From: Hymenobacter mucosus
GTDB taxonomy: Bacteria > Bacteroidota > Bacteroidia > Cytophagales > Hymenobacteraceae
Reading direction: 5' to 3'
Assembly (NCBI RefSeq): GCF_900188255.1
Contig: NZ_FZNS01000002.1
Span: 248,001-312,000, forward strand
Length of the DNA stretch: 64,000 nucleotides
Position 1 is the first letter of the stretch, and every line of letters begins with the position of its first letter. Positions 1 to 64,000 of this stretch are shown piece after piece. The notes beneath the pieces were generated by a model, which searched no databases, was not told where the DNA came from, and saw only the letters and a program-made list of their open reading frames with translations. The position numbers and the translations under genes are program-made.

Positions 1-50
1 AGTTGGCCTCCGTTACCCTCAAGTAAAACCGGTAGCTGTTGCTGCCTACT

Positions 51-93
51 AAGCCCGCATCTACTAGCTAGCAGCCAGTAATGCGGGCTTTTT
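51..93 (+). terminator. Rho-independent terminator of a gene left of the window
   Basis: Perfect 10-bp arms (AAGCCCGCAT at 51-60, ATGCGGGCTT at 81-90) with a 20-nt loop, followed by TTT. It would end a + strand gene whose last codons may lie in bases 1-50. Two frames end there (TAA at 24-26 and TAA at 50-52), and I cannot tell which is real. No gene is visible between here and 254. Confidence 0.6.
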
Positions 94-197
94 CTGATTA
101 GTGTATAGCTGCTGCTTAAGTAGGTGCGTATGGCATAAAAGGGACTAGCATGCCCTCGGTGGCTGCCCTCCCGTGCATTCCCTAGCACTCATGTGTC

Positions 198-226
198 TTT
201 GAGTAGCGTCCGAAGTTCTATCTTTG
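198..226 (+). promoter_or_regulatory. Bacteroidota promoter (TTTG-N17-TATCTTTG)
   Basis: TTTG at 198-201 and TATCTTTG at 219-226 match the Bacteroidota sigma-factor consensus (TTTG, 17-21 bp, TAnnTTTG). Transcription would begin near 232. This rules out an upstream in-frame TTG at 224 and fixes ATG 254 as the start of the following gene. Confidence 0.6.
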
Positions 227-253
227 AACCTGACTTACCGCCACTACACCCGT

Positions 254-742
254 ATGCCTCCAGCTTCTACTCGCATTCGTCTCCAACCCGCCAACACGCA
301 GCGCATCCCCTTTCTGGGCCAGTTATTCCTGGGGTTGCTCTGGATTGGCTATACTATTGCCCTCATCGCAACGGGCGAAGGAGCCAGCGACATGCATTTT
401 CTGCACTATGTGTTCCTGGTGTTTAGCCTAGTGTATGTAGGCTACGTGCTGGTGCACAACGCGCCCGTGTTTGGCACCCAGAGCTACCTTGAGTTTACCC
501 CCGCCTACATTGTGCACAAAGACGGCCTGTTCCGTCCTAAGCAAGCCTTCCCAGCCGAAAACATTTCCTCTCTGGAACTGGTACCTCAGCAGCTGCGGGT
601 GCAACTTGCAGAAGGCGGTACTTATGCCCTGAGTTTGCGCCAGGTAAAAGGTCTTAAGCGTAAGCGCGCCTTGCGCGAACAGGTGCGCACCTTTGCGGCC
701 AAGCACAACATTCCCCTGCGCGACACGCAAGCTACCAGCTAA
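254..742 (+). CDS. Small membrane protein with two TM helices and a PH-like domain
   Basis: A 162-residue protein of unknown function. Two hydrophobic helices (roughly residues 20-40 and 48-70) form a hairpin. They are followed by a soluble domain of about 90 residues, rich in short beta strands, that looks like the bacterial PH-like domains found after a membrane hairpin. The C-terminus is basic (LKRKRALREQ). The start was chosen at ATG 254 because a good promoter box (219-226) overlaps the longer reading frame that begins at TTG 224. The gene is monocistronic, converges on dnaA, and shares a bidirectional hairpin terminator with it. The PH assignment is by shape of the sequence only. Confidence 0.7.
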   Translation: MPPASTRIRLQPANTQRIPFLGQLFLGLLWIGYTIALIATGEGASDMHFLHYVFLVFSLVYVGYVLVHNAPVFGTQSYLEFTPAYIVHKDGLFRPKQAFPAENISSLELVPQQLRVQLAEGGTYALSLRQVKGLKRKRALREQVRTFAAKHNIPLRDTQATS

Positions 743-752
743 GCGTTCTTGA

Positions 753-800
753 GCTCACAAAAAAGCCCTCACTTGCGTAAGTGAGGGCTTTTTTGTGAGC
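753..800. terminator. Bidirectional terminator between PH-like gene and dnaA
   Basis: A perfect inverted repeat with 22-bp arms (753-774 and 779-800) and a 4-nt loop. Each arm carries a run of six A or T next to a GC-rich core, so the RNA from either strand ends in a hairpin plus U-tract. It serves two convergent genes. Confidence 0.85.
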
Positions 801-818
801 CTTAGTGTTGCTACTAGC

Positions 819-2312
819 TTACTTACCCGCAAACTTCTTGCGCAGCTCCTGAATAGTGGACCGGAAGCTTTTATCGGAGTCAATAAGGTCAGAAACCGTT
901 TGTACGGAATGGATTACCGTAGTATGGTCGCGGCCGCCGAAGTGGTGCCCAATGCTTTTTAGGGAGTGCGTGGTGTGCTCCTTCACGAAGTACATGGCTA
1001 CCTGCCGGGCCGTCACCACTTCTTTCTTGCGGGTTTTGGCCTTGAGTAAATCCAGTGGCACACCGAAGTATTCGGCGCAGGTTTTCTGGATGTAGTCAAT
1101 ATTTACTTCGGCTTCTACCTCCTCAATAATGTGACGTAGAGCCTGCTTGGCCATTTCCAAGTCAATCTCGCGCCGGTTGAGGCTACTTTGGGCCACTAGC
1201 GAAATAAGTACCCCTTCCAGCTCACGCACGTTGGTGTTTACGGAATGGGCCAGATACTCCACTACCTGCGGCGGGATGTCAATGCCATCCTGCTGCATTT
1301 TATTCTGGATAATAGCCATGCGCGTCTCGAAGTCGGGACTTTGCAAGTCGGCCGTCAGGCCCCACTTAAAGCGCGACAACAAGCGGTCCTCCAGCCCAAT
1401 CAAATCGCGCGGAGGCCGGTCCGAGGTCATGACAATCTGCTTGCCCGCTTGGTGCAGGTGGTTGAAGATGTGAAAGAACATCTCCTGCGTCTTATCCTTA
1501 CCCGATAGGAACTGCACGTCGTCCAGAATGAGAATATCAACCAGCAAGTAAAAGTTGGCGAAGTCCTGCACCGCATTGGAGCGCAAGCTCTCGATAAACT
1601 GGTTGGTAAACTTCTCCGCCGAAACGTAGAGCACAAACTTATCGGCGTTGGTGGCCTTGATGTGGTTGCCGATGGCTTGCACCAAGTGGGTCTTACCCAA
1701 GCCTACCCCTCCGTAAATCATCAGCGGGTTAAAGGAGGTAGTGCCCGGCTTGTTGGCCACAGCCAAGCCTGCCGACCGCGAAAGACGGTTACAGTCCCCT
1801 TCAATGTAGTTTTCGAAGGTATAACTGTGGTTGAGCTGGGAGTGTAAGTAGTTCCGGTCGATTCCCTTACTAGCCTCAAATGGGTTGCGCAGAGTAGCCT
1901 GGGGGGCAGGTGCCGCGGCAGCGGCGGCCACGTTGCGCGCCGAGGACGACATGGGCCCATCAGCCAGCGCCGCGGCGGGTGTGGCCACTGGGGCCGGGCC
2001 GGTAGCCTTGCGCGAAGTAGGAAGGTTAAGGGTACGCGGCTTCGTTTGAGCATTGCCCTGATCGACCACGATGCTGTACTCCAGCCGCCCATCCGGCCCT
2101 AGCTCCTGGTAGATGGCCTTCTTTAGCTCATTGACATAATGCTCCTCCAGCCATTCATAGAAAAATTGGCTGGGTACCTGAATAATCAAGACGTTATTGT
2201 GGAGCTGAACCGGGACGATGGGCTGAAACCACGTCTTGAAGCTCTGCTCACCAATGTTTGCCTTGATGACGCGAAGACAGTTGGCCCATACGGTTCGGCA
2301 ATCCTTCAGCAT
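819..2312 (-). CDS. dnaA: Chromosomal replication initiator protein DnaA
   Basis: AAA+ ATPase that binds DnaA boxes and opens the origin. It is 497 residues, usual for the family. An N-terminal domain I (TWFQPIVP, about 28-36) is followed by an Ala/Pro-rich linker (about 95-145). The AAA+ core has Walker A GGVGLGKT near residue 200 and Walker B ILILDDVQF near 260. Domain IV holds the DNA-binding signature GGRDHTTVIHS near 457. The ATG at 2312 is preceded in frame by a TTG, and ATG is preferred. The 140 bp upstream hold one DnaA-box-like 9-mer but no cluster, so this does not look like the origin itself. The stop lies 18 bp from the shared terminator. Confidence 0.97.
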   Translation of the reverse strand: MLKDCRTVWANCLRVIKANIGEQSFKTWFQPIVPVQLHNNVLIIQVPSQFFYEWLEEHYVNELKKAIYQELGPDGRLEYSIVVDQGNAQTKPRTLNLPTSRKATGPAPVATPAAALADGPMSSSARNVAAAAAAPAPQATLRNPFEASKGIDRNYLHSQLNHSYTFENYIEGDCNRLSRSAGLAVANKPGTTSFNPLMIYGGVGLGKTHLVQAIGNHIKATNADKFVLYVSAEKFTNQFIESLRSNAVQDFANFYLLVDILILDDVQFLSGKDKTQEMFFHIFNHLHQAGKQIVMTSDRPPRDLIGLEDRLLSRFKWGLTADLQSPDFETRMAIIQNKMQQDGIDIPPQVVEYLAHSVNTNVRELEGVLISLVAQSSLNRREIDLEMAKQALRHIIEEVEAEVNIDYIQKTCAEYFGVPLDLLKAKTRKKEVVTARQVAMYFVKEHTTHSLKSIGHHFGGRDHTTVIHSVQTVSDLIDSDKSFRSTIQELRKKFAGK

Positions 2313-2454
2313 CAATCAATTAGGGCAACAGCAACAGGTGCAGGGTGAGGAGAAAAGAAGGCCGGCCACGGTCCAGGAGAGGGCCGTTTTTTTTAGGGGG
2401 AGACAAAAATGTGGAAAAGTCAGGAGACAAAAAAACGCCCCATCCTCTTGCTTT

Positions 2455-3381
2455 TTACGCTTCGCGCACAGGAACAACCGAAGTCATAGCCACCGCTGGA
2501 CGGCGGCTACCCCGCGCAAACGAGTAGTCGAGACGGCCGAGATTAATACCCGACCAACCTACTTGGTTGATCAGGGTACGATGCCCGTTAGGACCGTCTA
2601 CGGCATCGGGCTTTTCCAAGAACGTGTGGGTGTGGCCGCCTAGTATCAGATCAATGCCGGGAGCACCCGCCGCCAGCTTGAAGTCATCGACCTTCGGCCC
2701 CTGGTATTTGTAGCCCAGGTGGGAAAGGCAAATAACCAAATCGCACTTCTCGGGGCCGCGCAGCTTGGCTACCATAGCATTGGCCGTAGCAATAGGATCC
2801 AGATACTTCGTGGCGCCAAAGTTTTTGTCGGCTACCAACCCTGCTAGTTCAATGCCCAACCCAAATACCCCAACCCGAATCCCTTGCTTATCAAACACTT
2901 TATAGGGCTGAAACTTGCCCGCCATATTAGTATCTGAGAAGTCGTAGTTGGCAATCAGAAACGGAAACGATGCATTGGGCAGTTGCTTCTGCAACCCTTC
3001 CAAGCCATTGTCGAAGTCGTGGTTACCAAGGGTGCTGGCGTCGTACTTCATCTGGCTCATCAGCTTGTACTCAAGCTCCCCCATGAAGAAGTTGAAGTAG
3101 GGCGTGCCCTGCCAGATGTCGCCAGAATCTAGCAGTAGCACGTTTAGCTCTTCCTTTCGGATCTGCTCAATAAGGGAAGCTCGCCGTGCCATCCCCCCCA
3201 TACCAGCCCACTGCGCCGCATTGTCGGGGAAGGGCTCAATGCGGGAGTGCATGTCGTTGGTATGCAGAATAGTGAGGCGGGTAGCTTTGGCATCGGCGGC
3301 CACAGCGGGCAGGCTAGTACCTAGTAGGGCAATGCCGGCGGCGCCTAAACCTGTATGTTTCAGAAATTCGCGACGGTCCAC
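2455..3381 (-). CDS. 5'-nucleotidase-type metallophosphatase, catalytic half only
   Basis: Calcineurin-like phosphatase related to the N-terminal domain of UshA. It hydrolyses nucleotides or other phosphomonoesters outside the cytoplasm. The N-terminus has a twin-arginine-like signal (MDRREFLKHTGLGAAGIALL) and an ALA-type cleavage region near residue 29. Metal ligands are in place: D43 and H45 (HTNDMH), D85, N120-H121 (GNHD), and the C-terminal GGHTHT at 248-253. At 308 residues it lacks the C-terminal substrate-binding domain of UshA. That domain is encoded separately by the next gene upstream on the same strand (3488-4243). The start is GTG. The two genes are 106 bp apart and probably co-expressed. 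Confidence 0.9.
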   Translation of the reverse strand: MDRREFLKHTGLGAAGIALLGTSLPAVAADAKATRLTILHTNDMHSRIEPFPDNAAQWAGMGGMARRASLIEQIRKEELNVLLLDSGDIWQGTPYFNFFMGELEYKLMSQMKYDASTLGNHDFDNGLEGLQKQLPNASFPFLIANYDFSDTNMAGKFQPYKVFDKQGIRVGVFGLGIELAGLVADKNFGATKYLDPIATANAMVAKLRGPEKCDLVICLSHLGYKYQGPKVDDFKLAAGAPGIDLILGGHTHTFLEKPDAVDGPNGHRTLINQVGWSGINLGRLDYSFARGSRRPAVAMTSVVPVREA

Positions 3382-3487
3382 GGTGTTGATTTCTTGAGGA
3401 GTTGATATGCTGCGCTGTTTGTTGGGTTGGAAACTGGCGAACCGATGGCAGGCTCCCGGTTACACTCTACGCCAACGATGCAACGCC

Positions 3488-4243
3488 TTATTTTACCCGT
3501 CCTTCGACGCTGGCTTGAATAGGTTTGCCCTGGGCAGTTTGCTCCCGAATGTACTCGGCAATAGCGTTGCGCAGCAGCACGCCCGTACCACGGGGTCTGA
3601 TAACTTTCAGGAACGTCATATTGTCGCCGCCACCCGCTAGGTAGTCGGAAATGGCCACGGTGTATGTGCGCGTAATATCAAAAGGCTGGCCGTTGATGCG
3701 AACATCCTGGGGCTTACCATCGGCTGCCGTATACACTGCCCCAGAGATGGGCATTTTTACGCGGGCCGCAAAGTCGAACAATTGCTGCACTACCACGCCG
3801 GGGGCATCAAGCACAACTAGCTCATTCTCAAAGGGCATTAACTCGAAGATGGACCCTAGCGTTACTTGACCCGCAGGAATGGGGGCGCGCAGGCCCCCAT
3901 TAGTCATTACTCCTAGGTCTATGGGTTTACCAAGTTCTTTGCTGGCGCGTACCCGTTGGATATCGGCCACGAAATTACTCAGGGGCGACTCCCCATTGCT
4001 TTTCACAATTGCTACCGGAGCCGTTCCCAGTACGGCCGTCATCTGCTCCGTTACGCGCTGACGGTAGGGAGCAATGGTAGCCGCAGCCGTGGGGTCTTCG
4101 GGAATAGATTTGCCAACGGGCTGGGCCGTAACCGGGGCCAACTGGGCCGTAGGCTGGTAATAGGTACCACGCTGACAGGCCGGGGCCAGCGCTATGGCTG
4201 TAAGCAGGCTGAAAGCCGCTACGCGAGAACGAAGGAAGTGCAT
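3488..4243 (-). CDS. 5'-nucleotidase C-terminal domain lipoprotein
   Basis: A 251-residue protein consisting of the 5'-nucleotidase C-terminal domain, the part that binds the nucleoside in UshA-like enzymes. The lipobox LAPAC (Cys23) predicts a lipoprotein. Domain landmarks are NGGLRAP (115-121) and YLAGGGDNM (201-209), both typical of the family. It precedes the catalytic half (2455-3381) on the same strand, so the two together make one enzyme split over two polypeptides. ATG 4243 is chosen as the start because a TACCTTTG promoter box lies at 4283-4276, inside any longer frame. Whether the two chains form a complex is inference. Confidence 0.88.
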   Translation of the reverse strand: MHFLRSRVAAFSLLTAIALAPACQRGTYYQPTAQLAPVTAQPVGKSIPEDPTAAATIAPYRQRVTEQMTAVLGTAPVAIVKSNGESPLSNFVADIQRVRASKELGKPIDLGVMTNGGLRAPIPAGQVTLGSIFELMPFENELVVLDAPGVVVQQLFDFAARVKMPISGAVYTAADGKPQDVRINGQPFDITRTYTVAISDYLAGGGDNMTFLKVIRPRGTGVLLRNAIAEYIREQTAQGKPIQASVEGRVK

Positions 4244-4275
4244 CAGATCAGGACCAATCGAGTGAGGGCAGACCA

Positions 4276-4283
4276 CAAAGGTA
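4276..4283 (-). promoter_or_regulatory. -7 box TACCTTTG for the split 5'-nucleotidase operon
   Basis: TACCTTTG on the minus strand, 33 bp ahead of the start at 4243. It matches TAnnTTTG exactly. No clear -33 TTG is seen at the usual distance. Confidence 0.5.
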
Positions 4284-4350
4284 CACTAGCGTGGCCGGAG
4301 TTGCAGCGGGGTTATGGCCGCAACTTGGTGCTGAGGCGTGCACAAACAGC

Positions 4351-4378
4351 AAGGCCGAGCATAAAAATGCCCGGCCTT
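4351..4378 (-). terminator. Terminator of the outer-membrane barrel gene
   Basis: Stem AAGGCCG/CGGCCTT with an inner stem GCAT/ATGC around an AAAA loop. It lies 27 bp beyond the stop of the gene at 4405-5664 when read on the minus strand. Confidence 0.6.
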
Positions 4379-4404
4379 GTCCTGTGAAAAAGATGCGGAG
4401 CAGG

Positions 4405-5664
4405 CTATTTTCCGAAGGTGTAGCCCGCCAGTAGTGATAGGCCCCGGGCACCCGAGAGCAGACCAGACGATTGAGAAGTGCTATCAAAACTATCCAGGCG
4501 GGCTTCGAGGTTGATGTCACCAGCTTGCCCCGTAGAAATCAGCACGCCTAAGCCTACTGTAAGTCCGGTGCCGTACGCGCGCAAGTCAAGGGGGGTAGTA
4601 GTTACTTGACTAGAGAAGCGGGGGTAATAATCTGTTTCTTGGCCCTCATGCTTGGTATGCACTGCAAACACTCCTCCACCTTGAATGTAGGGGCGAACTG
4701 GCCCCCTTGTTAGGCTATAACGCAAAAGCAAGGGCACCCTCACGGAAGACAAGTTTACTTGCAAAGTTCGCTCATACCCACTCCCTAAGCTACCCGTTCC
4801 GGTATAGGCAGCACTATACTCTTGTTCTACATAAATTGCCTGTGCTACAATAGAAAGATGCTGGTTGAAGCTGCCCGGATGAAGTTGAATACCTATCCCG
4901 TAGGAGGGGCGCATGGAGGAATGTAGCTCCTTTTCTATGTTACCGTTGAAGTCTACATCTGCCTGATAACCGCCGCCTAATACTGCAAACCGTAAGCGAG
5001 TTTTCGGACGTTGAGTTACACGTTGTTCTCCTCCCTTGCAAACGTTGTATGCGGAGAAAACTTTTACCAATTGTGATTCGGCCAATTCCGTCCGCGTGAG
5101 GGTAGTCTGCACCGCTGGGCAATCTGCCATTATGGTCCAGAGCACGTTACGGAATGGATATACTCTGGTACGGGTCTTTGTCTCGGCGTGTGTCTGTTGA
5201 TTATACTCCACAACAGTAGTATCGCTCTGAACCAAGGGTAGTAAGGCAGTTCCGGGCGCCGCCTGGGCGTAGTAAAACTCCGTATCATCCTGGTCGGCGT
5301 AGCGGTACAGAGATGTCTTTCCGACCACTAGAGCCTGCACAAACACTTGGGTTTTGCCGGCAGTTGGTAACGTTTGGCTTTGATACTCGCGGCCACTAGT
5401 AAAGCCGTAGCCACGCAGCTGCGCTGGCGTATATTCTGTGACGGCAGCGTCGGAAGAAGGCCGAAAGCGGCATACTGTGGCGTTGCGCCGTTCGCCGCGG
5501 GAGTCTACTTGGCCCCGCAGCGTATCACCAGAGAGCGGGAGCACATAACCGGGTTTGAAATTAGTTTGAGGCAGGGCTGGGACGGACATGAGCAGCAAGG
5601 CTCCAATAAGGGTATTACGTAACACGTACAGGCTAACTGATAAGTGAAGGTGGATAACAGGCAT
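4405..5664 (-). CDS. PorT-like outer-membrane beta-barrel protein
   Basis: A 419-residue secreted protein. The signal peptide is around residues 10-33 (LRNTLIGALLLMSVPALPQ). A short soluble region follows with the 'gyvlplsGDtlrGqv' pattern common at the start of Bacteroidota surface proteins. From about residue 225 on there are alternating amphipathic strands (LRFAVLGGGYQADV, GIGIQLHPG, VRVPLLLRYSL, PYIQGGGVFAV, GLTVGLGVLI), ending in the barrel-type C-terminus LSLLAGYTFGK. Substrate and role are unknown. The start was set at ATG 5664. The gene is divergent from mutA, with 125 bp between the starts. Confidence 0.8.
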   Translation of the reverse strand: MPVIHLHLSVSLYVLRNTLIGALLLMSVPALPQTNFKPGYVLPLSGDTLRGQVDSRGERRNATVCRFRPSSDAAVTEYTPAQLRGYGFTSGREYQSQTLPTAGKTQVFVQALVVGKTSLYRYADQDDTEFYYAQAAPGTALLPLVQSDTTVVEYNQQTHAETKTRTRVYPFRNVLWTIMADCPAVQTTLTRTELAESQLVKVFSAYNVCKGGEQRVTQRPKTRLRFAVLGGGYQADVDFNGNIEKELHSSMRPSYGIGIQLHPGSFNQHLSIVAQAIYVEQEYSAAYTGTGSLGSGYERTLQVNLSSVRVPLLLRYSLTRGPVRPYIQGGGVFAVHTKHEGQETDYYPRFSSQVTTTPLDLRAYGTGLTVGLGVLISTGQAGDINLEARLDSFDSTSQSSGLLSGARGLSLLAGYTFGK

Positions 5665-5789
5665 CCGAGATGGGCAAAAGGTATCTGAGGAAAGTACCAC
5701 CCTCCAAATACGAGGCAGCTTTGTAGCCCCGAAACGGTATCTTTAGGGCGGTTTCTACCGCTTGTTTTCCACCCCCACCCCGCCGTAGT

Positions 5790-7568
5790 ATGGCCGATAC
5801 GCCGCTTTCCGCGTCTGTTTCTTTTCCTGAATTTACGCCTCTTACCACTACCCAGTGGCAGGAGCGCATCCAACGCGACCTGAAAGGGCAGGACCCAAGT
5901 GCCCTCGCGTGGCATACGCCCGAGGGCTTTACCCTTGCGCCTTTCTACCACCGCGAGGCGCTGGATGCTTTGGGTGGCGCACCCGTTCCACAAGTGCGGG
6001 CCCAGGGGCATTGGCGCAATGTGCCTACTTACAGCGTGTCCGCCGACGATCGGGGCCACGCCGCCATCGACCGGGCCGCGGCGGCTTTAGAACGCGGGGC
6101 CGATGGTGCCCATTTCGTGCTGACTTCGGCGGCCGATTTCGACGTGGACTACCTGCATCTGCACCTTCCGCTGCAGCTCACCTACGTAGGCTACACTGTT
6201 CGACGGGGGGCGGCGGAATTCTTGCGGCGCCTGCAAGCTACGGAGGCTACGCCGCGCGGCTTTCTGCAGTTTGACCCCGTTACGTGCCGCGTGCCCGATT
6301 TACCAGCACAGTTTCAGGATTTACGAACGGCCGTAGCGCTCAGCCAAGCGTGGCCAGAGTTCCAGACCTTGGGAATAGATGCTGCTTACTACGCCAACCG
6401 GGGTGCTACGGCTACTCAGCAGCTTGCCTTTGCCTTATCCACCGCAGCGGCCCTACTAAGTGAGTTGCCGATCCACGAGTTGCCGGTAGAGATGGTAGCG
6501 CGGGCCTTGCAGGTGCACATAAGCATCAACCCCAACTACTTTTTTGAAATAGCCAAGCTGCGTGCGCTACGGCGGCTGTTTGCCACCTTGGTGCAAGCCT
6601 ACGGAGTACCTACAGAAGTAGCGCTGGAAATACCCATCTTTGCTAGTACATCCTCCTGGAGTCAGACTACCCTTGATCCGCATACCAACCTGCTGCGGGT
6701 GACTACCGAGGCCATGAGCGCCGTGCTGGGCGGGGCCAATACCATCAGCGTAGGCACCTTCGACAGCCTGATTCACGCCCCCAACGAGCTAGCTGAGCGT
6801 CTGGCTCGGAACCTGCCGGTGCTCCTGCGCGAGGAAGCATATCTCGACCGGGTGCAGGACCCGGCCGCGGGCTCCTACTACCTCGAAACCCTCACCGACC
6901 AACTGGCGCGTGAAGGGTGGGCCTTGTTTCAGAAGGTGCAAGCAGCGGGTGGTTTGCCCCAAGCTACGGGCCTAGTGCTACAGGAACTGCACGCTGCTGC
7001 TCAGGCACAGTTCCGGCGCATTGCTACCGGCGAGCATGTGGTGGTAGGCACCAACCGCTTCCAAAACCCTAACGAGCAGTTCGACTATAATCCCAAGCGC
7101 CTGCTGCGCAGCCGTGAGTTTGACAGCACCCGCGCCACCTACCCTACCGAAGTACTGCGCCTCGCTACGGCCATGCACTTCGACCGCCGCGAGAAGCAAC
7201 GGAAACGGGCTGCTATGGTATTGCTGGGCGCGCATACCAATCAGCATATTCTAGAGTCGTTTCTGCGGACCCTGCCGGACCAGGAACGCCCAGAGTTGCG
7301 CGAGGCCCACCCCGATGGTACGCTGTCGGTACTGTTTTCCTCCGCGGAGGAGGCTACGCTAATGTACGCTACCCCCGAGCAATTCGGACGCTTGTCGCGG
7401 GCTGTTAGCCATGTGCCCATTGATGAGCCAGAATTTGTGCCACCCGTGTTACTCACTTCCGATCTGCCTACTATGCAGGAGGCCATCCGCATTTTCGGCT
7501 TCCGAGAGTTTACCGTTCAGGGGTACAGTACGGAGGACGTGCTGGCGCGTTTGCAAGGAAAAAAGTAA
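5790..7568 (+). CDS. mutA: Methylmalonyl-CoA mutase small subunit
   Basis: The small, non-catalytic subunit of adenosylcobalamin-dependent methylmalonyl-CoA mutase, which interconverts (R)-methylmalonyl-CoA and succinyl-CoA. At 592 residues it has the TIM-barrel domain, including the family block AGSYYLETLTDQLA near residues 358-372. Its C-terminal Rossmann-like domain lacks the DxHxxG cobalamin motif, as is usual for small subunits. It pairs with the large subunit at 7781. ATG 5790 is clear. A weak promoter (TATCTTTA at 5738-5745) lies upstream. A 44-residue ORF separates it from mutB. Confidence 0.95.
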   Translation: MADTPLSASVSFPEFTPLTTTQWQERIQRDLKGQDPSALAWHTPEGFTLAPFYHREALDALGGAPVPQVRAQGHWRNVPTYSVSADDRGHAAIDRAAAALERGADGAHFVLTSAADFDVDYLHLHLPLQLTYVGYTVRRGAAEFLRRLQATEATPRGFLQFDPVTCRVPDLPAQFQDLRTAVALSQAWPEFQTLGIDAAYYANRGATATQQLAFALSTAAALLSELPIHELPVEMVARALQVHISINPNYFFEIAKLRALRRLFATLVQAYGVPTEVALEIPIFASTSSWSQTTLDPHTNLLRVTTEAMSAVLGGANTISVGTFDSLIHAPNELAERLARNLPVLLREEAYLDRVQDPAAGSYYLETLTDQLAREGWALFQKVQAAGGLPQATGLVLQELHAAAQAQFRRIATGEHVVVGTNRFQNPNEQFDYNPKRLLRSREFDSTRATYPTEVLRLATAMHFDRREKQRKRAAMVLLGAHTNQHILESFLRTLPDQERPELREAHPDGTLSVLFSSAEEATLMYATPEQFGRLSRAVSHVPIDEPEFVPPVLLTSDLPTMQEAIRIFGFREFTVQGYSTEDVLARLQGKK

Positions 7569-7573
7569 GTCTC

Positions 7574-7708
7574 ATGCGTACTTCTACTCACCTGCTGCAC
7601 GTGCTAAATAGCCAGCTTGGCAAGGCCGCGCTAGTTGCACTGTCAGCTTACTTCATTTTTCAATTTGGTAAGAGTATAGGGGAGTTTGCGTATTACTTCC
7701 AGCACTAG
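7574..7708 (+). CDS. Small membrane protein ORF between mutA and mutB
   Basis: An ATG-to-TAG reading frame of 44 residues starting 5 bp after the mutA stop. The protein has a basic N-terminus, one predicted membrane helix (about residues 17-31, GKAALVALSAYFIFQ) and an aromatic tail (EFAYYFQH). The tight spacing suggests co-translation with mutA, and 72 bp separate it from mutB. I know of no family for it. Coding is supported only by position, hydropathy and an intact frame, so conservation in related genomes is needed to call it real. Confidence 0.5.
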   Translation: MRTSTHLLHVLNSQLGKAALVALSAYFIFQFGKSIGEFAYYFQH

Positions 7709-7780
7709 GCTCCACTACTTTTCCAAGCAGCCCCTACCCTTCCACTGCTTCCCAGTACCCGCTACCACCCACCAATTCCG

Positions 7781-9916
7781 ATGAAGCCCGACTTTTCTCA
7801 GATAGCCTACGATGCCGCGCAGCTGCCGGCTCCGCCCGTTGATGCACCTACAACCAACACGCCCGAAGGCATTGAGCTAAGAGAGTTCTACACGCCGCAG
7901 GATGTGCAGTACCTCGACCACCTGGGCTTTGGCGCGGGGCAGGCCCCCTACCTGCGTGGCCCCTACAGCACTATGTACGTGCAAAACCCGTGGACCATTC
8001 GGCAGTACGCGGGCTTCTCAACGGCGGAAGAGTCCAATGCTTTTTATCGGCGCAACCTGGCGGGCGGGCAAAAGGGTCTGTCGGTAGCGTTTGACCTGGC
8101 AACCCACCGGGGCTACGATTCCGACCATCCGCGCGTGGTCGGCGACGTGGGCAAGGCCGGCGTGGCCATCGACTCGGTAGAAGATATGAAGGTGCTTTTC
8201 GACCAGATTCCCTTGGATCAGATGTCGGTGAGCATGACCATGAACGGGGCAGTGCTACCGGTAATGGCCTTTTACATTGTGGCGGCGGAAGAACAAGGTG
8301 TAAGCCCAGAGAAGCTATCGGGCACCATTCAGAACGATATTCTGAAGGAGTTCATGGTGCGCAACACCTACATCTACCCGCCTGAGCCGAGCATGCGCAT
8401 CATTGCCGACATCTTCAGCTACACGGCCAAGCACATGCCGCGCTTCAACTCCATCAGCATCTCGGGCTACCACATGCAGGAAGCCGGAGCCACCGCCGAC
8501 TTGGAGCTGGCGTACACCCTGGCCGACGGGGTGGAGTACGTGCGCGCTGGCCTAAAGGCCGGTATGACCATCGACCAGTTTGCGCCGCGCCTATCGTTTT
8601 TCTGGGCCATTGGCATGAACCACTTCATGGAAATTGCCAAGCTACGAGCTGGCCGCCTGCTGTGGGCCAAGCTCATCAAGCAGTTTGGGGCTGAAAACCC
8701 GAAGTCGTTGGCGTTGCGCACGCACTGCCAAACTTCGGGCTACTCCCTCACCGAGCAGGACCCCTTCAATAACGTAGCCCGCACCACCATTGAGGCGCTG
8801 GCCGCGGCCCTGGGTGGCACCCAAAGCTTGCACACCAACGCCCTCGACGAGGCCATTGCGCTGCCAACCGACTTCTCGGCCCGCATTGCCCGCAACACCC
8901 AGCTCTACCTCCAGCACGAAACCGATATTACCCGCGTGGTGGACCCCTGGGGCGGCTCCTACTACGTGGAAACCCTCACCCACGAGCTAGCCAATAAGGC
9001 CTGGGCCCTGATTCAGGAAGTAGAAGAACTAGGCGGCATGGCCAAGGCTATTGAAACTGGCCTACCCAAGCTGCGCATTGAGGAAGCTGCGGCCCGCAAG
9101 CAGGCCCGCATTGATGCGGGCAAGGAGGTGATTGTGGGCGTAAACCGCTTCCGCCTGACTGAGGAGCAGCAGGCCCAGGAGGCGCAAATAGAAATCCTCG
9201 ACATCGACAATGCCGCCGTACGAGAGTCCCAGATTGCGCGCCTCAACCAAATCAAAGCCGAGCGCGACACTGAAGCCGTGCAGCAGGCCCTAGCCGCCCT
9301 CACGGAAGCTGCCCGCTCCGGCACCAATAACCTGCTGACTTTGGCGGTAGATGCCGCCCGCCTGCGCGCTACTCTCGGCGAAATTTCCGATGCGCTGGAA
9401 GCCGTATATGGCCGCCACCAAGCCACTATCCGTACCGTGTCGGGCGTGTACTCCCAGGAAATGGACTACGACCAGGAATTTGCCAAGGCCCGCCAAGCGG
9501 CCGACGACTTTGCCGCCAAAGAAGGCCGCCGCCCCCGCATGATGGTGGCCAAAATGGGCCAGGACGGCCACGACCGGGGCTCCAAGATTATTGCTACCTC
9601 CTTCGCCGACGTAGGCTTCGACGTGGACATTGCCCCCCTCTTCCAAACCCCCGACGAGGTAGCCCGCCAAGCGGCCGAAAACGACGTGCACGTAGTAGGC
9701 GTGAGCAGCCTTGCCGCTGGTCACAAAACCCTGATTCCGCAGCTCATTGAGGAGCTACGGCAGCTCGGCCGCGAAGACATCCTCGTCATTGCCGGTGGCG
9801 TTATCCCCGCTCAAGACTATCAATTTCTCTACGATGCCGGCGTAGCCGGCGTGTACGGACCAGGAACGGTAATTGCCGTGGCCGCTCAGGAGATATTGGG
9901 GAAATTGGGAGAGTAG
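7781..9916 (+). CDS. mutB: Methylmalonyl-CoA mutase large (catalytic) subunit
   Basis: Catalytic subunit of B12-dependent methylmalonyl-CoA mutase, 711 residues. The N-terminal barrel binds the CoA substrate ([12 protein letters not shown] near 68-79; [13 protein letters not shown] near 226-238). The C-terminal domain carries the cobalamin lower-ligand motif DGHDRG with D595, H597 and G600, then the GxVxxG-type IAGGVIP loop. It forms a heterodimer with MutA encoded upstream. MeaB, which protects and reloads this enzyme, is encoded at 23129 rather than next door. An unknown gene follows after 30 bp and is probably on the same transcript. Confidence 0.97.
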
Positions 9917-9946
9917 ACAGAAAAAAGCACTAGGTGCTCAAACAAG

Positions 9947-10390
9947 ATGCGCATTGACGAAATAGACCAGGAGGACGCAGATATTGATTGGTTTGCCACG
10001 GACAGCAACGGGCATATCCTGCATGTAGCGTCCGGCGGCGGGATACTGCCAGAGTCGGTGGCAGCTTCCCAGGAGGCGCTGCTAGAGTTGCACCTGTATT
10101 TTCTGACGCTGCCGGAAACCGACTCGGCGGTGGCGGCCGAAGTAGCCGATGGCGCCGAGGAAGCCAGCAGCTACCAGAGCTTTGCTCGCTACGCACGGCG
10201 TGGGTTGTTTTCCTTCGAGAAAACCCGCCTCCACGAGCGCGCCGATACACGTTACCACTTAGTAGCCCGGCCGCTTCGGCCGCTACTGCTGCGTGACCTA
10301 CCCGAGCCCCTGGCCAAGCTACTGCGCCACACGCAGCTACCCGATTCAGTAGTGGCAGCCACGCAGCTAGATAGTGCCCGCATCAGCTAG
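9947..10390 (+). CDS. Uncharacterised acidic protein downstream of mutB
   Basis: 147 residues, no signal peptide or membrane helix. The N-terminal half is acidic (IDEIDQEDADIDWF). Later blocks read HVASGGGILPESV, RRGLFSFEK and YHLVARPLRPLLLRDLPEP. Their arrangement reminds me of small single-domain proteins of unknown function that are scattered in Bacteroidota and sometimes behave like immunity-type proteins, but I cannot name a family. It starts 30 bp after the mutB stop on the same strand and precedes a terminator, so it is likely expressed with the mutase genes. A link to mutase function is not shown. Confidence 0.75.
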   Translation: MRIDEIDQEDADIDWFATDSNGHILHVASGGGILPESVAASQEALLELHLYFLTLPETDSAVAAEVADGAEEASSYQSFARYARRGLFSFEKTRLHERADTRYHLVARPLRPLLLRDLPEPLAKLLRHTQLPDSVVAATQLDSARIS

Positions 10391-10411
10391 GAACGTGCCC
10401 CCAATGATTTG

Positions 10412-10453
10412 CTGCCCGCTGGGGCCGGACGCCCGGCTCCAGCGGGCAGTTTT
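10412..10453 (+). terminator. Terminator of the mutAB operon
   Basis: Arms CTGCCCGCTGG (10412-10422) and CCAGCGGGCAG (10439-10449), an inner GCCGG/CCGGC stem, then TTTT. It ends the mutA-mutB-9947 transcript. Confidence 0.75.
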
Positions 10454-10562
10454 GGTAAATGACGATTCCTGATTCAACGATTCAAAATGCTCCACAGTCT
10501 ATGTAGTGGTAGCCTACTATATCGATGGGTATAATGCGCGTAAAGACTTTCCCCTAGCACTA

Positions 10563-11690
10563 CTACTCCCACCACCTCACTTGGGGCAGCGGACCAGCAT
10601 CGAGGGTTATGGGCTGCCCGAGCTGAGGGGTAGTGATGGGCAGGTGCAGGCGCGTGGCCTCGGCAGTGGCGCGCGTTACTGACTCGTTCCAGGCGTGGTG
10701 GGCCTCCGTGAATGCACCCCAGTGAACCGGCAGCAGCACACGTGCCTGCACATCGAGGGCGGCTTGCACGGTTTGCTCGGGTAGCATATGGATTTGCGCC
10801 CACTGCTTGTCGTACTGGCCGCACTCCATCAGGGCCAGATTGAATGGGCCGTATTGCTGGCCGATTTGCTGAAAGTGCGGGCCGTAGCCTCCGTCACCAC
10901 TGTAGAACACACGCTTGGTAGGCGTTTTGAGCACCCAGGAGCTCCAGGAGGTAGAGTTACGATTGGTGAGGCCTCGGCCGGAAAAGTGGCGGGCTGGGGT
11001 GCTGATGATGGTGAGGCCAGGCAGCTGCACCGAGTCGTTCCAGTCTAGCTCCTGAATGCGCGCTGCCTCTACGCCCCAGCGGCGCAAGTGGGCCCCTACC
11101 CCTAGGGGCACATAGAAGTGCGCCACCTTCGTGCGCAGCTTCACAATGGTTTTGTAGTCGAGGTGGTCATAGTGGTCATGGGAAATCAGCACGGCGTCAA
11201 TGGGAGGAAGCTGCTCTGCGGTAATGGCCAGGCTGGAATTGTAACGCTTGGGCGTCACCAAGGATAGCGGCCCCATTTTCACGCTAAGCATGGGGTCAAG
11301 CAAAATGTTCTTACCCGCAATTTCTACTAGGCTAGCCGAGTGCCCAAACCACGTTACGCGGACCGTTTCGGGCGTTTTGCGGGTGATACTCAGCGAATCT
11401 AGCTGCTGAGTAGGCAGGGGTCCATCGGGGGCTGCGTGGGGCGTTTTGCCAAACACAAAGCGCCACAACGAACCAAACATGCTACCATCCCCAGTCATCA
11501 GAGTAGTAGGCACCAGGTTTTGAAACTCACCGTCCCGGTAATGTCCTGATTGCGCGTAGGCCGCTTTTTCTTGGTCGGTTGGTTTGCCACCTAACTCCGG
11601 GCTTAGCTGGGCAAACGCCACACCCGCCACCAGCAAGAGCACTAGCACACTCGCGGCCAGGCGGCCAAGTACTTTCCAAGGTTGACGCAT
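10563..11690 (-). CDS. MBL-fold metallohydrolase (UlaG-like), secreted
   Basis: Metallo-beta-lactamase fold hydrolase of 375 residues. The metal motif HDHYDH lies at 171-176 and further ligands sit in MECGQYD and the late PVHWGAF block, as in UlaG/RomA-type proteins annotated as L-ascorbate-6-phosphate lactonase-like. An N-terminal hydrophobic signal (VLVLLLVAGVAFAQ) predicts export. The start was set at ATG 11690; the longer open frame to 11882 runs through a hairpin terminator and is not coding. The natural substrate is unknown. Confidence 0.88.
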   Translation of the reverse strand: MRQPWKVLGRLAASVLVLLLVAGVAFAQLSPELGGKPTDQEKAAYAQSGHYRDGEFQNLVPTTLMTGDGSMFGSLWRFVFGKTPHAAPDGPLPTQQLDSLSITRKTPETVRVTWFGHSASLVEIAGKNILLDPMLSVKMGPLSLVTPKRYNSSLAITAEQLPPIDAVLISHDHYDHLDYKTIVKLRTKVAHFYVPLGVGAHLRRWGVEAARIQELDWNDSVQLPGLTIISTPARHFSGRGLTNRNSTSWSSWVLKTPTKRVFYSGDGGYGPHFQQIGQQYGPFNLALMECGQYDKQWAQIHMLPEQTVQAALDVQARVLLPVHWGAFTEAHHAWNESVTRATAEATRLHLPITTPQLGQPITLDAGPLPQVRWWE

Positions 11691-11781
11691 AGTAAACGGG
11701 TAATAACAGCGCGGCAGGAGCACCGCTAGCGTTGTAGTCGAACTAGTACGCAAAATATTGTACCTCGTCGGCCACATACCC

Positions 11782-11819
11782 AAAACGGCCTCATCCGAAT
11801 CATCGAACGAGGCCGTTTT
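11782..11819 (-). terminator. Terminator of the Spy-like gene
   Basis: Arms AAAACGGCCTC (11782-11792) and GAGGCCGTTTT (11809-11819) with a 16-nt loop. Read on the minus strand it lies beyond the stop of the gene at 11925-12398. Confidence 0.65.
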
Positions 11820-11924
11820 AGAGGCGCTAGAACTGCTACAGCTTACGTAGGCTACGTCTGATTCTTGGCGTAAGGAAGCCACGGCGGGCTACCGGCGGGA
11901 CGAAATCTACGGTTTACCGCTGCA

Positions 11925-12398
11925 CTAGCTGCGGCCACCGGCCTCGCGGCGCTCAAAGCCGCCGCGCCGGTCGCCCTGGCGGCTGCCCATCTGGCGCTGA
12001 CGCTCCTGACGCTTAGCCGCTAGCTGGGCGTACTGCTTTTTCGAAAGCACATCTTTCAGCTTTTTGTCGGCGGCTTCGTGGATGCGCTTGGCTTCGGCCA
12101 TGTGCTGGCTACGGTCTTGGCCGGAGCGGCTGCGTAGGGCCTGCATTTGCTGCTGCTGCTCCTGGAATATCTTCTCGACCTTCGACTTCTGCTTGCTACT
12201 GAGATCAAGCTCTTTGGCCATCTGGTCGGTGCGGCGCTGCTGGTCCTGGGTGCCATGCTTGCCTTGCTTATGGTCTTTACCACGGCCGTCCTGGCGCTGC
12301 TCACGGCCAGATACGGGAGCCTGGGCGGCAACGGTGGTTTCGGCGAATGAGGTAGCAAGACCGAGGAGGATGGCGAGGCTGAAAAGTTGCTTTTTCAT
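11925..12398 (-). CDS. Spy/CpxP-like periplasmic protein
   Basis: 157 residues with a signal peptide (MKKQLFSLAILLGLATSFAE, cleavage near AQA at 24-26). The mature part is very polar and helical, rich in Gln, Arg and Lys. It contains the pattern 'l-d-Lsskqk-kvekIfqeqqqqm ... llskkQYaqla' that matches the LTxxQ-type helical hairpin of Spy/CpxP and the DUF4890 proteins of Bacteroidota. It is probably a periplasmic chaperone-like or stress-related factor. No two-component genes are adjacent. Confidence 0.72.
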   Translation of the reverse strand: MKKQLFSLAILLGLATSFAETTVAAQAPVSGREQRQDGRGKDHKQGKHGTQDQQRRTDQMAKELDLSSKQKSKVEKIFQEQQQQMQALRSRSGQDRSQHMAEAKRIHEAADKKLKDVLSKKQYAQLAAKRQERQRQMGSRQGDRRGGFERREAGGRS

Positions 12399-12768
12399 GG
12401 TTGAAAGGAGGATGGAGGAAATGATGAAGTTTGAGGTTCAGGACGCTGCGTTCTGTCTGTCCTTGTTCAAACCAAGTGCCCCCTTTGCGGCCAACTAGGG
12501 CAAGTCTCTATCAGTACCCCGAAAAAACCGACCAATATGCCCGTTTCTTCGCCCCATACTTTGACAACACAGTACCGTTGCACGGCCTGTAGCGGTTATT
12601 GCTGCCTTGCCTAGCCATTCGCGCGGCTAGCAGCGGTTTTTCAGCCTTACCGCTCGCCGAAATGAGGGTGTATGCGCTATGGCCCAGTGAAACGCTAGGT
12701 ACGGGCGGTCTTCGCTAGCCCATTGCACAGGCCCTTGCGTATAGCATACCAAACCGCAACCCCACCTT
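12399..12768. other. 370-bp divergent intergenic region
   Basis: Lies between the starts of the Spy-like gene (minus) and the small gene at 12769 (plus). No exact TAnnTTTG box on either strand, no long hairpin, and no ORF that looks coding. The nearest promoter-like string is ATACTTTG around 12577. I see nothing else here. Confidence 0.5.
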
Positions 12769-13062
12769 ATGAGCACCGACACTTTCTCAACCGGGCCCGC
12801 CGCTGTCTTTGCCCGCATCGAACACAACGGCCAGCACCTTACCGTGGTGAAGCTCCAGCAAACCGAAGGGCCACTCAATACCAGTGCGCTAGAACAGCAC
12901 CTCACCACTGCCCTGGGCCTAGCCCCTAATGCCCTGCTCCTAGTACTACCCACGGAAGGCGGACCGGTGCTGGGCCAAGGGCCAGCCGAGCAACTCTACA
13001 ACGACTACCTCTCCACAAATACGGCCGCAGTAGTAGAACAAACCTGGCAGCCCTTGGGCTAA
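12769..13062 (+). CDS. Small uncharacterised protein
   Basis: 97 residues, no signal peptide and no membrane helix. It looks like a compact alpha/beta domain (AVFARIEHNGQHLTVVKLQ, then NALLLVLPTEGGPVL). I recognise no family. The ATG at 12769 is the only good start. The gene stands alone and converges on the dehydrogenase gene at 13224, with a long inverted repeat between them. Confidence 0.6.
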   Translation: MSTDTFSTGPAAVFARIEHNGQHLTVVKLQQTEGPLNTSALEQHLTTALGLAPNALLLVLPTEGGPVLGQGPAEQLYNDYLSTNTAAVVEQTWQPLG

Positions 13063-13146
13063 TTGCCAGAAGCCCTACCTAAAGCCACCAAAGCAATACC
13101 TTACCGCCTCAAGTGCGCTTCCGGTGAGCCGCAAACCAACGCACCC

Positions 13147-13211
13147 CCGGCATCCTACGACAAGAGCCTCCGCTACCTAGTGCAGCGGAGGCTCTTGTCG
13201 TAGGATGCCGG
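13147..13211. repeat. Long perfect inverted repeat between convergent genes
   Basis: 28-bp arms without a mismatch (13147-13174 and 13184-13211) around a 9-nt loop. There is no T-tract at either end. The position between the convergent genes at 12769 and 13224 suggests a strong bidirectional transcription stop, but the stem is much longer than an ordinary terminator. Confidence 0.85.
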
Positions 13212-13223
13212 TAGCGTTCAGGC

Positions 13224-14225
13224 TTATTCGTCTCGGCCAGAAAGCAGGGCTACCAGCACTCCACCGGCCAGCGCAGCAAAGGCCCCCGTCAGGACAGGGT
13301 GCAGGCTAGCGCGGGTGTACAGGCTTTTCTTCATAACATAGCCAGGGTGGTCGCCGTGCACTTTTCCGTCGCGCACCTCGGGGCGGTGTAAGGAGCCAGC
13401 GGGGTGGCGTGGGGGCTCGTCGCGGGTTTGCAGCTTCATGTTTATCTTCTCATTCATGAAGTCCATAGCCCGCGGAATGTGCTTATTCAGAGAGCTGAAC
13501 ATCTTGCCACCTCCCCCAATATATACATCTCGCTCGGGGTGCTGGGCCGCGTGAATGATGGCGTTGGCTACTTCCTCGGGCTCGTACACGGGTGGTGGCA
13601 GCTGAGGCTCCCGGTCCATGTAGTTTTTGGCGTGCTGCGGGAAGGGCGTATTAATGGCCGCAGGCTTAATGAGGGTCACGGAAACCGGGGCCCCTTCTTC
13701 TTCCAGTTCTATGCGCAAGGCATCTGTGAAGCCCTTAATTGCGTGTTTGCTGGCCGAATACATGCCTTGCAGAGGAAAAGCAATGTCGGAGGCCACGCTG
13801 CCCAGGTTTATAAGAGCGCCGCCGTGCTGTTTGAGGTATTTAATAGCCTCTAAAGAGCCGTTTACCACGCCCCAGTAGTTGGTATCAAACATACGGCGGC
13901 TGTCCTCGTCGCTTACTTCTTCCAGGCGCCCCCAAATGGAAGCAGCTGCATTATTAATCCAGGTATCAAAGCCCCCGAATTTTTCTTTGGCAGTAGCGGC
14001 AACGCGCTGAATATCGGGAATACGGGCTACGTCGGCCACCACGGTAGCTACCTGGCCGCCGCGACGAGTTAAGTCGGCGGCTACTTTTTGCAGGTCTTCT
14101 TCGCTGCGGGCAGCCAGTACCAGCTTTGCGCCGGCCTCGGCCGCCATGCGGGCAGTGGCTAGGCCAATGCCGCTAGTAGCACCCGTAATGACAAGAGTTT
14201 GTTTCTTCAGTGGTTTGAGTTTCAT
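13224..14225 (-). CDS. SDR family oxidoreductase with C-terminal membrane anchor
   Basis: Short-chain dehydrogenase/reductase of 333 residues. The NAD(P)-binding motif TGATSGIG is at 14-21, NNAA near 93, and the catalytic pair Y156/K160 sits in YSASK. After the roughly 250-residue SDR fold there is a polar linker (QTRDEPPRHPAGSL) and one C-terminal hydrophobic helix (VLTGAFAALAGGVLVALL), so the enzyme may be membrane-attached. The ATG at 14225 is chosen; the open frame continues to 14594 but overlaps the divergent gene. Substrate unknown. Confidence 0.88.
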   Translation of the reverse strand: MKLKPLKKQTLVITGATSGIGLATARMAAEAGAKLVLAARSEEDLQKVAADLTRRGGQVATVVADVARIPDIQRVAATAKEKFGGFDTWINNAAASIWGRLEEVSDEDSRRMFDTNYWGVVNGSLEAIKYLKQHGGALINLGSVASDIAFPLQGMYSASKHAIKGFTDALRIELEEEGAPVSVTLIKPAAINTPFPQHAKNYMDREPQLPPPVYEPEEVANAIIHAAQHPERDVYIGGGGKMFSSLNKHIPRAMDFMNEKINMKLQTRDEPPRHPAGSLHRPEVRDGKVHGDHPGYVMKKSLYTRASLHPVLTGAFAALAGGVLVALLSGRDE

Positions 14226-14388
14226 AGGAAGGGAGGAGTAATAGTAGAAGGCAGTGCAATTGACTTTCTCATACGGCTTTATACCCCTGGCGGCCAGCCC
14301 AGGCCATAATTGTGCAATACCACCCAGCGCAGACAAATTGGGCTCTTGGTGGTTTAAGGCAGAAGTTTCCTTCCACCATCTCTTCCGT

Positions 14389-15180
14389 ATGGATTTACAA
14401 CTCACCAGTAAAGTAGCCCTGGTTACGGGGTCTACCGCCGGCATTGGCCTGGCTATTGCGCGCCGCCTAGCTGCCGAGGGCGCCGAGGTCATTCTTACGG
14501 GCCGCACCGAAGCGCGCCTAGAAGAAGCACGCGCCGTCATCTTGGCCGAAACGCCCACTGCCCTTGTGCGGGGCGTGCCCGTCGACTTCAGCAAAGCCGA
14601 GCAGGTGAACTACCTGCTCATGGAAGTGCCCACGGTCGATATCCTGGTAAACAACGTGGGCATTTTTGAGCCTAAACCGTTTGCCGAAATTTCGGACGAA
14701 GACTGGCTGCGCTTCTTCGAGGTGAACGTGCTGAGTGGGGTGCGACTATCCCGCCAATATTTCCCCCAGATGCTGAGCAAAAATTGGGGCCGCATTCTGT
14801 TTATCAGTAGCGAATCGGGCTTGCAGATTCCGGCGGAGATGGTACACTACGGCACTACTAAAACCGCCCAGCTAGGCGTAGCGCGGGGCCTAGCCGAACT
14901 TACGGCGGGTACGGGCGTCACCGTAAACTCCGTGCTGCCCGGCCCTACTGCTTCTGAGGGGGTAGAAGAATTTTTGCGCCAACTAGCCGGCGAGGGCAAA
15001 ACCCGGGAAGATGCCGAGCACGAATTCTTCCGCGACGCCCGTCCCTCATCCCTGCTCAAGCGCTTCATCACCACCGACGAAGTAGCCTCCATGGTGGCCT
15101 ACCTGTGCAGCCCACTGGCCGCCGCTACCAATGGCGCTTCCGTGCGCGTAGATGGGGGCGTCATCCGCAGCATTGGCTAG
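14389..15180 (+). CDS. SDR family oxidoreductase
   Basis: Classical SDR of 263 residues, 3-oxoacyl-ACP-reductase-like in layout. TGSTAGIG is at 13-20, the NNVG motif near 87, and Y154/K158 in YGTTK. The C-terminal DGGVIRSIG block is typical. It transcribes away from the other SDR gene (13224-14225) across a 163-bp shared intergenic region, which hints at joint regulation, although the two proteins are not close paralogues. Substrate unknown. It ends 12 bp before a very long inverted repeat. Confidence 0.88.
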   Translation: MDLQLTSKVALVTGSTAGIGLAIARRLAAEGAEVILTGRTEARLEEARAVILAETPTALVRGVPVDFSKAEQVNYLLMEVPTVDILVNNVGIFEPKPFAEISDEDWLRFFEVNVLSGVRLSRQYFPQMLSKNWGRILFISSESGLQIPAEMVHYGTTKTAQLGVARGLAELTAGTGVTVNSVLPGPTASEGVEEFLRQLAGEGKTREDAEHEFFRDARPSSLLKRFITTDEVASMVAYLCSPLAAATNGASVRVDGGVIRSIG

Positions 15181-15192
15181 TCCTGAAAAGCT

Positions 15193-15271
15193 CCCCCTTC
15201 CTCACTAGCGCGGCCCCGGCTACGGCTACACGTTGTAGCCGTAGCCGGGGCCGCGCTAGTGAGGAAGGGGG
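15193..15271. repeat. 37-bp-arm perfect inverted repeat
   Basis: Arms at 15193-15229 and 15235-15271 are exact reverse complements, with a 5-nt loop (ACGTT). It lies between the stop codons of the convergent SDR (14389-15180) and ankyrin (15274-15756) genes; the right arm ends only 2 bp before the ankyrin stop. The stem is very GC-rich and carries no T-tract. Confidence 0.9.
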
Positions 15272-15273
15272 CG

Positions 15274-15756
15274 TTAGGGCAGCAACTCTAGCGCCACGTC
15301 GTTGCCCTGCTGAATGGCTAGGTCGCGGGCCGTGAGGCCGCGCACGTCGCGGACGGTAGTATCAGCCCCGCCTTCTATCAGAATGGGCAGGATAGCGTGG
15401 CGACCGAACAGCGTAGCGAACATGAGCGCAGTGCCCCCATTACCATTTTGCAGGTTCAGGTCGGCGCCGTTGGCAATGAGTAGGCGCGCAATTTCGGGGT
15501 AGCCTTTGAAGCTCACGCCCATCAGCGCCGAGTTGCCGGCCACATCTTGCACGTTGGGGTTGGCGCCAGCATCGAGCAGGAGTTGGGTAGCTTCCAGATG
15601 ACCATCGTAGGCGGCTATGATCAGGGGCGTAAAGCCTTTCGCATCCTGGGTATTGACGTCGATGTTGTTGGCGAGCAGGTGCTGGAGGTAGGCCACATCA
15701 CCCTTGCGGGCAGCGTCAAATAGTAGGTCTTCGGGCCGGTCAGAGGTAAACGACAT
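15274..15756 (-). CDS. Ankyrin repeat protein
   Basis: 160 residues made almost entirely of four to five ankyrin repeats. Consensus pieces are KGFTPLIIAAYDGHLEATQL, GNSALMGVSFKGYPEIARLL and GGTALMFATLFGRHAILPIL. It likely binds another protein, but the partner cannot be told from the sequence. There is no signal peptide. ATG 15756 starts just before the first repeat. Convergent with the SDR gene at 14389. Confidence 0.88.
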   Translation of the reverse strand: MSFTSDRPEDLLFDAARKGDVAYLQHLLANNIDVNTQDAKGFTPLIIAAYDGHLEATQLLLDAGANPNVQDVAGNSALMGVSFKGYPEIARLLIANGADLNLQNGNGGTALMFATLFGRHAILPILIEGGADTTVRDVRGLTARDLAIQQGNDVALELLP

Positions 15757-15870
15757 AAGCGAACGGGAGGTGTAGTAAGGGAAACGTTGGCAACAGTACG
15801 GCAAAAAAGCAAAACCAGCCAGCCTCAACAACCGCTACTGGCCCGTTCGGTTTCTAGCGCCCCGTCGAAG

Positions 15871-17034
15871 CTACCCCACCGCCCGCACCAGCCACTGGCG
15901 TACTTTCCTTACTCGAGCAACCCAGCAGGCCACTTCCACTAGCCACGGGGCCCGGGCCAGCCAGCGCATGAGCTGGTAGCGGCGGGCCAGGTCGCGGCCG
16001 AGGCGGCGGTGCAGGGCCTGGGCGTACGGCTCCAACGCCGCCGCACCGAACTGCTGGCTTTGACAACAGCGCCGTACGTGCTCCGCCGCCAGCACACCAC
16101 TCATAACGGCCTTGTCGATGCCGTGGCCTTGTAAGGGGTCAATGAGAGCCGCCGCATCGCCACAAAGCAGGGCCCGGGGCCCCACCACGGGCCGGGCCGA
16201 ACCGCCCAAGGGCAAGCCAAAGCCTTGCACCGGCCCCAAGCGCCGCGCCTCCCGGAAGCGGGGTGCTAGGTCGGGGTGGGTACGCAGCAGCTCGTCGAGC
16301 ACCTCCCTGAGGTTAACGTGCTGCTGCGAAATTTCCGCCGACAGCATCCCAAACCCTACATTGTAGGTACCATCACCCACCGGAAATACCCAGCAGTAGC
16401 CGGCCCGGTAACGGCGCAAAAACAGAAAATCGGAGGTAGTGGCGGGAGCCTCTGTAATACCGGTATAGTAGGCCCGTACCGCGGCGCAGTGCTGGGCACG
16501 GTTCAGAGGCCAGGGTGCTAGGCACCGCGCTACAACCGAGTTGGCCCCGTCGCAGCCCACTACTAAATGGGCCGTTAGGGGCGGGTGGGCATTTCCTGCT
16601 AACCGCACGCTAACTCCGTGTTCGTCGGCGTGCACGGTTTTGACGGGGCTGCCTTCCAGCACCACCGTCGGAGTGTGCTGCCGTACGAGCGTGAGCAGGG
16701 CAGCATCAAAGTGGAGGCGGGGGCTGTTGAAGGCCGGGGCCTGCCACGCAATGCTAAGCTTGGTGCCCCGAGAGGTTACAATGCGGCTCTGGCGCACGTC
16801 GGTGCGGTGCTCTTGCGTGAGGGCGCGCAGTTCGGTGGCAAAGGCCGGATTGAGACGAGCTAACGCCTTTAGAGTAGGACCCGGAATGGCGTCGCCGCAC
16901 ACTTTGTCGCGCGGAAATTGGGCCTGATCCACTAGAGCAACGCGCAAGCCGCTGCCCGCTAAAGCCAGCGCACAGGCCGTGCCCGCGGGGCCAGCACCCA
17001 CAATTAGCACATCATACTCGGGAAGGGAAACCAC
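15871..17034 (-). CDS. FAD-dependent oxidoreductase, geranylgeranyl-reductase family
   Basis: 387-residue flavoprotein. The dinucleotide-binding motif GAGPAGTA is at 13-20, the acidic end of strand 2 in VALVDQ, and the second FAD motif GDAAALIDPLQGHGI near 288-302. The layout (DKVCGDAI near 43-50) is that of the geranylgeranyl reductase/digeranylgeranylglycerophospholipid reductase family. In Bacteroidota such genes often act in menaquinone-like or pigment isoprenoid reduction, but no isoprenoid genes are adjacent. The start is GTG at 17034. Confidence 0.85.
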   Translation of the reverse strand: MVSLPEYDVLIVGAGPAGTACALALAGSGLRVALVDQAQFPRDKVCGDAIPGPTLKALARLNPAFATELRALTQEHRTDVRQSRIVTSRGTKLSIAWQAPAFNSPRLHFDAALLTLVRQHTPTVVLEGSPVKTVHADEHGVSVRLAGNAHPPLTAHLVVGCDGANSVVARCLAPWPLNRAQHCAAVRAYYTGITEAPATTSDFLFLRRYRAGYCWVFPVGDGTYNVGFGMLSAEISQQHVNLREVLDELLRTHPDLAPRFREARRLGPVQGFGLPLGGSARPVVGPRALLCGDAAALIDPLQGHGIDKAVMSGVLAAEHVRRCCQSQQFGAAALEPYAQALHRRLGRDLARRYQLMRWLARAPWLVEVACWVARVRKVRQWLVRAVG

Positions 17035-17076
17035 ACCCCGAAAGTACTCGAACTACCGTAAACAGAACGGACTGGG

Positions 17077-17535
17077 TTAGCGCTGCCCACGCATTTCCTG
17101 CTGGCGCATGGGCATCACGTCGATGGTAGCAAAGAGCGACTTGGGTGTAATGGGCTCGGTTTCACGGCGCTTCACGCCCCCATCCTTACCAATCAGTAAC
17201 AGGGTAAACGAGGTGCCAGCCCCAGCAAGCTTCTGCCGCACATACTGCTCGTCGGCGGCCGAAAGCTCACGAACTATCACGTCGCGCACTACTAGGTCGC
17301 GGGCTGCAAGGGCAGGGCGTACTAATTCCAGGAGCTGTTTCTGGCGGGTTAGCTTCTCGTCGGTAGCCGTGGGAGCACAGAGCAGCAGCACCCGCTTCTG
17401 CCACTTACTTTCTTTCAGGAGAGTCGCCAGAGGTTCGGCGGGCGTGGGTTTGCGTGGGGTAGCAGATGATAGAGCTAGTGTGCTCAGGCCGATTAGGCTT
17501 GGCAAAAATAGCCGGCATAATAAGGATGTAGACAT
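17077..17535 (-). CDS. DUF4174 domain protein, exported
   Basis: 152 residues with a signal peptide (residues 1-25) and one DUF4174 domain. The family has a thioredoxin-like fold with no conserved cysteine pair. Typical elements are the early RVLLLCAP strand, DLVVRDVIV, and FTLLLIGKDGGVKRR followed by a threonine/proline-containing loop. Function is unknown. It is transcribed towards the flavoprotein gene, 42 bp away, and may share its transcript. Confidence 0.8.
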   Translation of the reverse strand: MSTSLLCRLFLPSLIGLSTLALSSATPRKPTPAEPLATLLKESKWQKRVLLLCAPTATDEKLTRQKQLLELVRPALAARDLVVRDVIVRELSAADEQYVRQKLAGAGTSFTLLLIGKDGGVKRRETEPITPKSLFATIDVMPMRQQEMRGQR

Positions 17536-17597
17536 AGCAAGCTCAGCGTCAGAAAAGAAAGGGGGTAGTCTTCATACGACTGAGTCCCGGTCCTGTT

Positions 17598-18563
17598 CTA
17601 CGTCAGCACCTCCGCAAGCCACGCAAACAGCACGCGGTAGGCCTCCACCCGAACCGTTGGGCGCGACAAAAACACATCGTGCAAGGCGCCGGGGAGGGCG
17701 GTGGTGGTCACGCGCGTACCTAACTGGGGCGCCAACGCACGAATGTGAGCTACGTTTAGCACGATGTCGGCCTCCTGAAACTCTTCTCGCCACGGCCCGC
17801 CCCCGGCCGTGCGTGCCGAGTGTAGCACCAACACCGGTTGCCGAATTCCAAGCCCGCGCCGTACTTGCGCATGGCCGTGGCGAATGGCCCGCAGCCAGCC
17901 CGCATTCAGCGAAAAAACCTGATTGGGCTTCCAGGCTAAGTTGTAATTCCACTCGCCTCGGAAGGACTGGTGCAAGGTTTGGCCATACACGTCGGGTAGG
18001 GTTCCGGGCAGGGGTAGGTTTGGCCAACGGGCCCCCAGGCGCGTCACCACGGGCACCGCCAAGTGGCGCATTGCCCACGACTGATGCAGTTCCAAAAACG
18101 GGCTGTTCAGTACCAAGGCTACTACGGCCGCTGGCTGGAACTGGGCAGCATAGATGGAGACAATCAGGCCGCCCGTAGAGTGGCCACTCAGCACCACTTC
18201 TGAGCTACCTTCTGCCCTTAGCTGCGCCAGGGCCGCCTCTAGGTCTGAGAAGTATTCCGACAACTGGCGCACGTTGTTGGGCCGCTGATGAGGCAATAGG
18301 GAGCGGCCGTACTTGCGCAAATCGAGGGCGTAGAAACGCAGGCCGTGAGCCGCATATTCGGCGGCTAGTTCGTGTTGGAAGAAATAATCATTGAAGCCGT
18401 GCACGTGCAGCACCGCCCGGGTAGTAGCTGGGTGCTGGCGGTGCCGCACTAGCGTAGCGCGCACGGCGCCCTCGTAGTCATCGGGCTGCGGGAGGTAGAG
18501 CTGCTCAAAGTCGGGGCCCAGCGGGTCGGGGAGGTAGGCGGCAGAGGAAGGCATAGCGGCCAT
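17598..18563 (-). CDS. Alpha/beta hydrolase (lysophospholipase-like)
   Basis: Alpha/beta-fold hydrolase of about 321 residues. The nucleophile elbow GHSTGG lies near residue 125 and the oxyanion region HVHGFNDYF precedes it. The acid is probably in the loop holding 'EADIVLN', and the late histidine is in LPGALHDVFLS. It resembles monoacylglycerol lipase/lysophospholipase proteins. There are three candidate starts: TTG 18626, ATG 18563 and ATG 18554; I use 18563. Substrate unknown. Confidence 0.85.
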   Translation of the reverse strand: MAAMPSSAAYLPDPLGPDFEQLYLPQPDDYEGAVRATLVRHRQHPATTRAVLHVHGFNDYFFQHELAAEYAAHGLRFYALDLRKYGRSLLPHQRPNNVRQLSEYFSDLEAALAQLRAEGSSEVVLSGHSTGGLIVSIYAAQFQPAAVVALVLNSPFLELHQSWAMRHLAVPVVTRLGARWPNLPLPGTLPDVYGQTLHQSFRGEWNYNLAWKPNQVFSLNAGWLRAIRHGHAQVRRGLGIRQPVLVLHSARTAGGGPWREEFQEADIVLNVAHIRALAPQLGTRVTTTALPGALHDVFLSRPTVRVEAYRVLFAWLAEVLT

Positions 18564-18817
18564 ACGCAAAAAAGCGGCGGCGTGTGGTCCGGCAGCTCGG
18601 GTAAACAGGTGCTTCACAAAATCCAACTACCTGTGCAGCCTCGTACTGTAGCGGTGCTTTTCAGCAGCTGCACTTACTCGCAAGGCTATCTTGGCAGCGC
18701 CAAGCATCCCGCTTATACTATTCATTTTATTTAATACTAAGTATCCCTCTCCTACCGTTCAGGTACTACCGGCCTAGGGCGGTGCACTCTATAGGGCTAG
18801 CTTTTCTTTCCTTCGAT

Positions 18818-19570
18818 ATGCGTCTTTTCGCTCTGCTGGCTACAGCTGTGCTACTCACGTTTTGTGCTCATTCCTCTTCTCCCCTGCTTACTCCCGATCC
18901 TACATTTCGGGCGGAGCAGCAGCGCTTCCCGCGGGTACGGGGTGCCTATGCTACCTATGAGTTAGCCTTACATACCTTGTTGCAGCGCCACGGCATTGAG
19001 CCGCAACGGCTCGAACTATTTATCCGGGCGTTCAAGGTAGGGCGGCGGGTAGAAGCTTGGGGGCGCAACCAGGGCGAAGGCGAATTTGTCTTGCTCCGCA
19101 CCTTTCGCCTGGCCGGCACTTCCGGCGAGCTGGGGCCCAAGCGCCAGTCTGGCGACCGGCAGGTTCCGGAAGGTTTTTACACCATCAACCGCTTCAACCC
19201 GGCCAGCACCTACCACCTTTCCCTGGGCCTGGACTATCCCAACGCCGCCGACTTGCGCCACGCTGCCCCCGACCCCGGCGGTGATATCTTTATTCACGGT
19301 TCCGACGCTACGGTGGGCTGCTTGCCCATCACCGACGCGGGTATCCGGGAGCTGTACGTACTGGCCGTGGAAGCACGAGCAGCCGGGCAGCAGGGAATTC
19401 CCGTGCACATTTTCCCTTTCGAGCTAACGGCTGACAACCTAGCAACCCGGCAGGCTAGCCCGCATACTGCTTTCTGGCAGGAACTGGCTCCCGGCTACCA
19501 GTATTTCGAGGATAACCACACCCTCCCGCAAGTGCAGGTAGATACCGATGGGGCCTACGCCGTAGAGTAA
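18818..19570 (+). CDS. L,D-transpeptidase (YafK/ErfK-type)
   Basis: Peptidoglycan-modifying enzyme of 250 residues that forms or cuts 3-3 crosslinks or anchors proteins to murein. The YkuD catalytic motif is present as HGSDATVGCLPITD, with H160 and nucleophile C168. N-terminal hydrophobic segment MRLFALLATAVLLTFC could be a signal peptide or a non-standard lipobox (LTFC). The layout, with a short domain in front and IHGSxxTVGC, fits the YafK subgroup rather than ErfK. ATG 18818 is preferred over the ATG 36 bp upstream because it starts directly at the signal. Confidence 0.88.
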   Translation: MRLFALLATAVLLTFCAHSSSPLLTPDPTFRAEQQRFPRVRGAYATYELALHTLLQRHGIEPQRLELFIRAFKVGRRVEAWGRNQGEGEFVLLRTFRLAGTSGELGPKRQSGDRQVPEGFYTINRFNPASTYHLSLGLDYPNAADLRHAAPDPGGDIFIHGSDATVGCLPITDAGIRELYVLAVEARAAGQQGIPVHIFPFELTADNLATRQASPHTAFWQELAPGYQYFEDNHTLPQVQVDTDGAYAVE

Positions 19571-19667
19571 CACTGCTGCTTTTGGAGTAGCAGCTTACTT
19601 GCCTACGTTTAGGAAACCTCTGCCCTACGCGGCTACCTATACCCTTGTTGGCATCGTACCTTTGAGC

Positions 19668-20225
19668 ATGGCCGCAGCTTCCCTCGACGATTTTCCAATT
19701 CCTAAAAACCTCCGCGACTCCGCCGTCCTCGTTCCCGTGTTTCGCGACGCGGCCGGTGAGGTGCAAATTGTAATGGTGCGCCGCGGCAACTTTGGCGTGC
19801 ATGGCGGGCAGTTGGCTTTCCCTGGTGGTAAGCATGAGCCTACCGATGCATCTTTGCAGGCAACAGCGCTGCGCGAAGCCCACGAAGAAGTATACCTGCC
19901 GCCCGCCAACGTCGAAATTTTAACTTCTCTGCCCACTGTGGCCGTGCCCACGGGCTTCCGCATTGCGCCTTTTCTCGGCCGCATTCGGCGGCCGGAGGTG
20001 TGGCAGTGGCAAGCCGAGGAAATAGACGAGGTGCTGGAAATTCCGCTACGTCACCTGCTGGATGCTGCCAGCCATACGGAGGAAGACTGGCACTTACCCG
20101 GTTGGCCCGGCCCCCGCCGCGTGCCCTACTACCGCATTGCAGGTGGCTACAAGCTCTGGGGGGCAAGCTACCGCATCATCACGCCCTTGCTTCCGCGCCT
20201 GCTGACCGGCGAGTGGAACGTATGA
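19668..20225 (+). CDS. NUDIX hydrolase, CoA pyrophosphatase type
   Basis: 185 residues. The Nudix box GGKHEPTDASLQATALREAH with the following EEV matches Gx5Ex7REUxEExGU, at about residues 52-76. It is preceded by the LAFPGG block typical of the CoA pyrophosphatase (NudL/YeaB) subfamily, which cleaves CoA or acyl-CoA to phosphopantetheine. ATG 19668 is used; a longer frame starts with TTG upstream. It follows the L,D-transpeptidase gene after 97 bp. Confidence 0.87.
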   Translation: MAAASLDDFPIPKNLRDSAVLVPVFRDAAGEVQIVMVRRGNFGVHGGQLAFPGGKHEPTDASLQATALREAHEEVYLPPANVEILTSLPTVAVPTGFRIAPFLGRIRRPEVWQWQAEEIDEVLEIPLRHLLDAASHTEEDWHLPGWPGPRRVPYYRIAGGYKLWGASYRIITPLLPRLLTGEWNV

Positions 20226-20401
20226 AGCTGGGCGGCGGCCCGTTGATGCACTAATCAGAAACTAGGTAGCAGCCGCGCTTGGCAAGAGAGCAGTACTACG
20301 CGGGCATGTTGCTGTTTCGGTGCGCTTGGCCCTTCATATCTGGCACGAAATTGCATTAGCTATTTGTAGTAACAGCTCAGGAGAGCTACTCAACCCTTAC
20401 T

Positions 20402-21499
20402 ATGAAACGACTTCCGATTCTGTTGCCGCTACTGCTTCTGTTGCTGCCGGCCGTTTCGTTTGCGCAGCGTGAACAATCTATCTGGATGTTTGGCCAGCAG
20501 GCGGGCCTAACATTCCCGGCTAGCGGCGGTGCCCCCACGCCCCTGCTTACTAACAAAATGACCACGTATGAGGGCTCAGCGGTAGCTACCAACCAGCAAG
20601 GCCAGCTCCTGTTTTACACGAACGGAGAGTTTGTGTTCAACCGCCAGCACCAAGTGATGCCCAATGGCAAGAAGCTCATGGGTTCCAATTCCAGCACGCA
20701 GAGCGCCCTCATCGTGCCCGACCCGGGTAGCGGCAACGTGTTCTACGTATTTACGGTAGGTGCCCAAGGCGGCCCCAACGGCCTGCGCTATTCCGTGGTA
20801 GACATGACCCGCGAAAACGGCCTTGGCGACGTACCCCGCACCAATGCTTTGCTCGTGTCGCCGGTAGCGGAAAAGCTAACGGCCGTGCGGCACCAAAACG
20901 GCCGCGACGTGTGGGTGGTGGCGCACCGCTGGAATTCCAACGCCTTTGTAAGCTTTCTGGTGACGGCTGATGGCGTGCAAAGCAAGCCGGTGATGAGCAA
21001 CGTGGGCTCCATGCACGCGGGCCCCGGCCGCAATGCCATCGGCGCCATGAAGTTCTCGCCCGACGGCCGGAAACTAGCCGTGGCCTTGTGGCGGGAAGCC
21101 AACAAGTACGAGATATTTGACTTCGACCGTACAACTGGGCAGGTGCGCAATCCGAAAGTATTTGCTCCCTACCCCGAAGCCTACGGCGTAGAGTTTTCGC
21201 CCGATGGGTCCAAACTGTACGGCTCTAGCAATGGCGAAGGTGGCGGGGAAGCCCAAATCTTCCAGTTCGACCTAAAGACGGGGAAAGCCATAGTGGTGGG
21301 CAAATCGGCCAACCGCAAAGTAGGCTCCTTGCAGCGCGCTCCCGACGGCAACATCTACGTGGCTCGTGAAGACAATGCCTACCTGGGCCTTATCCAGAAC
21401 CCGAACTCCGAGGCGGCCAAATACATCGACAATGGCATCAAGCTTGGAGGCCGCCGTAGCAAGCTGGGCCTACCCAACTTCATCACCGAGCCGAAGTAA
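20402..21499 (+). CDS. Secreted beta-propeller protein
   Basis: 365 residues with a clear signal peptide (LPILLPLLLLLLPAVSFA). The rest is a beta-propeller of the kind found at the N-terminus of large Bacteroidota gliding/PKD-type surface proteins: IWMFGQQAGLTF, KFSPDGRKLAVA, EFSPDGSKLYGSS, RAPDGNIYVA, and the closing RRSKLGLPNF. Here the propeller stands alone; the protein ends right after LPNFITEPK, with no PKD domains or T9SS sorting domain. It may be a shortened member of that family or a stand-alone propeller. Confidence 0.8.
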   Translation: MKRLPILLPLLLLLLPAVSFAQREQSIWMFGQQAGLTFPASGGAPTPLLTNKMTTYEGSAVATNQQGQLLFYTNGEFVFNRQHQVMPNGKKLMGSNSSTQSALIVPDPGSGNVFYVFTVGAQGGPNGLRYSVVDMTRENGLGDVPRTNALLVSPVAEKLTAVRHQNGRDVWVVAHRWNSNAFVSFLVTADGVQSKPVMSNVGSMHAGPGRNAIGAMKFSPDGRKLAVALWREANKYEIFDFDRTTGQVRNPKVFAPYPEAYGVEFSPDGSKLYGSSNGEGGGEAQIFQFDLKTGKAIVVGKSANRKVGSLQRAPDGNIYVAREDNAYLGLIQNPNSEAAKYIDNGIKLGGRRSKLGLPNFITEPK

Positions 21500-21518
21500 A
21501 CCACGAGCCGTTACACGG

Positions 21519-21564
21519 AAAAAGCCGCTCATGCTACATAATGCGTAGCATGAGCGGCTTTTTT
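21519..21564. terminator. Bidirectional terminator
   Basis: 19-bp perfect arms (21519-21537, 21545-21563), 7-nt loop, with A5/T6 tracts at the ends. It serves the convergent propeller (20402-21499) and DUF5723 (21595-22989) genes. Confidence 0.85.
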
Positions 21565-21594
21565 GCTTGCAGTATCGCTACTATCTAGGCGGGG

Positions 21595-22989
21595 CTACTG
21601 CACTTTACCAATCTTGAAGCGCAGGAACCCGAACGCCGTGGACAGGTAGGGGTTTTCGGAAGCCACCAGCCCAACCACGTCGCGGGTGCTGATGCCGGCT
21701 TCGTAGATGCTAGTGGCAATGGTGAAACCCAGCGGCAAGCTCACCCCATACCCTGCCCCGCCCGACAGGCCGCTGCTCAGGCGCAGCCAATGCACGGGTT
21801 TGTAGTCAATGCCGACACCCACGAAGGGGCTGGTGAGGTTGCCGGCCACCTTGTTGAGGGGGAGCGTAACGTCCAGGCCCGTTTCAAAATACTCACTGAT
21901 GCGCAGTCCTGCGCCGGCGCGCAGCTTAGTAGGCAGGTCGGCGCGCCGGTTCTGGCCGGTTTGGTACTGAAACAGGCTATCGGTGCCCGAGGCGAAGATT
22001 TCCGCTGCTTCCTTGATGAAGTTATAACTTTCCACACCGTTTGATTTCAGGCGCTTAAGCTTCTGATCGTTGGCCGTGAGCAAGTTGCCTTCCCAGGTCA
22101 TGTGGCCGATATCGGTAATGGCAACCCCCAAGCGGAGCGCTTTGCCCGCTTCTGCCGCTAGCCCCAAGTCAACGCCGTGGCCTTCTCCCACCGGGTTGAG
22201 GCCGCCACCCGTGCGCAGATTGAAGTTGGGGTTGGTGGTCAGGTCGCCATAGTTAATATTGAATAGGGGCGACATGGAGCTAAAGGCTTGCAGGTTGCCG
22301 GGCTGCACGCGCACATCAATAATGCCAATGCCCTGAATATAGCGGTAGCCTACCCCACCCGACAGCTGAAACAACGGCAGATTAATCAGGCGGGTGCCCC
22401 AGGCCACATTGAACTCGTTGAGCAGCGAAAACTGTATTTCCGTACCCGCCAGCGCTTCCGTTACCAGCGGCACATTGCCAGCCGCCGCTGAGGCATAAAT
22501 GGGCGCATCCTGCCCCAGAAACACAATTTCGGCCCCATCTTTATTGAGCCCCACGTGGCCAGCAGTGCGCACATGGTTACTGATAGCAATGCCCCCAACA
22601 ATGGGCAGCTGCACGGCCAGCCCGAAGGAGGTAGCGTCTGCGTTGAAGTTTAGGGCATTATCGGAGGTGAAAGCGCGGGCCAGTTCCTGCTTATCTGCCG
22701 CCGAAAGCTGGTCGCCGGTGTTGTATACAAACTTCCGTAGCTGCTGGCGGGTGAGCGACTGAGAGCCGAGGCCCGCCCCCACCTCGCCAATGGTAAATGC
22801 TACCTTGGCTCCACCTACCCGCCCAAGGTTGGCCGGGTTGATACCAATGGCTTGGTAGTCGGTAGCAAACGTAGTAGCCACCCCACCGCGGCCGGTAGCA
22901 GTGAAGTTGCTCAGCTCGTTCTGCGCATACAGCGGCAAGGTAGCGCCGAGCGTTAGCGCGGCCAGCAGGGAGTAGAAACGTGTTGCCAA
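21595..22989 (-). CDS. DUF5723 family outer-membrane protein
   Basis: 464 residues with signal peptide (LLAALTLGATLPLYAQ). The body matches the DUF5723 family of Bacteroidota: an N-terminal INPANLG motif near residue 52, many GxG-rich amphipathic strands (VGIGAGLG-like, LRLGVAITDIGHM, AGAGLRISEYFETGLDV), and a C-terminal FGFLRFKIGK. This looks like an outer-membrane barrel related in layout to FadL/PorV-type proteins. The start is TTG at 22989, 53 bp after a TACATTTG promoter box. Divergent from meaB. Confidence 0.82.
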   Translation of the reverse strand: MATRFYSLLAALTLGATLPLYAQNELSNFTATGRGGVATTFATDYQAIGINPANLGRVGGAKVAFTIGEVGAGLGSQSLTRQQLRKFVYNTGDQLSAADKQELARAFTSDNALNFNADATSFGLAVQLPIVGGIAISNHVRTAGHVGLNKDGAEIVFLGQDAPIYASAAAGNVPLVTEALAGTEIQFSLLNEFNVAWGTRLINLPLFQLSGGVGYRYIQGIGIIDVRVQPGNLQAFSSMSPLFNINYGDLTTNPNFNLRTGGGLNPVGEGHGVDLGLAAEAGKALRLGVAITDIGHMTWEGNLLTANDQKLKRLKSNGVESYNFIKEAAEIFASGTDSLFQYQTGQNRRADLPTKLRAGAGLRISEYFETGLDVTLPLNKVAGNLTSPFVGVGIDYKPVHWLRLSSGLSGGAGYGVSLPLGFTIATSIYEAGISTRDVVGLVASENPYLSTAFGFLRFKIGKVQ

Positions 22990-23041
22990 GATGCCCAGCG
23001 GTATGGTGAGAAAGGAAGCCGAACGGAACCGGCCATTTCTT

Positions 23042-23049
23042 CAAATGTA
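23042..23049 (-). promoter_or_regulatory. -7 box TACATTTG for the DUF5723 gene
   Basis: Exact TAnnTTTG on the minus strand, 53 bp from the TTG start at 22989. A TTG about 23 bp upstream could be the -33 element. Confidence 0.45.
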
Positions 23050-23128
23050 CGATATGGGGTAGTTTGCGGCTTCAACCTCGTGCTGGTTGGCTATTTTTCG
23101 GCCACCAGTCTTCGTTCCTGCTCCTCCA

Positions 23129-24106
23129 ATGGCCAAACGATTTTCCGTTTCTGAATACACCGACGGCATTCTCAGTGGCAACCGCGTGCTGTTAAGCCGG
23201 GCCATTACCCTAGTGGAAAGCACCCTTCCTACCGACCAAGAGCTGGCCCAGCGCATGCTAGACGCCGTGCTGCCCTACGCGGGCCGCTCCGTGCGGATAG
23301 GCATTACAGGGGTACCGGGCGTGGGCAAAAGCACCTTTATTGAAGCCCTGGGCTTACACCTGGTGCAGCAACAGGGCAAGCGCCTGGCCGTGCTGGCCGT
23401 AGACCCTACTTCGCAACGTAGCGGCGGCAGCATCCTCGGCGACAAAACCCGCATGAACCAACTGGCGGCTCACCCGCAGGCCTATATTCGGCCTTCACCG
23501 GCAGGCCGCAGCCTGGGTGGCGTTACGCGGAGCACCCGCGAAGCCCTGGTATTGTGCGAAGCGGCGGGGCACGACATCATCTTTGTGGAGACTGTGGGCG
23601 TGGGCCAGAGTGAAACCGCCGTGCATGGCATGGTCGACTTTTTTCTGCTGCTAATGCTGGCCGGCGCGGGCGACGAGCTACAGGGCATTAAGAAAGGCAT
23701 TATGGAAATGGCCGACGCTGTGACCATCACCAAAGCCGACGGCGGCAACGAAACGGCCGCCCGCCGGGCTCGGGTAGAATACCAAAATGCCCTCCACCTA
23801 TTTCCGCTGGCCGCCAGCCAGTGGAGTCCCGTGGTCACTACCTCCTCGGCCCTCACGGGGGCTGGCATTCCGCTGGTGTGGGGTGTAATAGACCAATACG
23901 TGCAGCAAACCCAGGGCAGTGGCTATTTTCAGCGCCGCCGCCAAGAGCAGAACCTCCACTGGCTGCACGAAACGATTCGGGAGGCGCTGGAGACGCGCTT
24001 TTATGCTCGCGCGGCCGTGCAAGCCCACTTAGCGACTATTGAGCAACAAGTACAGGAAGGGCGTAAATCGGCCTTTGGGGCGGCGGCGGAACTACTGAAC
24101 CTGTGA
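23129..24106 (+). CDS. meaB: Methylmalonyl-CoA mutase-associated GTPase MeaB
   Basis: G3E-type P-loop GTPase (325 residues) that guards methylmalonyl-CoA mutase: it gates adenosylcobalamin transfer and removes damaged cofactor. Walker A GVPGVGKS is at about 61-68, followed by AVDPTSQRSGGSILGDKTRM, the diagnostic MeaB/ArgK block, then ETVGVGQSE (G3 region) and TKADG (G4). Its partners mutA/mutB lie 13 kb away at 5790-9916, so it is unlinked but in the same window. ATG 23129 is used; a longer frame starts from a TTG. Confidence 0.95.
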   Translation: MAKRFSVSEYTDGILSGNRVLLSRAITLVESTLPTDQELAQRMLDAVLPYAGRSVRIGITGVPGVGKSTFIEALGLHLVQQQGKRLAVLAVDPTSQRSGGSILGDKTRMNQLAAHPQAYIRPSPAGRSLGGVTRSTREALVLCEAAGHDIIFVETVGVGQSETAVHGMVDFFLLLMLAGAGDELQGIKKGIMEMADAVTITKADGGNETAARRARVEYQNALHLFPLAASQWSPVVTTSSALTGAGIPLVWGVIDQYVQQTQGSGYFQRRRQEQNLHWLHETIREALETRFYARAAVQAHLATIEQQVQEGRKSAFGAAAELLNL

Positions 24107-24173
24107 GTGTACGTTAAGCAGCCACTTTCCCCCTACCGCAGCTATAGGCTCCAACCTTCCTCACCCGTTCTGC

Positions 24174-24884
24174 TTAAGCCTGCACTTCTAGGGTTACTAC
24201 CAAGGCGTTGTTGCTGAGTGCTTCTAATTCGGCTTCCTCGGTTTCCCATACGGCTAGCCCATCTTTAGCGTGCAGTAGGCGGCCTTCAACCTCAAACGCC
24301 CCCGCCAGCACGTAGCAGAAGAATAAAGAATCTGGGTAAGCAGGACGGTACGTGGCTTCGTGCCGACCTGCAAAGCGCCCCAGGCTCAGGGAAAACGGCA
24401 GTGCCACGGGAGTACCAGTCCCAGCAGGCACTACCTCCGCCAGCGTATTCTCCAACTGCTCAAAACCATAGCTGAATACTGCTGATGATGCTTTGGCTAA
24501 GGAGCCGGCCCGGAGCCAGATGTGTAAGAAGCTGACTGGTTCTTCTTCAAACAGGTTGGCCAGCTCGAGGGTGGCACCGGCGGGCAGGGCTCGTACCTCC
24601 ACTTCTTCTACTTGCACCACGGCGGCCTGCCCCCCCGAGGAGGTGTACTTTATTTCACCGGTTAGGGGCAGTAGCACAACGTAGGCGTCCTCCCATACCG
24701 GCAGGCTACTGCGCTGCCCTCCGGCTAGGGTTTCCTCGTTGAAGGCCAGCAAGCGGCCCGTAGCGGGGCGCTGCTCGTCGGCGTAATCGGCAAAGGAAAA
24801 CACGCTGCACCGGCTGTACTGAGGAGTAGTAATGAAGCCGTGCTGGTCGGCCAAGTAGATTCTTCCGGGCGTTTGCTTAATCAT
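24174..24884 (-). CDS. Pirin-like bicupin protein
   Basis: 236 residues, two cupin domains in tandem. The N-terminal part has the pirin-type opening SVFSFADYADEQRP and then FNEETLAGGQ. The usual metal ligands (HxH in 'HPHRD') are replaced, since this region reads SSLPVWEDAYVVLLPLTGEI. The second domain (SLFFCYVLAGAFEVEG) is also cupin-like. It is probably a divergent, perhaps metal-free pirin/quercetinase homologue. It starts 1 bp after the stop of the gene at 24886, so the two are one operon. Confidence 0.7.
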   Translation of the reverse strand: MIKQTPGRIYLADQHGFITTPQYSRCSVFSFADYADEQRPATGRLLAFNEETLAGGQRSSLPVWEDAYVVLLPLTGEIKYTSSGGQAAVVQVEEVEVRALPAGATLELANLFEEEPVSFLHIWLRAGSLAKASSAVFSYGFEQLENTLAEVVPAGTGTPVALPFSLSLGRFAGRHEATYRPAYPDSLFFCYVLAGAFEVEGRLLHAKDGLAVWETEEAELEALSNNALVVTLEVQA

Positions 24885-24885
24885 C

Positions 24886-25389
24886 TTACTCAGGCGTTTG
24901 CAGTGAATAAATGCTGAGGTAGGGCTGCAACTGCATAAGGTGAGTCAGAACTTCCCCTACTGCTTCTGTCTTAGCCGACACGAGCAAGAAATTATCGATG
25001 GTTTCGTGCCACACCAGCGGGTCGGCGTAGAAGTTGATGGCTACCTGGTGGCGGGACTTATCGAGCAGGTCGGAGTTGATTATTTCGAACTGAAACTTAC
25101 TGAATGTGAGAAAGTGCTTACCTAGGTTGTTGACAATATCGGGCACTACCCCGTTGAGCTGCTGAAGGTAGCCCCGGGCCGCCGCGCTCACCAAAAAATG
25201 CAGTTGCTCGGCGCCGGGTGCATGTTGCAGCAACTCCCCGAAGGAGCGAAAGCGTCGCTCCTGGTTGTACAGCTGGGCCTGCATCCAGAACTCCTGGTAC
25301 GTATCGTCGAATACCAGCTTCTCCCAGGGGCGGGTGGCCGAGATATCAATTATTTTGCGGTAGCACAGCGTGATGATACGGTCGGGCAT
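24886..25389 (-). CDS. Uncharacterised protein, operon with pirin-like gene
   Basis: 167 residues, mostly helical, with no signal peptide or membrane helix. The strings RPWEKLVFDDTYQEFWMQAQ and HETIDNFLLVSAKTEAVGEV show no motif I know. Its stop lies 1 bp before the start of the pirin-like gene, which indicates translational coupling and a shared task. It begins 76 bp from the dioxygenase gene's stop on the same strand, so all three genes (26197 down to 24174) could be one transcript. Confidence 0.7.
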   Translation of the reverse strand: MPDRIITLCYRKIIDISATRPWEKLVFDDTYQEFWMQAQLYNQERRFRSFGELLQHAPGAEQLHFLVSAAARGYLQQLNGVVPDIVNNLGKHFLTFSKFQFEIINSDLLDKSRHQVAINFYADPLVWHETIDNFLLVSAKTEAVGEVLTHLMQLQPYLSIYSLQTPE

Positions 25390-25465
25390 GGCAGAATAAA
25401 CAAGAAGCCGTTACATGTCGCAGGCAGCAGCTTCCCGTGTAAAAGATGGCTGTGGCAGGAAAGCC

Positions 25466-26197
25466 TTACGCTGCTACCCCAATGTTCATTACCAACTCGA
25501 AGCCAGCCGTGGTGCTCCCCGTAACGGTAGCTATTTCGGCCCCGGCGGTATCGTCGCTAAACACGTTGTCGCTCTTGTTGTAGGTGTAGCCACTCAGGCC
25601 CTTGGAGTACCCGTTTACGGCGGCTACGGCCGTGCCCGTACCCTCGGGAAAGGCAATTTGGGTTACTTTCAAGGAGGTACCGTTGGCGGCGTATATGTGC
25701 ACATGAATGTGGGTAGCGCGGCCCGAATACCAGCCGGGGAAGATGCTGGTGAAGGTCACCAAGCCATTGGCATCGGTAGTTTGGCGGCCGCGCAGGAAGT
25801 GCACGTTGGTATAATTGGTGCTTTGCATGCCTGTGCCGCCGTACTCCGAGTAGTTGCCTTCGGCGTCGCAGTGCCAAATGTCAACCAGAACCCCGGCCAA
25901 AGCCGCGCAGCTGTTGCTGGTGTTCGTGATGGTGATTTTAGCGGTCATCTTGTAGCCCGTGCGCCCATCGGTAATGTCGGAACGGACGTAGGAGGCGGGC
26001 ACTTTCGTGGGGAACGGCCCTATCGTTTCGGTGGGTGCTACTGTGCAGGAGCCGGAAGTGCCGGTGCCGCCGGTGCCGGTGGAAGTGCCCGTAGAAGGAG
26101 TTACGGCAGCCGCTTCGTCCTCGCTACAAGCGGCCAAAACAGCGGGAGCCGAAATAGCTCCCACAAACAAACTCTTCAGAAAATTCTTCCTTTCCAT
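25466..26197 (-). CDS. Intradiol ring-cleavage dioxygenase-like lipoprotein
   Basis: 243 residues. The signal ends in the lipobox LAAC (Cys24), followed by a Ser/Thr/Gly-rich linker (about 30-52). The domain matches the protocatechuate-3,4-dioxygenase beta-like family that binds non-haem Fe(III). Likely ligands are Y116 (EGNYSEYG), Y157 (PGWYSGR) and H163/H165 (HIH). These extracytoplasmic members are widespread in Bacteroidota and their substrate is mostly unknown; aromatic catabolic genes are absent here. Confidence 0.87.
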   Translation of the reverse strand: MERKNFLKSLFVGAISAPAVLAACSEDEAAAVTPSTGTSTGTGGTGTSGSCTVAPTETIGPFPTKVPASYVRSDITDGRTGYKMTAKITITNTSNSCAALAGVLVDIWHCDAEGNYSEYGGTGMQSTNYTNVHFLRGRQTTDANGLVTFTSIFPGWYSGRATHIHVHIYAANGTSLKVTQIAFPEGTGTAVAAVNGYSKGLSGYTYNKSDNVFSDDTAGAEIATVTGSTTAGFELVMNIGVAA

Positions 26198-26370
26198 GGG
26201 GCCGTTTTCAATTAGGGGCGTTGAAGTATCTGATTCAAATTTTCTCTATTCCGCCCCTATTCTCAACCGTAATCGACCATTGGCACATCTGCACCGACGA
26301 ATCCCTACTTTCCTTCATCTATATTCTTTGCCTGACCGTCTTGAACGGCTACTTCGTTCTGAATCAACTA

Positions 26371-26403
26371 AAAAGGCCTTGAACAAGATGTTCAAGGCCT
26401 TTT
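26371..26403 (-). terminator. Terminator of the DUF5916 gene
   Basis: 14-bp perfect arms (26371-26384, 26390-26403), 5-nt loop, ending in a U-tract on the minus strand, 20 bp past the stop at 26423. Confidence 0.8.
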
Positions 26404-26422
26404 ATTCTGTAGTGTTGTTGGG

Positions 26423-29047
26423 TTATGTCAGCCGGCGCTTCACCATCAGATAGTCTAGGTAGTAGAGGATTTTGATGGATAGGTTATTGTTGTGGGGGGT
26501 ATTCATGGTATTGTTCAGGTTACTGAAGTAGAGTGGAGTAGCTTCGTTGGCCTCTAGGAAAGAGGAACTAGCATTCTTCCACACAATGCTTACCTGTGAC
26601 CCGGGCGCAAACCACCACGCATATACCGCGTCCACGTTGAAGGCATTGAAGGTATTGTCGCGGTTGCGGCGGTAGTCTACCAGCGTTTCCCGGCCATCTT
26701 TACCTAGGCGGACGAAATCAGCATAGCTCACGGTGCTGGTGTAGTGCCGCATGCGGATAGTGAGCGACATCCGATTGTTAAAGGTGTAGGCTCCCGATAG
26801 CGTGTTTGTGACGGTGAGCACGCGACGGCGACCCAGTAACACATCCACCGGGGCTTTCCTCAATAGCACATTCCCGCCGAACTGCCGAATGATGGCGGTA
26901 TCCAGCGGCTGACTAAAGCTCAGGTCGCCGTTTACGTAGCCGATCTGGTTCTGGCGCAAGTTCCAGTCGAGGGCGTAGCGGAAGTTCAGTTGATTGTTTA
27001 CGCGGTAGCGCGGCGACACACTCCAGCCGTAGCCCATGCGGCGTGGGCGTGCTAGTCGGTCGTCCTCGGCGTACCAGCGCACTCCGGCACCTACATCCCA
27101 CGCCAGCTTCTTGCGGTAGTCGGAAGAAGCAAAGCCGTCTACGTTGGCATTGGCTGGCACCCGCACGTAGTAGTCGCCCAGCGGATACTGGCGGGGCTCG
27201 TAATAGTCGTTGGTTACGGGGTTGGCATCTACGTTGGCACCTACGGTCAGGAAGTTTTTAGTGAAGGTGGTGTTGAAGCCCGCGGCTACATTGGCGCTCT
27301 GGTAGCGGGTGGGCTTGTACAGCAACGAGTGGTTGAGGCTACCCCACGTATAAAGGTTGTTCACCTTCCAGAAAGGCTTGTACTTGTTGTAGCTGACGTT
27401 GAGGTACTGGCTGATGTTGTTGTTACCGAACAGAATACCCAGGTCGTTGGGGTTGTACGTGTCTGACTCGATGCCCTGCCCCAGCTGCCACGTGAAGTTG
27501 CCGCTGATTTTGCTGAGGCCCACTTGGTACTTGTAGCCGTTCTGATCGTCTATCTGCTCCTTAGAGCCAAATTGCTGGCCTCGCCGACGCGAGTACACCA
27601 AGCGACCATCTAGGGCGTAGGAGTTCTTTTTATTGGCGAAGCGAAACAGCCCGCCGGTTACGTTGGCGTCGTAGGTGGTGCCGGCCCGCGTTACATTGGT
27701 GTTGATGAGGGAGACGTAGGAGTTATTTTTTAGGCTTTGGTCTAGCACTACAATGTTGTAGTTGCTAAATGGCTGGGTTAATACCTCGCGCTGGCGCCCG
27801 TCTACGGAGTCACGCAGGGTTGCGTACACATCATTGCTGAGGGCGTTGAATACCCCCACCCCTAGCCCCTGCTTCGTCCGGCCCGATACCTTCGTGGCAT
27901 TGAGCAGGCGGGTTACGCCTGGGTTACTCACCACAGCCTCGCCGGGCCGGCGCTTGCCATCCTGGTCCATTTCTCCCTTGCGCAATTGGTTGTCCACGCT
28001 GCCAAAGCCGATGGGGGTAGCGCCTACCCGGCGGGAGTAAAACAAGTTGCCTTTGTTAAACAGCTCGGTGCCTTCGGTGAAAAACTGCCGGTTTTCGTTG
28101 TATTGCACCTCGAAAGGCGACAGGTTGAGCACTTGGTTGTCACTCTGCACCTGTCCAAAGTCGGGTACTAGGGTAGCATCTAACGTAAAGCTCTCGTTGA
28201 TACCCCACTTCACGTCGGCGCCCCCGTTGAAGCTGGTGTTGGAATTGCGGGTGCCCTGCTCATTATAGGGGTAGTGGTTCACGTAGCCCGAGATGTAGGG
28301 CGTAAGGGAAAGGCGTAACGGCGGCTGAATATCCCGGAGGCCTTGCAGCTCGCCCCACTGGTTCACGAAGCCATCAACGGCAGGCTTCACCTCATTCCAG
28401 AAGAAGTCCTGATTGTCGCGCTTGCGGCGGCGCATGAAGTTGAGCCCCCACAGCTGCTCCGGCGACTTACTGAAACGAATGGCCGAATAGGGTATTCGCA
28501 TTTCCGCTACCCAGTCGGTTCCGCGCAGGCTGGTACGGGAATCCCACACGGCATTCCAGTTAAAGTCCTCGCCCCCGGCCGGGGAGTAGCGGGCGTCCAT
28601 CTGCACCCCACCCGTCGTTACAATAAAGCTGTAGCCGTTGATTTTGTCGTGGTAGGTATCGAAAAACACCCCGAAGAAGTCGGTATTGCCCGCATCATCC
28701 CGCGGCGACAACTCCCGCATAATGGAGTCCGGCGACACATCGTGCAGTACGGCCCCAATGTATATGTTGGCGTCGTCGTAGAGCACACGCACTTCCGTTT
28801 TCTGCTTTTCGGGAATGCCGGGGTTGGGGCGGTTTTGAATGAAGTCGGTAGCAATAGGAGCCTGTTGCCACACCGCTTCGTCTAGTTGGCCGTCAAGCTT
28901 TACTAGCTCCGTGATGCGCAGGGCTTGCAGTTGGCGCTTAGGAGCTGGCACGGCAGCGGTGGCACTCGTGCTTGGAGCGGTTTGGGCCTGCACTACGCCA
29001 CTAAAGAGCATTGTGCAGAGTAGTAGGAACACACGGAGGCGGTTCAC
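26423..29047 (-). CDS. DUF5916 family protein (CBM9-like domain plus outer-membrane barrel)
   Basis: A large secreted protein of about 874 residues. Signal peptide RVFLLLCTMLFSGVVQAQ. Then comes a CBM9-like domain (KLDGQLDEAVWQQAPIATDF; VLYDDANIYIGAVLHD), and from about residue 240 the DUF5916 region, rich in amphipathic strands, which is predicted to form a barrel in the outer membrane. The family often sits near hydrolases and polysaccharide genes, but its role is not known. ATG-initiated versions extend upstream, but the signal peptide begins at GTG 29047, which I use. Confidence 0.82.
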   Translation of the reverse strand: MNRLRVFLLLCTMLFSGVVQAQTAPSTSATAAVPAPKRQLQALRITELVKLDGQLDEAVWQQAPIATDFIQNRPNPGIPEKQKTEVRVLYDDANIYIGAVLHDVSPDSIMRELSPRDDAGNTDFFGVFFDTYHDKINGYSFIVTTGGVQMDARYSPAGGEDFNWNAVWDSRTSLRGTDWVAEMRIPYSAIRFSKSPEQLWGLNFMRRRKRDNQDFFWNEVKPAVDGFVNQWGELQGLRDIQPPLRLSLTPYISGYVNHYPYNEQGTRNSNTSFNGGADVKWGINESFTLDATLVPDFGQVQSDNQVLNLSPFEVQYNENRQFFTEGTELFNKGNLFYSRRVGATPIGFGSVDNQLRKGEMDQDGKRRPGEAVVSNPGVTRLLNATKVSGRTKQGLGVGVFNALSNDVYATLRDSVDGRQREVLTQPFSNYNIVVLDQSLKNNSYVSLINTNVTRAGTTYDANVTGGLFRFANKKNSYALDGRLVYSRRRGQQFGSKEQIDDQNGYKYQVGLSKISGNFTWQLGQGIESDTYNPNDLGILFGNNNISQYLNVSYNKYKPFWKVNNLYTWGSLNHSLLYKPTRYQSANVAAGFNTTFTKNFLTVGANVDANPVTNDYYEPRQYPLGDYYVRVPANANVDGFASSDYRKKLAWDVGAGVRWYAEDDRLARPRRMGYGWSVSPRYRVNNQLNFRYALDWNLRQNQIGYVNGDLSFSQPLDTAIIRQFGGNVLLRKAPVDVLLGRRRVLTVTNTLSGAYTFNNRMSLTIRMRHYTSTVSYADFVRLGKDGRETLVDYRRNRDNTFNAFNVDAVYAWWFAPGSQVSIVWKNASSSFLEANEATPLYFSNLNNTMNTPHNNNLSIKILYYLDYLMVKRRLT

Positions 29048-29222
29048 GACAATATGGCGGGAGTAAACGTGGTGCAGAAGCAAGAGTAATTGGGTGGCAA
29101 ATTCACCTAAGTCGGCCGCTACAGGCGGGCCGTATTTAGGACGGGAGGTGGCGGAATGCAGCAATAGATGCAACTAGGGGGCTAACCGTTGCCTACTTAC
29201 CTGCACACGTAACAATATAAAA

Positions 29223-29250
29223 ACAAACGGCCGTTGCAGCGGCCGTTTGT
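29223..29250 (-). terminator. Terminator of the TlpA-like gene
   Basis: 11-bp arms ACAAACGGCCG/CGGCCGTTTGT, 6-nt loop, U-rich tail on the minus strand; 32 bp past the stop at 29283. Confidence 0.75.
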
Positions 29251-29282
29251 ACCATCAGTTAATTTTTATAATCCACTTACTG

Positions 29283-30017
29283 TCATTTATTTAACTCAAT
29301 TATTTGTAGGGATGCCTGAAACTCCGCAGGGTTGACATCTTCTGTTAGCTGCTTAGTGGCTACGTCATAGCGCATTGGTAGTGCCTGCAGAATCTGGCGC
29401 ACAAGCCCCTGCCTATCTACGAAAATGGAAATGGGATACTGCTGAGTAAATAGAGCGCAGTACGCTTTAGCATCGGCCACCTGCCGAAAGGCAAAGCGGC
29501 GTTTCTGTAGAAATGGCAAAACCTTGTCTTTGCCTTCGTAAGTCATTGCCAGGAAGACCACACTAGGATGCCCGGCTTTAAACTGGTTTAGGGCCGGTAT
29601 CTCGGCAATGCAAGGCGCACAAGTAGTGAACCACATGTTGATAACTACTGGTTGCCCCCGTAGCTGGTCTGAGTGCACCATCTTCCCCTGCACGTCTGGA
29701 AGAGAAAAAGGTGGCAGCGGCTTGCCAATGAAGGAAGCATAGCGGGCTTGGCTCTCTAACACAGCTTTGCTGGCCCCCGTCAGGCCGAACGTATGAACGG
29801 TTGTGTCGCCCTGCGTTTGGGTGGCCGTCACCTTTTTAGCAAAGCGCATATCTAGGCCCTGAGCTTCCATTTTCTGGTTGCGCGCAGCTACCATAGAATC
29901 TACTTGGGCCTCGGTGTATAGCTTGTTATTGGTGCTGCGGTACCGCACTACCTGCTGCGCATGAGCCGCCACAGATACTCCCAAGAATAATACCCCAAAA
30001 GCATACTGCTGAATCAT
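29283..30017 (-). CDS. TlpA-family thioredoxin-like protein, periplasmic
   Basis: 244 residues. Signal peptide (FGVLFLGVSVAAHAQ), an N-terminal helical region, then a thioredoxin fold with the active site WFTTCAPC (C133, C136) preceded by LPPFSLPDVQGKMV, the AhpC/TSA-like approach strand. It is likely a periplasmic disulfide reductase of the TlpA/ResA type. It lies 81 bp downstream of the BlaR1-like gene on the same strand, but a hairpin (30048-30093) stands between, so co-expression is uncertain. Confidence 0.87.
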   Translation of the reverse strand: MIQQYAFGVLFLGVSVAAHAQQVVRYRSTNNKLYTEAQVDSMVAARNQKMEAQGLDMRFAKKVTATQTQGDTTVHTFGLTGASKAVLESQARYASFIGKPLPPFSLPDVQGKMVHSDQLRGQPVVINMWFTTCAPCIAEIPALNQFKAGHPSVVFLAMTYEGKDKVLPFLQKRRFAFRQVADAKAYCALFTQQYPISIFVDRQGLVRQILQALPMRYDVATKQLTEDVNPAEFQASLQIIELNK

Positions 30018-30047
30018 GACGGTAAAGGATATGTAAAATACTACAGC

Positions 30048-30093
30048 AGGGAGCAGGCTACCCCCAATACTAGCAGGTAGCAGCCTGCTCCCT
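30048..30093 (-). terminator. Hairpin after the BlaR1-like gene
   Basis: 12-bp perfect arms AGGGAGCAGGCT/AGCCTGCTCCCT with a 22-nt loop, 5 bp past the stop at 30099. The T-tract is weak, so it may only attenuate read-through into the TlpA-like gene. Confidence 0.55.
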
Positions 30094-30098
30094 ATTCA

Positions 30099-32804
30099 TC
30101 ATTCACTTACTGAAATCTGGATGTTGCGGGTAGTGTTGCCACCTGTGCCCTCGGGAATATCCAGCAGCTTACGGTATTTATCGGCTACAGCTTGGGGCTG
30201 CTTCTTGCCGTTCACGGTCAGGCCCGAGTCGTTGAGTTGAAATTGGAAGCCTTTTTCATCGGTGCTGAGCAAGCCATCTTTGCGCAACTCAGCACGAATC
30301 TGGTCGGAGTCGAGCTTGGGCGCGCTAGGGGCCCGGGGCGGCAGCGGCACATCGGGCACGCCTGGGGCCGACGGAGCAGGTGGGGCCGGCGGTGCGGGAG
30401 GAGCTGGCATCGTGCGGCTGGTAGTGCGGCTCGAAGTCTGGCGGTTAATTACGTAGGAGTTTTTGGGGCCTAGCTTACGGCCGGTCTGCTTTTCTACCAG
30501 CTTCAGGTACTTGTCGCGCAGGGCTGCCGACTGCTTTTTACCGTTTACGGTCAGTGCAGTACCGCTCAGGCTAAACTGAAAATTGTTGTCGTCTTTGAGA
30601 ATGCCATCCTTGCGCAGTTCCCGGCGCAAAGTTTCTTCCATGCTGGTGATACCACCCCGAAGTGCGCTTCCTGTTACAGTAGTTGGGCGCCGCCCTAGTT
30701 CTGCCTCCGAACGGCGCATTTCTCCTTCGTGGCGACGCATCTCGCCTTCGTGGGCCCGCATTTCGGCTTCCAACCGCCGCATTTCAGCCTCATGACGACG
30801 CATCTCGGCTTCTAGCTTCCGGTGGGCAGCCTCAAATTCTTGCTCATTGCCACCCGCCTGCGACTGACCTTGACGGGCGTTTTCTAATTGCTCACGAACA
30901 CGGACTAGTTCTTGGCGGATTTCTTTACGCTCGTCTTCATCCAGTTCTTCATTCATCAACGTGCCCCGCAAGGACAGTTCTGCTCCCCGTAAGGCCTGTA
31001 TTTGTACTCTCTGGTTGGTATCGTTCCAGCCATCGAAGCTGCGGTTCACGCTTCCGCGCAGTTGAGGCGCAACGCGGGCCAAAGCAGCTGCTTGGTGGGC
31101 CTGCTGCCGGATGCGAGCCACTTCAGCAGTGCTCAGCGCTGAGCCGCGCAGGGTAAAATTGCGCAGCGCGTTATCGTCGAGGCGGAAATTGAAACTGGAT
31201 GGGTTGGGCCAAGTTGTACGGTTGGGTCCAGCCAGCCGAAGTACTTCTACTTCCTGATTCGCCTTCTTCCCTTTCTTCTTGCTAGTAGTACCGGTATCAA
31301 CCTGCTGCCCGTCAACAGTCAGGTTTGTTACGCGGCCCTTCTTATCCTTTTCAATCACTACCGTACCGGGACCTCCCCTACGACCGGCGCTTTGCACTAC
31401 CACTACCTTCTGCTGAGCCCGCTTACGGCGCTTTTTATCCTTATCGTCGTCATCATCGATTGACACCTCAGAGGCGATTTCCTGGTTGTCGTCTATAACC
31501 AGGGCAGGCTCTTCTTCCTGTAGCACGGGCTCCGCACTAGCGGGGGCAGGCGCCGCGGCCAGGGGAGCTAGCAGATCGGCATCGGGAAGCAGCAAGTCGG
31601 TGGTAGCGGCCGTTTTTTTACGGGTGGTATCAGCCAGGTTCGATCCTTGAAAATGCACTTGGTCGAGTGCGTCATTGTCAGCTTTCTTGTCGGTGGCTGG
31701 GCTGGGGTCGGCCATAGCTACGGCCGATGTCAGCAATACCAACCCGCCCAGCACGACGCACGCAGCCATGAAGCCTTCGGAGAAGGTAGGTGCTTTGCGC
31801 CCCTGCACTAGCCGCTTAATGCGCCCCAGCACCGAACCATCGGGCCCCAGGGCCGACATAGCAAACTGGTTGACTGGCTCGGGCACCGCGCTCAACTCGG
31901 CCAAAGCCGCCAGGGCACGAGCTACCGTGAGCGGATTGCCCCCAACGAGGGCCGTTGCCACATCATCGCAGCAGTTTTCGCGCTCGGTGCGCAGGCAGGC
32001 CGTAATAAACCACACGGCCGGATGATAGAAGAACAGGGTTTCAGCTACTGATTGCAGCAGGTTCATGAGGTAGTCGCGGCGCTGCACGTGAGCTAGTTCA
32101 TGGGCCAAGATGGCTTCCAGATAAATCGTGCTCAAGCCAGTAACCGTACCTAATGGGAGCAGCACCACGGGCCGCAAGTGCCCTACTACCACCGGGGCGC
32201 GCACCAGCGCCGACTCCAGTAGTTCAATGGGCTGCCGGAGGCCGGCTTTGGTTGCTAGGGCGGCTAGACGCTCCTGCCACTCGGCACTCAGGGGCTGCAC
32301 CCGGTAGCGACGCAGGCGCTGCACGTAGGCTAGCCCACCCAGCAGGCGTAGCGTCATTGCTAGCAACCCCAGTAACCAAGCCGTCACTAGCACGGGCAAG
32401 TTGTGGTCGAAGTAGGCCAACCAGGCTTGCAAGCCAGTGGGAGTAGCGGCTGGTGTAAGCACGGCCAGAGCGGGCGTTTCCAGCACTACAGGCACATCCG
32501 CCGCGGTTGCTGAGCTGCTGGCTTGCCAGGCGGCTTCGTTGCTGGGCCGATGATGGGCAACTGCTGCGCCTACCGTAGGAGCAGCCATATAGTAGCGCCC
32601 AAACGTCACGCCTGTTAGCAGCAGTAATACCACTAGGCCCAGGGCAGTAGTTCGGTAGCGCACTTCGGCACTATGCTGCCGTAGCAGCAATAGCAAGCCG
32701 GCTACCGCCACCGCAACTACGGCGCCTTGCCACAAGGAATGCACTAAGGTCCAGCCCAGGGCGCGTACCAGCGCGGGCGGCAAGAGTTGTTCAAGCCAGT
32801 TCAT
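30099..32804 (-). CDS. M56 (BlaR1-like) membrane metallopeptidase with coiled-coil and repeated C-terminal modules
   Basis: 901 residues. Membrane helices near 18-42, 50-67 and 135-155 precede the M56 zinc site HELAH (H235-H239), then the ECCDD-like ENCCDD block. A further helix follows near residue 340. The extracytoplasmic part has no penicillin-binding sensor domain. Instead it has a Lys/Arg-rich stretch, a heptad block of repeated EMRRxE units (about 655-702), and two copies of a roughly 50-residue module (LRKDGIL...LTVNGKKQ near 725-775, and LRKDGLL...LTVNGKKQ near 835-885). It overlaps the BlaI-type gene by 4 bp (ATGA). In this family the protease relays a signal that leads to cleavage of the repressor; the signal here is unknown. 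Confidence 0.9.
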   Translation of the reverse strand: MNWLEQLLPPALVRALGWTLVHSLWQGAVVAVAVAGLLLLLRQHSAEVRYRTTALGLVVLLLLTGVTFGRYYMAAPTVGAAVAHHRPSNEAAWQASSSATAADVPVVLETPALAVLTPAATPTGLQAWLAYFDHNLPVLVTAWLLGLLAMTLRLLGGLAYVQRLRRYRVQPLSAEWQERLAALATKAGLRQPIELLESALVRAPVVVGHLRPVVLLPLGTVTGLSTIYLEAILAHELAHVQRRDYLMNLLQSVAETLFFYHPAVWFITACLRTERENCCDDVATALVGGNPLTVARALAALAELSAVPEPVNQFAMSALGPDGSVLGRIKRLVQGRKAPTFSEGFMAACVVLGGLVLLTSAVAMADPSPATDKKADNDALDQVHFQGSNLADTTRKKTAATTDLLLPDADLLAPLAAAPAPASAEPVLQEEEPALVIDDNQEIASEVSIDDDDDKDKKRRKRAQQKVVVVQSAGRRGGPGTVVIEKDKKGRVTNLTVDGQQVDTGTTSKKKGKKANQEVEVLRLAGPNRTTWPNPSSFNFRLDDNALRNFTLRGSALSTAEVARIRQQAHQAAALARVAPQLRGSVNRSFDGWNDTNQRVQIQALRGAELSLRGTLMNEELDEDERKEIRQELVRVREQLENARQGQSQAGGNEQEFEAAHRKLEAEMRRHEAEMRRLEAEMRAHEGEMRRHEGEMRRSEAELGRRPTTVTGSALRGGITSMEETLRRELRKDGILKDDNNFQFSLSGTALTVNGKKQSAALRDKYLKLVEKQTGRKLGPKNSYVINRQTSSRTTSRTMPAPPAPPAPPAPSAPGVPDVPLPPRAPSAPKLDSDQIRAELRKDGLLSTDEKGFQFQLNDSGLTVNGKKQPQAVADKYRKLLDIPEGTGGNTTRNIQISVSE

Positions 32805-33220
32805 TGAGCGTCATCAGTTGAAGGTGGGGTAGTGTCATTCTGAATCTCGATGTCATTGAGAAGGCGCCGGATCTGGGCTAGCTCCTCGCGCGAAGTGCGG
32901 CGGTTGCCGAGGGCCTGCATTACCAGTTTCATGGCCGAGCCCCCAAAGGCTGATTCCACGAACTTGTCGAGCAGAAGGCCTTGGGTTTCCTCCTCGCGTA
33001 CAGCGGCCCGGTACACGTGGGTCTTACTGTCATCGTCGCGCAGCACCAAGTTCTTATCGAGCATCAGCTGGAGCAGCTTTAGGGTGGTGGTGTAGCCCAC
33101 GTCACGTTTGCGGCTCAGCTCATCATTCACGAACCGGACGGTGCTGGGTCCGTGCTGCCAGAGCACTTGCAGGATTTCCAATTCCGATTCAGTAGGTTTG
33201 GGCAGGAAGGATTTACTCAT
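32801..33220 (-). CDS. BlaI/MecI/CopY-type transcriptional repressor
   Basis: 139 residues. The winged helix lies at about 8-80 (PTESELEILQVLWQHGPSTV; GYTTTLKLLQLML), which is the BlaI/MecI layout, with a C-terminal dimerisation segment. It is translationally coupled to the M56 peptidase gene (4-bp overlap). The upstream region carries three near-identical 16-bp palindromes TACGAW-N4-WTCGTA on and around a predicted promoter, which strongly suggests that this protein binds there and represses its own operon. Targets beyond this operon cannot be seen in the window. Confidence 0.92.
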   Translation of the reverse strand: MSKSFLPKPTESELEILQVLWQHGPSTVRFVNDELSRKRDVGYTTTLKLLQLMLDKNLVLRDDDSKTHVYRAAVREEETQGLLLDKFVESAFGGSAMKLVMQALGNRRTSREELAQIRRLLNDIEIQNDTTPPSTDDAQ

Positions 33221-33319
33221 TGCACTAAGGGTAATACAGTACTAAGAAGACGTCTAAACTGACCGTGGCCGTTGCCCCAAGGCATTTTCCTACGCGCAGG
33301 AAAACAGGCTACCGGTTAC

Positions 33320-33335
33320 TACGAATCAGTTCGTA
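33320..33335. promoter_or_regulatory. Operator 1 of the BlaI-type operon
   Basis: TACGAATCAGTTCGTA, a perfect palindrome with arms TACGAA/TTCGTA and a 4-bp spacer. It has the same length and TAC...GTA ends as MecI/BlaI operators of Firmicutes. It falls just downstream of the -7 box, at the predicted transcription start. Confidence 0.7.
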
Positions 33336-33338
33336 CAT

Positions 33339-33369
33339 CAAACATATACGAAGCCTATCGTAGAAGCAA
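33339..33369 (-). promoter_or_regulatory. Promoter of the BlaI-M56 operon
   Basis: On the minus strand: TTG at 33369-33367, a 20-bp spacer, and TATGTTTG at 33346-33339. This fits the Bacteroidota consensus. Operator 2 fills the spacer, operator 1 follows the -7 box, and operator 3 stands just upstream of the TTG. The 5' untranslated region would be about 110 nt. Confidence 0.65.
33347..33362. promoter_or_regulatory. Operator 2 of the BlaI-type operon
   Basis: TACGAAGCCTATCGTA, arms TACGA/TCGTA, 16 bp. It lies in the spacer between the predicted -33 and -7 elements, 27 bp centre to centre from operator 1. Confidence 0.7.
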
Positions 33370-33377
33370 GCTTAATC

Positions 33378-33393
33378 TACGATTTTTTTCGTA
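33378..33393. promoter_or_regulatory. Operator 3 of the BlaI-type operon
   Basis: TACGATTTTTTTCGTA, arms TACGA/TCGTA, 16 bp, 31 bp centre to centre from operator 2 and just upstream of the -33 element. Confidence 0.65.
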
Positions 33394-33410
33394 TAATATT
33401 TCATCAAAAA

Positions 33411-33438
33411 GAAAATCAGCCTCTTACAGCTGATTTTC
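33411..33438 (-). terminator. Terminator of folB
   Basis: 10-bp arms GAAAATCAGC/GCTGATTTTC with an 8-nt loop, U-rich on the minus strand. It separates folB from the BlaI operator region. Confidence 0.7.
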
Positions 33439-33517
33439 GTGGGCTTACTCCCAAAAACGGTATTACTGATAAGCAGCGCGCCCTGGCGCCTCTACCTTCA
33501 GACCACCTAGCAAAGGC

Positions 33518-33874
33518 CTACCGGCGGCGCTCCAGGGTAATGCGGGCTCGATGGCAAATGCCTCCCAGCGGCGGGTTAAACTTAGACACGCTCACTCGTA
33601 CTCCTTCAATGTAGGGAAACTCTTCCAACACCCGGTCTAGTACGCGGTGGCCTAGGTGCTCCAATAGCCGGGCCGGTGCCAGCATCTCTTCGGCCACCAC
33701 CCGGTAAAGCACTTCATAATTTACTGTCTCTCGCAGTTGGTCCGTGGCACCTGCCGCGTGCAAATCTGTGTCAATGTAGAGGTCGACGCCGTATTTGTTG
33801 CCGATCTTCTGCTCCTCATCGTAGTAGCCGTGAAAGGCAAAAAACTCCATTCCTTCCAGTGCAATCTGGCCCAT
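33518..33874 (-). CDS. folB: Dihydroneopterin aldolase
   Basis: 118 residues, the normal length. It converts 7,8-dihydroneopterin to 6-hydroxymethyl-dihydropterin and glycolaldehyde in folate synthesis. Family landmarks: the opening IALEGMEFFAFHGYYDEEQ, the catalytic Tyr/Glu region VNYEVLYRVV, and the C-terminal VRVSVSKFNPP with the conserved lysine. Monocistronic, with its own terminator. Other pterin genes (PTPS, folE) lie at 59.7-60.8 kb. Confidence 0.93.
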   Translation of the reverse strand: MGQIALEGMEFFAFHGYYDEEQKIGNKYGVDLYIDTDLHAAGATDQLRETVNYEVLYRVVAEEMLAPARLLEHLGHRVLDRVLEEFPYIEGVRVSVSKFNPPLGGICHRARITLERRR

Positions 33875-33930
33875 ATGGTGAAACTATAGGTAGTAAACGT
33901 ATGCAGCGGGCTTGTTGCCCGCACAAAACA

Positions 33931-33960
33931 ACAAAGCCCACCCCAACAGGCAGGCTTTGT
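33931..33960 (-). terminator. Terminator of the DivIVA-domain gene
   Basis: 8-bp arms ACAAAGCC/GGCTTTGT, 14-nt loop, U-rich tail on the minus strand; 22 bp past the stop at 33983. Confidence 0.65.
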
Positions 33961-33982
33961 CTTAAGTAAATCTTGCGTGGGC

Positions 33983-35029
33983 TTACAGCTCATCAAAAAA
34001 GGATTTCTCCCCCAAGGAAGCTGCCGTGGCAAAGCCCGGCTGCCCGGGGTGGGTAGCAGGCGCAGGCTGGGCAATTTCTGGGTGGCTAGGACCAACGGGG
34101 ATAATATCAGGGGCCGTGGGCTCCACGCGTGGCGAGTGCGGGTCGGGCACTTGCGAAGGTGCGGGTGGGTCGATGTGCGGCGCGGGCGAGATGCCGGGGT
34201 TTTCAGCTGGTCCGCCAGGGCGCTCAATTTCGGGGCCGGGTTGCTGGGCCGGGGCTCCTGGGTCGGGCTGCTGTCCAGGCTTGGGGTTGTAGCCCTTGGT
34301 TTCGGTAGGCTGCGCTTGGGGTGCTAGTTCAGGAGTGCTAGCACCTGAGCCGCCAAAAGAAACTGCGGCGCCACCAGCAACAGCGGCGGCAGAAGAGGTA
34401 GCAGAAGTATTTACGTACATGGAAGCGTCGTTTTTGGGTGAATCGTCGGTGGGATGAGTACGGTTCACTTTTACGCTTGCCGCCCGCGAAAGGATGGCGG
34501 CCGTACTAGCTTTCGGCCGATTGCGGGCTTTTTCGACTTTATCGAGGGCATCGGAAGCCAAGGTGTGCAGGTCGCGCGTGAGGCCATCGAGTAGGCTTTC
34601 TAAGCGCTGGCACTCCTGGCCCAAGCCATTCACCTCCTTCTGCATATCGGCCACGGTGCGCTCAGCTTGCTGATAAGCGTCCTCTACCACCGTGCGCGAC
34701 TTCTGCCGAGCATCAGCCAGAAGCTGTTCGGCCTGAAGCTGGGCTTCCCGAATACGCAACTGGGCATCGCGCTGGGCTTGCTCCGTAATGCTATTGCCCG
34801 TATCCTCGGCAGTTTTGAGCGTGCGGTAGAGGCTGGTTTCTACCTCGCGCATTTTCTGCACCTCCTGGGTTGCGTGGTCGAGCTTGAGGCGTAGCTCTCG
34901 GTTTTCGTCGCCCATTCGCTCCCATTGCTGAGAAAGCGTCAGCAAAAACGCTTGTACTTCGTCCTTATCTAATCCCCGAAAGGCTTTTTCGAAGGTTTTC
35001 TGCCGAATATCGAGGGCGGTAATTTTCAT
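33983..35029 (-). CDS. DivIVA domain protein with Pro/Ala-rich tail
   Basis: 348 residues. The N-terminal DivIVA domain (MKITALDIRQKTFEKAFRGL with KDEVQAFL) is followed by a long coiled coil (about 30-160: QWERMGDENRELRLKLDHA; DMQKEVNGLGQECQRLESLL). The last 150 residues are disordered and rich in Pro, Ala and Gly. DivIVA-type proteins sense membrane curvature or act as scaffolds at poles and septa. In Bacteroidota the domain's role is poorly known. Monocistronic. The ATG start is unambiguous. Confidence 0.88.
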   Translation of the reverse strand: MKITALDIRQKTFEKAFRGLDKDEVQAFLLTLSQQWERMGDENRELRLKLDHATQEVQKMREVETSLYRTLKTAEDTGNSITEQAQRDAQLRIREAQLQAEQLLADARQKSRTVVEDAYQQAERTVADMQKEVNGLGQECQRLESLLDGLTRDLHTLASDALDKVEKARNRPKASTAAILSRAASVKVNRTHPTDDSPKNDASMYVNTSATSSAAAVAGGAAVSFGGSGASTPELAPQAQPTETKGYNPKPGQQPDPGAPAQQPGPEIERPGGPAENPGISPAPHIDPPAPSQVPDPHSPRVEPTAPDIIPVGPSHPEIAQPAPATHPGQPGFATAASLGEKSFFDEL

Positions 35030-35166
35030 ATGCGCTGTTCGTAACTGCTAGCTAGTAGCCCACAGTTTTTGGATGAATGAATGTGCGGTGAAGCGCGGCA
35101 CCCGTACGGGGCAGGGGCGCCTCACGGGGTCGCAACGCCTGGCTAACCGTTAACGGCTCCTAGCGG

Positions 35167-36117
35167 TTAGCTATAAATTTCCCATACCGCGAGGCTGCGG
35201 TCGTCGCTACACGAAACTAGCCGATTCTGCCTTCCCGGCCAAAATAACTTGTTTACGGAGGTGCCGTGGCCCGCGTGGCGGGCCCGGTCTACTACCCGCA
35301 GCAAGTCTCCGGAAGCTGCATCCCAAAGCTTAATGCTCTTATCCATGCTACACGTGGCGAAGAGCTTTCCGTCGGGCGAAAAGGCGAGGTGGTTGATGGT
35401 AAACATGTGAGCAATTATGCTGCGGTGCTCCTGGTAGCCCGCTGCTACGTCCCAGATGCGCAGGTGGGCATCCCGGCCCGCCGTAAGCAGGTAGCGGCCA
35501 TCGGGAGAATATGCGGCCGTAAATACGGAGTTAGTAGCTCCTTTGATGACGTATTTCACTTCCAACGAATGCGTATCCAAAACACGCACTTGCCAGTCGG
35601 AACCGCCCACAGCCAGTTCGCCGCGCTCTTCGTGTAAGGTCAGGCAGCGTAGGCTTTTGTCGGAAAGACGCACCAGGGTTTCTACCTTAAAATCGGAGGT
35701 GCGTAACACGGCCAGCGTACCATCGCCCAGCGCAACGTATAGCCGTTGTTGAGCCGGAGCATGTACTAAATCGAAAACGGGTGCCGACGGCAGAGCTGTA
35801 GCGTAGGCCAGCTTTTTCTCCACCAAATCAATCACCTGGATTCCCTGGAAATTGTGACCTAAAACTAGCAGGTTGCGCTCCGGTAAGTGCAGCAAGGCAT
35901 ACACCGAGTTGTCCACCTTTGCTACTAGTTCCCCGTCGTGTTCCGGCTTCTCAACGCTCCAAGCAGCCACCATACCATCGGCCCCGGCCGAGTAGAATAC
36001 GTCCTGACCGATTGTACCCGCCACGGCGTACACACAGTCGCGGTGACCAGTAAGGGTAGCAAGCTTATGAACTTGAGGGCGAGGTAGGGAAGACAAAGCG
36101 GTAGGATCAGACAGCAA
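35167..36117 (-). CDS. WD40 repeat protein
   Basis: About 316 residues forming a seven-bladed WD40 propeller: LATLTGHRDCVYAVAG, FTAAYSPDGRYLLTAGRDAH, FTINHLAFSPDGKLFATCSM, SCSDDRSLAVWE. It has no signal peptide, so it is probably a cytosolic scaffold. The reading frame is open up to 36240 with ATGs at 36240 and 36189. However, a TACCTTTG promoter box lies at 36147-36140, and the first blade begins just after the TTG at 36117, so I use that start; the longer forms remain possible. Divergent from the phosphopantetheinyl transferase gene. Confidence 0.85.
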   Translation of the reverse strand: MLSDPTALSSLPRPQVHKLATLTGHRDCVYAVAGTIGQDVFYSAGADGMVAAWSVEKPEHDGELVAKVDNSVYALLHLPERNLLVLGHNFQGIQVIDLVEKKLAYATALPSAPVFDLVHAPAQQRLYVALGDGTLAVLRTSDFKVETLVRLSDKSLRCLTLHEERGELAVGGSDWQVRVLDTHSLEVKYVIKGATNSVFTAAYSPDGRYLLTAGRDAHLRIWDVAAGYQEHRSIIAHMFTINHLAFSPDGKLFATCSMDKSIKLWDAASGDLLRVVDRARHAGHGTSVNKLFWPGRQNRLVSCSDDRSLAVWEIYS

Positions 36118-36139
36118 ATGATACGCACTGACTGCGCCG

Positions 36140-36147
36140 CAAAGGTA
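36140..36147 (-). promoter_or_regulatory. -7 box TACCTTTG for the WD40 gene
   Basis: Exact TAnnTTTG on the minus strand, with a TTG 15 bp further upstream (36165-36163). It is placed inside the longest open frame of the WD40 gene and argues for the TTG start at 36117. Confidence 0.5.
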
Positions 36148-36341
36148 CGCGCCATTGTTGGCCAAGTACTCCTGCTCTACCTCTGGCATGCTTGATAAGG
36201 CACTATCTGGAGCAGTGAAACGTAAGGCTGCTAGATACAACCCGATAACTATTCCGGGTAGGATAAGGCAAACATCCCCGCACGCGGAGTCATAGATGGT
36301 AAGCGCTATCTTTATTACGCTTTACCTACCCTCTCCTTGCC

Positions 36342-36998
36342 TTGCCGCTGCATTCCCTCTCCCCTATTTCACAAACCAGTCTGCTAGGTCTCTGGCAGCT
36401 TACTGAGTCTGCCGAGCAGTTATGGAGTGCGTTGCCGGCCCATGCCCACTACCTGGCCCGTTTCCCCGATGGCCGCGACGAGGCCCGCACCCAGCAATGG
36501 CTGGCTGGCCGGGTGCTTGCCCATCAAGCGCTGCGTGAACTGAGTGACGCACCGGCTACCCTCGCCAATGATGCAAACGGCCGGCCGTACTTCCAAGAAC
36601 TTCCCCACTACGGAGTATCTCTCTCGCACTCCGGCAGCTGGGTCGCCGTTTTACTTTCGTCCCAAGCGGCAGTTGGCATAGATATTGAAATGATACGACC
36701 CAAAGCGCAACGGTTGGCACCGCGGTTTCTATCGGAGACCGAACGGGCCGACGCTGGCGACGATGCTGCAAAATGTAGTCTCTATTGGAGTGCCAAGGAG
36801 ACGCTCTACAAGCTGCACAGTCGCCGGGGCTTGGTGTTTAGGGAGCAACTATTGCTCAACCCGTTTGAGCTGCGGGAGGCAGGTGTTTTGACGGGGCACC
36901 TGCTGTTCGAAAACTTCCGCAGCCAACACCACATCCATTACCTGCGCCCAAGTCCCGACTACGTTCTAACTTACGCCACTAGCGAACTAGTGCCCTAG
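36342..36998 (+). CDS. 4'-phosphopantetheinyl transferase (Sfp-type)
   Basis: 218 residues. It transfers the phosphopantetheine arm of CoA to carrier proteins. Sfp-type motifs: VGIDIEM (about 111-117, Mg-binding D and E) and WSAKETLYK (149-157, catalytic E and K). The size and two-motif layout fit the Sfp/EntD/Gsp group rather than the shorter AcpS. The start is TTG 36342, with no good ATG nearby, and is therefore uncertain. No polyketide or peptide synthetase genes are adjacent. Confidence 0.9.
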   Translation: MPLHSLSPISQTSLLGLWQLTESAEQLWSALPAHAHYLARFPDGRDEARTQQWLAGRVLAHQALRELSDAPATLANDANGRPYFQELPHYGVSLSHSGSWVAVLLSSQAAVGIDIEMIRPKAQRLAPRFLSETERADAGDDAAKCSLYWSAKETLYKLHSRRGLVFREQLLLNPFELREAGVLTGHLLFENFRSQHHIHYLRPSPDYVLTYATSELVP

Positions 36999-37082
36999 TG
37001 CTCCGGTACTGCGCCTGAAGCGCTGCAACGTTAGCTTTAGGAATAGCCGCACTAGCTCCCTTTCTCACTTCACCCTTCCTAC

Positions 37083-37694
37083 ATGTCCCTTCGCCGTATT
37101 TCCATCATTGCCGCTGCTACCCTGCTTTTCTGCACCGTGGCCGTAGGTGTTGCCCGCGCGCAGGGTGCCCGATCGGTATCTGATTTCAGCTTGAAAAATA
37201 GCGCTAACACTGAAGTAGCACTGAAAAGCTTCAGCGGACGCAAAGCCGTGGTGGTGGTGTTTGTGAACCCAACGTGTGCTTTCTCCAAGCTATATCAGAG
37301 CCGTTTGGGTGCCCTCAATAATGAGTACACTGCCAAAGGAGTAGAGTTTCTATTCGTCAACGCCCCCATCAACCTGGAAGCCAGCACTGACATGGGCGAT
37401 GCGGAGAAACTGAAAATTAAAGCTACGGGCGGGGCCGATACCCCCCTCTTTACCGACGATGGACAGAAAGTTAGCGCTATGCTTGGAGCCACTAAAACTC
37501 CCGAAGTAGTGCTACTCCAGCCCACCGGTGATGGGTTTGCGGTTCGCTATAAAGGGGCTATTGACGATAATCCGCAGGTAGAAAGTTATGTAAAGGAGCG
37601 CTACCTCGCACAAGCTCTGGATAATATACTGGCTGGCCGCCCAGCCGGTGTAGCCGATAAACGCGCGGCGGGCTGCCTGATCAAAAAGTTCTAA
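37083..37694 (+). CDS. Redoxin/thioredoxin-like protein with a single active-site Cys
   Basis: 203 residues with signal peptide (about 1-27, VGVARAQ). An AhpC/TSA-type thioredoxin fold: SDFSLKNSANTEVALKSFSG, then VVVFVNPTCAFSK. The usual CxxC is CxxS (C65), and a second cysteine sits in the C-terminal AAGCLIKKF (C198). This C-terminal GCxIK motif is shared by a group of redoxin proteins and could provide the resolving cysteine. The protein is probably a periplasmic peroxiredoxin-like or sensor protein. Ends before a bidirectional terminator. Confidence 0.85.
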   Translation: MSLRRISIIAAATLLFCTVAVGVARAQGARSVSDFSLKNSANTEVALKSFSGRKAVVVVFVNPTCAFSKLYQSRLGALNNEYTAKGVEFLFVNAPINLEASTDMGDAEKLKIKATGGADTPLFTDDGQKVSAMLGATKTPEVVLLQPTGDGFAVRYKGAIDDNPQVESYVKERYLAQALDNILAGRPAGVADKRAAGCLIKKF

Positions 37695-37708
37695 TATCCC
37701 CTCTTCTG

Positions 37709-37756
37709 ATAACAAGAAGGCCCCTGGACGTTTGTGTCCAGGGGCCTTCTTGTTAT
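37709..37756. terminator. Bidirectional terminator
   Basis: 21-bp perfect arms (37709-37729, 37736-37756), 6-nt loop, between the convergent redoxin gene and the SirB1-like gene. Confidence 0.8.
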
Positions 37757-37815
37757 GAAATACACGCTGCAGTACGTATTGTCTAGAAGTGTGCTTCCAG
37801 AAAGAATAGCGAAGC

Positions 37816-38775
37816 TTACTCTTCGTTCGGTTCAGAAGATTCGTTAGCACCGCCCTCCTCATTCATTAGAATGGCTAAGAGAGTACCTACCTCGGCAGCT
37901 TTGGCTGGTTCTTGCAGCTTTTCAAAGCTCAGCTGCAGGTTGCGCAATGCTCGTCGCACAATATCAATGTGGGTGCAGGGCTCAAAAAATATCTCGTTGG
38001 GCGTGAGGTTGAGTTGCCCAATATAGTGCTCAATATCGGTGCGGGAGAGCACAAGCCCTCGGTTGTAGCAGTTGATGTAAAACGGCTCTAGCGGGCCCTC
38101 GGGCCGATACGTCAGTACAAACAAGTTGGGCAGGTTTACGCCGTACACTGGCATTTTCAGCCGTTGGGCTACCAACAAGTAAATCACGCAGAGGGTAAGC
38201 GGATTGCCCCGCCGCGTTTCCAACACCCGGTGCAACATGGAGTTGGCTGGGGAGTGAAAATTCTGGGTATTAGCGGCAAACTTGTGTGTCCGGAAAAGCA
38301 CATGGTTTAGCGTCTGCACCTGGTCGGCGGGGTGCATTTCAGGCTGAAGCAGGGTCCAAGCCTCAAAGCGCAACTGCTCAATAGCCCGGTTCAGCACCTG
38401 GAAGTCGGCATCCGGATACTGATACGAGTTCATCAGCCACATTCCTTCCAACAGGTTTTCGCCGCCAGAATCGCGCCATACCCGCAGGCGCTGCTGCAAC
38501 CCTTCGAACTGCAAATGGTGAATCAAATCCTCCAGGCGCTGTTGCTGCTGAGGATCAAGACTTTCCTCCCACGACTCTTCCAGGAACGGAATGATAGTTT
38601 CGCCCAGAGTCTGAATTTTCTCCTGAATCTGCGGGGCAACTTCAGGGTCGTCGAGCAGGGAGATGAGGGCTTTGATTTCTTTGTTAGTCAAGGGAACAGA
38701 ACGCTTCGTAGGTGGGTCAGATTCGGCAAATTTAAAGGTAACCGGCGTGGTTTGCCCTCGCCTGTTGCCTTGCAT
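37816..38775 (-). CDS. SirB1/transglutaminase-like family protein
   Basis: 319 residues. An N-terminal helical region (ALISLLDDPEVAPQIQEKIQ) is followed by the SirB1-type transglutaminase-like domain: LNHVLFRTHKF, NSMLHRVLETRRGNPLTLCV, and PVYGVNLPNLFVLTY. The papain-like Cys/His/Asp set is not clear, as in many members of this group, so enzyme activity is doubtful. ATG 38775 is used; a TTG at 38691 after a TAAATTTG box (38734-38727) is an alternative start. Confidence 0.83.
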   Translation of the reverse strand: MQGNRRGQTTPVTFKFAESDPPTKRSVPLTNKEIKALISLLDDPEVAPQIQEKIQTLGETIIPFLEESWEESLDPQQQQRLEDLIHHLQFEGLQQRLRVWRDSGGENLLEGMWLMNSYQYPDADFQVLNRAIEQLRFEAWTLLQPEMHPADQVQTLNHVLFRTHKFAANTQNFHSPANSMLHRVLETRRGNPLTLCVIYLLVAQRLKMPVYGVNLPNLFVLTYRPEGPLEPFYINCYNRGLVLSRTDIEHYIGQLNLTPNEIFFEPCTHIDIVRRALRNLQLSFEKLQEPAKAAEVGTLLAILMNEEGGANESSEPNEE

Positions 38776-38894
38776 TAACAGGCTAAATATGGTAGAACGT
38801 TCAATCTACAATACTGCACCTGGGTAAGTCAATGATATGACAGTGTACTATCATATATACCGTCGCCTGTCTAGCCAGCAACGATACAGAGGCA

Positions 38895-40622
38895 CTAGCG
38901 CAACAAGTTAGTTTTTGCCAACTCTAGTATTTCGTCGCCCCGGCCGCTCATAATTGCTTTCAGGGTATAGAGGCTAAAGCCTTTCACCTGGCTGGCTTCA
39001 ATAGTAGGCGGCATGGATAGCTCGGCGCGCTTCACAACAGCATCGAGAATAACAGGCCCTGGATGCGCCAACATTTGAGCAATGGCGGCGGGCAAGTCGG
39101 CGGGGTCTTGCACACGGATGCCCCGCACGCCCGCCGCTTCGGCCAGCGCCGCAAAGTTGGGGTTTTCCAATTCGGTGCCGTACTCTAAAATACCAGCCGC
39201 GCGCATTTCTAATTCTACAAAGCCTAGGCTATTGTTGTTGAAGATGACCACTTTCACGGGCGCCTTCAATTGTTTTAGCGTCAGCAGCTCGCCCATGAGC
39301 ATGGCAAATCCCCCATCACCCGCCATGGCTATCACTTGGCGGCTGGGAAAAGCAAGCTGAGCGCCAAGAGCCTGCGGCATGGCATTCGCCATGCTACCAT
39401 GGTTAAAGGAGCCAACCAACCGACGTTTGCCATTGAAGCGCAGGTAGCGCGCAGCCCACACGGTAGGCGTACCCACATCACACGTGAAGATGGCGTCGTC
39501 GGCCGCTTGCTCGTTGAGTAGCCTGGTCACGTACTGGGGGTGCATGCTAGTGTCGCCGGGCTCACCAGTGGCTAGCTCATTCAGGTCTTGGCGGGCGTCG
39601 CGGTAGTTATCGAGGGCTTTTTCCAGGTGCCGGCGGTCTGATTTGTGATTCAGCAGTGGCAGCAAAGCCTGAATAGTAGCGGCTACGTCACCAACCAGGC
39701 CTACCTCTACCCTAGTTCGGCGACCTATGTGCTCACCCCGGAGGTCAACCTGTACCGTTCGGATGTCCTGGGGCAGGAATTGCGAGTAGGGAAAATCGGT
39801 ACCCAGCATGAGCATGGCGTCGGCATCCATTAGCGCATCATAGCCCGAAGTAAAGCCGAGCAAGCCGCTTAGGCCTACATCGTAGGGGTTATTGGCTTCT
39901 ACATACTCTTTGCCACGCAAGGCGTGCACCACGGGCGCGCCCAGCATTTCGGCTACTTGCAATAGTTCGGCATGGGCAGTGGCGCAGCCAGCCCCTGCCA
40001 TAATGGTTACTTTATCGGAGGTATTTAGCAAGTCGGCGGCGGCGCGCAGATCCTCAATACTGGGTACGAGGGTAGCTTTACTGCGCAGCACGGGCAAGCG
40101 GGGCTCAGGGGCTTCCACCTTCTCGTGGCTGATGTCGCCGGGAATTACCAGCACGGCTACTCCACGCTGAGTGATGGCCGTTTGGATGGCAATTTCAGTG
40201 GTGCGCACGGCTTGATCAGGAATGCCAATCAGCTCACAGTAGGCACTGCATTCTTTGAAAGTCAGCTCCGGGTGAGTTTCCTGAAAATATTGAGTTCCTA
40301 TCTCAATACTGGGAATTTGGGCGGCAATAGCCAGTACAGGCACCCGACTACGGTGGCAATCATATAGGCCATTGAGCAAGTGGGTGTTGCCGGGCCCGCA
40401 AGATCCGGCACACACGGCCAGCGTGCCCGTTACGTGAGCCTCGGCGCCGGCGGCAAAAGCGCCAGCTTCTTCGTTGCGCACATGCACCCACTCTATTCCC
40501 TCTCGCTTCCGGATTTCTTCGGTAATACCGTTCAGTGAGTCGCCCACTACTCCATACACCCGCGTAACGCCGGCCGCCATGATGGTATCAACTAGTATTT
40601 CAGAGACAGTCTTCTTCGCCAT
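38895..40622 (-). CDS. poxB: Pyruvate dehydrogenase (quinone) / pyruvate oxidase
   Basis: Thiamine-diphosphate and FAD enzyme, 575 residues, close to PoxB of E. coli in length. It oxidatively decarboxylates pyruvate to acetate, passing electrons to quinone. The catalytic glutamate lies in VRNEEAGAFAAG (E51/E52), the Mg/ThDP motif is GDGGF near 434-438, followed by IFNNNSLGFVELEM. The central FAD domain carries GSCGPGNTHLLNG near 74-86. A different ThDP-dependent decarboxylase is possible, but the overall match is PoxB. Monocistronic. Confidence 0.9.
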   Translation of the reverse strand: MAKKTVSEILVDTIMAAGVTRVYGVVGDSLNGITEEIRKREGIEWVHVRNEEAGAFAAGAEAHVTGTLAVCAGSCGPGNTHLLNGLYDCHRSRVPVLAIAAQIPSIEIGTQYFQETHPELTFKECSAYCELIGIPDQAVRTTEIAIQTAITQRGVAVLVIPGDISHEKVEAPEPRLPVLRSKATLVPSIEDLRAAADLLNTSDKVTIMAGAGCATAHAELLQVAEMLGAPVVHALRGKEYVEANNPYDVGLSGLLGFTSGYDALMDADAMLMLGTDFPYSQFLPQDIRTVQVDLRGEHIGRRTRVEVGLVGDVAATIQALLPLLNHKSDRRHLEKALDNYRDARQDLNELATGEPGDTSMHPQYVTRLLNEQAADDAIFTCDVGTPTVWAARYLRFNGKRRLVGSFNHGSMANAMPQALGAQLAFPSRQVIAMAGDGGFAMLMGELLTLKQLKAPVKVVIFNNNSLGFVELEMRAAGILEYGTELENPNFAALAEAAGVRGIRVQDPADLPAAIAQMLAHPGPVILDAVVKRAELSMPPTIEASQVKGFSLYTLKAIMSGRGDEILELAKTNLLR

Positions 40623-40800
40623 AATCTTCAGAGGTTAGTCTCTAGGCTATACGGCAGAACAAAACGTGCGGGCTATTAATCTTCCCGTCTGAAGCCCTCT
40701 ACATCCCCTATCCAAGCCAAAGGGTTGTCCGTTACGAGATAGTCCAGGTACTTCGAAAGTACACCTCAGCCGTTGCTACCAGCACAACCTCAACCTTGCC

Positions 40801-41268
40801 CTAGCCGAGCAATCCCGATATACCCTTCACATTCAATCGAGCAAATTTCAGCACACGCTCGAACTTGTCTTGGGTTGCGGTCAGCTCTTCGTCTTCCGGC
40901 ATTTTAGTGGGCACATGGGTAATCAGCAATGCAAACACCGAAGCGGCAATGTCCATGTACCCCAAAATCAGGAGGTAAAGTTGCTTCTTCTGATCCTCGG
41001 AGTAGCCCTTGGTGCGAATTGCCTTTACCAGCGTATCGAGCTGGGTTGTTTCGTCGGTATATAAGTCGCGGAGAGTGCTACGGGCGCTTGCGTACTCTGC
41101 CTGCTCTTCTTCACTGGCTGAGTGTAGGGCAAACGGAAACGTCTCCGCAAAGGCAGTAGCCTTCAGAAAGGTCTTTTCAGCGCCGTAAACAGCAGTTAGA
41201 TGCTTTTGCAGGCTAGTCCAGAGGCCAGTGCGGGCTTTTTCAAAAGCGGCGGTATTCTGGTCGGTCAC
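40801..41268 (-). CDS. Uncharacterised helical protein
   Basis: 155 residues, predicted all-helical and acidic, no signal peptide. Blocks: AFEKARTGLWTSLQKHLTAV, ARSTLRDLYTDETTQLDTLV and LYLLILGYMDIAASVFALL. No recognised family. The frame is open to 41304, but a TACCTTTG promoter box lies at 41301-41294, so the GTG at 41268 is the likely start. Preceded by a 337-bp gene-free stretch. Confidence 0.65.
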   Translation of the reverse strand: MTDQNTAAFEKARTGLWTSLQKHLTAVYGAEKTFLKATAFAETFPFALHSASEEEQAEYASARSTLRDLYTDETTQLDTLVKAIRTKGYSEDQKKQLYLLILGYMDIAASVFALLITHVPTKMPEDEELTATQDKFERVLKFARLNVKGISGLLG

Positions 41269-41605
41269 GATGAAGCAGTATTGAGGTGGACGACAAAGGT
41301 ACAAGGCCCAGGGGTAGCGGCTAAAACCTTCTCGTTGCTAGTATTGTGGCTCTTTTCAGCTTCTCAAACGCAGCTAATTAGTGCCTAACCAGCCGGAGAT
41401 AACCTAGTATACGTTTTTCCTTTTCTGAAGCTTACTGATATCCGTTCCTATACTTAAACAACGCTTACATTATAAGCTGTTCTCCCTACGTCCGTGATTG
41501 TCTACTACCCCACTGTGCGCTTGGTTCTAGGCTGGCACCAGCGCTAAGTGCACGATAGGGCATCATGTTATTCGCGCTATCGTATCTCATTAGGGGGTAG
41601 AAGAA
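41269..41605. other. 337-bp intergenic region
   Basis: Holds the TACCTTTG box of the gene at 40801 (41301-41294) and a weak hairpin ACGATAG/CTATCGT (41552-41583) that could end the 41606 gene. It also has a short GCTGG-CA-CCAGC hairpin. The middle is AT-rich. No coding frame or known RNA is seen. Confidence 0.5.
41294..41301 (-). promoter_or_regulatory. -7 box TACCTTTG for the 40801 gene
   Basis: Exact TAnnTTTG on the minus strand 26 bp before the GTG start at 41268. No clear -33 TTG is visible. Confidence 0.45.
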
Positions 41606-41941
41606 TTATCTCCTTGTGTATAAGTATTCGTTAGGGTTAGCAAACTGGAACATAGTCAACCACTCAGATATTGGTACAGGCGTCTCCTCAGTTACACTGT
41701 CGTACACTATCCAACAATTTGCTTGTTCTGATAGGCTTTGTAACTTCTCAATAGTATGTTCATTAATATGTCCTTGACCATATTTTGCTGGACCGCGAAG
41801 CATAATATGCCACAAAGCATACTCAAGACCATTTATCCAGCTTGCACACCATGTTTCCTCTGAAACGTTACTCATAAAATCGTGTAGCGCTTTCTGCCGC
41901 TCATTAAGGTTTCTATACATAGCCAGGCTATTTAGATTCAT
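41606..41941 (-). CDS. AT-rich uncharacterised gene coupled to the carboxylase gene
   Basis: 111 residues, no signal peptide. The protein is rich in Trp and Asn: ETWCASWINGLEYALWHIML and ISEWLTMFQFANPNEYLY. The start overlaps the carboxylase stop by one base (TGATG), so it is translationally coupled. GC content is about 40% by hand count over 41641-41940, against roughly 55% nearby, suggesting recent gain or a special role. No family recognised; the size and make-up are compatible with an immunity-type protein, but this is a guess. Confidence 0.7.
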   Translation of the reverse strand: MNLNSLAMYRNLNERQKALHDFMSNVSEETWCASWINGLEYALWHIMLRGPAKYGQGHINEHTIEKLQSLSEQANCWIVYDSVTEETPVPISEWLTMFQFANPNEYLYTRR

Positions 41942-43569
41942 CACACCTGAATTACACCCACGTTGTACGCCTTTTCAATCGGTGTGTGGTTGGCCATGGA
42001 AATACCCTGTGAAATCACTTTGCGGGTTTCGATTGGGTCGATGATGGCATCTACCCAGAGGCGGGCGGCGGCGTAGTAGGGCGAGAGTTGCTCGTCGTAA
42101 CGGGCTTTGATCTTATCGAACATCTCCTTCTTGGCTTCCTCGGTTAGCTTCTCACCTTTGGCCTCGGCGGCGGCTACTTGAATTTGCAAGAGCGTATTGG
42201 CGGCGGCGGCGCCGCTCATTACGGCCAGTTGAGCGGTAGGCCAGGCCACAATCAGGCGCGGGTCATAGGCCTTGCCACACATGGCATAGTTGCCGGCTCC
42301 ATAGCTGTTGCCGATAATCACCGAAAACTTAGGTACCACGGAGTTGCTCATGGCATTCACCATCTTGGCGCCGTCTTTAATGATGCCGCCGTGCTCACTC
42401 TGCGAGCCTACCATAAAGCCCGACACATCGTGCAGGAACATCAGCGGAATGCGCTTCTGGTTGCAGTTCATGATGAAGCGTGCGGCTTTGTCGGCCGAGT
42501 CAGAGTAGATAACGCCGCCCATCTGCATGGCGCCTTTCTTGGTCTTCACAATTTTGCGCTGGTTGGCCACAATGCCCACGGCCCAGCCATCAATGCGCGC
42601 CAGGCCGCAAATGAGCGTTTGGCCGTAGAGGTCTTTGTAAGGCTCGAACTCGGAGTTATCAACCAAGCGGTTGATGATGTCCATCATATCGTAGGGCTTC
42701 ACCCGGTCGGAGGGCAGCAAGCCATAGATTTCTTGGGGGTTTTGTTTGGGTGGCGCGGCTGCCTTGCGCGAGAAACCGGCCGTAGCCTGCCCCCCTAGCT
42801 TATCGAATATGTTACGAATGTGGTCGAGGCACTCCTCATCGGACTGGAACTTGTAGTCTGTCACGCCTGAAATCTCGGAGTGGGTAGTGGCCCCACCCAG
42901 GGTTTCGTTGTCGATACTCTCACCAATGGCAGACTTTACCAGGTAGGAGCCAGCCAGAAACACGGAGCCGGTGCCATCCACAATCATAGCCTCGTCGCTC
43001 ATAATGGGTAGGTAGGCGCCACCAGCCACGCAAGGCCCCATAATGGCGGCTAGCTGCACAATGCCCAAGCTGCTCATTACAGCGTTGTTGCGGAAGATGC
43101 GGCCGAAGTGCTCCTTGTCCGGGAAGATTTCATCCTGCATTGGCAGGTACACGCCCGCCGAATCCACGAGGTAAATAATAGGCAGTTTATTCTCAATGCT
43201 GATTTCCTGGGCCCGCAGGTTTTTCTTGGCCGTAATCGGAAACCAAGCCCCGGCCTTCACAGTGGCGTCGTTAGCAACTATCACGCACTGGCGTTCCTGC
43301 ACGTAGCCAATGACTACTACCACCCCGCCGGAGGGGCAGCCGCCTTCCGTCTCGTACATTCCTTCGCCCGCAAAGGCTCCTATTTCAATCGTCTCCGAAT
43401 CCTGATCGAGGAGGTAGGCTATTCGCTCCCGGGCCGTGAGCTTGCCTTTGGCTTTGTGTGCTGCAATCCGCTTCTCCCCGCCCCCAAGGGCAACTTTTTT
43501 GAGGCGCTGTTGAAGCTGAAAATTGAGCTGCTTGAGTTGATCTTCGTTTTTGTTGAACTCGAGGTCCAT
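41941..43569 (-). CDS. Acyl-CoA carboxylase beta subunit (propionyl-CoA carboxylase type)
   Basis: Carboxyltransferase beta subunit, 542 residues, with the two crotonase-like halves. In the first half are GGEKRIAAHKAKGKLTARER, PIIYLVDSAGVYLPMQDEIF and the GPCVAGGAYLPIMSDEA block. In the second are IPLMFLHDVSGFMVG, the oxyanion-type IGNSYGAGNYAMCGKAYDPR and AVMSGAAAA. It transfers CO2 from biotin to propionyl-CoA (or methylcrotonyl-CoA). The biotin carboxylase/carrier subunits are not adjacent. With mutA/mutB and meaB in the same window, a propionyl-CoA role is likely. A methylcrotonyl-type role cannot be excluded from sequence by eye. Confidence 0.88.
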   Translation of the reverse strand: MDLEFNKNEDQLKQLNFQLQQRLKKVALGGGEKRIAAHKAKGKLTARERIAYLLDQDSETIEIGAFAGEGMYETEGGCPSGGVVVVIGYVQERQCVIVANDATVKAGAWFPITAKKNLRAQEISIENKLPIIYLVDSAGVYLPMQDEIFPDKEHFGRIFRNNAVMSSLGIVQLAAIMGPCVAGGAYLPIMSDEAMIVDGTGSVFLAGSYLVKSAIGESIDNETLGGATTHSEISGVTDYKFQSDEECLDHIRNIFDKLGGQATAGFSRKAAAPPKQNPQEIYGLLPSDRVKPYDMMDIINRLVDNSEFEPYKDLYGQTLICGLARIDGWAVGIVANQRKIVKTKKGAMQMGGVIYSDSADKAARFIMNCNQKRIPLMFLHDVSGFMVGSQSEHGGIIKDGAKMVNAMSNSVVPKFSVIIGNSYGAGNYAMCGKAYDPRLIVAWPTAQLAVMSGAAAANTLLQIQVAAAEAKGEKLTEEAKKEMFDKIKARYDEQLSPYYAAARLWVDAIIDPIETRKVISQGISMANHTPIEKAYNVGVIQV

Positions 43570-43702
43570 GCGGATGGGTGGGATGGGAAGAGGTGAAATC
43601 TCAAGCTAGCAAACAACAAGAGGCCACCACACGCTACTACTGGGCTGGTCCTACCTTGTTCACTGAGCTTAGAGCTACACCACGGGTGGGTGGGAAAGCA
43701 AA

Positions 43703-43727
43703 AAATCCGCCCCAAAGGAGCGGATTT
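43703..43727 (-). terminator. Terminator of the MCE gene
   Basis: 8-bp arms AAATCCGC/GCGGATTT, 9-nt loop, then a U-run on the minus strand. It abuts the promoter box at 43735-43728. Confidence 0.65.
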
Positions 43728-43735
43728 CAAAGGTA
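43728..43735 (-). promoter_or_regulatory. -7 box TACCTTTG for the carboxylase operon
   Basis: Exact TAnnTTTG on the minus strand, directly followed by the terminator hairpin of the upstream MCE gene. Transcription would begin within the hairpin sequence. No -33 TTG is seen, so the call is tentative. Confidence 0.4.
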
Positions 43736-43764
43736 CAGGATGTATTGAGAAGCTTGCGCAGCAC

Positions 43765-44787
43765 TCAGGGAGTAACCACCGCGCTGGTAGCAGGAGTAGT
43801 TACCGTTTTGGTTTCTTTTTCTACTTCGCCGTTAGGCTTGGTAGTCGTTTCGGTTTTCTTCTTCTCTTTGCCACCTCCGCCAAACACGGAGAAGTGTACA
43901 TAGCGTTTGGGGTTCGATTGGAAGTCGGTTAGCAAGGAGTTGGTGCTGGCAGCCGTAGCGTTGAGGTTATTGTACAGCAGCGTATCATTGATAAGCTTAC
44001 CTAGCGAGCCTTTCTGATCAGTCAAGGAGCGGTTGAGCGTTGTCATCGTGCTCTGCGCTTCCGTCATGGTGGCGTTAAGCTTGCGCATAGCTGGTCCTAC
44101 CGGAGCACCCTTCAACGAGTCGCTAAGCACCGAGAAGTTGGCAGCAATGCGGTCAAATTTGGCGCTGGTCTTGTTCAAATCCGCCGTCAGGCGCGCCATG
44201 TTGGTCGTGATCTGGTTGATGTTGCGCTGGTTCATCAGCAGCAGGTTTTTCAAGGCCTCAGTGCTACCCTGAGCGTTGAGCAGAGTAGCTTGCAGGCTCA
44301 CCCGAGCATCTTTGTTGAGAAACCCGTTTACCTTAATCAAGGTCGAGTCGACGGTACCTAGTACGGGCAAGGCCTTAGCCTGGAAAGCATCCGTGATGCT
44401 GGCTACCGTATAGGAACGCAGTTCTTCCCCGCCATCGAACACCTTGGTGTTCTTGCCCAAAAAGAGCGTAATGGTTTTAGAGCCTAGCAGCGACCCACTA
44501 AGGCTAGCCACAGTAGAGTCGCCCACAGTTACGCCCTTTTGCAGTTCGAGCGACACGCGCACCCGATTGGCTTCCTCCGGTAGCAGAACCATTTCCTTTA
44601 CCTGGCCTACCTTAATACCATTCAGAATAACCGGGTTGCCAACAGCAAGACCATCTACGTTGTCATACTTGGCAGTGTATGTACGATCAGAAGAAAGCAA
44701 GTTACTCCCCTTCAGAAAGTTAAACCCAACCACAAGCAAGGCAATAGCGACGATGCCCAATAGGGCTACTTTTATTTCTTTCGACAC
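43765..44787 (-). CDS. MlaD/MCE family lipid-transport protein
   Basis: 340 residues. One N-terminal membrane helix (about 7-25, VALLGIVAIALLVVGFNFL), then the MCE domain (TYTAKYDNVDGLAVGNPVIL; ILNGIKVGQVKEM) and a long helical tail (about 150-290). It would bind an ABC-type lipid transporter in the inner membrane and span the periplasm. The permease and ATPase are not next to it. GTG start. It lies 63 bp downstream of the amidase gene on the same strand, probably co-transcribed. Confidence 0.9.
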   Translation of the reverse strand: MSKEIKVALLGIVAIALLVVGFNFLKGSNLLSSDRTYTAKYDNVDGLAVGNPVILNGIKVGQVKEMVLLPEEANRVRVSLELQKGVTVGDSTVASLSGSLLGSKTITLFLGKNTKVFDGGEELRSYTVASITDAFQAKALPVLGTVDSTLIKVNGFLNKDARVSLQATLLNAQGSTEALKNLLLMNQRNINQITTNMARLTADLNKTSAKFDRIAANFSVLSDSLKGAPVGPAMRKLNATMTEAQSTMTTLNRSLTDQKGSLGKLINDTLLYNNLNATAASTNSLLTDFQSNPKRYVHFSVFGGGGKEKKKTETTTKPNGEVEKETKTVTTPATSAVVTP

Positions 44788-44850
44788 GGGGTCAGGAGTT
44801 GGATGAGAAAAATAGGATTTGGAAGCTGGCCTGCTGGGCCCGCCGGGTGG

Positions 44851-45657
44851 TTATTCACCATTCATAGCTTCCAACTCATTTTTGTAGTCGCGAAATGCCC
44901 GGTAGATACCCGCTGCTATATACGTTTGTCCGGCTTTATCGTTGAGATACTGTTCTTCACCTCGATTCGTCAGAAAGCCTGACTCAATCAGAACCGAAGG
45001 CATAGTAGATTTCCAGAGGACCAGAAAACCCGCTTGCTTTACACCGCGGGAAGGGCGACCCACAGTAGTACGAAACTGGTGATCTACTTTCTGGGCAAAC
45101 CGAATGCTATTGACGATGTGTGCGCTCTGATAGAGAGAAAATAGAATATGGCTTTGGGGCGAGATAGGATCAAATCCATTGTAGCGTTCCTTGTAATTGT
45201 CCTCTTGCAGAATAACGGCGTTTTCGCGCTTGGCTACCCCCAGGTTTGCGTCGGTTTTGTGGGGCCCCATAGTCCATACCTCAGTGCCATTGGCGGCGGG
45301 GCTACTTGCATTACAATGCACCGAGATGAACAGGTCGGCATTGTTCTTATTGGCAATACCTGCTCGGTCGGCCAGTTCCACAAACACATCTGTTTTGCGG
45401 GTGTACACCACCTTCACATCGGGCATGGTTTCCTCGATATGATGGCCTAAGGCTAAAATAATTTTCAAGGCTACATCAGCCTCCCGTGCTTTCACGCCCG
45501 CACAGCCCCGGTCCTTGCCACCGTGACCTGCATCTAGCACCACTGTGCGGAGCTTATACACCGCAGTAGCTGGCACACGAGCACCGGGTGCCAGGGCCCG
45601 CAAGGGGCCGGCAAAAAACAACAGGCTCGCTACGCAGAGGATGACAATATTCCGCAC
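44851..45657 (-). CDS. N-acetylmuramoyl-L-alanine amidase (AmiC-type)
   Basis: 268 residues, signal peptide (about 1-22). Amidase_3 domain: VVLDAGHGGKDRG (zinc H45), SVHCNA with the second zinc histidine, and the catalytic SVLIESGFLTN near 225. It cuts the bond between muramic acid and the stem peptide in septal and growing murein. GTG start. Divergent from the LptD-like gene, with 68 bp between the starts. Confidence 0.93.
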   Translation of the reverse strand: MRNIVILCVASLLFFAGPLRALAPGARVPATAVYKLRTVVLDAGHGGKDRGCAGVKAREADVALKIILALGHHIEETMPDVKVVYTRKTDVFVELADRAGIANKNNADLFISVHCNASSPAANGTEVWTMGPHKTDANLGVAKRENAVILQEDNYKERYNGFDPISPQSHILFSLYQSAHIVNSIRFAQKVDHQFRTTVGRPSRGVKQAGFLVLWKSTMPSVLIESGFLTNRGEEQYLNDKAGQTYIAAGIYRAFRDYKNELEAMNGE

Positions 45658-45686
45658 GGAGTTCGTTAGTTGGGGCAGCGACCCGC

Positions 45687-45694
45687 TACCTTTG
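45687..45694 (+). promoter_or_regulatory. -7 box TACCTTTG for the LptD-like gene
   Basis: Exact TAnnTTTG, 31 bp before the GTG start at 45726. A TTG 14 bp upstream could be a short-spaced -33 element. Confidence 0.5.
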
Positions 45695-45725
45695 CAAATG
45701 CCACAAAATAAACGATAAAAACCAC

Positions 45726-48596
45726 GTGGCCCTACCCGCCCCTGTGTTTCCCGCTATTTTCGTACTGCCGCCGCGGTGGTTCCGACTCCTTTTCTTCTTA
45801 GCGCCGGTGCTGTTGAGCTTGGTAGCCGTTCAACCTGGCTTTGCTCAGCGCCGCCCTGGCACTACCGTATCGCCGGATGTGCGGCCGGCACCTCCGATTA
45901 TCAATGCCCCGCAGCCGACTGCACCCGTGCGTTCCGATTCCGTTGGCTTAGTGACAGGAGCGGGTGATTCGTTGCGGGTAGCAGCGGCCACCGGCAAAGG
46001 AGCGGTAGCAACTACTGTGAAGTATAAGGCGCAGGACTCCATTCGATTTGAAGTGCAGAATAAGAAGGCTATCCTGTACGATAAAGCCGATGTGAACTAC
46101 GGTGAGATGAACATTAAAGCGGCGCTGATTACGGTAGACTACAGCCGTAACTTAGTTACGGCCGAGGGGAAGAAGGACTCCACGGGCCGCGCCCAAGATC
46201 GGCCTTTGTTCAAGCAAGGCGCCGAAACCTACCAGGCTGGCCGCATCGACTACAACATTGAAACCAAGCGTGGCCGCATTACAGATGTAGTTACGCAGCA
46301 AGGGGAAGGGTACATTCACGCCGAAACTATTAAGAAGAACGACCTGAATGAGTTGTTCGGTGTACGCGGACGCTATACCACGTGTAACCTCGAAAACCCG
46401 CACTTCTATATCAATGCGTCGAGGATGAAGGTTATTCCGGGTCAGAAAGTCATAACTGGCCCTTTCAACCTTGTCATTGGAGACATCCCCACTCCGTTGG
46501 GCTTCTTATTTGGGTATTTCCCCACGCCCAAAAGCACCAAGCGGGCGTCGGGATTGATTATGCCCACCTTCGGTCAGTCCGCAGACCGTGGCTTCTTCCT
46601 GCGCAACATGGGCTACTACTGGGCCGCCAATGAGCACATTGGGGTGCGCCTTACCGGCGACCTTTACTCGGGCAACGCGGAGCGGTTTGGGGGCTGGCGT
46701 GGTACGGCCGAGGTGCAGTACATCACCCGCTACCGCTATAGTGGCCTGTTCTCGTTCAACTACAGTTCTCAGCCCACTGCCCAGCTATTATCTAGCACTG
46801 CTGTGGAAGCTAGCAATGGCTACGCGCAGCCACGCTCGGCGCGCAACTTTGCCGTTGCTTGGTCGCACACCCCGGTAGCCCGGCCAGGTGGAGGTCGTTT
46901 TTCGGCCAACGTAAACATTAGCAGCAACAACTACTACCGCCAAAACACCTACAACGCTAGTAGGGCACTGACGCCGGCATTTTCCTCTACTATCAGCTAT
47001 TCTAAGCAACTGCGCAATGCCCCCATTAACTATGCGGTGCAGTTGGCTCAAACACAGAACACCCAGACGGGTACTATGGACTTTACCTTGCCTGACCTAA
47101 CGCTTGGGGTAGCGCGGCAATATTTATATGAGTTGGCAGGCTTGGAAGCACGCGGCCGTTTTTATGAGCAACTAGCAGTTTCATACGATCTTACCTTTCA
47201 AAACCGACTATCAAATAATATTCCTGCTAGTGCTATTAATGGTGGGGCCATTCCTCTTATTGGCGGCTCCTCTGAAGCGTCAATCATGCCGATTGGTTTT
47301 TCCAATATCAGCAAGCTATTGCGCAACTCCCAGACTGGCATGCAGCACCGGTTCGGCATTTCTCTGGGTAGCTACACGTTATTCAAGCACATCAACATCA
47401 CTCCTGGTGTAAACTATGGCCAGACGTGGTACTTCAAAAGCCTGGAGTATGAGTACGTGCCTACGGCCCAGGCCGTGCGAGCAGACACCACCACCGGGTT
47501 GCGAGTACTACAAACACTGTCAACCAACTTAAACCTCGGTACTACCTTCTATGGTACGGTGGTACGTTCGGGCACGCATAAGATTCAGGCGCTACGGCAT
47601 AAAGTGACCCCTAACATTAGCCTACAGTACACTCCTGACCTAACCAATACCAACCGAGCCTTTCAAACTATAAACCTGACAGGAGGCACTAGCTTAGTTG
47701 ATCCTCTTACCGGCCGCACTTACGCCACCGATCCACTTTTGCCTCGCTATAACGGCTTTCTTTATGGAGTACCTACTTCTACACAGGCTGCCCTGATCGG
47801 CTTTTCACTACAGAACTCAGTGGAAATGAAGGTGCGCAATTCAGAGGATACTACAGGCATTACTCCCTTCCGCAAAGTAAGTTTGATTGATGGGTTAGAG
47901 CTAAATACTAGCTATAACATCCTAGCCGATTCGTTTAACCTTTCTGATATGGTATTGAGCTTCCGCACGCAGGTAGCAAAGAAGCTCAATATTACCATTA
48001 CCAGCACCTTTGACTTCTACCAGCAGGATTCTAGCCGCAGACCTATTAACAAGTTCTTGTGGCAGCAGGAGAAGTGGCGTATTGCCCGCCTGGCTTCGGC
48101 TAGCTTCACAACTAGCTACCAGTTCAACCCGGCCAGCGGCAATAAGAAATCAGCTATTCCGCGTGATGTAGCTCCGGTCAATGATCCAACATTGGGTTCC
48201 CCAAACCGCATCGACCCCTACGAGGATTATGTGAACTTTGAAATTCCGTGGGAACTAAGTACAAACTTCACTGCTACCTACGCCAACCAGGGGCCTCTTA
48301 TTGCGCGGGCAGGTCGGCCGCGTTCCTCGCCCTACACTTCAGCGAGCTTAAACCTCAATGGATCGGTAAAGCTCACTGAAACGCTGCGGTTTGGCTTTAG
48401 TACCAACTACGATTTTATCAACCGAAATCCAGCCTTTACATCCCTGGACGTTTTCAAAGACCTGCACTGCTGGCAGATTAACGGCAACTGGCGGCCATTT
48501 GGCAATTACCGAGGCTACTTTGTTACCATTGCCGCTAAATCAACGCTCCTGCAGAGCTTGAAGCTGAGCCGCAACAAAACTTTCCTCAACAACTAG
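45726..48596 (+). CDS. LPS-assembly protein LptD-like outer-membrane protein
   Basis: 956 residues. Signal peptide [17 protein letters not shown], then a Pro-rich segment and an OstA/LptA-like jellyroll (about 100-230: [20 protein letters not shown]). The rest is a large barrel region with the family motif [19 protein letters not shown] and the C-terminal block [20 protein letters not shown]. This is the Bacteroidota-type LptD that inserts lipopolysaccharide. No ATG fits; the start is GTG 45726. The gene ends before a terminator at 48639. Confidence 0.9.
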
Positions 48597-48638
48597 TTAC
48601 TCTGGTAGTATACACCTTAGGAAACTAGTCTGCGAAAG

Positions 48639-48658
48639 AAAGCGGCACCGCTTTTTCC
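48639..48658 (+). terminator. Terminator of the LptD-like gene
   Basis: AAAGCGG/CCGCTTT stem with a tight loop and a T-run, 43 bp past the stop. Confidence 0.65.
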
Positions 48659-48744
48659 TGAAAATTCCGCAGCTTTGGCCCAGCATTGCCCCCATATGGG
48701 TAGCTAGCTGCTTCCCTTTTCCTCTGATCCTACGTATTCTGCCC

Positions 48745-49560
48745 ATGTCTCAGCACAAAGAAGTCAAACTCGTAACCACGCACCAATTGCTGGCTATGAA
48801 ACAACGCGGCGAGAAAATATCCATGCTTACCGCCTACGACTTCTCCATGGCCCAGATTTTAGATGGCGCCGGCATTGATGTACTCTTGGTTGGTGATTCG
48901 GCATCCAACGTCATGGCCGGCCATGAAACTACCCTTCCTATCACGCTCGACCAAATGATCTACCACGCTCAGAGTGTGGTACGCGCCGTAAAGCGTGCGT
49001 TTGTGGTAGTTGATCTGCCCTTTGGTTCTTACCAGGGCAACTCTTCCGAGGCCCTACGCTCAGCTATTCGCATTATGAAGGAGTCGGGCGGACATGGCAT
49101 CAAGCTGGAAGGTGGAGCTGAGATTAAGGACAGCATCACCCGTATCCTGACAGCTGGGATTCCCGTGATGGGCCATTTGGGCCTCACCCCCCAAAGCATT
49201 TACAAGTTCGGTACCTATTCCGTACGTGCCAAGGAGGAAGCGGAAGCGCAGAAGCTGATTGAAGATGCTCTTCTTCTAGAAGAAATCGGGTGCTTTGCCG
49301 TAGTGCTGGAAAAAATTCCTTCTAGCCTAGCCAAACAAGTAGCTGAGAAACTCACCATTCCCGTTATTGGCATCGGAGCAGGCCCGGAGGTAGATGGACA
49401 GGTGCTCGTGGTGCACGATATGCTCGGTATCACGAAGGAATTCAAGCCTCGTTTCTTACGCCGCTACGCGGACCTAGGAAACGTGATGCACGACGCCGTG
49501 CAGCGTTATATCCAGGATGTGAAGTCTCGCGACTTTCCTTCCAATGATGAAGCGTATTAG
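48745..49560 (+). CDS. panB: 3-methyl-2-oxobutanoate hydroxymethyltransferase
   Basis: 271 residues, standard length. First step of pantothenate synthesis: adds a hydroxymethyl group from methylene-tetrahydrofolate to 2-oxoisovalerate. Signature blocks: [38 protein letters not shown] with metal ligand [20 protein letters not shown] (catalytic region), [10 protein letters not shown] and [17 protein letters not shown]. The ATG is unambiguous. panC is not adjacent. The RluA gene follows after 102 bp. Confidence 0.97.
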
Positions 49561-49662
49561 TACAGCTGGAATACCGATAGTTATTTGATTGCGCCGGATG
49601 GTTTAGCCCGTTGTCCCTGGCCAATTCGTAGTTCTTGCCTTTTGCCTCTTAAGTAGTCATCA

Positions 49663-50376
49663 GTGAATCGTCCCAATCTGTGGTCGGAACGGAAAGAAAT
49701 CCTGTTCGAAGACAATCACCTGCTCGTTATTAACAAACCCGCTGGCTTACTCGTGCAGGGCGATGCTACGGGTGATGAGCCCCTATCGGCCAAGGCAGAA
49801 GAGTATCTACGCTTCAAGTACAAAAAGCCCGGTGCAGCCTTCGTAGGTGTTGCACATCGCATTGACCGGCCCGTGAGTGGTATTGTGATCCTGGCGAAAA
49901 CCAGCAAAGCTCTGAGCAGGCTGAATGAAATGTTTCGCGACAACAAGATTCACAAAACCTATTGGGCCCTCACCGGGAAGTGTCCTGAGCCTACCAGCGG
50001 CCACCTTACCCACTGGCTGGTAAAAGACCCCATCCGGAATACCACTAAGGCGTATACCGAGCGCCACGGCCAAGGCCTGAAGTCCGACTTGGACTATACA
50101 GTGTTGGGGCAAGCCGGCAATCGATGGCTGCTACAAGTAAATCCTATCACGGGCCGCCCCCACCAAATTAGAGTGCAGTTGAGTACCGGTCTTGGAACTC
50201 CTATAGTGGGCGATGTGAAGTATGGATTCTTGGCTCCGCTACCAGATGTAAGCATTGCACTGCATGCTCGTCAGTTAGAATTGCAGCACCCCGTTACGAA
50301 GGAGGAGATGGTGTTTATAGCTCCAGTGCCTGATATCGCGCACTGGGAGGCTGCGCAAGCCTACTATTCTAAGTAG
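49663..50376 (+). CDS. RluA-family pseudouridine synthase
   Basis: 237 residues. Isomerises uridine to pseudouridine in RNA. The catalytic motif is HRIDRPVSG (65-73, Asp68), and later ITGRPHQIRVQ is typical of RluA/RluC/RluD. There is no S4 domain, so it is a short RluA-type enzyme whose RNA target (rRNA or tRNA) cannot be predicted. GTG start. Confidence 0.92.
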   Translation: MNRPNLWSERKEILFEDNHLLVINKPAGLLVQGDATGDEPLSAKAEEYLRFKYKKPGAAFVGVAHRIDRPVSGIVILAKTSKALSRLNEMFRDNKIHKTYWALTGKCPEPTSGHLTHWLVKDPIRNTTKAYTERHGQGLKSDLDYTVLGQAGNRWLLQVNPITGRPHQIRVQLSTGLGTPIVGDVKYGFLAPLPDVSIALHARQLELQHPVTKEEMVFIAPVPDIAHWEAAQAYYSK

Positions 50377-50482
50377 GGTCTATAGCACAAGCCGCTTTCA
50401 TCTTAGTGAGCTTGTCTTGATGCCGGAACAGCTACTATATCCTGATTAGGCTAACAACATTTTGGCCTTTTAATCAGGTAAA

Positions 50483-50514
50483 TTGCACTCCGTATGGGAG
50501 TGGCTGTAATTTTG
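50483..50514 (+). promoter_or_regulatory. Promoter of the desaturase gene
   Basis: TTG at 50483-50485, 21-bp spacer, TAATTTTG at 50507-50514. The leader to ATG 50605 is about 85 nt and contains a 15-codon upstream ORF (50534-50581) of doubtful meaning. Confidence 0.5.
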
Positions 50515-50604
50515 TAAAACGGCAACTGAACTTATGCAGCTCTTTCGTGCTTTAGCGCGAGAAGACCTGAGCCGTTTCTGACTCTGGTTTAACCTTTTTG
50601 GCCC

Positions 50605-51360
50605 ATGGCGATACTCTTTTTCTTCGTAGCGCACTACTACCTGTCGCTCTTCACGCAGACGTTCTATCTGCACCGGTACGCAGCTCACAAGATGTTCACG
50701 ATGAACAAATTCTGGGAGAAGTTCTTCTTCCTGTTCACCTACATCTGCCAGGGCTCGTCGTTCCTTTCGCCACGGGCTTACGCATTGCTCCACCGTATGC
50801 ACCACGCCTACTCCGATACGGAGATGGACCCCCACTCACCCCACTTCTCTTCGAATGCCTTTTCGATGATGTGGAAAACGAAGAACATCTATAACGATGT
50901 ACTGAACCGTAACTACGCCGCGGCAGAGCGTTTTGAAGGCGATTACCCCGAGTGGAACGCAATTGAAAACTTTGGCGATAAGTGGTACTCACGCATTGGT
51001 TGGGGTGCACTCTATGTTCTGTTCTATGTGGAGTTTGCTACGGCTTGGTGGCAGTTTCTATTGCTGCCCATTCACTTCCTGATGGGCCCTATTCATGGCG
51101 CTATTGTGAACTGGAGCGGCCACAAATACGGCTATCAGAACTTTGACAATCACGACAAGTCCAAGAATACGCTGGCCTTGGATTTTCTGGCCTTTGGCGA
51201 ATTGTTCCAGAACAACCACCACAAGCTACCTATGCGCGTTAACTTTGGTGTGAAGTGGTGGGAGTTTGACCCTACTTATATGTTTATCTGGGGTCTTGAT
51301 AAAGCTCGGATTATCAAAATCAAGCGTAAAGTGCCCGTGCCAGCCCAGATGGCGGCATAG
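50605..51360 (+). CDS. Fatty acid desaturase (acyl-CoA type)
   Basis: 251 residues. Membrane di-iron desaturase with three histidine boxes: HRYAAH (23-28), HRMHH (63-67) and NNHHK (near 203). Hydrophobic helices flank them. It likely introduces a cis double bond in fatty acyl chains for membrane fluidity, often under cold control in such bacteria. The N-terminus is short for the family, so some residues may be missing upstream; no better start is present. Ends before a terminator. Confidence 0.88.
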   Translation: MAILFFFVAHYYLSLFTQTFYLHRYAAHKMFTMNKFWEKFFFLFTYICQGSSFLSPRAYALLHRMHHAYSDTEMDPHSPHFSSNAFSMMWKTKNIYNDVLNRNYAAAERFEGDYPEWNAIENFGDKWYSRIGWGALYVLFYVEFATAWWQFLLLPIHFLMGPIHGAIVNWSGHKYGYQNFDNHDKSKNTLALDFLAFGELFQNNHHKLPMRVNFGVKWWEFDPTYMFIWGLDKARIIKIKRKVPVPAQMAA

Positions 51361-51383
51361 CTTAGCTGCGGCAATACCACGAG

Positions 51384-51416
51384 AAAGGCTGCTCCAGGCA
51401 TGGGGCAGCCTTTTCT
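51384..51416 (+). terminator. Terminator of the desaturase gene
   Basis: AAAGGCTGC/GCAGCCTTT stem, 12-nt loop, T-rich tail (TTTTCTTGTT). Confidence 0.7.
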
Positions 51417-51477
51417 TGTTACATCCAGTTGGCCCAGAAGCTTACCTGTATTAGCTGACATGCACTGCTATTACTAT

Positions 51478-51531
51478 AGAATACCCTAGTAGCTTCTACT
51501 TCTTCTTAGCTAGAAGCTACTAGGGTATTCT
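51478..51531. repeat. 21-bp-arm perfect inverted repeat upstream of rpsP
   Basis: Arms 51478-51498 and 51511-51531 are exact reverse complements around a 12-nt loop. It lies between co-directional genes, after the desaturase terminator and about 95 bp before the rpsP promoter. There is no T-tract. Confidence 0.85.
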
Positions 51532-51625
51532 GAGGATTGAAGGCCAGCGTCGATGGTCATGAAACAGAGCTTACGCATTTTGTAATGGCCTTGTGGTGAT
51601 ATACACAATGACAAGTATTTTTCCT

Positions 51626-51633
51626 TACCTTTG
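51626..51633 (+). promoter_or_regulatory. -7 box TACCTTTG of the rpsP operon
   Basis: Exact TAnnTTTG, 52 bp before the rpsP start. Confidence 0.55.
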
Positions 51634-51685
51634 CACCTCATTTTCAACCAGACGCACGAGATGCGTCGCTTAACCAAACCGGTTT

Positions 51686-52228
51686 ATGGCAGTTAAAATC
51701 CGCCTCGCCCGTCGCGGCCGCAAAAAGGCCGCTCAGTTCGACATCGTTGTTGCTGACTCCCGCTCACCCCGCGACGGCCGCTTCATCGAGAAAATCGGTA
51801 CCTACAATCCTCAAACCAACCCTGCTACCATCAACTTTGATGGCGACAAGGCATTTGAGTGGATCATGAAAGGTGCCCAGCCCACCGATACGGTGCGCGC
51901 TATGCTTTCCTACCGTGGTGTGCTGTACCGCAAGCACCTGCAACTTGGCGTGATCAAAGGCGCTATTTCGCAGGACGTTGCTGACGAGCGCTTCACCGCT
52001 TGGAAAGAGCAGAAAGATGCGAAGATTGAGGGCAAGCGCGCAAACATTGGCACCGCCAAAGACGAGGCTCGTAAGTCGCAGCTAGCTGCTGAAACGAAAG
52101 TAAAAGAGGCTCGTGCTGAAGCACTGCGTCAGAAGCAAGCTGCAGCGTTGGCTGCTGCTGCTCCCGCCGCTGCTGAAGGCGAAGCAACCGAAGCTACGGC
52201 TGAAACCACGGAAGAAGCCGGCGCTTAA
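51686..52228 (+). CDS. rpsP: 30S ribosomal protein S16 with C-terminal extension
   Basis: S16 binds 16S rRNA and is needed for 30S assembly. Residues 1-85 are the normal domain ([32 protein letters not shown]). Residues 86-180 form a charged, Ala/Glu-rich tail that is absent from E. coli S16 but is common in Bacteroidota. It is first in the classical rpsP-rimM-trmD-rplS block. Confidence 0.96.
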
Positions 52229-52245
52229 TTTTAGGTAATACGGCA

Positions 52246-52316
52246 GAAGGTGATGAGGTAACGAAGGAGCCCGCTGGCGCAACTTGCTGGTTTCCCTGTT
52301 CCACCTCATCACCTTC
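52246..52316 (+). repeat. 14-bp inverted repeat in the rpsP-rimM spacer
   Basis: GAAGGTGATGAGGT (52246-52259) and ACCTCATCACCTTC (52303-52316) pair perfectly around a 43-nt loop. In the mRNA this would be a long stem-loop between rpsP and rimM, ending 26 nt before the rimM start. Confidence 0.75.
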
Positions 52317-52342
52317 GCACGTTCCTTCCTCTCCTTTTTCCT

Positions 52343-52927
52343 ATGACGCTCGACGATTGCTACCAAATGGGCTCCCTCGGGAAGCCCCACGGCCTCAAAG
52401 GCTTCGTGGTGGCCTTCTTCGATGTAGACAACCTCGACGACTATCGCAAGCTCCCTTCGGTTCTATTGGAAATGCCCTCGGCTCCTGGCAAGCTAGTACC
52501 TTACGGGGTAGAAAAGCTACAGCCCCAAACCGATAACCGGGTACTTCTAAAGCTAAAGGGAATAGACCGCGTAGAAGATGCCGAGCCTTTGCGCAACGCA
52601 AAGTTATGGCGTGCTTTGGCGGACCTACCTACGCTGGAAGAAGACCAGTTCTACTTCCATGATGTAATTGGGTACACCGTAATTGATGAGCAGCTAGGAC
52701 AGTTGGGTACCGTAGAAACGTTCTACGAGCTTCCCCAGCAGGATGTGTTAGCCATGAGCTACAAGGGCCAGGAAGTCTTGATTCCGGTAGTTGATGAGCT
52801 CATCTTACATGCGGATGATGCCCAGCGGCAGTTGCACGTACGCTTGCCCGAAGGATTGCTGGACGTGTACCTGACGCCTGCTTCACGAGACCGGGATGAA
52901 CCTGACGAGTTCGACGAGCCGTCTTAG
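52343..52927 (+). CDS. rimM: Ribosome maturation factor RimM
   Basis: 194 residues. Binds S19 and helps mature the 30S head. The N-terminal beta-barrel (CYQMGSLGKPHGLKGFVVAF) and C-terminal PRC-barrel (DVIGYTVIDEQLGQLGTV; QEVLIPVVDELI) are both recognisable. It sits between rpsP and trmD as in most bacteria. The C-terminus has an extra acidic tail (RDEPDEFDEPS). Confidence 0.95.
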   Translation: MTLDDCYQMGSLGKPHGLKGFVVAFFDVDNLDDYRKLPSVLLEMPSAPGKLVPYGVEKLQPQTDNRVLLKLKGIDRVEDAEPLRNAKLWRALADLPTLEEDQFYFHDVIGYTVIDEQLGQLGTVETFYELPQQDVLAMSYKGQEVLIPVVDELILHADDAQRQLHVRLPEGLLDVYLTPASRDRDEPDEFDEPS

Positions 52928-52947
52928 TTATAAGTCATCCTGCCGTC

Positions 52948-53625
52948 ATGCGTATCGACATTGTCACGTGCCAGCCTGATTTGCTAGGTAGTCCTTTTGC
53001 CCACTCCATTGTAAAGCGTGCGCAAGACAAGGGACTAGCTGAGATTCACTTGCACGATCTGCGCCGTTACGCCATCAACAAGCACGGCCAGATTGATGAC
53101 TATGTCTTTGGTGGTGGCGCGGGAATGGTATTGCGAGTAGAGCCTATAGCAGCTTGTTTTGATGAGCTACTAGCTGAGCGAACATATGAGGCGGTTATTT
53201 ACATGACTCCCGATGGTGAGACGCTCCGGCAACCACTTGTGAACCGGCTGTCGTTGGTAGGCAACCTGCTTATTCTATGTGGGCACTACAAAGGTGTCGA
53301 TGAACGAATTCGCACGGCGTACATCACGCACGAAATCAGCGTTGGCGACTATGTATTGAGTGGCGGTGAACTAGGGGCGGCCATTTTGGTGGACGCCGTA
53401 GTGCGTTTGCTACCCGGCGTATTAGGAAACGAGGAATCAGCCTTGAGCGACTCCTTTCAGGACAACCTTCTGGCCCCACCCGTGTATACTCGCCCAGCCG
53501 AGTGGCGGGGTCTGGAAGTACCGGAAATTTTGCTTTCGGGCAACACGCCCAAAATTGACGTCTGGCGTCACGACCAGGCGGTAGAACGGACCCGGCAACG
53601 GCGTCCGGACCTGTTAGGTGATTAA
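52948..53625 (+). CDS. trmD: tRNA (guanine-N1-)-methyltransferase
   Basis: 225 residues. Methylates G37 of tRNAs, which prevents frameshifting. The SPOUT knot is seen in the SAM-binding loops MTPDGETLRQPLVN, LLILCGHYKGVDERI and EISVGDYVLSGGELGA (about 129-144), with the catalytic aspartate in DSFQDNLL. It starts 20 bp after rimM. A new promoter for rplS follows, so trmD may be the last gene of the first transcript. Confidence 0.97.
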   Translation: MRIDIVTCQPDLLGSPFAHSIVKRAQDKGLAEIHLHDLRRYAINKHGQIDDYVFGGGAGMVLRVEPIAACFDELLAERTYEAVIYMTPDGETLRQPLVNRLSLVGNLLILCGHYKGVDERIRTAYITHEISVGDYVLSGGELGAAILVDAVVRLLPGVLGNEESALSDSFQDNLLAPPVYTRPAEWRGLEVPEILLSGNTPKIDVWRHDQAVERTRQRRPDLLGD

Positions 53626-53725
53626 ATGTGTAGCTTCTGGAGCTAGTTTATTTTGCAGGATAGCTGTTGTGCTACCCAAACAATACGCTTGTTTCACAGC
53701 TACATACACTATGTCACTTAGCTAC

Positions 53726-53756
53726 TTGTAATCTTCAAATCAGAGCGCTATATTTG
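53726..53756 (+). promoter_or_regulatory. Promoter of rplS
   Basis: TTG at 53726-53728, 20-bp spacer, TATATTTG at 53749-53756. It gives rplS its own promoter within the conserved block. Confidence 0.6.
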
Positions 53757-53815
53757 CGCCTCTTTACCAGAAACCCTTCGGGCGGCGCGGCCGTCCCTTA
53801 CAGTTTTTTCCAGCC

Positions 53816-54196
53816 ATGAGCGTACTACTCGATTTTATTCAGCAGGAATCCCAGGAGCGCCGCGCCAGCTTCCCAAAATTCGCCGCCGGTGATACCATCA
53901 ACGTCCACGTGAAAATCCGCGAGGGCAATAAGGAGCGTATCCAGCAGTTCCAAGGCGTAGTAATTCAGCGCAAGAACACTAACTCGAACGGCGAGACGTT
54001 CACCGTACGTAAGATTTCTAACCAGATCGGTACCGAGCGTATCTTCCCTCTCCTGTCGCCTAACATCGACAAGATTGAAGTAATCCGTCGTGGTAAAGTA
54101 CGTCGTGCTCGTCTGTTCTACCTGCGCGGTCTGTCGGGCAAAGCTGCTCGTATTAAGGAGCGTCGCTTAAACGTAGTTGAGAAAGTTACTGCATAA
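53816..54196 (+). CDS. rplS: 50S ribosomal protein L19
   Basis: 126 residues, normal. Lies at the 30S-50S interface. Conserved blocks: [31 protein letters not shown], and [20 protein letters not shown]. It is separated from trmD by 190 bp that contain its own promoter, and it ends before a strong terminator. Confidence 0.97.
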
Positions 54197-54217
54197 GCAT
54201 AGCTGCTTATGCATACA

Positions 54218-54256
54218 ACAAGACCCGGCTTTCAGAAGAAGCCGGGTCTTGTGTTT
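54218..54256 (+). terminator. Terminator of rplS
   Basis: 14-bp perfect arms (54218-54231, 54239-54252), 7-nt loop, then TTTT. Confidence 0.85.
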
Positions 54257-54287
54257 TCTGTGATATGCTGAGTAATACCCTCCTAAG

Positions 54288-54317
54288 CAGGCCCTAGCAA
54301 AAAACTGCTAGGGCCTG
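54288..54317 (-). terminator. Terminator of the 54331 gene
   Basis: CAGGCCCTAGCA/TGCTAGGGCCTG arms (12 bp) with a 6-nt loop, 13 bp beyond the stop of the minus-strand gene. Confidence 0.65.
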
Positions 54318-54330
54318 TTTGCTTGCATAA

Positions 54331-54756
54331 TTATTTGCTCGCGGAGCTTTGTCCCAAATCTTGCTCAGGAGTATTCTCAGCTTGCGGATGGCGCACTTGC
54401 TTAGCAGCAGCGCTTAGAGCTTCGCCCAACTTGGTTACCCGCTCAGCCGTGTTAGGGTTTTCGGCAAATACCGCTGCTTTGGACGTATTGGTGCCCAAGC
54501 GACCTAGTAGCTGTCCAACGAGTTCGTTGTCAATAGAACCACCATTGAAGTGCGCTTTCAGAGCTTGCAGGTCCGTTACAATCTGGTGCAGCTCGGGGTT
54601 GCTAGCATCCTTTACGTCCTCAATCCAGCGCTGTAGGTGGTTGTCGAGGCCAGAGCGGGTAGATTCTTCTAGCAGGTCGCTAGTCAGGATTTTCACGGCA
54701 CCATCGAGGTGGTTCTGGTGCTGAGTATCGTCTTTAGGCTGTTTGTGGAAAGACAT
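54331..54756 (-). CDS. Uncharacterised small helical protein
   Basis: 141 residues, no signal peptide. Helical, polar, with blocks HLDGAVKILTSDLLEESTRS, HQIVTDLQALKAHFNGG and TAERVTKLGEALSAAAKQVR. No family recognised. ATG 54756 is chosen; the frame is open further upstream but has no good start there. Divergent from the M1 peptidase gene (132 bp between the starts). Confidence 0.65.
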   Translation of the reverse strand: MSFHKQPKDDTQHQNHLDGAVKILTSDLLEESTRSGLDNHLQRWIEDVKDASNPELHQIVTDLQALKAHFNGGSIDNELVGQLLGRLGTNTSKAAVFAENPNTAERVTKLGEALSAAAKQVRHPQAENTPEQDLGQSSASK

Positions 54757-54887
54757 AGGAAAGTCAAGTGTTGAGGTGAGAAACTGTGGTTGTGCAAACG
54801 GGCGGGTGTCCGCAAAGGTTATCCAACAAGTATCCGCTGCCAACATCTTACTTTCGTTGCCTATTCGCCCACCTCTACTTACTTTCT

Positions 54888-57860
54888 ATGAAAACAGCTA
54901 TTCTTACCGCATGGCTTGCGCTTATGTCTATCTCGGCTATGGCTCAAGCAGGGCTACCCGCTGGCAGGTGGCAGCAAGAGGTGAACTACTCTATTGACGT
55001 AACCCTTAACGACCAGCAGCATACCCTAACGGGGCAGGAGGAGCTTACGTACACAAACCGCTCTCCCGAAACCCTCCCCTATTTGTGGTTTCATCTCTGG
55101 CCTAATGCTTACCGCGACAATAGCACGGCCTTTGCGCGCCAGCAATTGCGGAATGGAAGCCGAGAGTTTCACTTTGCCACGGCAGAACAACGCGGGTTTA
55201 TCGACAATCTCGATTTCAAGGTGAATGGCCAACCAGCCTACCTTGAATACGATGCCACAAGCCCTGACATGGCTAAGCTGGTGCTCCCCCAGCCTCTGAC
55301 ACCAGGTACCAGTATCACCATCACAACTCCTTTCCGAGTAAAGATTCCTGATTCCTTTTCTCGGTTTGGCCACGTAGACCAGAGCTACCAGATTACGCAG
55401 TGGTACCCCAAGCCCGCCGTGTTCGATCAGAAGGGCTGGCACCAGATGCCCTACTTAGACCAGGGGGAATTTTATTCTGAGTTTGGCTCCTTCGACGTCC
55501 GTATCACCTTACCTGCTAACTATACAGTCGGGGCTACGGGCGTACTGCAAAACCCAGATGAACAGCAGCGCCTCGACCAATTAGCAGCCGCCACTGCCCT
55601 GAAGAAAACCGACAAAGATTTTGGGGAGGACCTATCCTTTCCTGCTTCGGTGGCAGAAAGCAAAACCCTGCGCTACGTGCAAGACCGAGTGCATGACTTC
55701 GCCTGGTTTGCCGACAAGCGTTTTAACGTGCTTAAGAGTGGCATGACGCTACCCTCGGGCCGGCAAGTGACCTCCTGGGTCATGTTCACGAACAAAGAGG
55801 CTGAGAAGTGGATTAAAGGCTTGCAAGACGTCAATGACGCGTTGACATACTATTCTCAGTGGGTAGGCGAATACCCTTATGCTTCTGCTACTGCGGTAGA
55901 TGGGGCATTGAGTGCTGGTAGCGGCATGGAATACCCCATGGTTACCGTGACTATGCCCTCCGCAATTGTGCACGAAGTAGGCCACAACTGGTTTTATGGC
56001 ATTCTAGCCTCTAATGAGCGTGACTACCCCTGGATGGACGAGGGAGTCAACTCTTACATAGAGAACCGGATAGAGAAGCGCGACAATCCGAATGCGGGCC
56101 AGTTTGAGGGACTCACCAAATCACCACAGCTGGCGAGCCTCCTCGGTATAGATGGCTTGCCGCCTGCCGCACTAGAGCAAATTCCATATCAGGCCCTGGC
56201 TAGCCGTGGGCTTGATCAGCCAGTGAGTGGCCCTACCTCCGCGGAATACAGCAGCCTCAACTATAACTTTGTTGTGTATAGCAAAACTGCTTCATTGCTA
56301 CGGTATCTGGCAGCTTATGTGGAGCAGGAGAAGTTTGATGAGGCCATGCACGCCTATTACCAGCGCTGGCAGTTTCGGCACCCTTACCCTGCCGACATGC
56401 AGGCAGTGTTTGAGGAAGTAACGGGCCAACCCCTGGGGTGGTTTTTTAAGCAAATGCTCACCGCCCAAACTCGCTACGCCGCAGCCGTGTCGGATCTGCT
56501 GGTGGAGGGGCAACTGGTGAAGGTGCTGATTCGCAATGACTCGCAGGCTCCCTTTGCCGTACCCGTTGCTACGCTTGATGCGCAAGGCAAGGTCCTTGAA
56601 ACTCAATGGACTCCGGTGTTTGGGGCGAGCGAGGACGACGAAACCGATGAGGTGCAACTAAACTTTCGTCGTGAAGGTGTTGCTAGTGTCGTTATCGACC
56701 CAGCCTACCTGACGCCCCAGCTCAACCGCCGCGATGACCGCATGAGCATTGAAGGTGCTTTCCGTACCTGGGAACCCTTGCGGCTGCGCCCACTAGGGAG
56801 CGTGGAGCGCTGGGACCGGAATACGATTAGCTGGCTGCCCGTAATGGGTGCCAACACCTCCGACAAGTTTATGCTGGGTGCTGCTTTTTATAACAATGCC
56901 CTAGCGCCCAAGCGCCTCAACTTCTTGGCCATGCCCATGTATAGCTTCAACCAAAAAGAGGTGAACGGCATTGGCAAACTGAGTTTAAACGTACTACCCG
57001 GCGCCTTAGGCCGCCAACTGACAACTAGTGTGCTTGTTCAGCATTTTGAGCGGTATCGTAAGATTGAACCGAGCATAACTCTGCTGTTGCCCCACGCTGC
57101 CTTCACAGGTCCACAGCACCTTATCCGACTTGCAACTACCGATGTGCGCGACCAGGACCAGGACCGCACCAGCAACATTCAAACGCTGGAATACCAAGTG
57201 CAACATGGTAATGCCATGCAGCGTTGGGCAGCTCACGTAGAACTCAATCGCCTCACGCCAAATTCCTCCGACGACAACCCATCCAGCGAGGCGACTCTGC
57301 TGCGTGCTACGGCCACCTACGCGCGGTATTACTCACCCAAGAAGCAAGTACGCGTGCGGTTGTTTGGTGGGCGATTTTTGCAATCGGGGTATTCGGAGTT
57401 TTTCTTAGGACTAAGCGGCAGCCCCGACTACCGCCGTCAGACTGCCTTCCTTGACCGCCAGCAAATTTCGGATGCTTTCACGGCTCAAACGCACCAAACA
57501 GACGACCGAGACGGTGCTTTTAAGGGCTTCGTGCCCGCGCGTAGTCAGCGGTGGCTGAGCACTCTAAATTTGGAGGCTGACTTACCGGTAACCCGACTCG
57601 CCATTTTTGCGGACCTGGGCGCAACGAAGGAATTTACAACGCTGTACGCCAACCGGGGCACCCAACGGCTGTATTACGATGCGGGCTTAGTTGTACCGGT
57701 GGCCGGTAAATTTCTGCGCTTTTACCTCCCCGTGGTTGGTTCTCAGTACCAGGACGGCTTACCGACCAGTCGCAAAGATTTCACCGACCGGATTCGTTTC
57801 GTGCTGAATCTAGACCAACTCAACCCTTTTAAGCTTCTTGACGACCAGCTAGCTCAGTAG
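54888..57860 (+). CDS. M1 family metallopeptidase (aminopeptidase)
   Basis: 990 residues. Signal peptide ILTAWLALMSISAMAQ, then the N-terminal saddle and the gluzincin domain. The zinc motif is HEVGH (H362-H366), followed exactly 18 residues later by E385 in MDEGVNS, i.e. HEXXHX18E. The exopeptidase block reads SGMEYPMV where GAMEN is usual. The C-terminal half (from about 640) looks like an outer-membrane-type beta-rich region. It removes N-terminal residues from peptides outside the cytoplasm. A pyrophosphatase-like lipoprotein gene follows 6 bp later. Confidence 0.9.
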   Translation: MKTAILTAWLALMSISAMAQAGLPAGRWQQEVNYSIDVTLNDQQHTLTGQEELTYTNRSPETLPYLWFHLWPNAYRDNSTAFARQQLRNGSREFHFATAEQRGFIDNLDFKVNGQPAYLEYDATSPDMAKLVLPQPLTPGTSITITTPFRVKIPDSFSRFGHVDQSYQITQWYPKPAVFDQKGWHQMPYLDQGEFYSEFGSFDVRITLPANYTVGATGVLQNPDEQQRLDQLAAATALKKTDKDFGEDLSFPASVAESKTLRYVQDRVHDFAWFADKRFNVLKSGMTLPSGRQVTSWVMFTNKEAEKWIKGLQDVNDALTYYSQWVGEYPYASATAVDGALSAGSGMEYPMVTVTMPSAIVHEVGHNWFYGILASNERDYPWMDEGVNSYIENRIEKRDNPNAGQFEGLTKSPQLASLLGIDGLPPAALEQIPYQALASRGLDQPVSGPTSAEYSSLNYNFVVYSKTASLLRYLAAYVEQEKFDEAMHAYYQRWQFRHPYPADMQAVFEEVTGQPLGWFFKQMLTAQTRYAAAVSDLLVEGQLVKVLIRNDSQAPFAVPVATLDAQGKVLETQWTPVFGASEDDETDEVQLNFRREGVASVVIDPAYLTPQLNRRDDRMSIEGAFRTWEPLRLRPLGSVERWDRNTISWLPVMGANTSDKFMLGAAFYNNALAPKRLNFLAMPMYSFNQKEVNGIGKLSLNVLPGALGRQLTTSVLVQHFERYRKIEPSITLLLPHAAFTGPQHLIRLATTDVRDQDQDRTSNIQTLEYQVQHGNAMQRWAAHVELNRLTPNSSDDNPSSEATLLRATATYARYYSPKKQVRVRLFGGRFLQSGYSEFFLGLSGSPDYRRQTAFLDRQQISDAFTAQTHQTDDRDGAFKGFVPARSQRWLSTLNLEADLPVTRLAIFADLGATKEFTTLYANRGTQRLYYDAGLVVPVAGKFLRFYLPVVGSQYQDGLPTSRKDFTDRIRFVLNLDQLNPFKLLDDQLAQ

Positions 57861-57866
57861 TTTCCT

Positions 57867-58472
57867 ATGCGCGTTCCAGCATTGCTTACGTGTGGTGCGG
57901 CTATATTAAGCAGTCTTTCTGCCTGCCGCACCGACTACGCACACCTACCTACATTTTCTACTGATCGTAAGCTCCTGCAGGTAGTAGTGGTGGCCCCCGC
58001 TGGCACCAACCACGAGCAGCGCTACGACGCCGATAAGAAGGAATTTGTACCTATGCAGCTTGCTGGTGCTGATCACTTGTTGGAGTTTCTCCCGTTCCCG
58101 GGCAACTATGGGTTCATTCCTAGTACGCGACTACCCACCTCTACCACGCGTCCCGGTAACCCGCCGCTAGCCGCACTAGTGCTGGCGGAAAGCGAGCCCG
58201 CGGGCACTGTCATGGAAGTATTACCAGTTGCCTTACTCCTGTTAGATGTCAACGGCGAATTAGAGCAGGTAGTCGTGTCAGTGCCGGCTCGTCCGGCCCA
58301 GCAAATTTTACCCCACGCAACCGACTGGTCTTCCCTTCGGCGTCGCTACCCCGCCGTGCGCCAGTCCCTAAACTTATGGTTTCAGAACCGGAGCCGACCG
58401 GGCAGCACCCGCATAGTGGGGTGGAAGGATGAGCAAGCCGCCGCGCAACAAATCAAGAACTTAATGGATTAG
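57867..58472 (+). CDS. Inorganic-pyrophosphatase-like lipoprotein, probably inactive
   Basis: 201 residues. Lipobox LSAC (Cys20) predicts a lipoprotein, which is odd for the family. The body aligns with family I soluble pyrophosphatase: VVVVAPAGTNHEQRYDADKK, PFPGNYGFIPSTR, and the C-terminal STRIVGWKDEQAAAQQI. The signature DGDPxD, which binds the metals, reads PGNPPLA here, so all three aspartates are gone. The lysine after the PxG(T/S)N turn is also missing. I infer a non-catalytic relative with a binding role. It begins 6 bp after the M1 peptidase stop, in the same operon. Confidence 0.82.
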   Translation: MRVPALLTCGAAILSSLSACRTDYAHLPTFSTDRKLLQVVVVAPAGTNHEQRYDADKKEFVPMQLAGADHLLEFLPFPGNYGFIPSTRLPTSTTRPGNPPLAALVLAESEPAGTVMEVLPVALLLLDVNGELEQVVVSVPARPAQQILPHATDWSSLRRRYPAVRQSLNLWFQNRSRPGSTRIVGWKDEQAAAQQIKNLMD

Positions 58473-58611
58473 GCAGAGTTGGCGGTTAACTAACTGTGGT
58501 ATGGCCTTGAGGTGATGTTATACAGTTACGGAACATTCGCTTATCTCATGCACTTTGCTTTATGCTCACGCCAACTTCAGTACGTAACCTTACACTTCGC
58601 AAGTAGTGCGC

Positions 58612-58654
58612 AAACAAAGAGCCCTACCGATAATACCGGCAGGGCTCTTTGTTT
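58612..58654. terminator. Bidirectional terminator
   Basis: 14-bp perfect arms AAACAAAGAGCCCT/AGGGCTCTTTGTTT around a 15-nt loop, between two convergent genes. Confidence 0.8.
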
Positions 58655-58686
58655 ACTGTATAGATTATAATAGATATAGATAAGTA

Positions 58687-59397
58687 CTATTCGATTTTGT
58701 TCATCCGCTCCTTCACAGCTTCGAGAGCTACGCGCATGTTTACAATGTCGGCGCGGGCAGCTTCCTGCTCTTTCAGGTTCATATCAACCATGTTGTTGTA
58801 CTGCAGCAATTCAGCGGCGTTTTTGGCCAGTTCTTGCTGAATTTCAGCCTTACGCGTCTTGTTCTTCTCGATGTCCTTCTTAATCATGTCAGCCTTTTGA
58901 ATAACTGCCATGTGGTTGTTCTGCGACGACACCAGTGCTTTTTCAGCTTCAGCAACCTGGATAGCCAAGTCTTCGCGGTAGAGAGTCCGAGCAAAGTCTT
59001 TTAAGTAAGCCTCAGCCGCTTTCCACTGCACGGGAGTAGCTTCCTTACCCAAGTAAGCATTGCCCAAGTCAATCGACCACCATACAGTAGTACCCGTTGG
59101 TACGGCATCTACCTTGCTGATAACACGTACAGGGGTTTTGGCAATTGACTCGATAACGACACCATCCATCTGGTATACGCCCTTGTCAACTTTCACCTTG
59201 TTGCCGAATTGGGAATCAAGTTGCTTTTTCCAGGAATCTTCTACCCGCTTGCTATCTAGCTGCACGGAAACCCGCTGTCCTTTACGTGGAATGCCCTTCA
59301 CGGCCATTTCCGTTTCGTCTACGGGCGACTTCTGCGCGTAGCTAGTCACCGACAGTACAAATACCAGCAGCAGAGAGAGGAGTACGCCTCGTTTCAT
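58687..59397 (-). CDS. Secreted coiled-coil protein of unknown function
   Basis: 236 residues. Signal peptide (LLSLLLVFVLSVTSYAQ). A mainly beta N-terminal domain (about 35-125: RKGQRVSVQLDSKRVEDSWK; VYQMDGVVIESIAKTPVRV; TTVWWSIDLGNAYLG) is followed by a long coiled coil (about 140-236, with KADMIKKDIEKNKTRKAEIQ). No family recognised. A TAAATTTG promoter box lies 73 bp upstream. Divergent from the PTPS gene. Confidence 0.72.
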   Translation of the reverse strand: MKRGVLLSLLLVFVLSVTSYAQKSPVDETEMAVKGIPRKGQRVSVQLDSKRVEDSWKKQLDSQFGNKVKVDKGVYQMDGVVIESIAKTPVRVISKVDAVPTGTTVWWSIDLGNAYLGKEATPVQWKAAEAYLKDFARTLYREDLAIQVAEAEKALVSSQNNHMAVIQKADMIKKDIEKNKTRKAEIQQELAKNAAELLQYNNMVDMNLKEQEAARADIVNMRVALEAVKERMNKIE

Positions 59398-59469
59398 AGG
59401 TATGGATTGAGTTGAAAAGAAATGAATTGCAGGATGTTATAAGGGTCCAACCAGTAGGATCCGACTCAT

Positions 59470-59477
59470 CAAATTTA
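59470..59477 (-). promoter_or_regulatory. -7 box TAAATTTG for the coiled-coil gene
   Basis: Exact TAnnTTTG on the minus strand in an AT-rich intergenic region. Confidence 0.45.
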
Positions 59478-59509
59478 AATATACTCCAAGGATCTTGGCG
59501 TACCCCAGA

Positions 59510-59538
59510 TTGTTTTTTTTGAAGAATCGCTACTTTTG
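59510..59538 (+). promoter_or_regulatory. Promoter of the PTPS-folE operon
   Basis: TTG at 59510-59512, 18-bp spacer, TACTTTTG at 59531-59538. The leader to ATG 59683 is about 140 nt and AT-rich. Confidence 0.5.
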
Positions 59539-59682
59539 TTTGATAATTCATATACCATATTATTTAACTGCCAAAAACATCTATTCAATGCATATATATT
59601 ATTGTTATAATACAAGAGCCTTTTGCCTAGTTTTCCTGTATAAGGTTGAACAAAAGCACCTTCAACCAAGTTGTCTCCGCCT

Positions 59683-60090
59683 ATGCAAGTCACCGTCTGT
59701 CGCAAAGAGCACTTCAACGCCGCGCATCGCCTCCACAACCCTGAGTGGAGCGATGAACAGAACCAGCGGGTGTTTGGCAAATGCAATAACCCTCACTATC
59801 ACGGACATAACTACGAGCTCATCGTACGATTAACGGGTGAGATAGACCCCCGTACTGGCTACGTGTATGACATGAAGATTTTAAGTGACCTCATGAAGCG
59901 CGAGATTCTGGATACCTTTGACCATAGGAATCTGAACTTGGATACAGAGGAATTCCGGAACCTCAATCCAACGGCTGAAAACATTGCTGTTGTGATTTGG
60001 AACCGCTTGCGTCCCCATTTAGAGGAGCACCTAACATTGTCGGTCACGTTGTATGAGACCGAACGCAATTTTGTAGAATACCATGGCTAA
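59683..60090 (+). CDS. 6-pyruvoyl-tetrahydropterin synthase family (PTPS-II-like motif)
   Basis: 135 residues. Zinc ligands H15 (FNAAHRLH), H40 and H42. The cysteine motif is CNNPHYHGH: C34, then five residues, then HGH. This CxxxxxHGH spacing is that of true PTPS enzymes that make 6-pyruvoyl-tetrahydropterin, rather than the CxxxHGH of QueD. The DH pair D80/H81 and the late ETERNF glutamate are also present. It overlaps folE by 8 bp. A QueD role is still possible. Confidence 0.92.
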   Translation: MQVTVCRKEHFNAAHRLHNPEWSDEQNQRVFGKCNNPHYHGHNYELIVRLTGEIDPRTGYVYDMKILSDLMKREILDTFDHRNLNLDTEEFRNLNPTAENIAVVIWNRLRPHLEEHLTLSVTLYETERNFVEYHG

Positions 60091-60763
60091 CTCCGAGCCC
60101 GCTGCTTCAGCTGCGGACAGTACTACTCCCGCTGCCGACGCCCATCTGGACAGTGCCTTGCGCACACCTCTTCGCCCTGATGCTTTTGCGCAGAGCGACG
60201 ATGAGAAGATTACCGCTATTGCCGAACACTTCCGAGAAATCATGCAGATCCTGGGGCTGGACCTCACGGACGACAGTTTGAGTGGAACACCCCGACGCGT
60301 AGCTAAGATGTATGTGCAGGAATGGTTTCGGGGCCTAGACCCCGCACACCGCCCCGATGTGAAGCTATTCGACAACCGTTACCAGTATAACAACATACTA
60401 GTAGAGCGGGACATCACCCTGTTTTCGTGTTGTGAGCATCACTTTGTGCCTATCATTGGCAAAGCTCACGTGGCTTATTTGCCAGGGGAGCATGTGGTGG
60501 GCCTCAGCAAACTTAACCGTGTGGTACAGTACTACGCTCGGCGGCCCCAGGTACAAGAGCGCCTGACGCGCCAAATTGCCGAGGAGCTTAAGCTAGCTCT
60601 GCACACGGAGGATGTTGCTGTGCTTATTGAGGCCGACCATCTGTGCGTTATGAGCCGCGGTGTGAATGACACCAGCAGTGGCACGCTCACGGCTGAATAC
60701 GGCGGTGCTTTCGGCCGAGACGAAGCATTGCGCCGGGAATTCCTGCGCCTGATTGGAAAATAA
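60083..60763 (+). CDS. folE: GTP cyclohydrolase I
   Basis: 226 residues. Converts GTP to 7,8-dihydroneopterin triphosphate, the first step of folate, biopterin and queuosine synthesis. Zinc ligands C117, H120 (SCCEHHFVP) and C188 (DHLCVMSRG), with the active-site block LSKLNRVVQYYARRPQVQER. An extended, disordered N-terminus (about 1-35) precedes the catalytic domain. The start lies inside the last codons of the PTPS gene (8-bp overlap), so the two are translationally coupled. Confidence 0.96.
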   Translation: MANSEPAASAADSTTPAADAHLDSALRTPLRPDAFAQSDDEKITAIAEHFREIMQILGLDLTDDSLSGTPRRVAKMYVQEWFRGLDPAHRPDVKLFDNRYQYNNILVERDITLFSCCEHHFVPIIGKAHVAYLPGEHVVGLSKLNRVVQYYARRPQVQERLTRQIAEELKLALHTEDVAVLIEADHLCVMSRGVNDTSSGTLTAEYGGAFGRDEALRREFLRLIGK

Positions 60764-60865
60764 CTAGTTTATATAGGATTTCAGTTGCAGGTTTCACGTT
60801 CCCTAGTAGCTTGCAAGCCTATACTGACACCCTAACATCGGCACCTGGAAATTCATTACTATCGA

Positions 60866-61780
60866 ATGTCGCGCAAAGTCCTTATTACTGGTGGTACCGG
60901 CATGATTGGTACCCGCTTAGCGGAGATGCTTATTGACGGCGGCTATGAAGTAGCCTTGCTAAGCCGCCAACCCGGCAACTCACGATACCGTGGCTTCCGC
61001 TGGGACCCACTGGCGGGTACTATCGACGAGGCGGCGGTTCGCTACGCCGATTACATCATCAATCTGGCGGGTAGCAGCGTATCGGATGGAAAGTGGACTC
61101 AGGATAAGAAACGGGAGATTCTCTCAAGCCGGTTGGCGGGTACCAAACTAGTTGCCCGGGAGCTGGCGAAGGGCGGACACCACGTAGAGGCGTTTATTTC
61201 TGCCTCAGCCATTGGCATCTATGGCGACCAGGACGACCGAATTGTAAACGAGGAAACGCCACCGGCCGCCAACGATTTTCTGGCCCAAGTGTGCCAACAG
61301 TGGGAAGAAGCGGCACTCAGCGTGGAGCAGGAGGGCATTCGCACGGCCATTTTTCGGATTGGCTTGGTCTTGAGTCCCGATGGCGGAGCGCTGGTACCGC
61401 TGGCTCGTACGGTAAAGATGATGGCCGGTGCTCCGCTGGGCTCCGGCCGCCAGTACATGTCCTGGATTCATCTCGACGATCTATGCCGCCTGCTTATTGA
61501 GGCCCTAGAAGAGCCCCAATGGCAGGGAGTATTCAATGCCGTAGCACCCAACCCCGTTACGAACAAGGACTTTACCGAAACGCTGGCCAGCGTGCTGCAC
61601 CGTCCACTGGTGCTTCCCAAGGTGCCTGAATTTGGTTTGAAGCTGGTGATGGGCGAAATGAGCGAGCTTGTACTAGCTAGCCAGCGCGTCAGTGCCGAGA
61701 AGATCCTGAAACACGGCTTTGTTTTTGAGTTTCCGCACCTAAAGCCTGCGTTAGAGTCTTTTTATAGTAGCGAGGAATAA
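60866..61780 (+). CDS. TIGR01777 family NAD(P)-binding oxidoreductase
   Basis: 304 residues, extended-SDR fold. The cofactor motif is GGTGMIGTRL (8-17), followed by SRQPGNSRYRGFRWDP. The middle block FISASAIGIYGDQDD is typical of the YfcH/SulA-like TIGR01777 family. The C-terminal part contains NAVAPNPVTNKDFTETLA. Reaction unknown. It may follow folE on the same transcript (102-bp gap, no terminator seen). Confidence 0.88.
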   Translation: MSRKVLITGGTGMIGTRLAEMLIDGGYEVALLSRQPGNSRYRGFRWDPLAGTIDEAAVRYADYIINLAGSSVSDGKWTQDKKREILSSRLAGTKLVARELAKGGHHVEAFISASAIGIYGDQDDRIVNEETPPAANDFLAQVCQQWEEAALSVEQEGIRTAIFRIGLVLSPDGGALVPLARTVKMMAGAPLGSGRQYMSWIHLDDLCRLLIEALEEPQWQGVFNAVAPNPVTNKDFTETLASVLHRPLVLPKVPEFGLKLVMGEMSELVLASQRVSAEKILKHGFVFEFPHLKPALESFYSSEE

Positions 61781-61854
61781 CCACTATCGGCTAGGTTTCC
61801 CCTGTTGCTAACCCGCCCTTGGATACCTCACTGTAAGATAAAATGCTGTACTAG

Positions 61855-61892
61855 AAAGGCCGCCTTCCTAACCAATTTAGGGGGCGGCCTTT
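61855..61892. terminator. Bidirectional terminator
   Basis: 10-bp arms AAAGGCCGCC/GGCGGCCTTT with a structured 18-nt loop, between the TIGR01777 gene and the PBP1A-type gene. Confidence 0.75.
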
Positions 61893-61916
61893 GCTGTTCA
61901 GATAGGGATATGGTGC

Positions 61917-64000
61917 TTACCCGCCTAAACTATCAGGAATAGGCACGGTGCCGTTATTTAGGTTCTCCAACAGATTATCAACTACAATCGTATCCACGGC
62001 TTCCACGCGTCGGCGGCGGGGTTCAGACGGTGAAATGCAGTTGTACTTCTTCGTGATTTTAACGGTAGGCTGCGGAAATGGCCCCATGGTAATATCCAAA
62101 TCCGGGTCTTGATACAGCTTCTCCATATACGTACCATAGATAGGTAGCGCTGTGCGGCCGCCCTCCCCTTGCTGGGAGTTAAGAAAGTGAATGCTGCGGT
62201 CCTCGCCGCCTACCCACACCCCAGTCACGAAGTCCTTGGAAACCCCCATGTACCAGCCATCGGAGTAGTTGCTGGTGGTGCCCGTCTTACCGCCTATCTG
62301 GTTGTTTTTCTTCCATAGTTCGTAGTCCCATAGTGCCTGGGACGTGCCACCGGGCTCCTCCATACCACCGCGTAGCATGTAGAGCATCAGCCAGGCCGTT
62401 TCGGCCGAAATCACGCGCTTCTGCTGCGGATCAAACTGCTTGATGACGTTGCCGTTGCGGTCCTCAATACGAGTAATCAGCATCGGTTCGGGCCGGAAGC
62501 CTTGATTGACGAAGGTGCTGTATGCATTCACCATCTCGTACACACTTACATCGCCCCCCGAGCCCAAACCGATACTGGGTACTGCCAGCAGTTTGCTCCG
62601 AATGCCCACCTTATTGGCATACTTAGCTACATTGTCCCACCCTACCTTCTCGGTGAGCTGGGCCGTGACAGAGTTAACGGAACGGGCCATGGCATGGCGC
62701 AACGTCATGTTGGTGCCCGTGTACTCCCGCGTTACGTTATCGGGCTTCCACTCCATCGGCTGCCCGTTCTCAACGTAGTTGATGGTTACGCGCTCATCCC
62801 GAATCCGGTCGCAGGGAGAGTAGCCATTGTCGAGGGCCGTAAGGTACACGAAGGGTTTGAAGGTGGAGCCCGCTTGGCGCTTGCCTTGCTTCACGTGGTC
62901 GTACTGGAAGAAGCGGTAGTTGAGGCCACCTACCCAGGCCTTGATTTGGCCAGTGAAAGGATCCATTGTCATCATACCGGCGTGCAGAAAGTGCTTGTAG
63001 TACGCCAGCGAATCGAGCGGTGACATAAGCAGTGTAGTGTCGCCGTCGCCTTTCCAAGTGAACACCTTTACAGGCTGTTTCCGATTCAAAGCCTCTTCCA
63101 GCAAGTCGGGGCGCCCCTCGTACTGCGCGGCTAGCGCCTTATACTGTTCGGTGCGCTTCATTTGCGTTTCAATGAAATCAGGAATTTCATTGCCCTTTTC
63201 ATCAACCCACGGATTTTGGTCCCGGTTGCGCCAGAAGTTGTCAAAGGAACGCTGCAGGGTTTTCATTTTCTTCTGCACTGCCTCCTCGGCGTACTGCTGC
63301 ATGCGCGAATCGATAGTCGTGTAAATGCGAAGGCCGTCGCGGTACATGTCGTAGCCATTTTGCCGGCACCACTCATTCACCCGCTGGCTCACGGCCCCAC
63401 GGAAGTAGTTCTCTGGGCCATCGACGTGCTTTTCTACCTGGTATTGCAGCACAATGGGCTTGGCTTGCTCTGCGGCGGCCTGGGCGGCCGTGAGGACGCC
63501 GGCTTGCGCCATGCGCGTAATAACCAAGTCACGACGCTTGCGGGCCGCTAGTGGGTGAAACTTCGGGTTGTAGGCGGTAGGGTTATTTAGCATCCCCACC
63601 AAGGTGGCCGCTTGCTCAATAGTCAGGCTATCGGGCGAGGTGCTATAGAAGGTTTTGGCAGCTACTTTAATGCCATAGGCCTGGGAGCCATATTCTACCG
63701 TGTTGAAGTACAGACGCAGGATTTCGTCCTTGGTGTAGCGGCGCTCTAGCTCTACGGCCGTCAGCCACTCCTTGGTCTTGCTGATAATGGTGCCTACCAG
63801 GGGCAGATGGCCCAGCAGGCCAATGTTTTCCTTGCGGCGCGTTTTGTAGAGGTTCTTGGCTAGCTGCTGGGTGATGGTAGAACCTCCCCCCCCACTACCT
63901 CCGGTAGCAGCACCAGCCACAGCGCGGGCAATGGCCTTAGGATCAATGCCAGAATGGTCCTGATAGCGCACATCTTCCGTGGAAATAAGTGCTTTAATCA
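61917..64000 (-). CDS. Penicillin-binding protein 1A-type bifunctional enzyme (5' end outside window)
   Basis: Glycosyltransferase plus transpeptidase that builds and crosslinks peptidoglycan. The frame runs off the window edge; the visible part starts in the glycosyltransferase motif STEDVRYQDHSGID, followed by GGGGSTITQQLAKN and ELERRYTKDEILRLYFN. The transpeptidase motifs are all present: STFK (in GSTFKPF), SVN, and KTGTTSNYSDGW. A GTG near 63971 is an internal codon (Val of TEDV), not the start. Gly-rich spacer before STITQQ is longer than usual. Stop at 61917, then a terminator. Confidence 0.95.
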   Translation of the reverse strand, partial: IKALISTEDVRYQDHSGIDPKAIARAVAGAATGGSGGGGSTITQQLAKNLYKTRRKENIGLLGHLPLVGTIISKTKEWLTAVELERRYTKDEILRLYFNTVEYGSQAYGIKVAAKTFYSTSPDSLTIEQAATLVGMLNNPTAYNPKFHPLAARKRRDLVITRMAQAGVLTAAQAAAEQAKPIVLQYQVEKHVDGPENYFRGAVSQRVNEWCRQNGYDMYRDGLRIYTTIDSRMQQYAEEAVQKKMKTLQRSFDNFWRNRDQNPWVDEKGNEIPDFIETQMKRTEQYKALAAQYEGRPDLLEEALNRKQPVKVFTWKGDGDTTLLMSPLDSLAYYKHFLHAGMMTMDPFTGQIKAWVGGLNYRFFQYDHVKQGKRQAGSTFKPFVYLTALDNGYSPCDRIRDERVTINYVENGQPMEWKPDNVTREYTGTNMTLRHAMARSVNSVTAQLTEKVGWDNVAKYANKVGIRSKLLAVPSIGLGSGGDVSVYEMVNAYSTFVNQGFRPEPMLITRIEDRNGNVIKQFDPQQKRVISAETAWLMLYMLRGGMEEPGGTSQALWDYELWKKNNQIGGKTGTTSNYSDGWYMGVSKDFVTGVWVGGEDRSIHFLNSQQGEGGRTALPIYGTYMEKLYQDPDLDITMGPFPQPTVKITKKYNCISPSEPRRRRVEAVDTIVVDNLLENLNNGTVPIPDSLGG

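Follow-up and report, generated by a model that had tools for sequence, protein, structure and literature searches.

The locus

The window (the whole stretch of 64,000 nucleotides analysed) comes from Hymenobacter mucosus. An open reading frame at 57867-58472 on the forward strand begins with ATG and encodes 201 residues; it follows a gene for an M1 peptidase, whose stop ends at 57860, after 6 bp, the spacing given in an earlier note on this DNA. The note also called the two fused, which needs correcting: the genes adjoin and the proteins are separate. The product is referred to as pseudo-PPase lipoprotein (PPL), for its likeness to inorganic pyrophosphatases (PPases).

54888..57860, forward strand: upstream M1 peptidase gene, with a signal-peptide-like start, an M1 domain with HEVGH (PF01433, 46.4 bits) and a predicted C-terminal barrel; adjacent to PPL in 59 of 59 genomes with both genes.
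56700..57860, forward strand: C-terminal part of the M1 protein, a predicted Omp85-like beta-barrel (AlphaFold2 pLDDT 78.7, pTM 0.76; Deinococcus radiodurans BamA at Z 18.1; no Omp85 sequence match).
57867..58472, forward strand: PPL, 201 aa (PF00719, 55.8 bits; AlphaFold2 pLDDT 80.3, pTM 0.78; PPase fold, Z 21.1 to 2prd).
57867..57926, forward strand: predicted signal peptide ending in the lipobox L-S-A-C20, judged from the sequence (Cys in all 68 rows, 53 of which match the strict pattern).
58155..58172, forward strand: former DGDPxD signature, now GNPPLA, residues 97-102, by alignment to E. coli Ppa.

Pfam matched PPL to PF00719 well above the cut-off (55.8 bits vs. 23.5, E 6e-15), and the top phmmer matches in the PDB were PPases (2prd at 3.4e-8), in agreement with the family I framework read from the sequence in the earlier note; the NCBIfam PPase equivalog model gave 30.6 bits, far under its 200-bit cut-off. 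The best of five AlphaFold2 models computed on a 30-row alignment had a mean pLDDT of 80.3 and a pTM of 0.78 (two of the five were near 80 and three at 44-56) and was weak (61-65) near residues 61-80 and 91-100, the latter including part of the former catalytic loop. It superposed on 2prd over 162 residues (Z 21.1, rmsd 2.3, 27% identity), and PPL is thus a family I PPase homologue both by sequence match and by predicted fold. With the soluble enzymes of the family (PF00719; E. coli Ppa, Thermus thermophilus 2prd) it shares the fold over the mature chain and a significant profile match; unlike them, it is a predicted exported lipoprotein that has lost the signature and has 1 of 13 catalytic positions left.

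Residues 17-20 read LSAC, a lipobox (judged by pattern alone) ending at the Cys20 named in the earlier note. The Cys was present in all 68 Hymenobacteraceae-type rows described below, 53 of which had the strict pattern. With its signal sequence and a lipobox with an invariant Cys, PPL is a predicted bacterial lipoprotein.

Downstream, on the reverse strand, 58687-59397 encodes a protein of 236 aa that starts like a signal peptide and matches no Pfam family above the cut-off. In Hymenobacter as well as in Pontibacter-type loci this gene is a conserved neighbour of PPL.

Distribution of PPL and loss of the active site

A genome scan gave 70 PPL loci, to which stretches from further genomes were added. 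Sixty-eight Hymenobacteraceae-type rows were compared: the window, 47 Hymenobacter loci and 20 others (Solirubrum, Pontibacter, Rufibacter, Sabulibacter and other genomes of the same family). These rows are related, and some of the genomes may be duplicates, so that the counts below are not independent. Locus L079 was excluded for a frameshift, L146 and L098 were counted separately, and L076 was included despite an altered, out-of-frame C-terminal end, for which reason its Y141 and K142 were scored as lost.

PPL was found in 66 of 120 Hymenobacter genomes (68 matches, with those of G038 and G366 weak and taken as other PPases), and 54 genomes had no orthologue. At E 0.001 the PPL profile matched in 71 of 291 genomes of the order and in 52 of 395 of the phylum, the weak matches including ordinary PPases. 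In 64 of the 66 PPL-bearing genomes the match was one open piece that extended at least to profile position 197; the match was split in G010 and stopped at position 176 in G363. The M1 gene appears interrupted in both L079 and G010 as well, and sequencing error is therefore possible in these two.

Catalytic positions were numbered by what we take to be the E. coli Ppa numbering, and the letter at each of the 14 agreed with the ppa gene; 13 were scored, R43 being left out because an insertion makes its column unreliable. In the alignment to E. coli Ppa, D65-G-D67-P-V-D70 became G-N-P-P-L-A in the window protein and K29 was lost, bearing out what had been noted of the signature and of an early Lys. 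The search of PPL for the DGDPxD signature and the other catalytic residues of a family I enzyme thus returned GNPPLA and a single retained position of the 13, Y55.

The losses extended to the whole set. None of the 13 positions was retained in 1 row, one in 21, two in 38, three in 5 and four in 3. D65, D70, D102, K104 and K142 were retained in no row, and K29, E31, D65, D67, D70, D102, K104, Y141 and K142 each in at most 2 of the 68. Acidic residues at the three signature positions were absent from 62 rows, numbered one in 6 and never two. The equivalent of E20 (residue 42) was kept in 64 of the 68 rows but is Val in the window protein. D127 of PPL was considered as a retained D97; in the ungapped register between two anchoring prolines it falls on T96, with V128 on D97, and for this reason it was not scored as kept. 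From these sequences we infer that PPL very probably does not hydrolyse pyrophosphate (PPi).

Two more PF00719 genes were found in the H. mucosus genome. The protein of L001 has all catalytic positions intact. L002 (1492-2019, reverse strand), a paralogue, has DGDPLD and yet keeps 6 of the 13 positions, with changes at E31, Y51, Y55, D97, D102, K104 and K142, and L103, from an Acidobacteriaceae MAG, is a PPase of the same type; among six cytosolic-type rows, 13/13 positions were kept in four and 6/13 in these two. Given L001 and L002, cytosolic PPi is plausibly handled by proteins other than PPL.

A site-keeping branch and the descent of PPL

A maximum-likelihood tree was built from 57 chosen rows. 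Cytosolic PPases split from all others in it with support of 100/100, and the Hymenobacteraceae rows together with L146 formed one clade (99/98) nested inside a site-keeping branch of other Bacteroidota. Without L146, support for the Hymenobacteraceae clade was 48/45, which fits a single loss of the site or several losses inside the family. This branch is the nearest to PPL in the tree and has members in Zunongwangia, Christiangramia, Saprospiraceae, Crocinitomicaceae and others; its 16 rows keep 11 to 13 of the 13 positions (13 in 10 rows, 12 in 5 and 11 in 1), whereas the PPL clade is site-less. A Cys at the lipobox position is common to both groups: it was found in 14 of the 16 branch rows, 13 times in the aligned column and once, in L139, in open frame upstream, and was missing with the chosen start in L091 and L095. 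Of the 18 rows that lie outside the PPL clade as counted here (the 16 branch rows, L146 and L098), 10 had the strict lipobox pattern.

The branch loci with both a lipobox-position Cys and a near-intact site (11-13 of 13) were L090, L092-L094, L097, L100 and L134-L141, from several Bacteroidota families. Judging by their residues, hydrolysis of PPi outside the cytoplasm is implied for such lipobox-bearing, site-keeping PPases.

Two rows had partly decayed sites. L146, from the same family as PPL, keeps E20, Y51, D65, D70, D102 and K104 (6 of 13) and by its residues is a putative half-way state of the loss; L098 (6001-6534), from a Bacteroidales MAG, has D67N and D70K, keeps 8 of 13 positions and looks like a separate partial decay.

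As the site-less clade is nested in a site-keeping branch in which most members have a lipobox, export of the PPase most likely predates the loss of catalysis. The reading of PPL as a pseudoenzyme, made earlier from the window, is strongly supported at the level of sequence by the whole clade and by its place within a branch of site-keeping, mostly lipobox-bearing PPases.

No relative of the window M1 gene was found beside the branch loci in any of the 16 stretches examined, some of which had short flanks. The neighbours at five of these loci (L090, L092, L097, L134 and L136; ten neighbours scanned with Pfam) included no Pfam-matching gene common to them, and the small gene directly upstream in L092 and L097 had no Pfam match in either.

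The M1 peptidase protein and its predicted barrel

The C-terminal 386 residues of the M1 protein gave an AlphaFold2 model of long antiparallel strands (pLDDT 78.7, pTM 0.76). Its best structural match was BamA of D. radiodurans (Z 18.1, rmsd 4.2, 279 residues aligned), and nearly all of the 50 structural matches listed belonged by title to the Omp85 superfamily (BamA or BAM, TamA, SAM, FhaC, CdiB, TOC). No Omp85 match to this part was found by sequence, either in Pfam or in a profile search of PDB sequences; Pfam on 43 homologues (from 72 listed C-terminal stretches) gave weak matches only, including DUF5686 in 4, with a best E of 0.0039. At least one POTRA domain is usual in the Omp85 superfamily; in the full M1 protein Pfam found Peptidase_M1 only, and no POTRA domain. 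On the strength of the model, the C-terminal part is a predicted Omp85-like barrel.

PlpD, as described in passages of PMC11116518, has a patatin-like enzyme domain on an Omp85 barrel, and the enzyme domain stays in the periplasm. In the M1 protein, too, a predicted Omp85-like barrel comes after an enzyme domain; the protein differs from PlpD in having an M1 peptidase in place of the patatin, in having no POTRA domain by Pfam and in showing its Omp85 likeness by model only. BAM is a known case in which lipoproteins partner an Omp85 barrel (passages of PMC4104836). No peptidase-Omp85 fusion was found among the literature matches listed or in the passages of PMC4104836 and PMC11116518 consulted, and the word peptidase occurs in neither.

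Linkage of PPL with the M1 gene

Orthologues of the M1 gene were called at E ≤1e-200 (next matches at 1e-69) in the 120 Hymenobacter genomes, and a close one was present in 87. Both genes occurred in 59 genomes, PPL alone in 7, M1 alone in 28 and neither in 26 (Fisher p 9e-6, uncorrected for kinship). In all 59 genomes with both, PPL lay downstream of M1 on the same strand, 1.4-1.6 kb past the end of the match to the catalytic half of M1. The gene pair, whose conservation the earlier note had proposed to check, is therefore adjacent in every one of these genomes with both members, but in the 7 and 28 genomes one member stands without the other. Between the M1 stop and the assumed PPL start, which is doubtful in some cases, 23 of 52 loci had 70-197 bp; in the other 29 the gap was at most 50 bp or the genes overlapped.

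Most Hymenobacter loci sit in a conserved block, rpsP-rimM-trmD-rplS-[M1]-PPL-236-aa gene-PTPS-folE. Genes of the block were named (rpsP, rimM, trmD, rplS, PTPS, folE and a penicillin-binding protein) from our reading of their translations. Because the pair sits in this block, its adjacency in Hymenobacter is partly inherited.

This bears on the best-surviving alternative, in which PPL, still a pseudoenzyme lipoprotein, has a separate job in the envelope that does not involve M1, and the pair is merely inherited gene order; we give this a substantial chance, though somewhat below even. PPL kept its place in the block without M1 in 5 of 48 Hymenobacter loci (L052, L059, L062, L071 and L074), and 7 of the 66 PPL-bearing Hymenobacter genomes have no M1 orthologue. 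No M1 gene was found in the stretches examined at any of the six Pontibacter-type loci (L078, L080, L145, L147, L148 and L153); in five of them PPL again stood between rplS and the 236-aa gene, and L147 shows the rplS side only. L150, a Rufibacter-type locus, also has PPL without M1 in the stretch examined.

Against a wholly independent role, M1 adjoined PPL in 10 of 11 Rufibacter-type loci (L081-L089 and L149), at all ten of which rplS lay outside the examined DNA, and in L146, with no block gene in the 12 kb examined. The M1 loci of PPL-less genomes point the same way: 16 of these 28 loci were examined, and none had a block gene around M1 in the 5.4-7.5 kb covered. M1 can thus move with respect to the block, and it also occurs at sites other than the one before PPL. 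The Rufibacter-type evidence is tempered by L084, L149 and L150, where block genes lie some kilobases off; the pair there may accordingly be plain inherited order, having stayed within or close to its ancestral surroundings, into which other genes have entered.

The link between PPL and M1 is thus beyond chance order and is not obligate, and inherited order accounts for part of it. That PPL acts with the peptidase, as first proposed from the window, gains from the adjacency (59/59 in Hymenobacter, 10/11 in Rufibacter-type loci) and loses from the occurrence of either gene alone. A physical partnership between the two proteins would be possible, and we hold it tentatively, at roughly one chance in three; the estimate is not higher because the Rufibacter pair cannot be placed with confidence beyond the region that the genes occupied ancestrally.

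Downstream of the M1-barrel gene in PPL-less Hymenobacter, an ORF of 450-471 aa with similar starts was seen in 12 of the 16 loci examined (L155-L165 and L169) out of 28 such genomes.

Maintenance and newly conserved residues

Ratios of dN to dS were computed with our own Nei-Gojobori script from Cys20 onward in 1770 pairs. Values from full ORFs (median 0.44 in 197 pairs, 57 of them at least 0.5) were replaced, some chosen start codons falling inside the M1 gene. In the 7 pairs at dS 0.05-0.4 the ratio was 0.02-0.30, with a median of 0.13; the median was 0.17 in the 25 pairs up to dS 0.6 (2 at least 0.5) and 0.40 in the 217 pairs at dS 0.05-1 (50 at least 0.5). The closest PPL pairs show purifying selection; the higher values up to dS 1 may reflect saturated synonymous sites or a fast-evolving protein. 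Thirty-four columns were invariant among 30 PPL rows, and the former catalytic loop (88-99) had a mean majority fraction of 0.33 vs. 0.65 elsewhere. The catalytic motifs of its homologues are gone and this state is maintained in the closest pairs, so that by sequence PPL is a putative pseudoenzyme; we consider with good confidence that it has kept a function.

Some residues became fixed where the site was lost. E117 was found in 68 of 68 rows of the site-less clade vs. 7 of 16 in the site-keeping branch; position 127 was D or E in all 68 rows, P143 was invariant, and R142 was present in 65, with Lys in the other 3. Only in the site-less clade do these four positions show no or almost no variation, and they could mark a new surface.

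They also bear on a second alternative, which we regard as very improbable: a rebuilt site, formed by E42, E117, D/E127 or other residues, would keep PPL catalytic, perhaps towards a different phosphate ester. The search for alternative acids suggested by the earlier note had a divided outcome: no Asp is kept at D65, D70 or D102, yet the E20 equivalent persists in 64 of the 68 rows, and two acids, E117 and D/E127, are invariant in the site-less clade and not in the site-keeping branch. The persistence of E20 also speaks against our preferred reading, a non-catalytic protein, since nothing would require it of a simple remnant of a dead site. A rebuilt site is difficult to reconcile with the near-complete loss of nine catalytic residues from K29 to K142 (none kept in more than 2 of the 68 rows), with the Val at E20 in the window copy and with the ungapped alignment of D/E127 one residue before D97.

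That PPL is a decaying relic without function, as its absence from 54 of 120 Hymenobacter genomes, the frameshift in L079, the split in G010 and the altered C-terminus of L076 might suggest, is scarcely credible beside the one open piece to position 197 or beyond in 64 of 66 genomes, the dN/dS of 0.02-0.30 in the closest pairs and the 34 invariant columns.

Discussion

In the reading that we prefer, PPL would go back to an exported Bacteroidota PPase with an intact site. Within the Hymenobacteraceae lineage the residues that bind metal and pyrophosphate would have been lost, but not the fold or the lipobox, and newly conserved residues would have been kept as well. PPL would now be a lipid-anchored extracytoplasmic pseudoenzyme, most likely an envelope protein that serves for binding or as a scaffold, without catalysis, and, where both genes are present, an accessory of the M1 peptidase with its predicted Omp85-like barrel. 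We consider this reading as a whole probable, with some reserve. Sequence and models show the fold, the lipobox, the lost site, the descent and the adjacency; the want of activity, a seat at the outer membrane and a physical partnership are inferred from them. With the fold kept, nearly all of the site gone and the gene often directly behind that of a predicted outer-membrane peptidase, the old enzyme was perhaps reused as a helper or binding protein. A more specific picture is an outer-membrane complex in which the M1 peptidase on its Omp85-like barrel would be joined by the lipid-anchored dead PPase as an accessory, the phosphate-binding fold having been rebuilt into a protein- or peptide-binding surface round E117, D/E127 and R142-P143; taken in full, this is rather unlikely.

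Family I PPases usually count as housekeeping enzymes of the cytoplasm. A 2024 review of microbial PPases (PMC11210485) never uses the words lipoprotein or secreted in its main text; periplasm occurs there once, for membrane PPases, and signal peptide once, for a plant enzyme. No lipoprotein or pseudoenzyme of family I was found by title or abstract among the open-licence literature matches listed, while pseudoenzymes as such are known across many families (PMC10211241).

The comparison points to an exported-looking branch of family I PPases in several Bacteroidota families, one inner clade of which would have lost catalysis, with a half-decayed intermediate. The PPL clade may therefore offer a good test case for the recycling of a housekeeping enzyme fold, and one in which a Pfam match alone would suggest an activity that these proteins most likely do not have.
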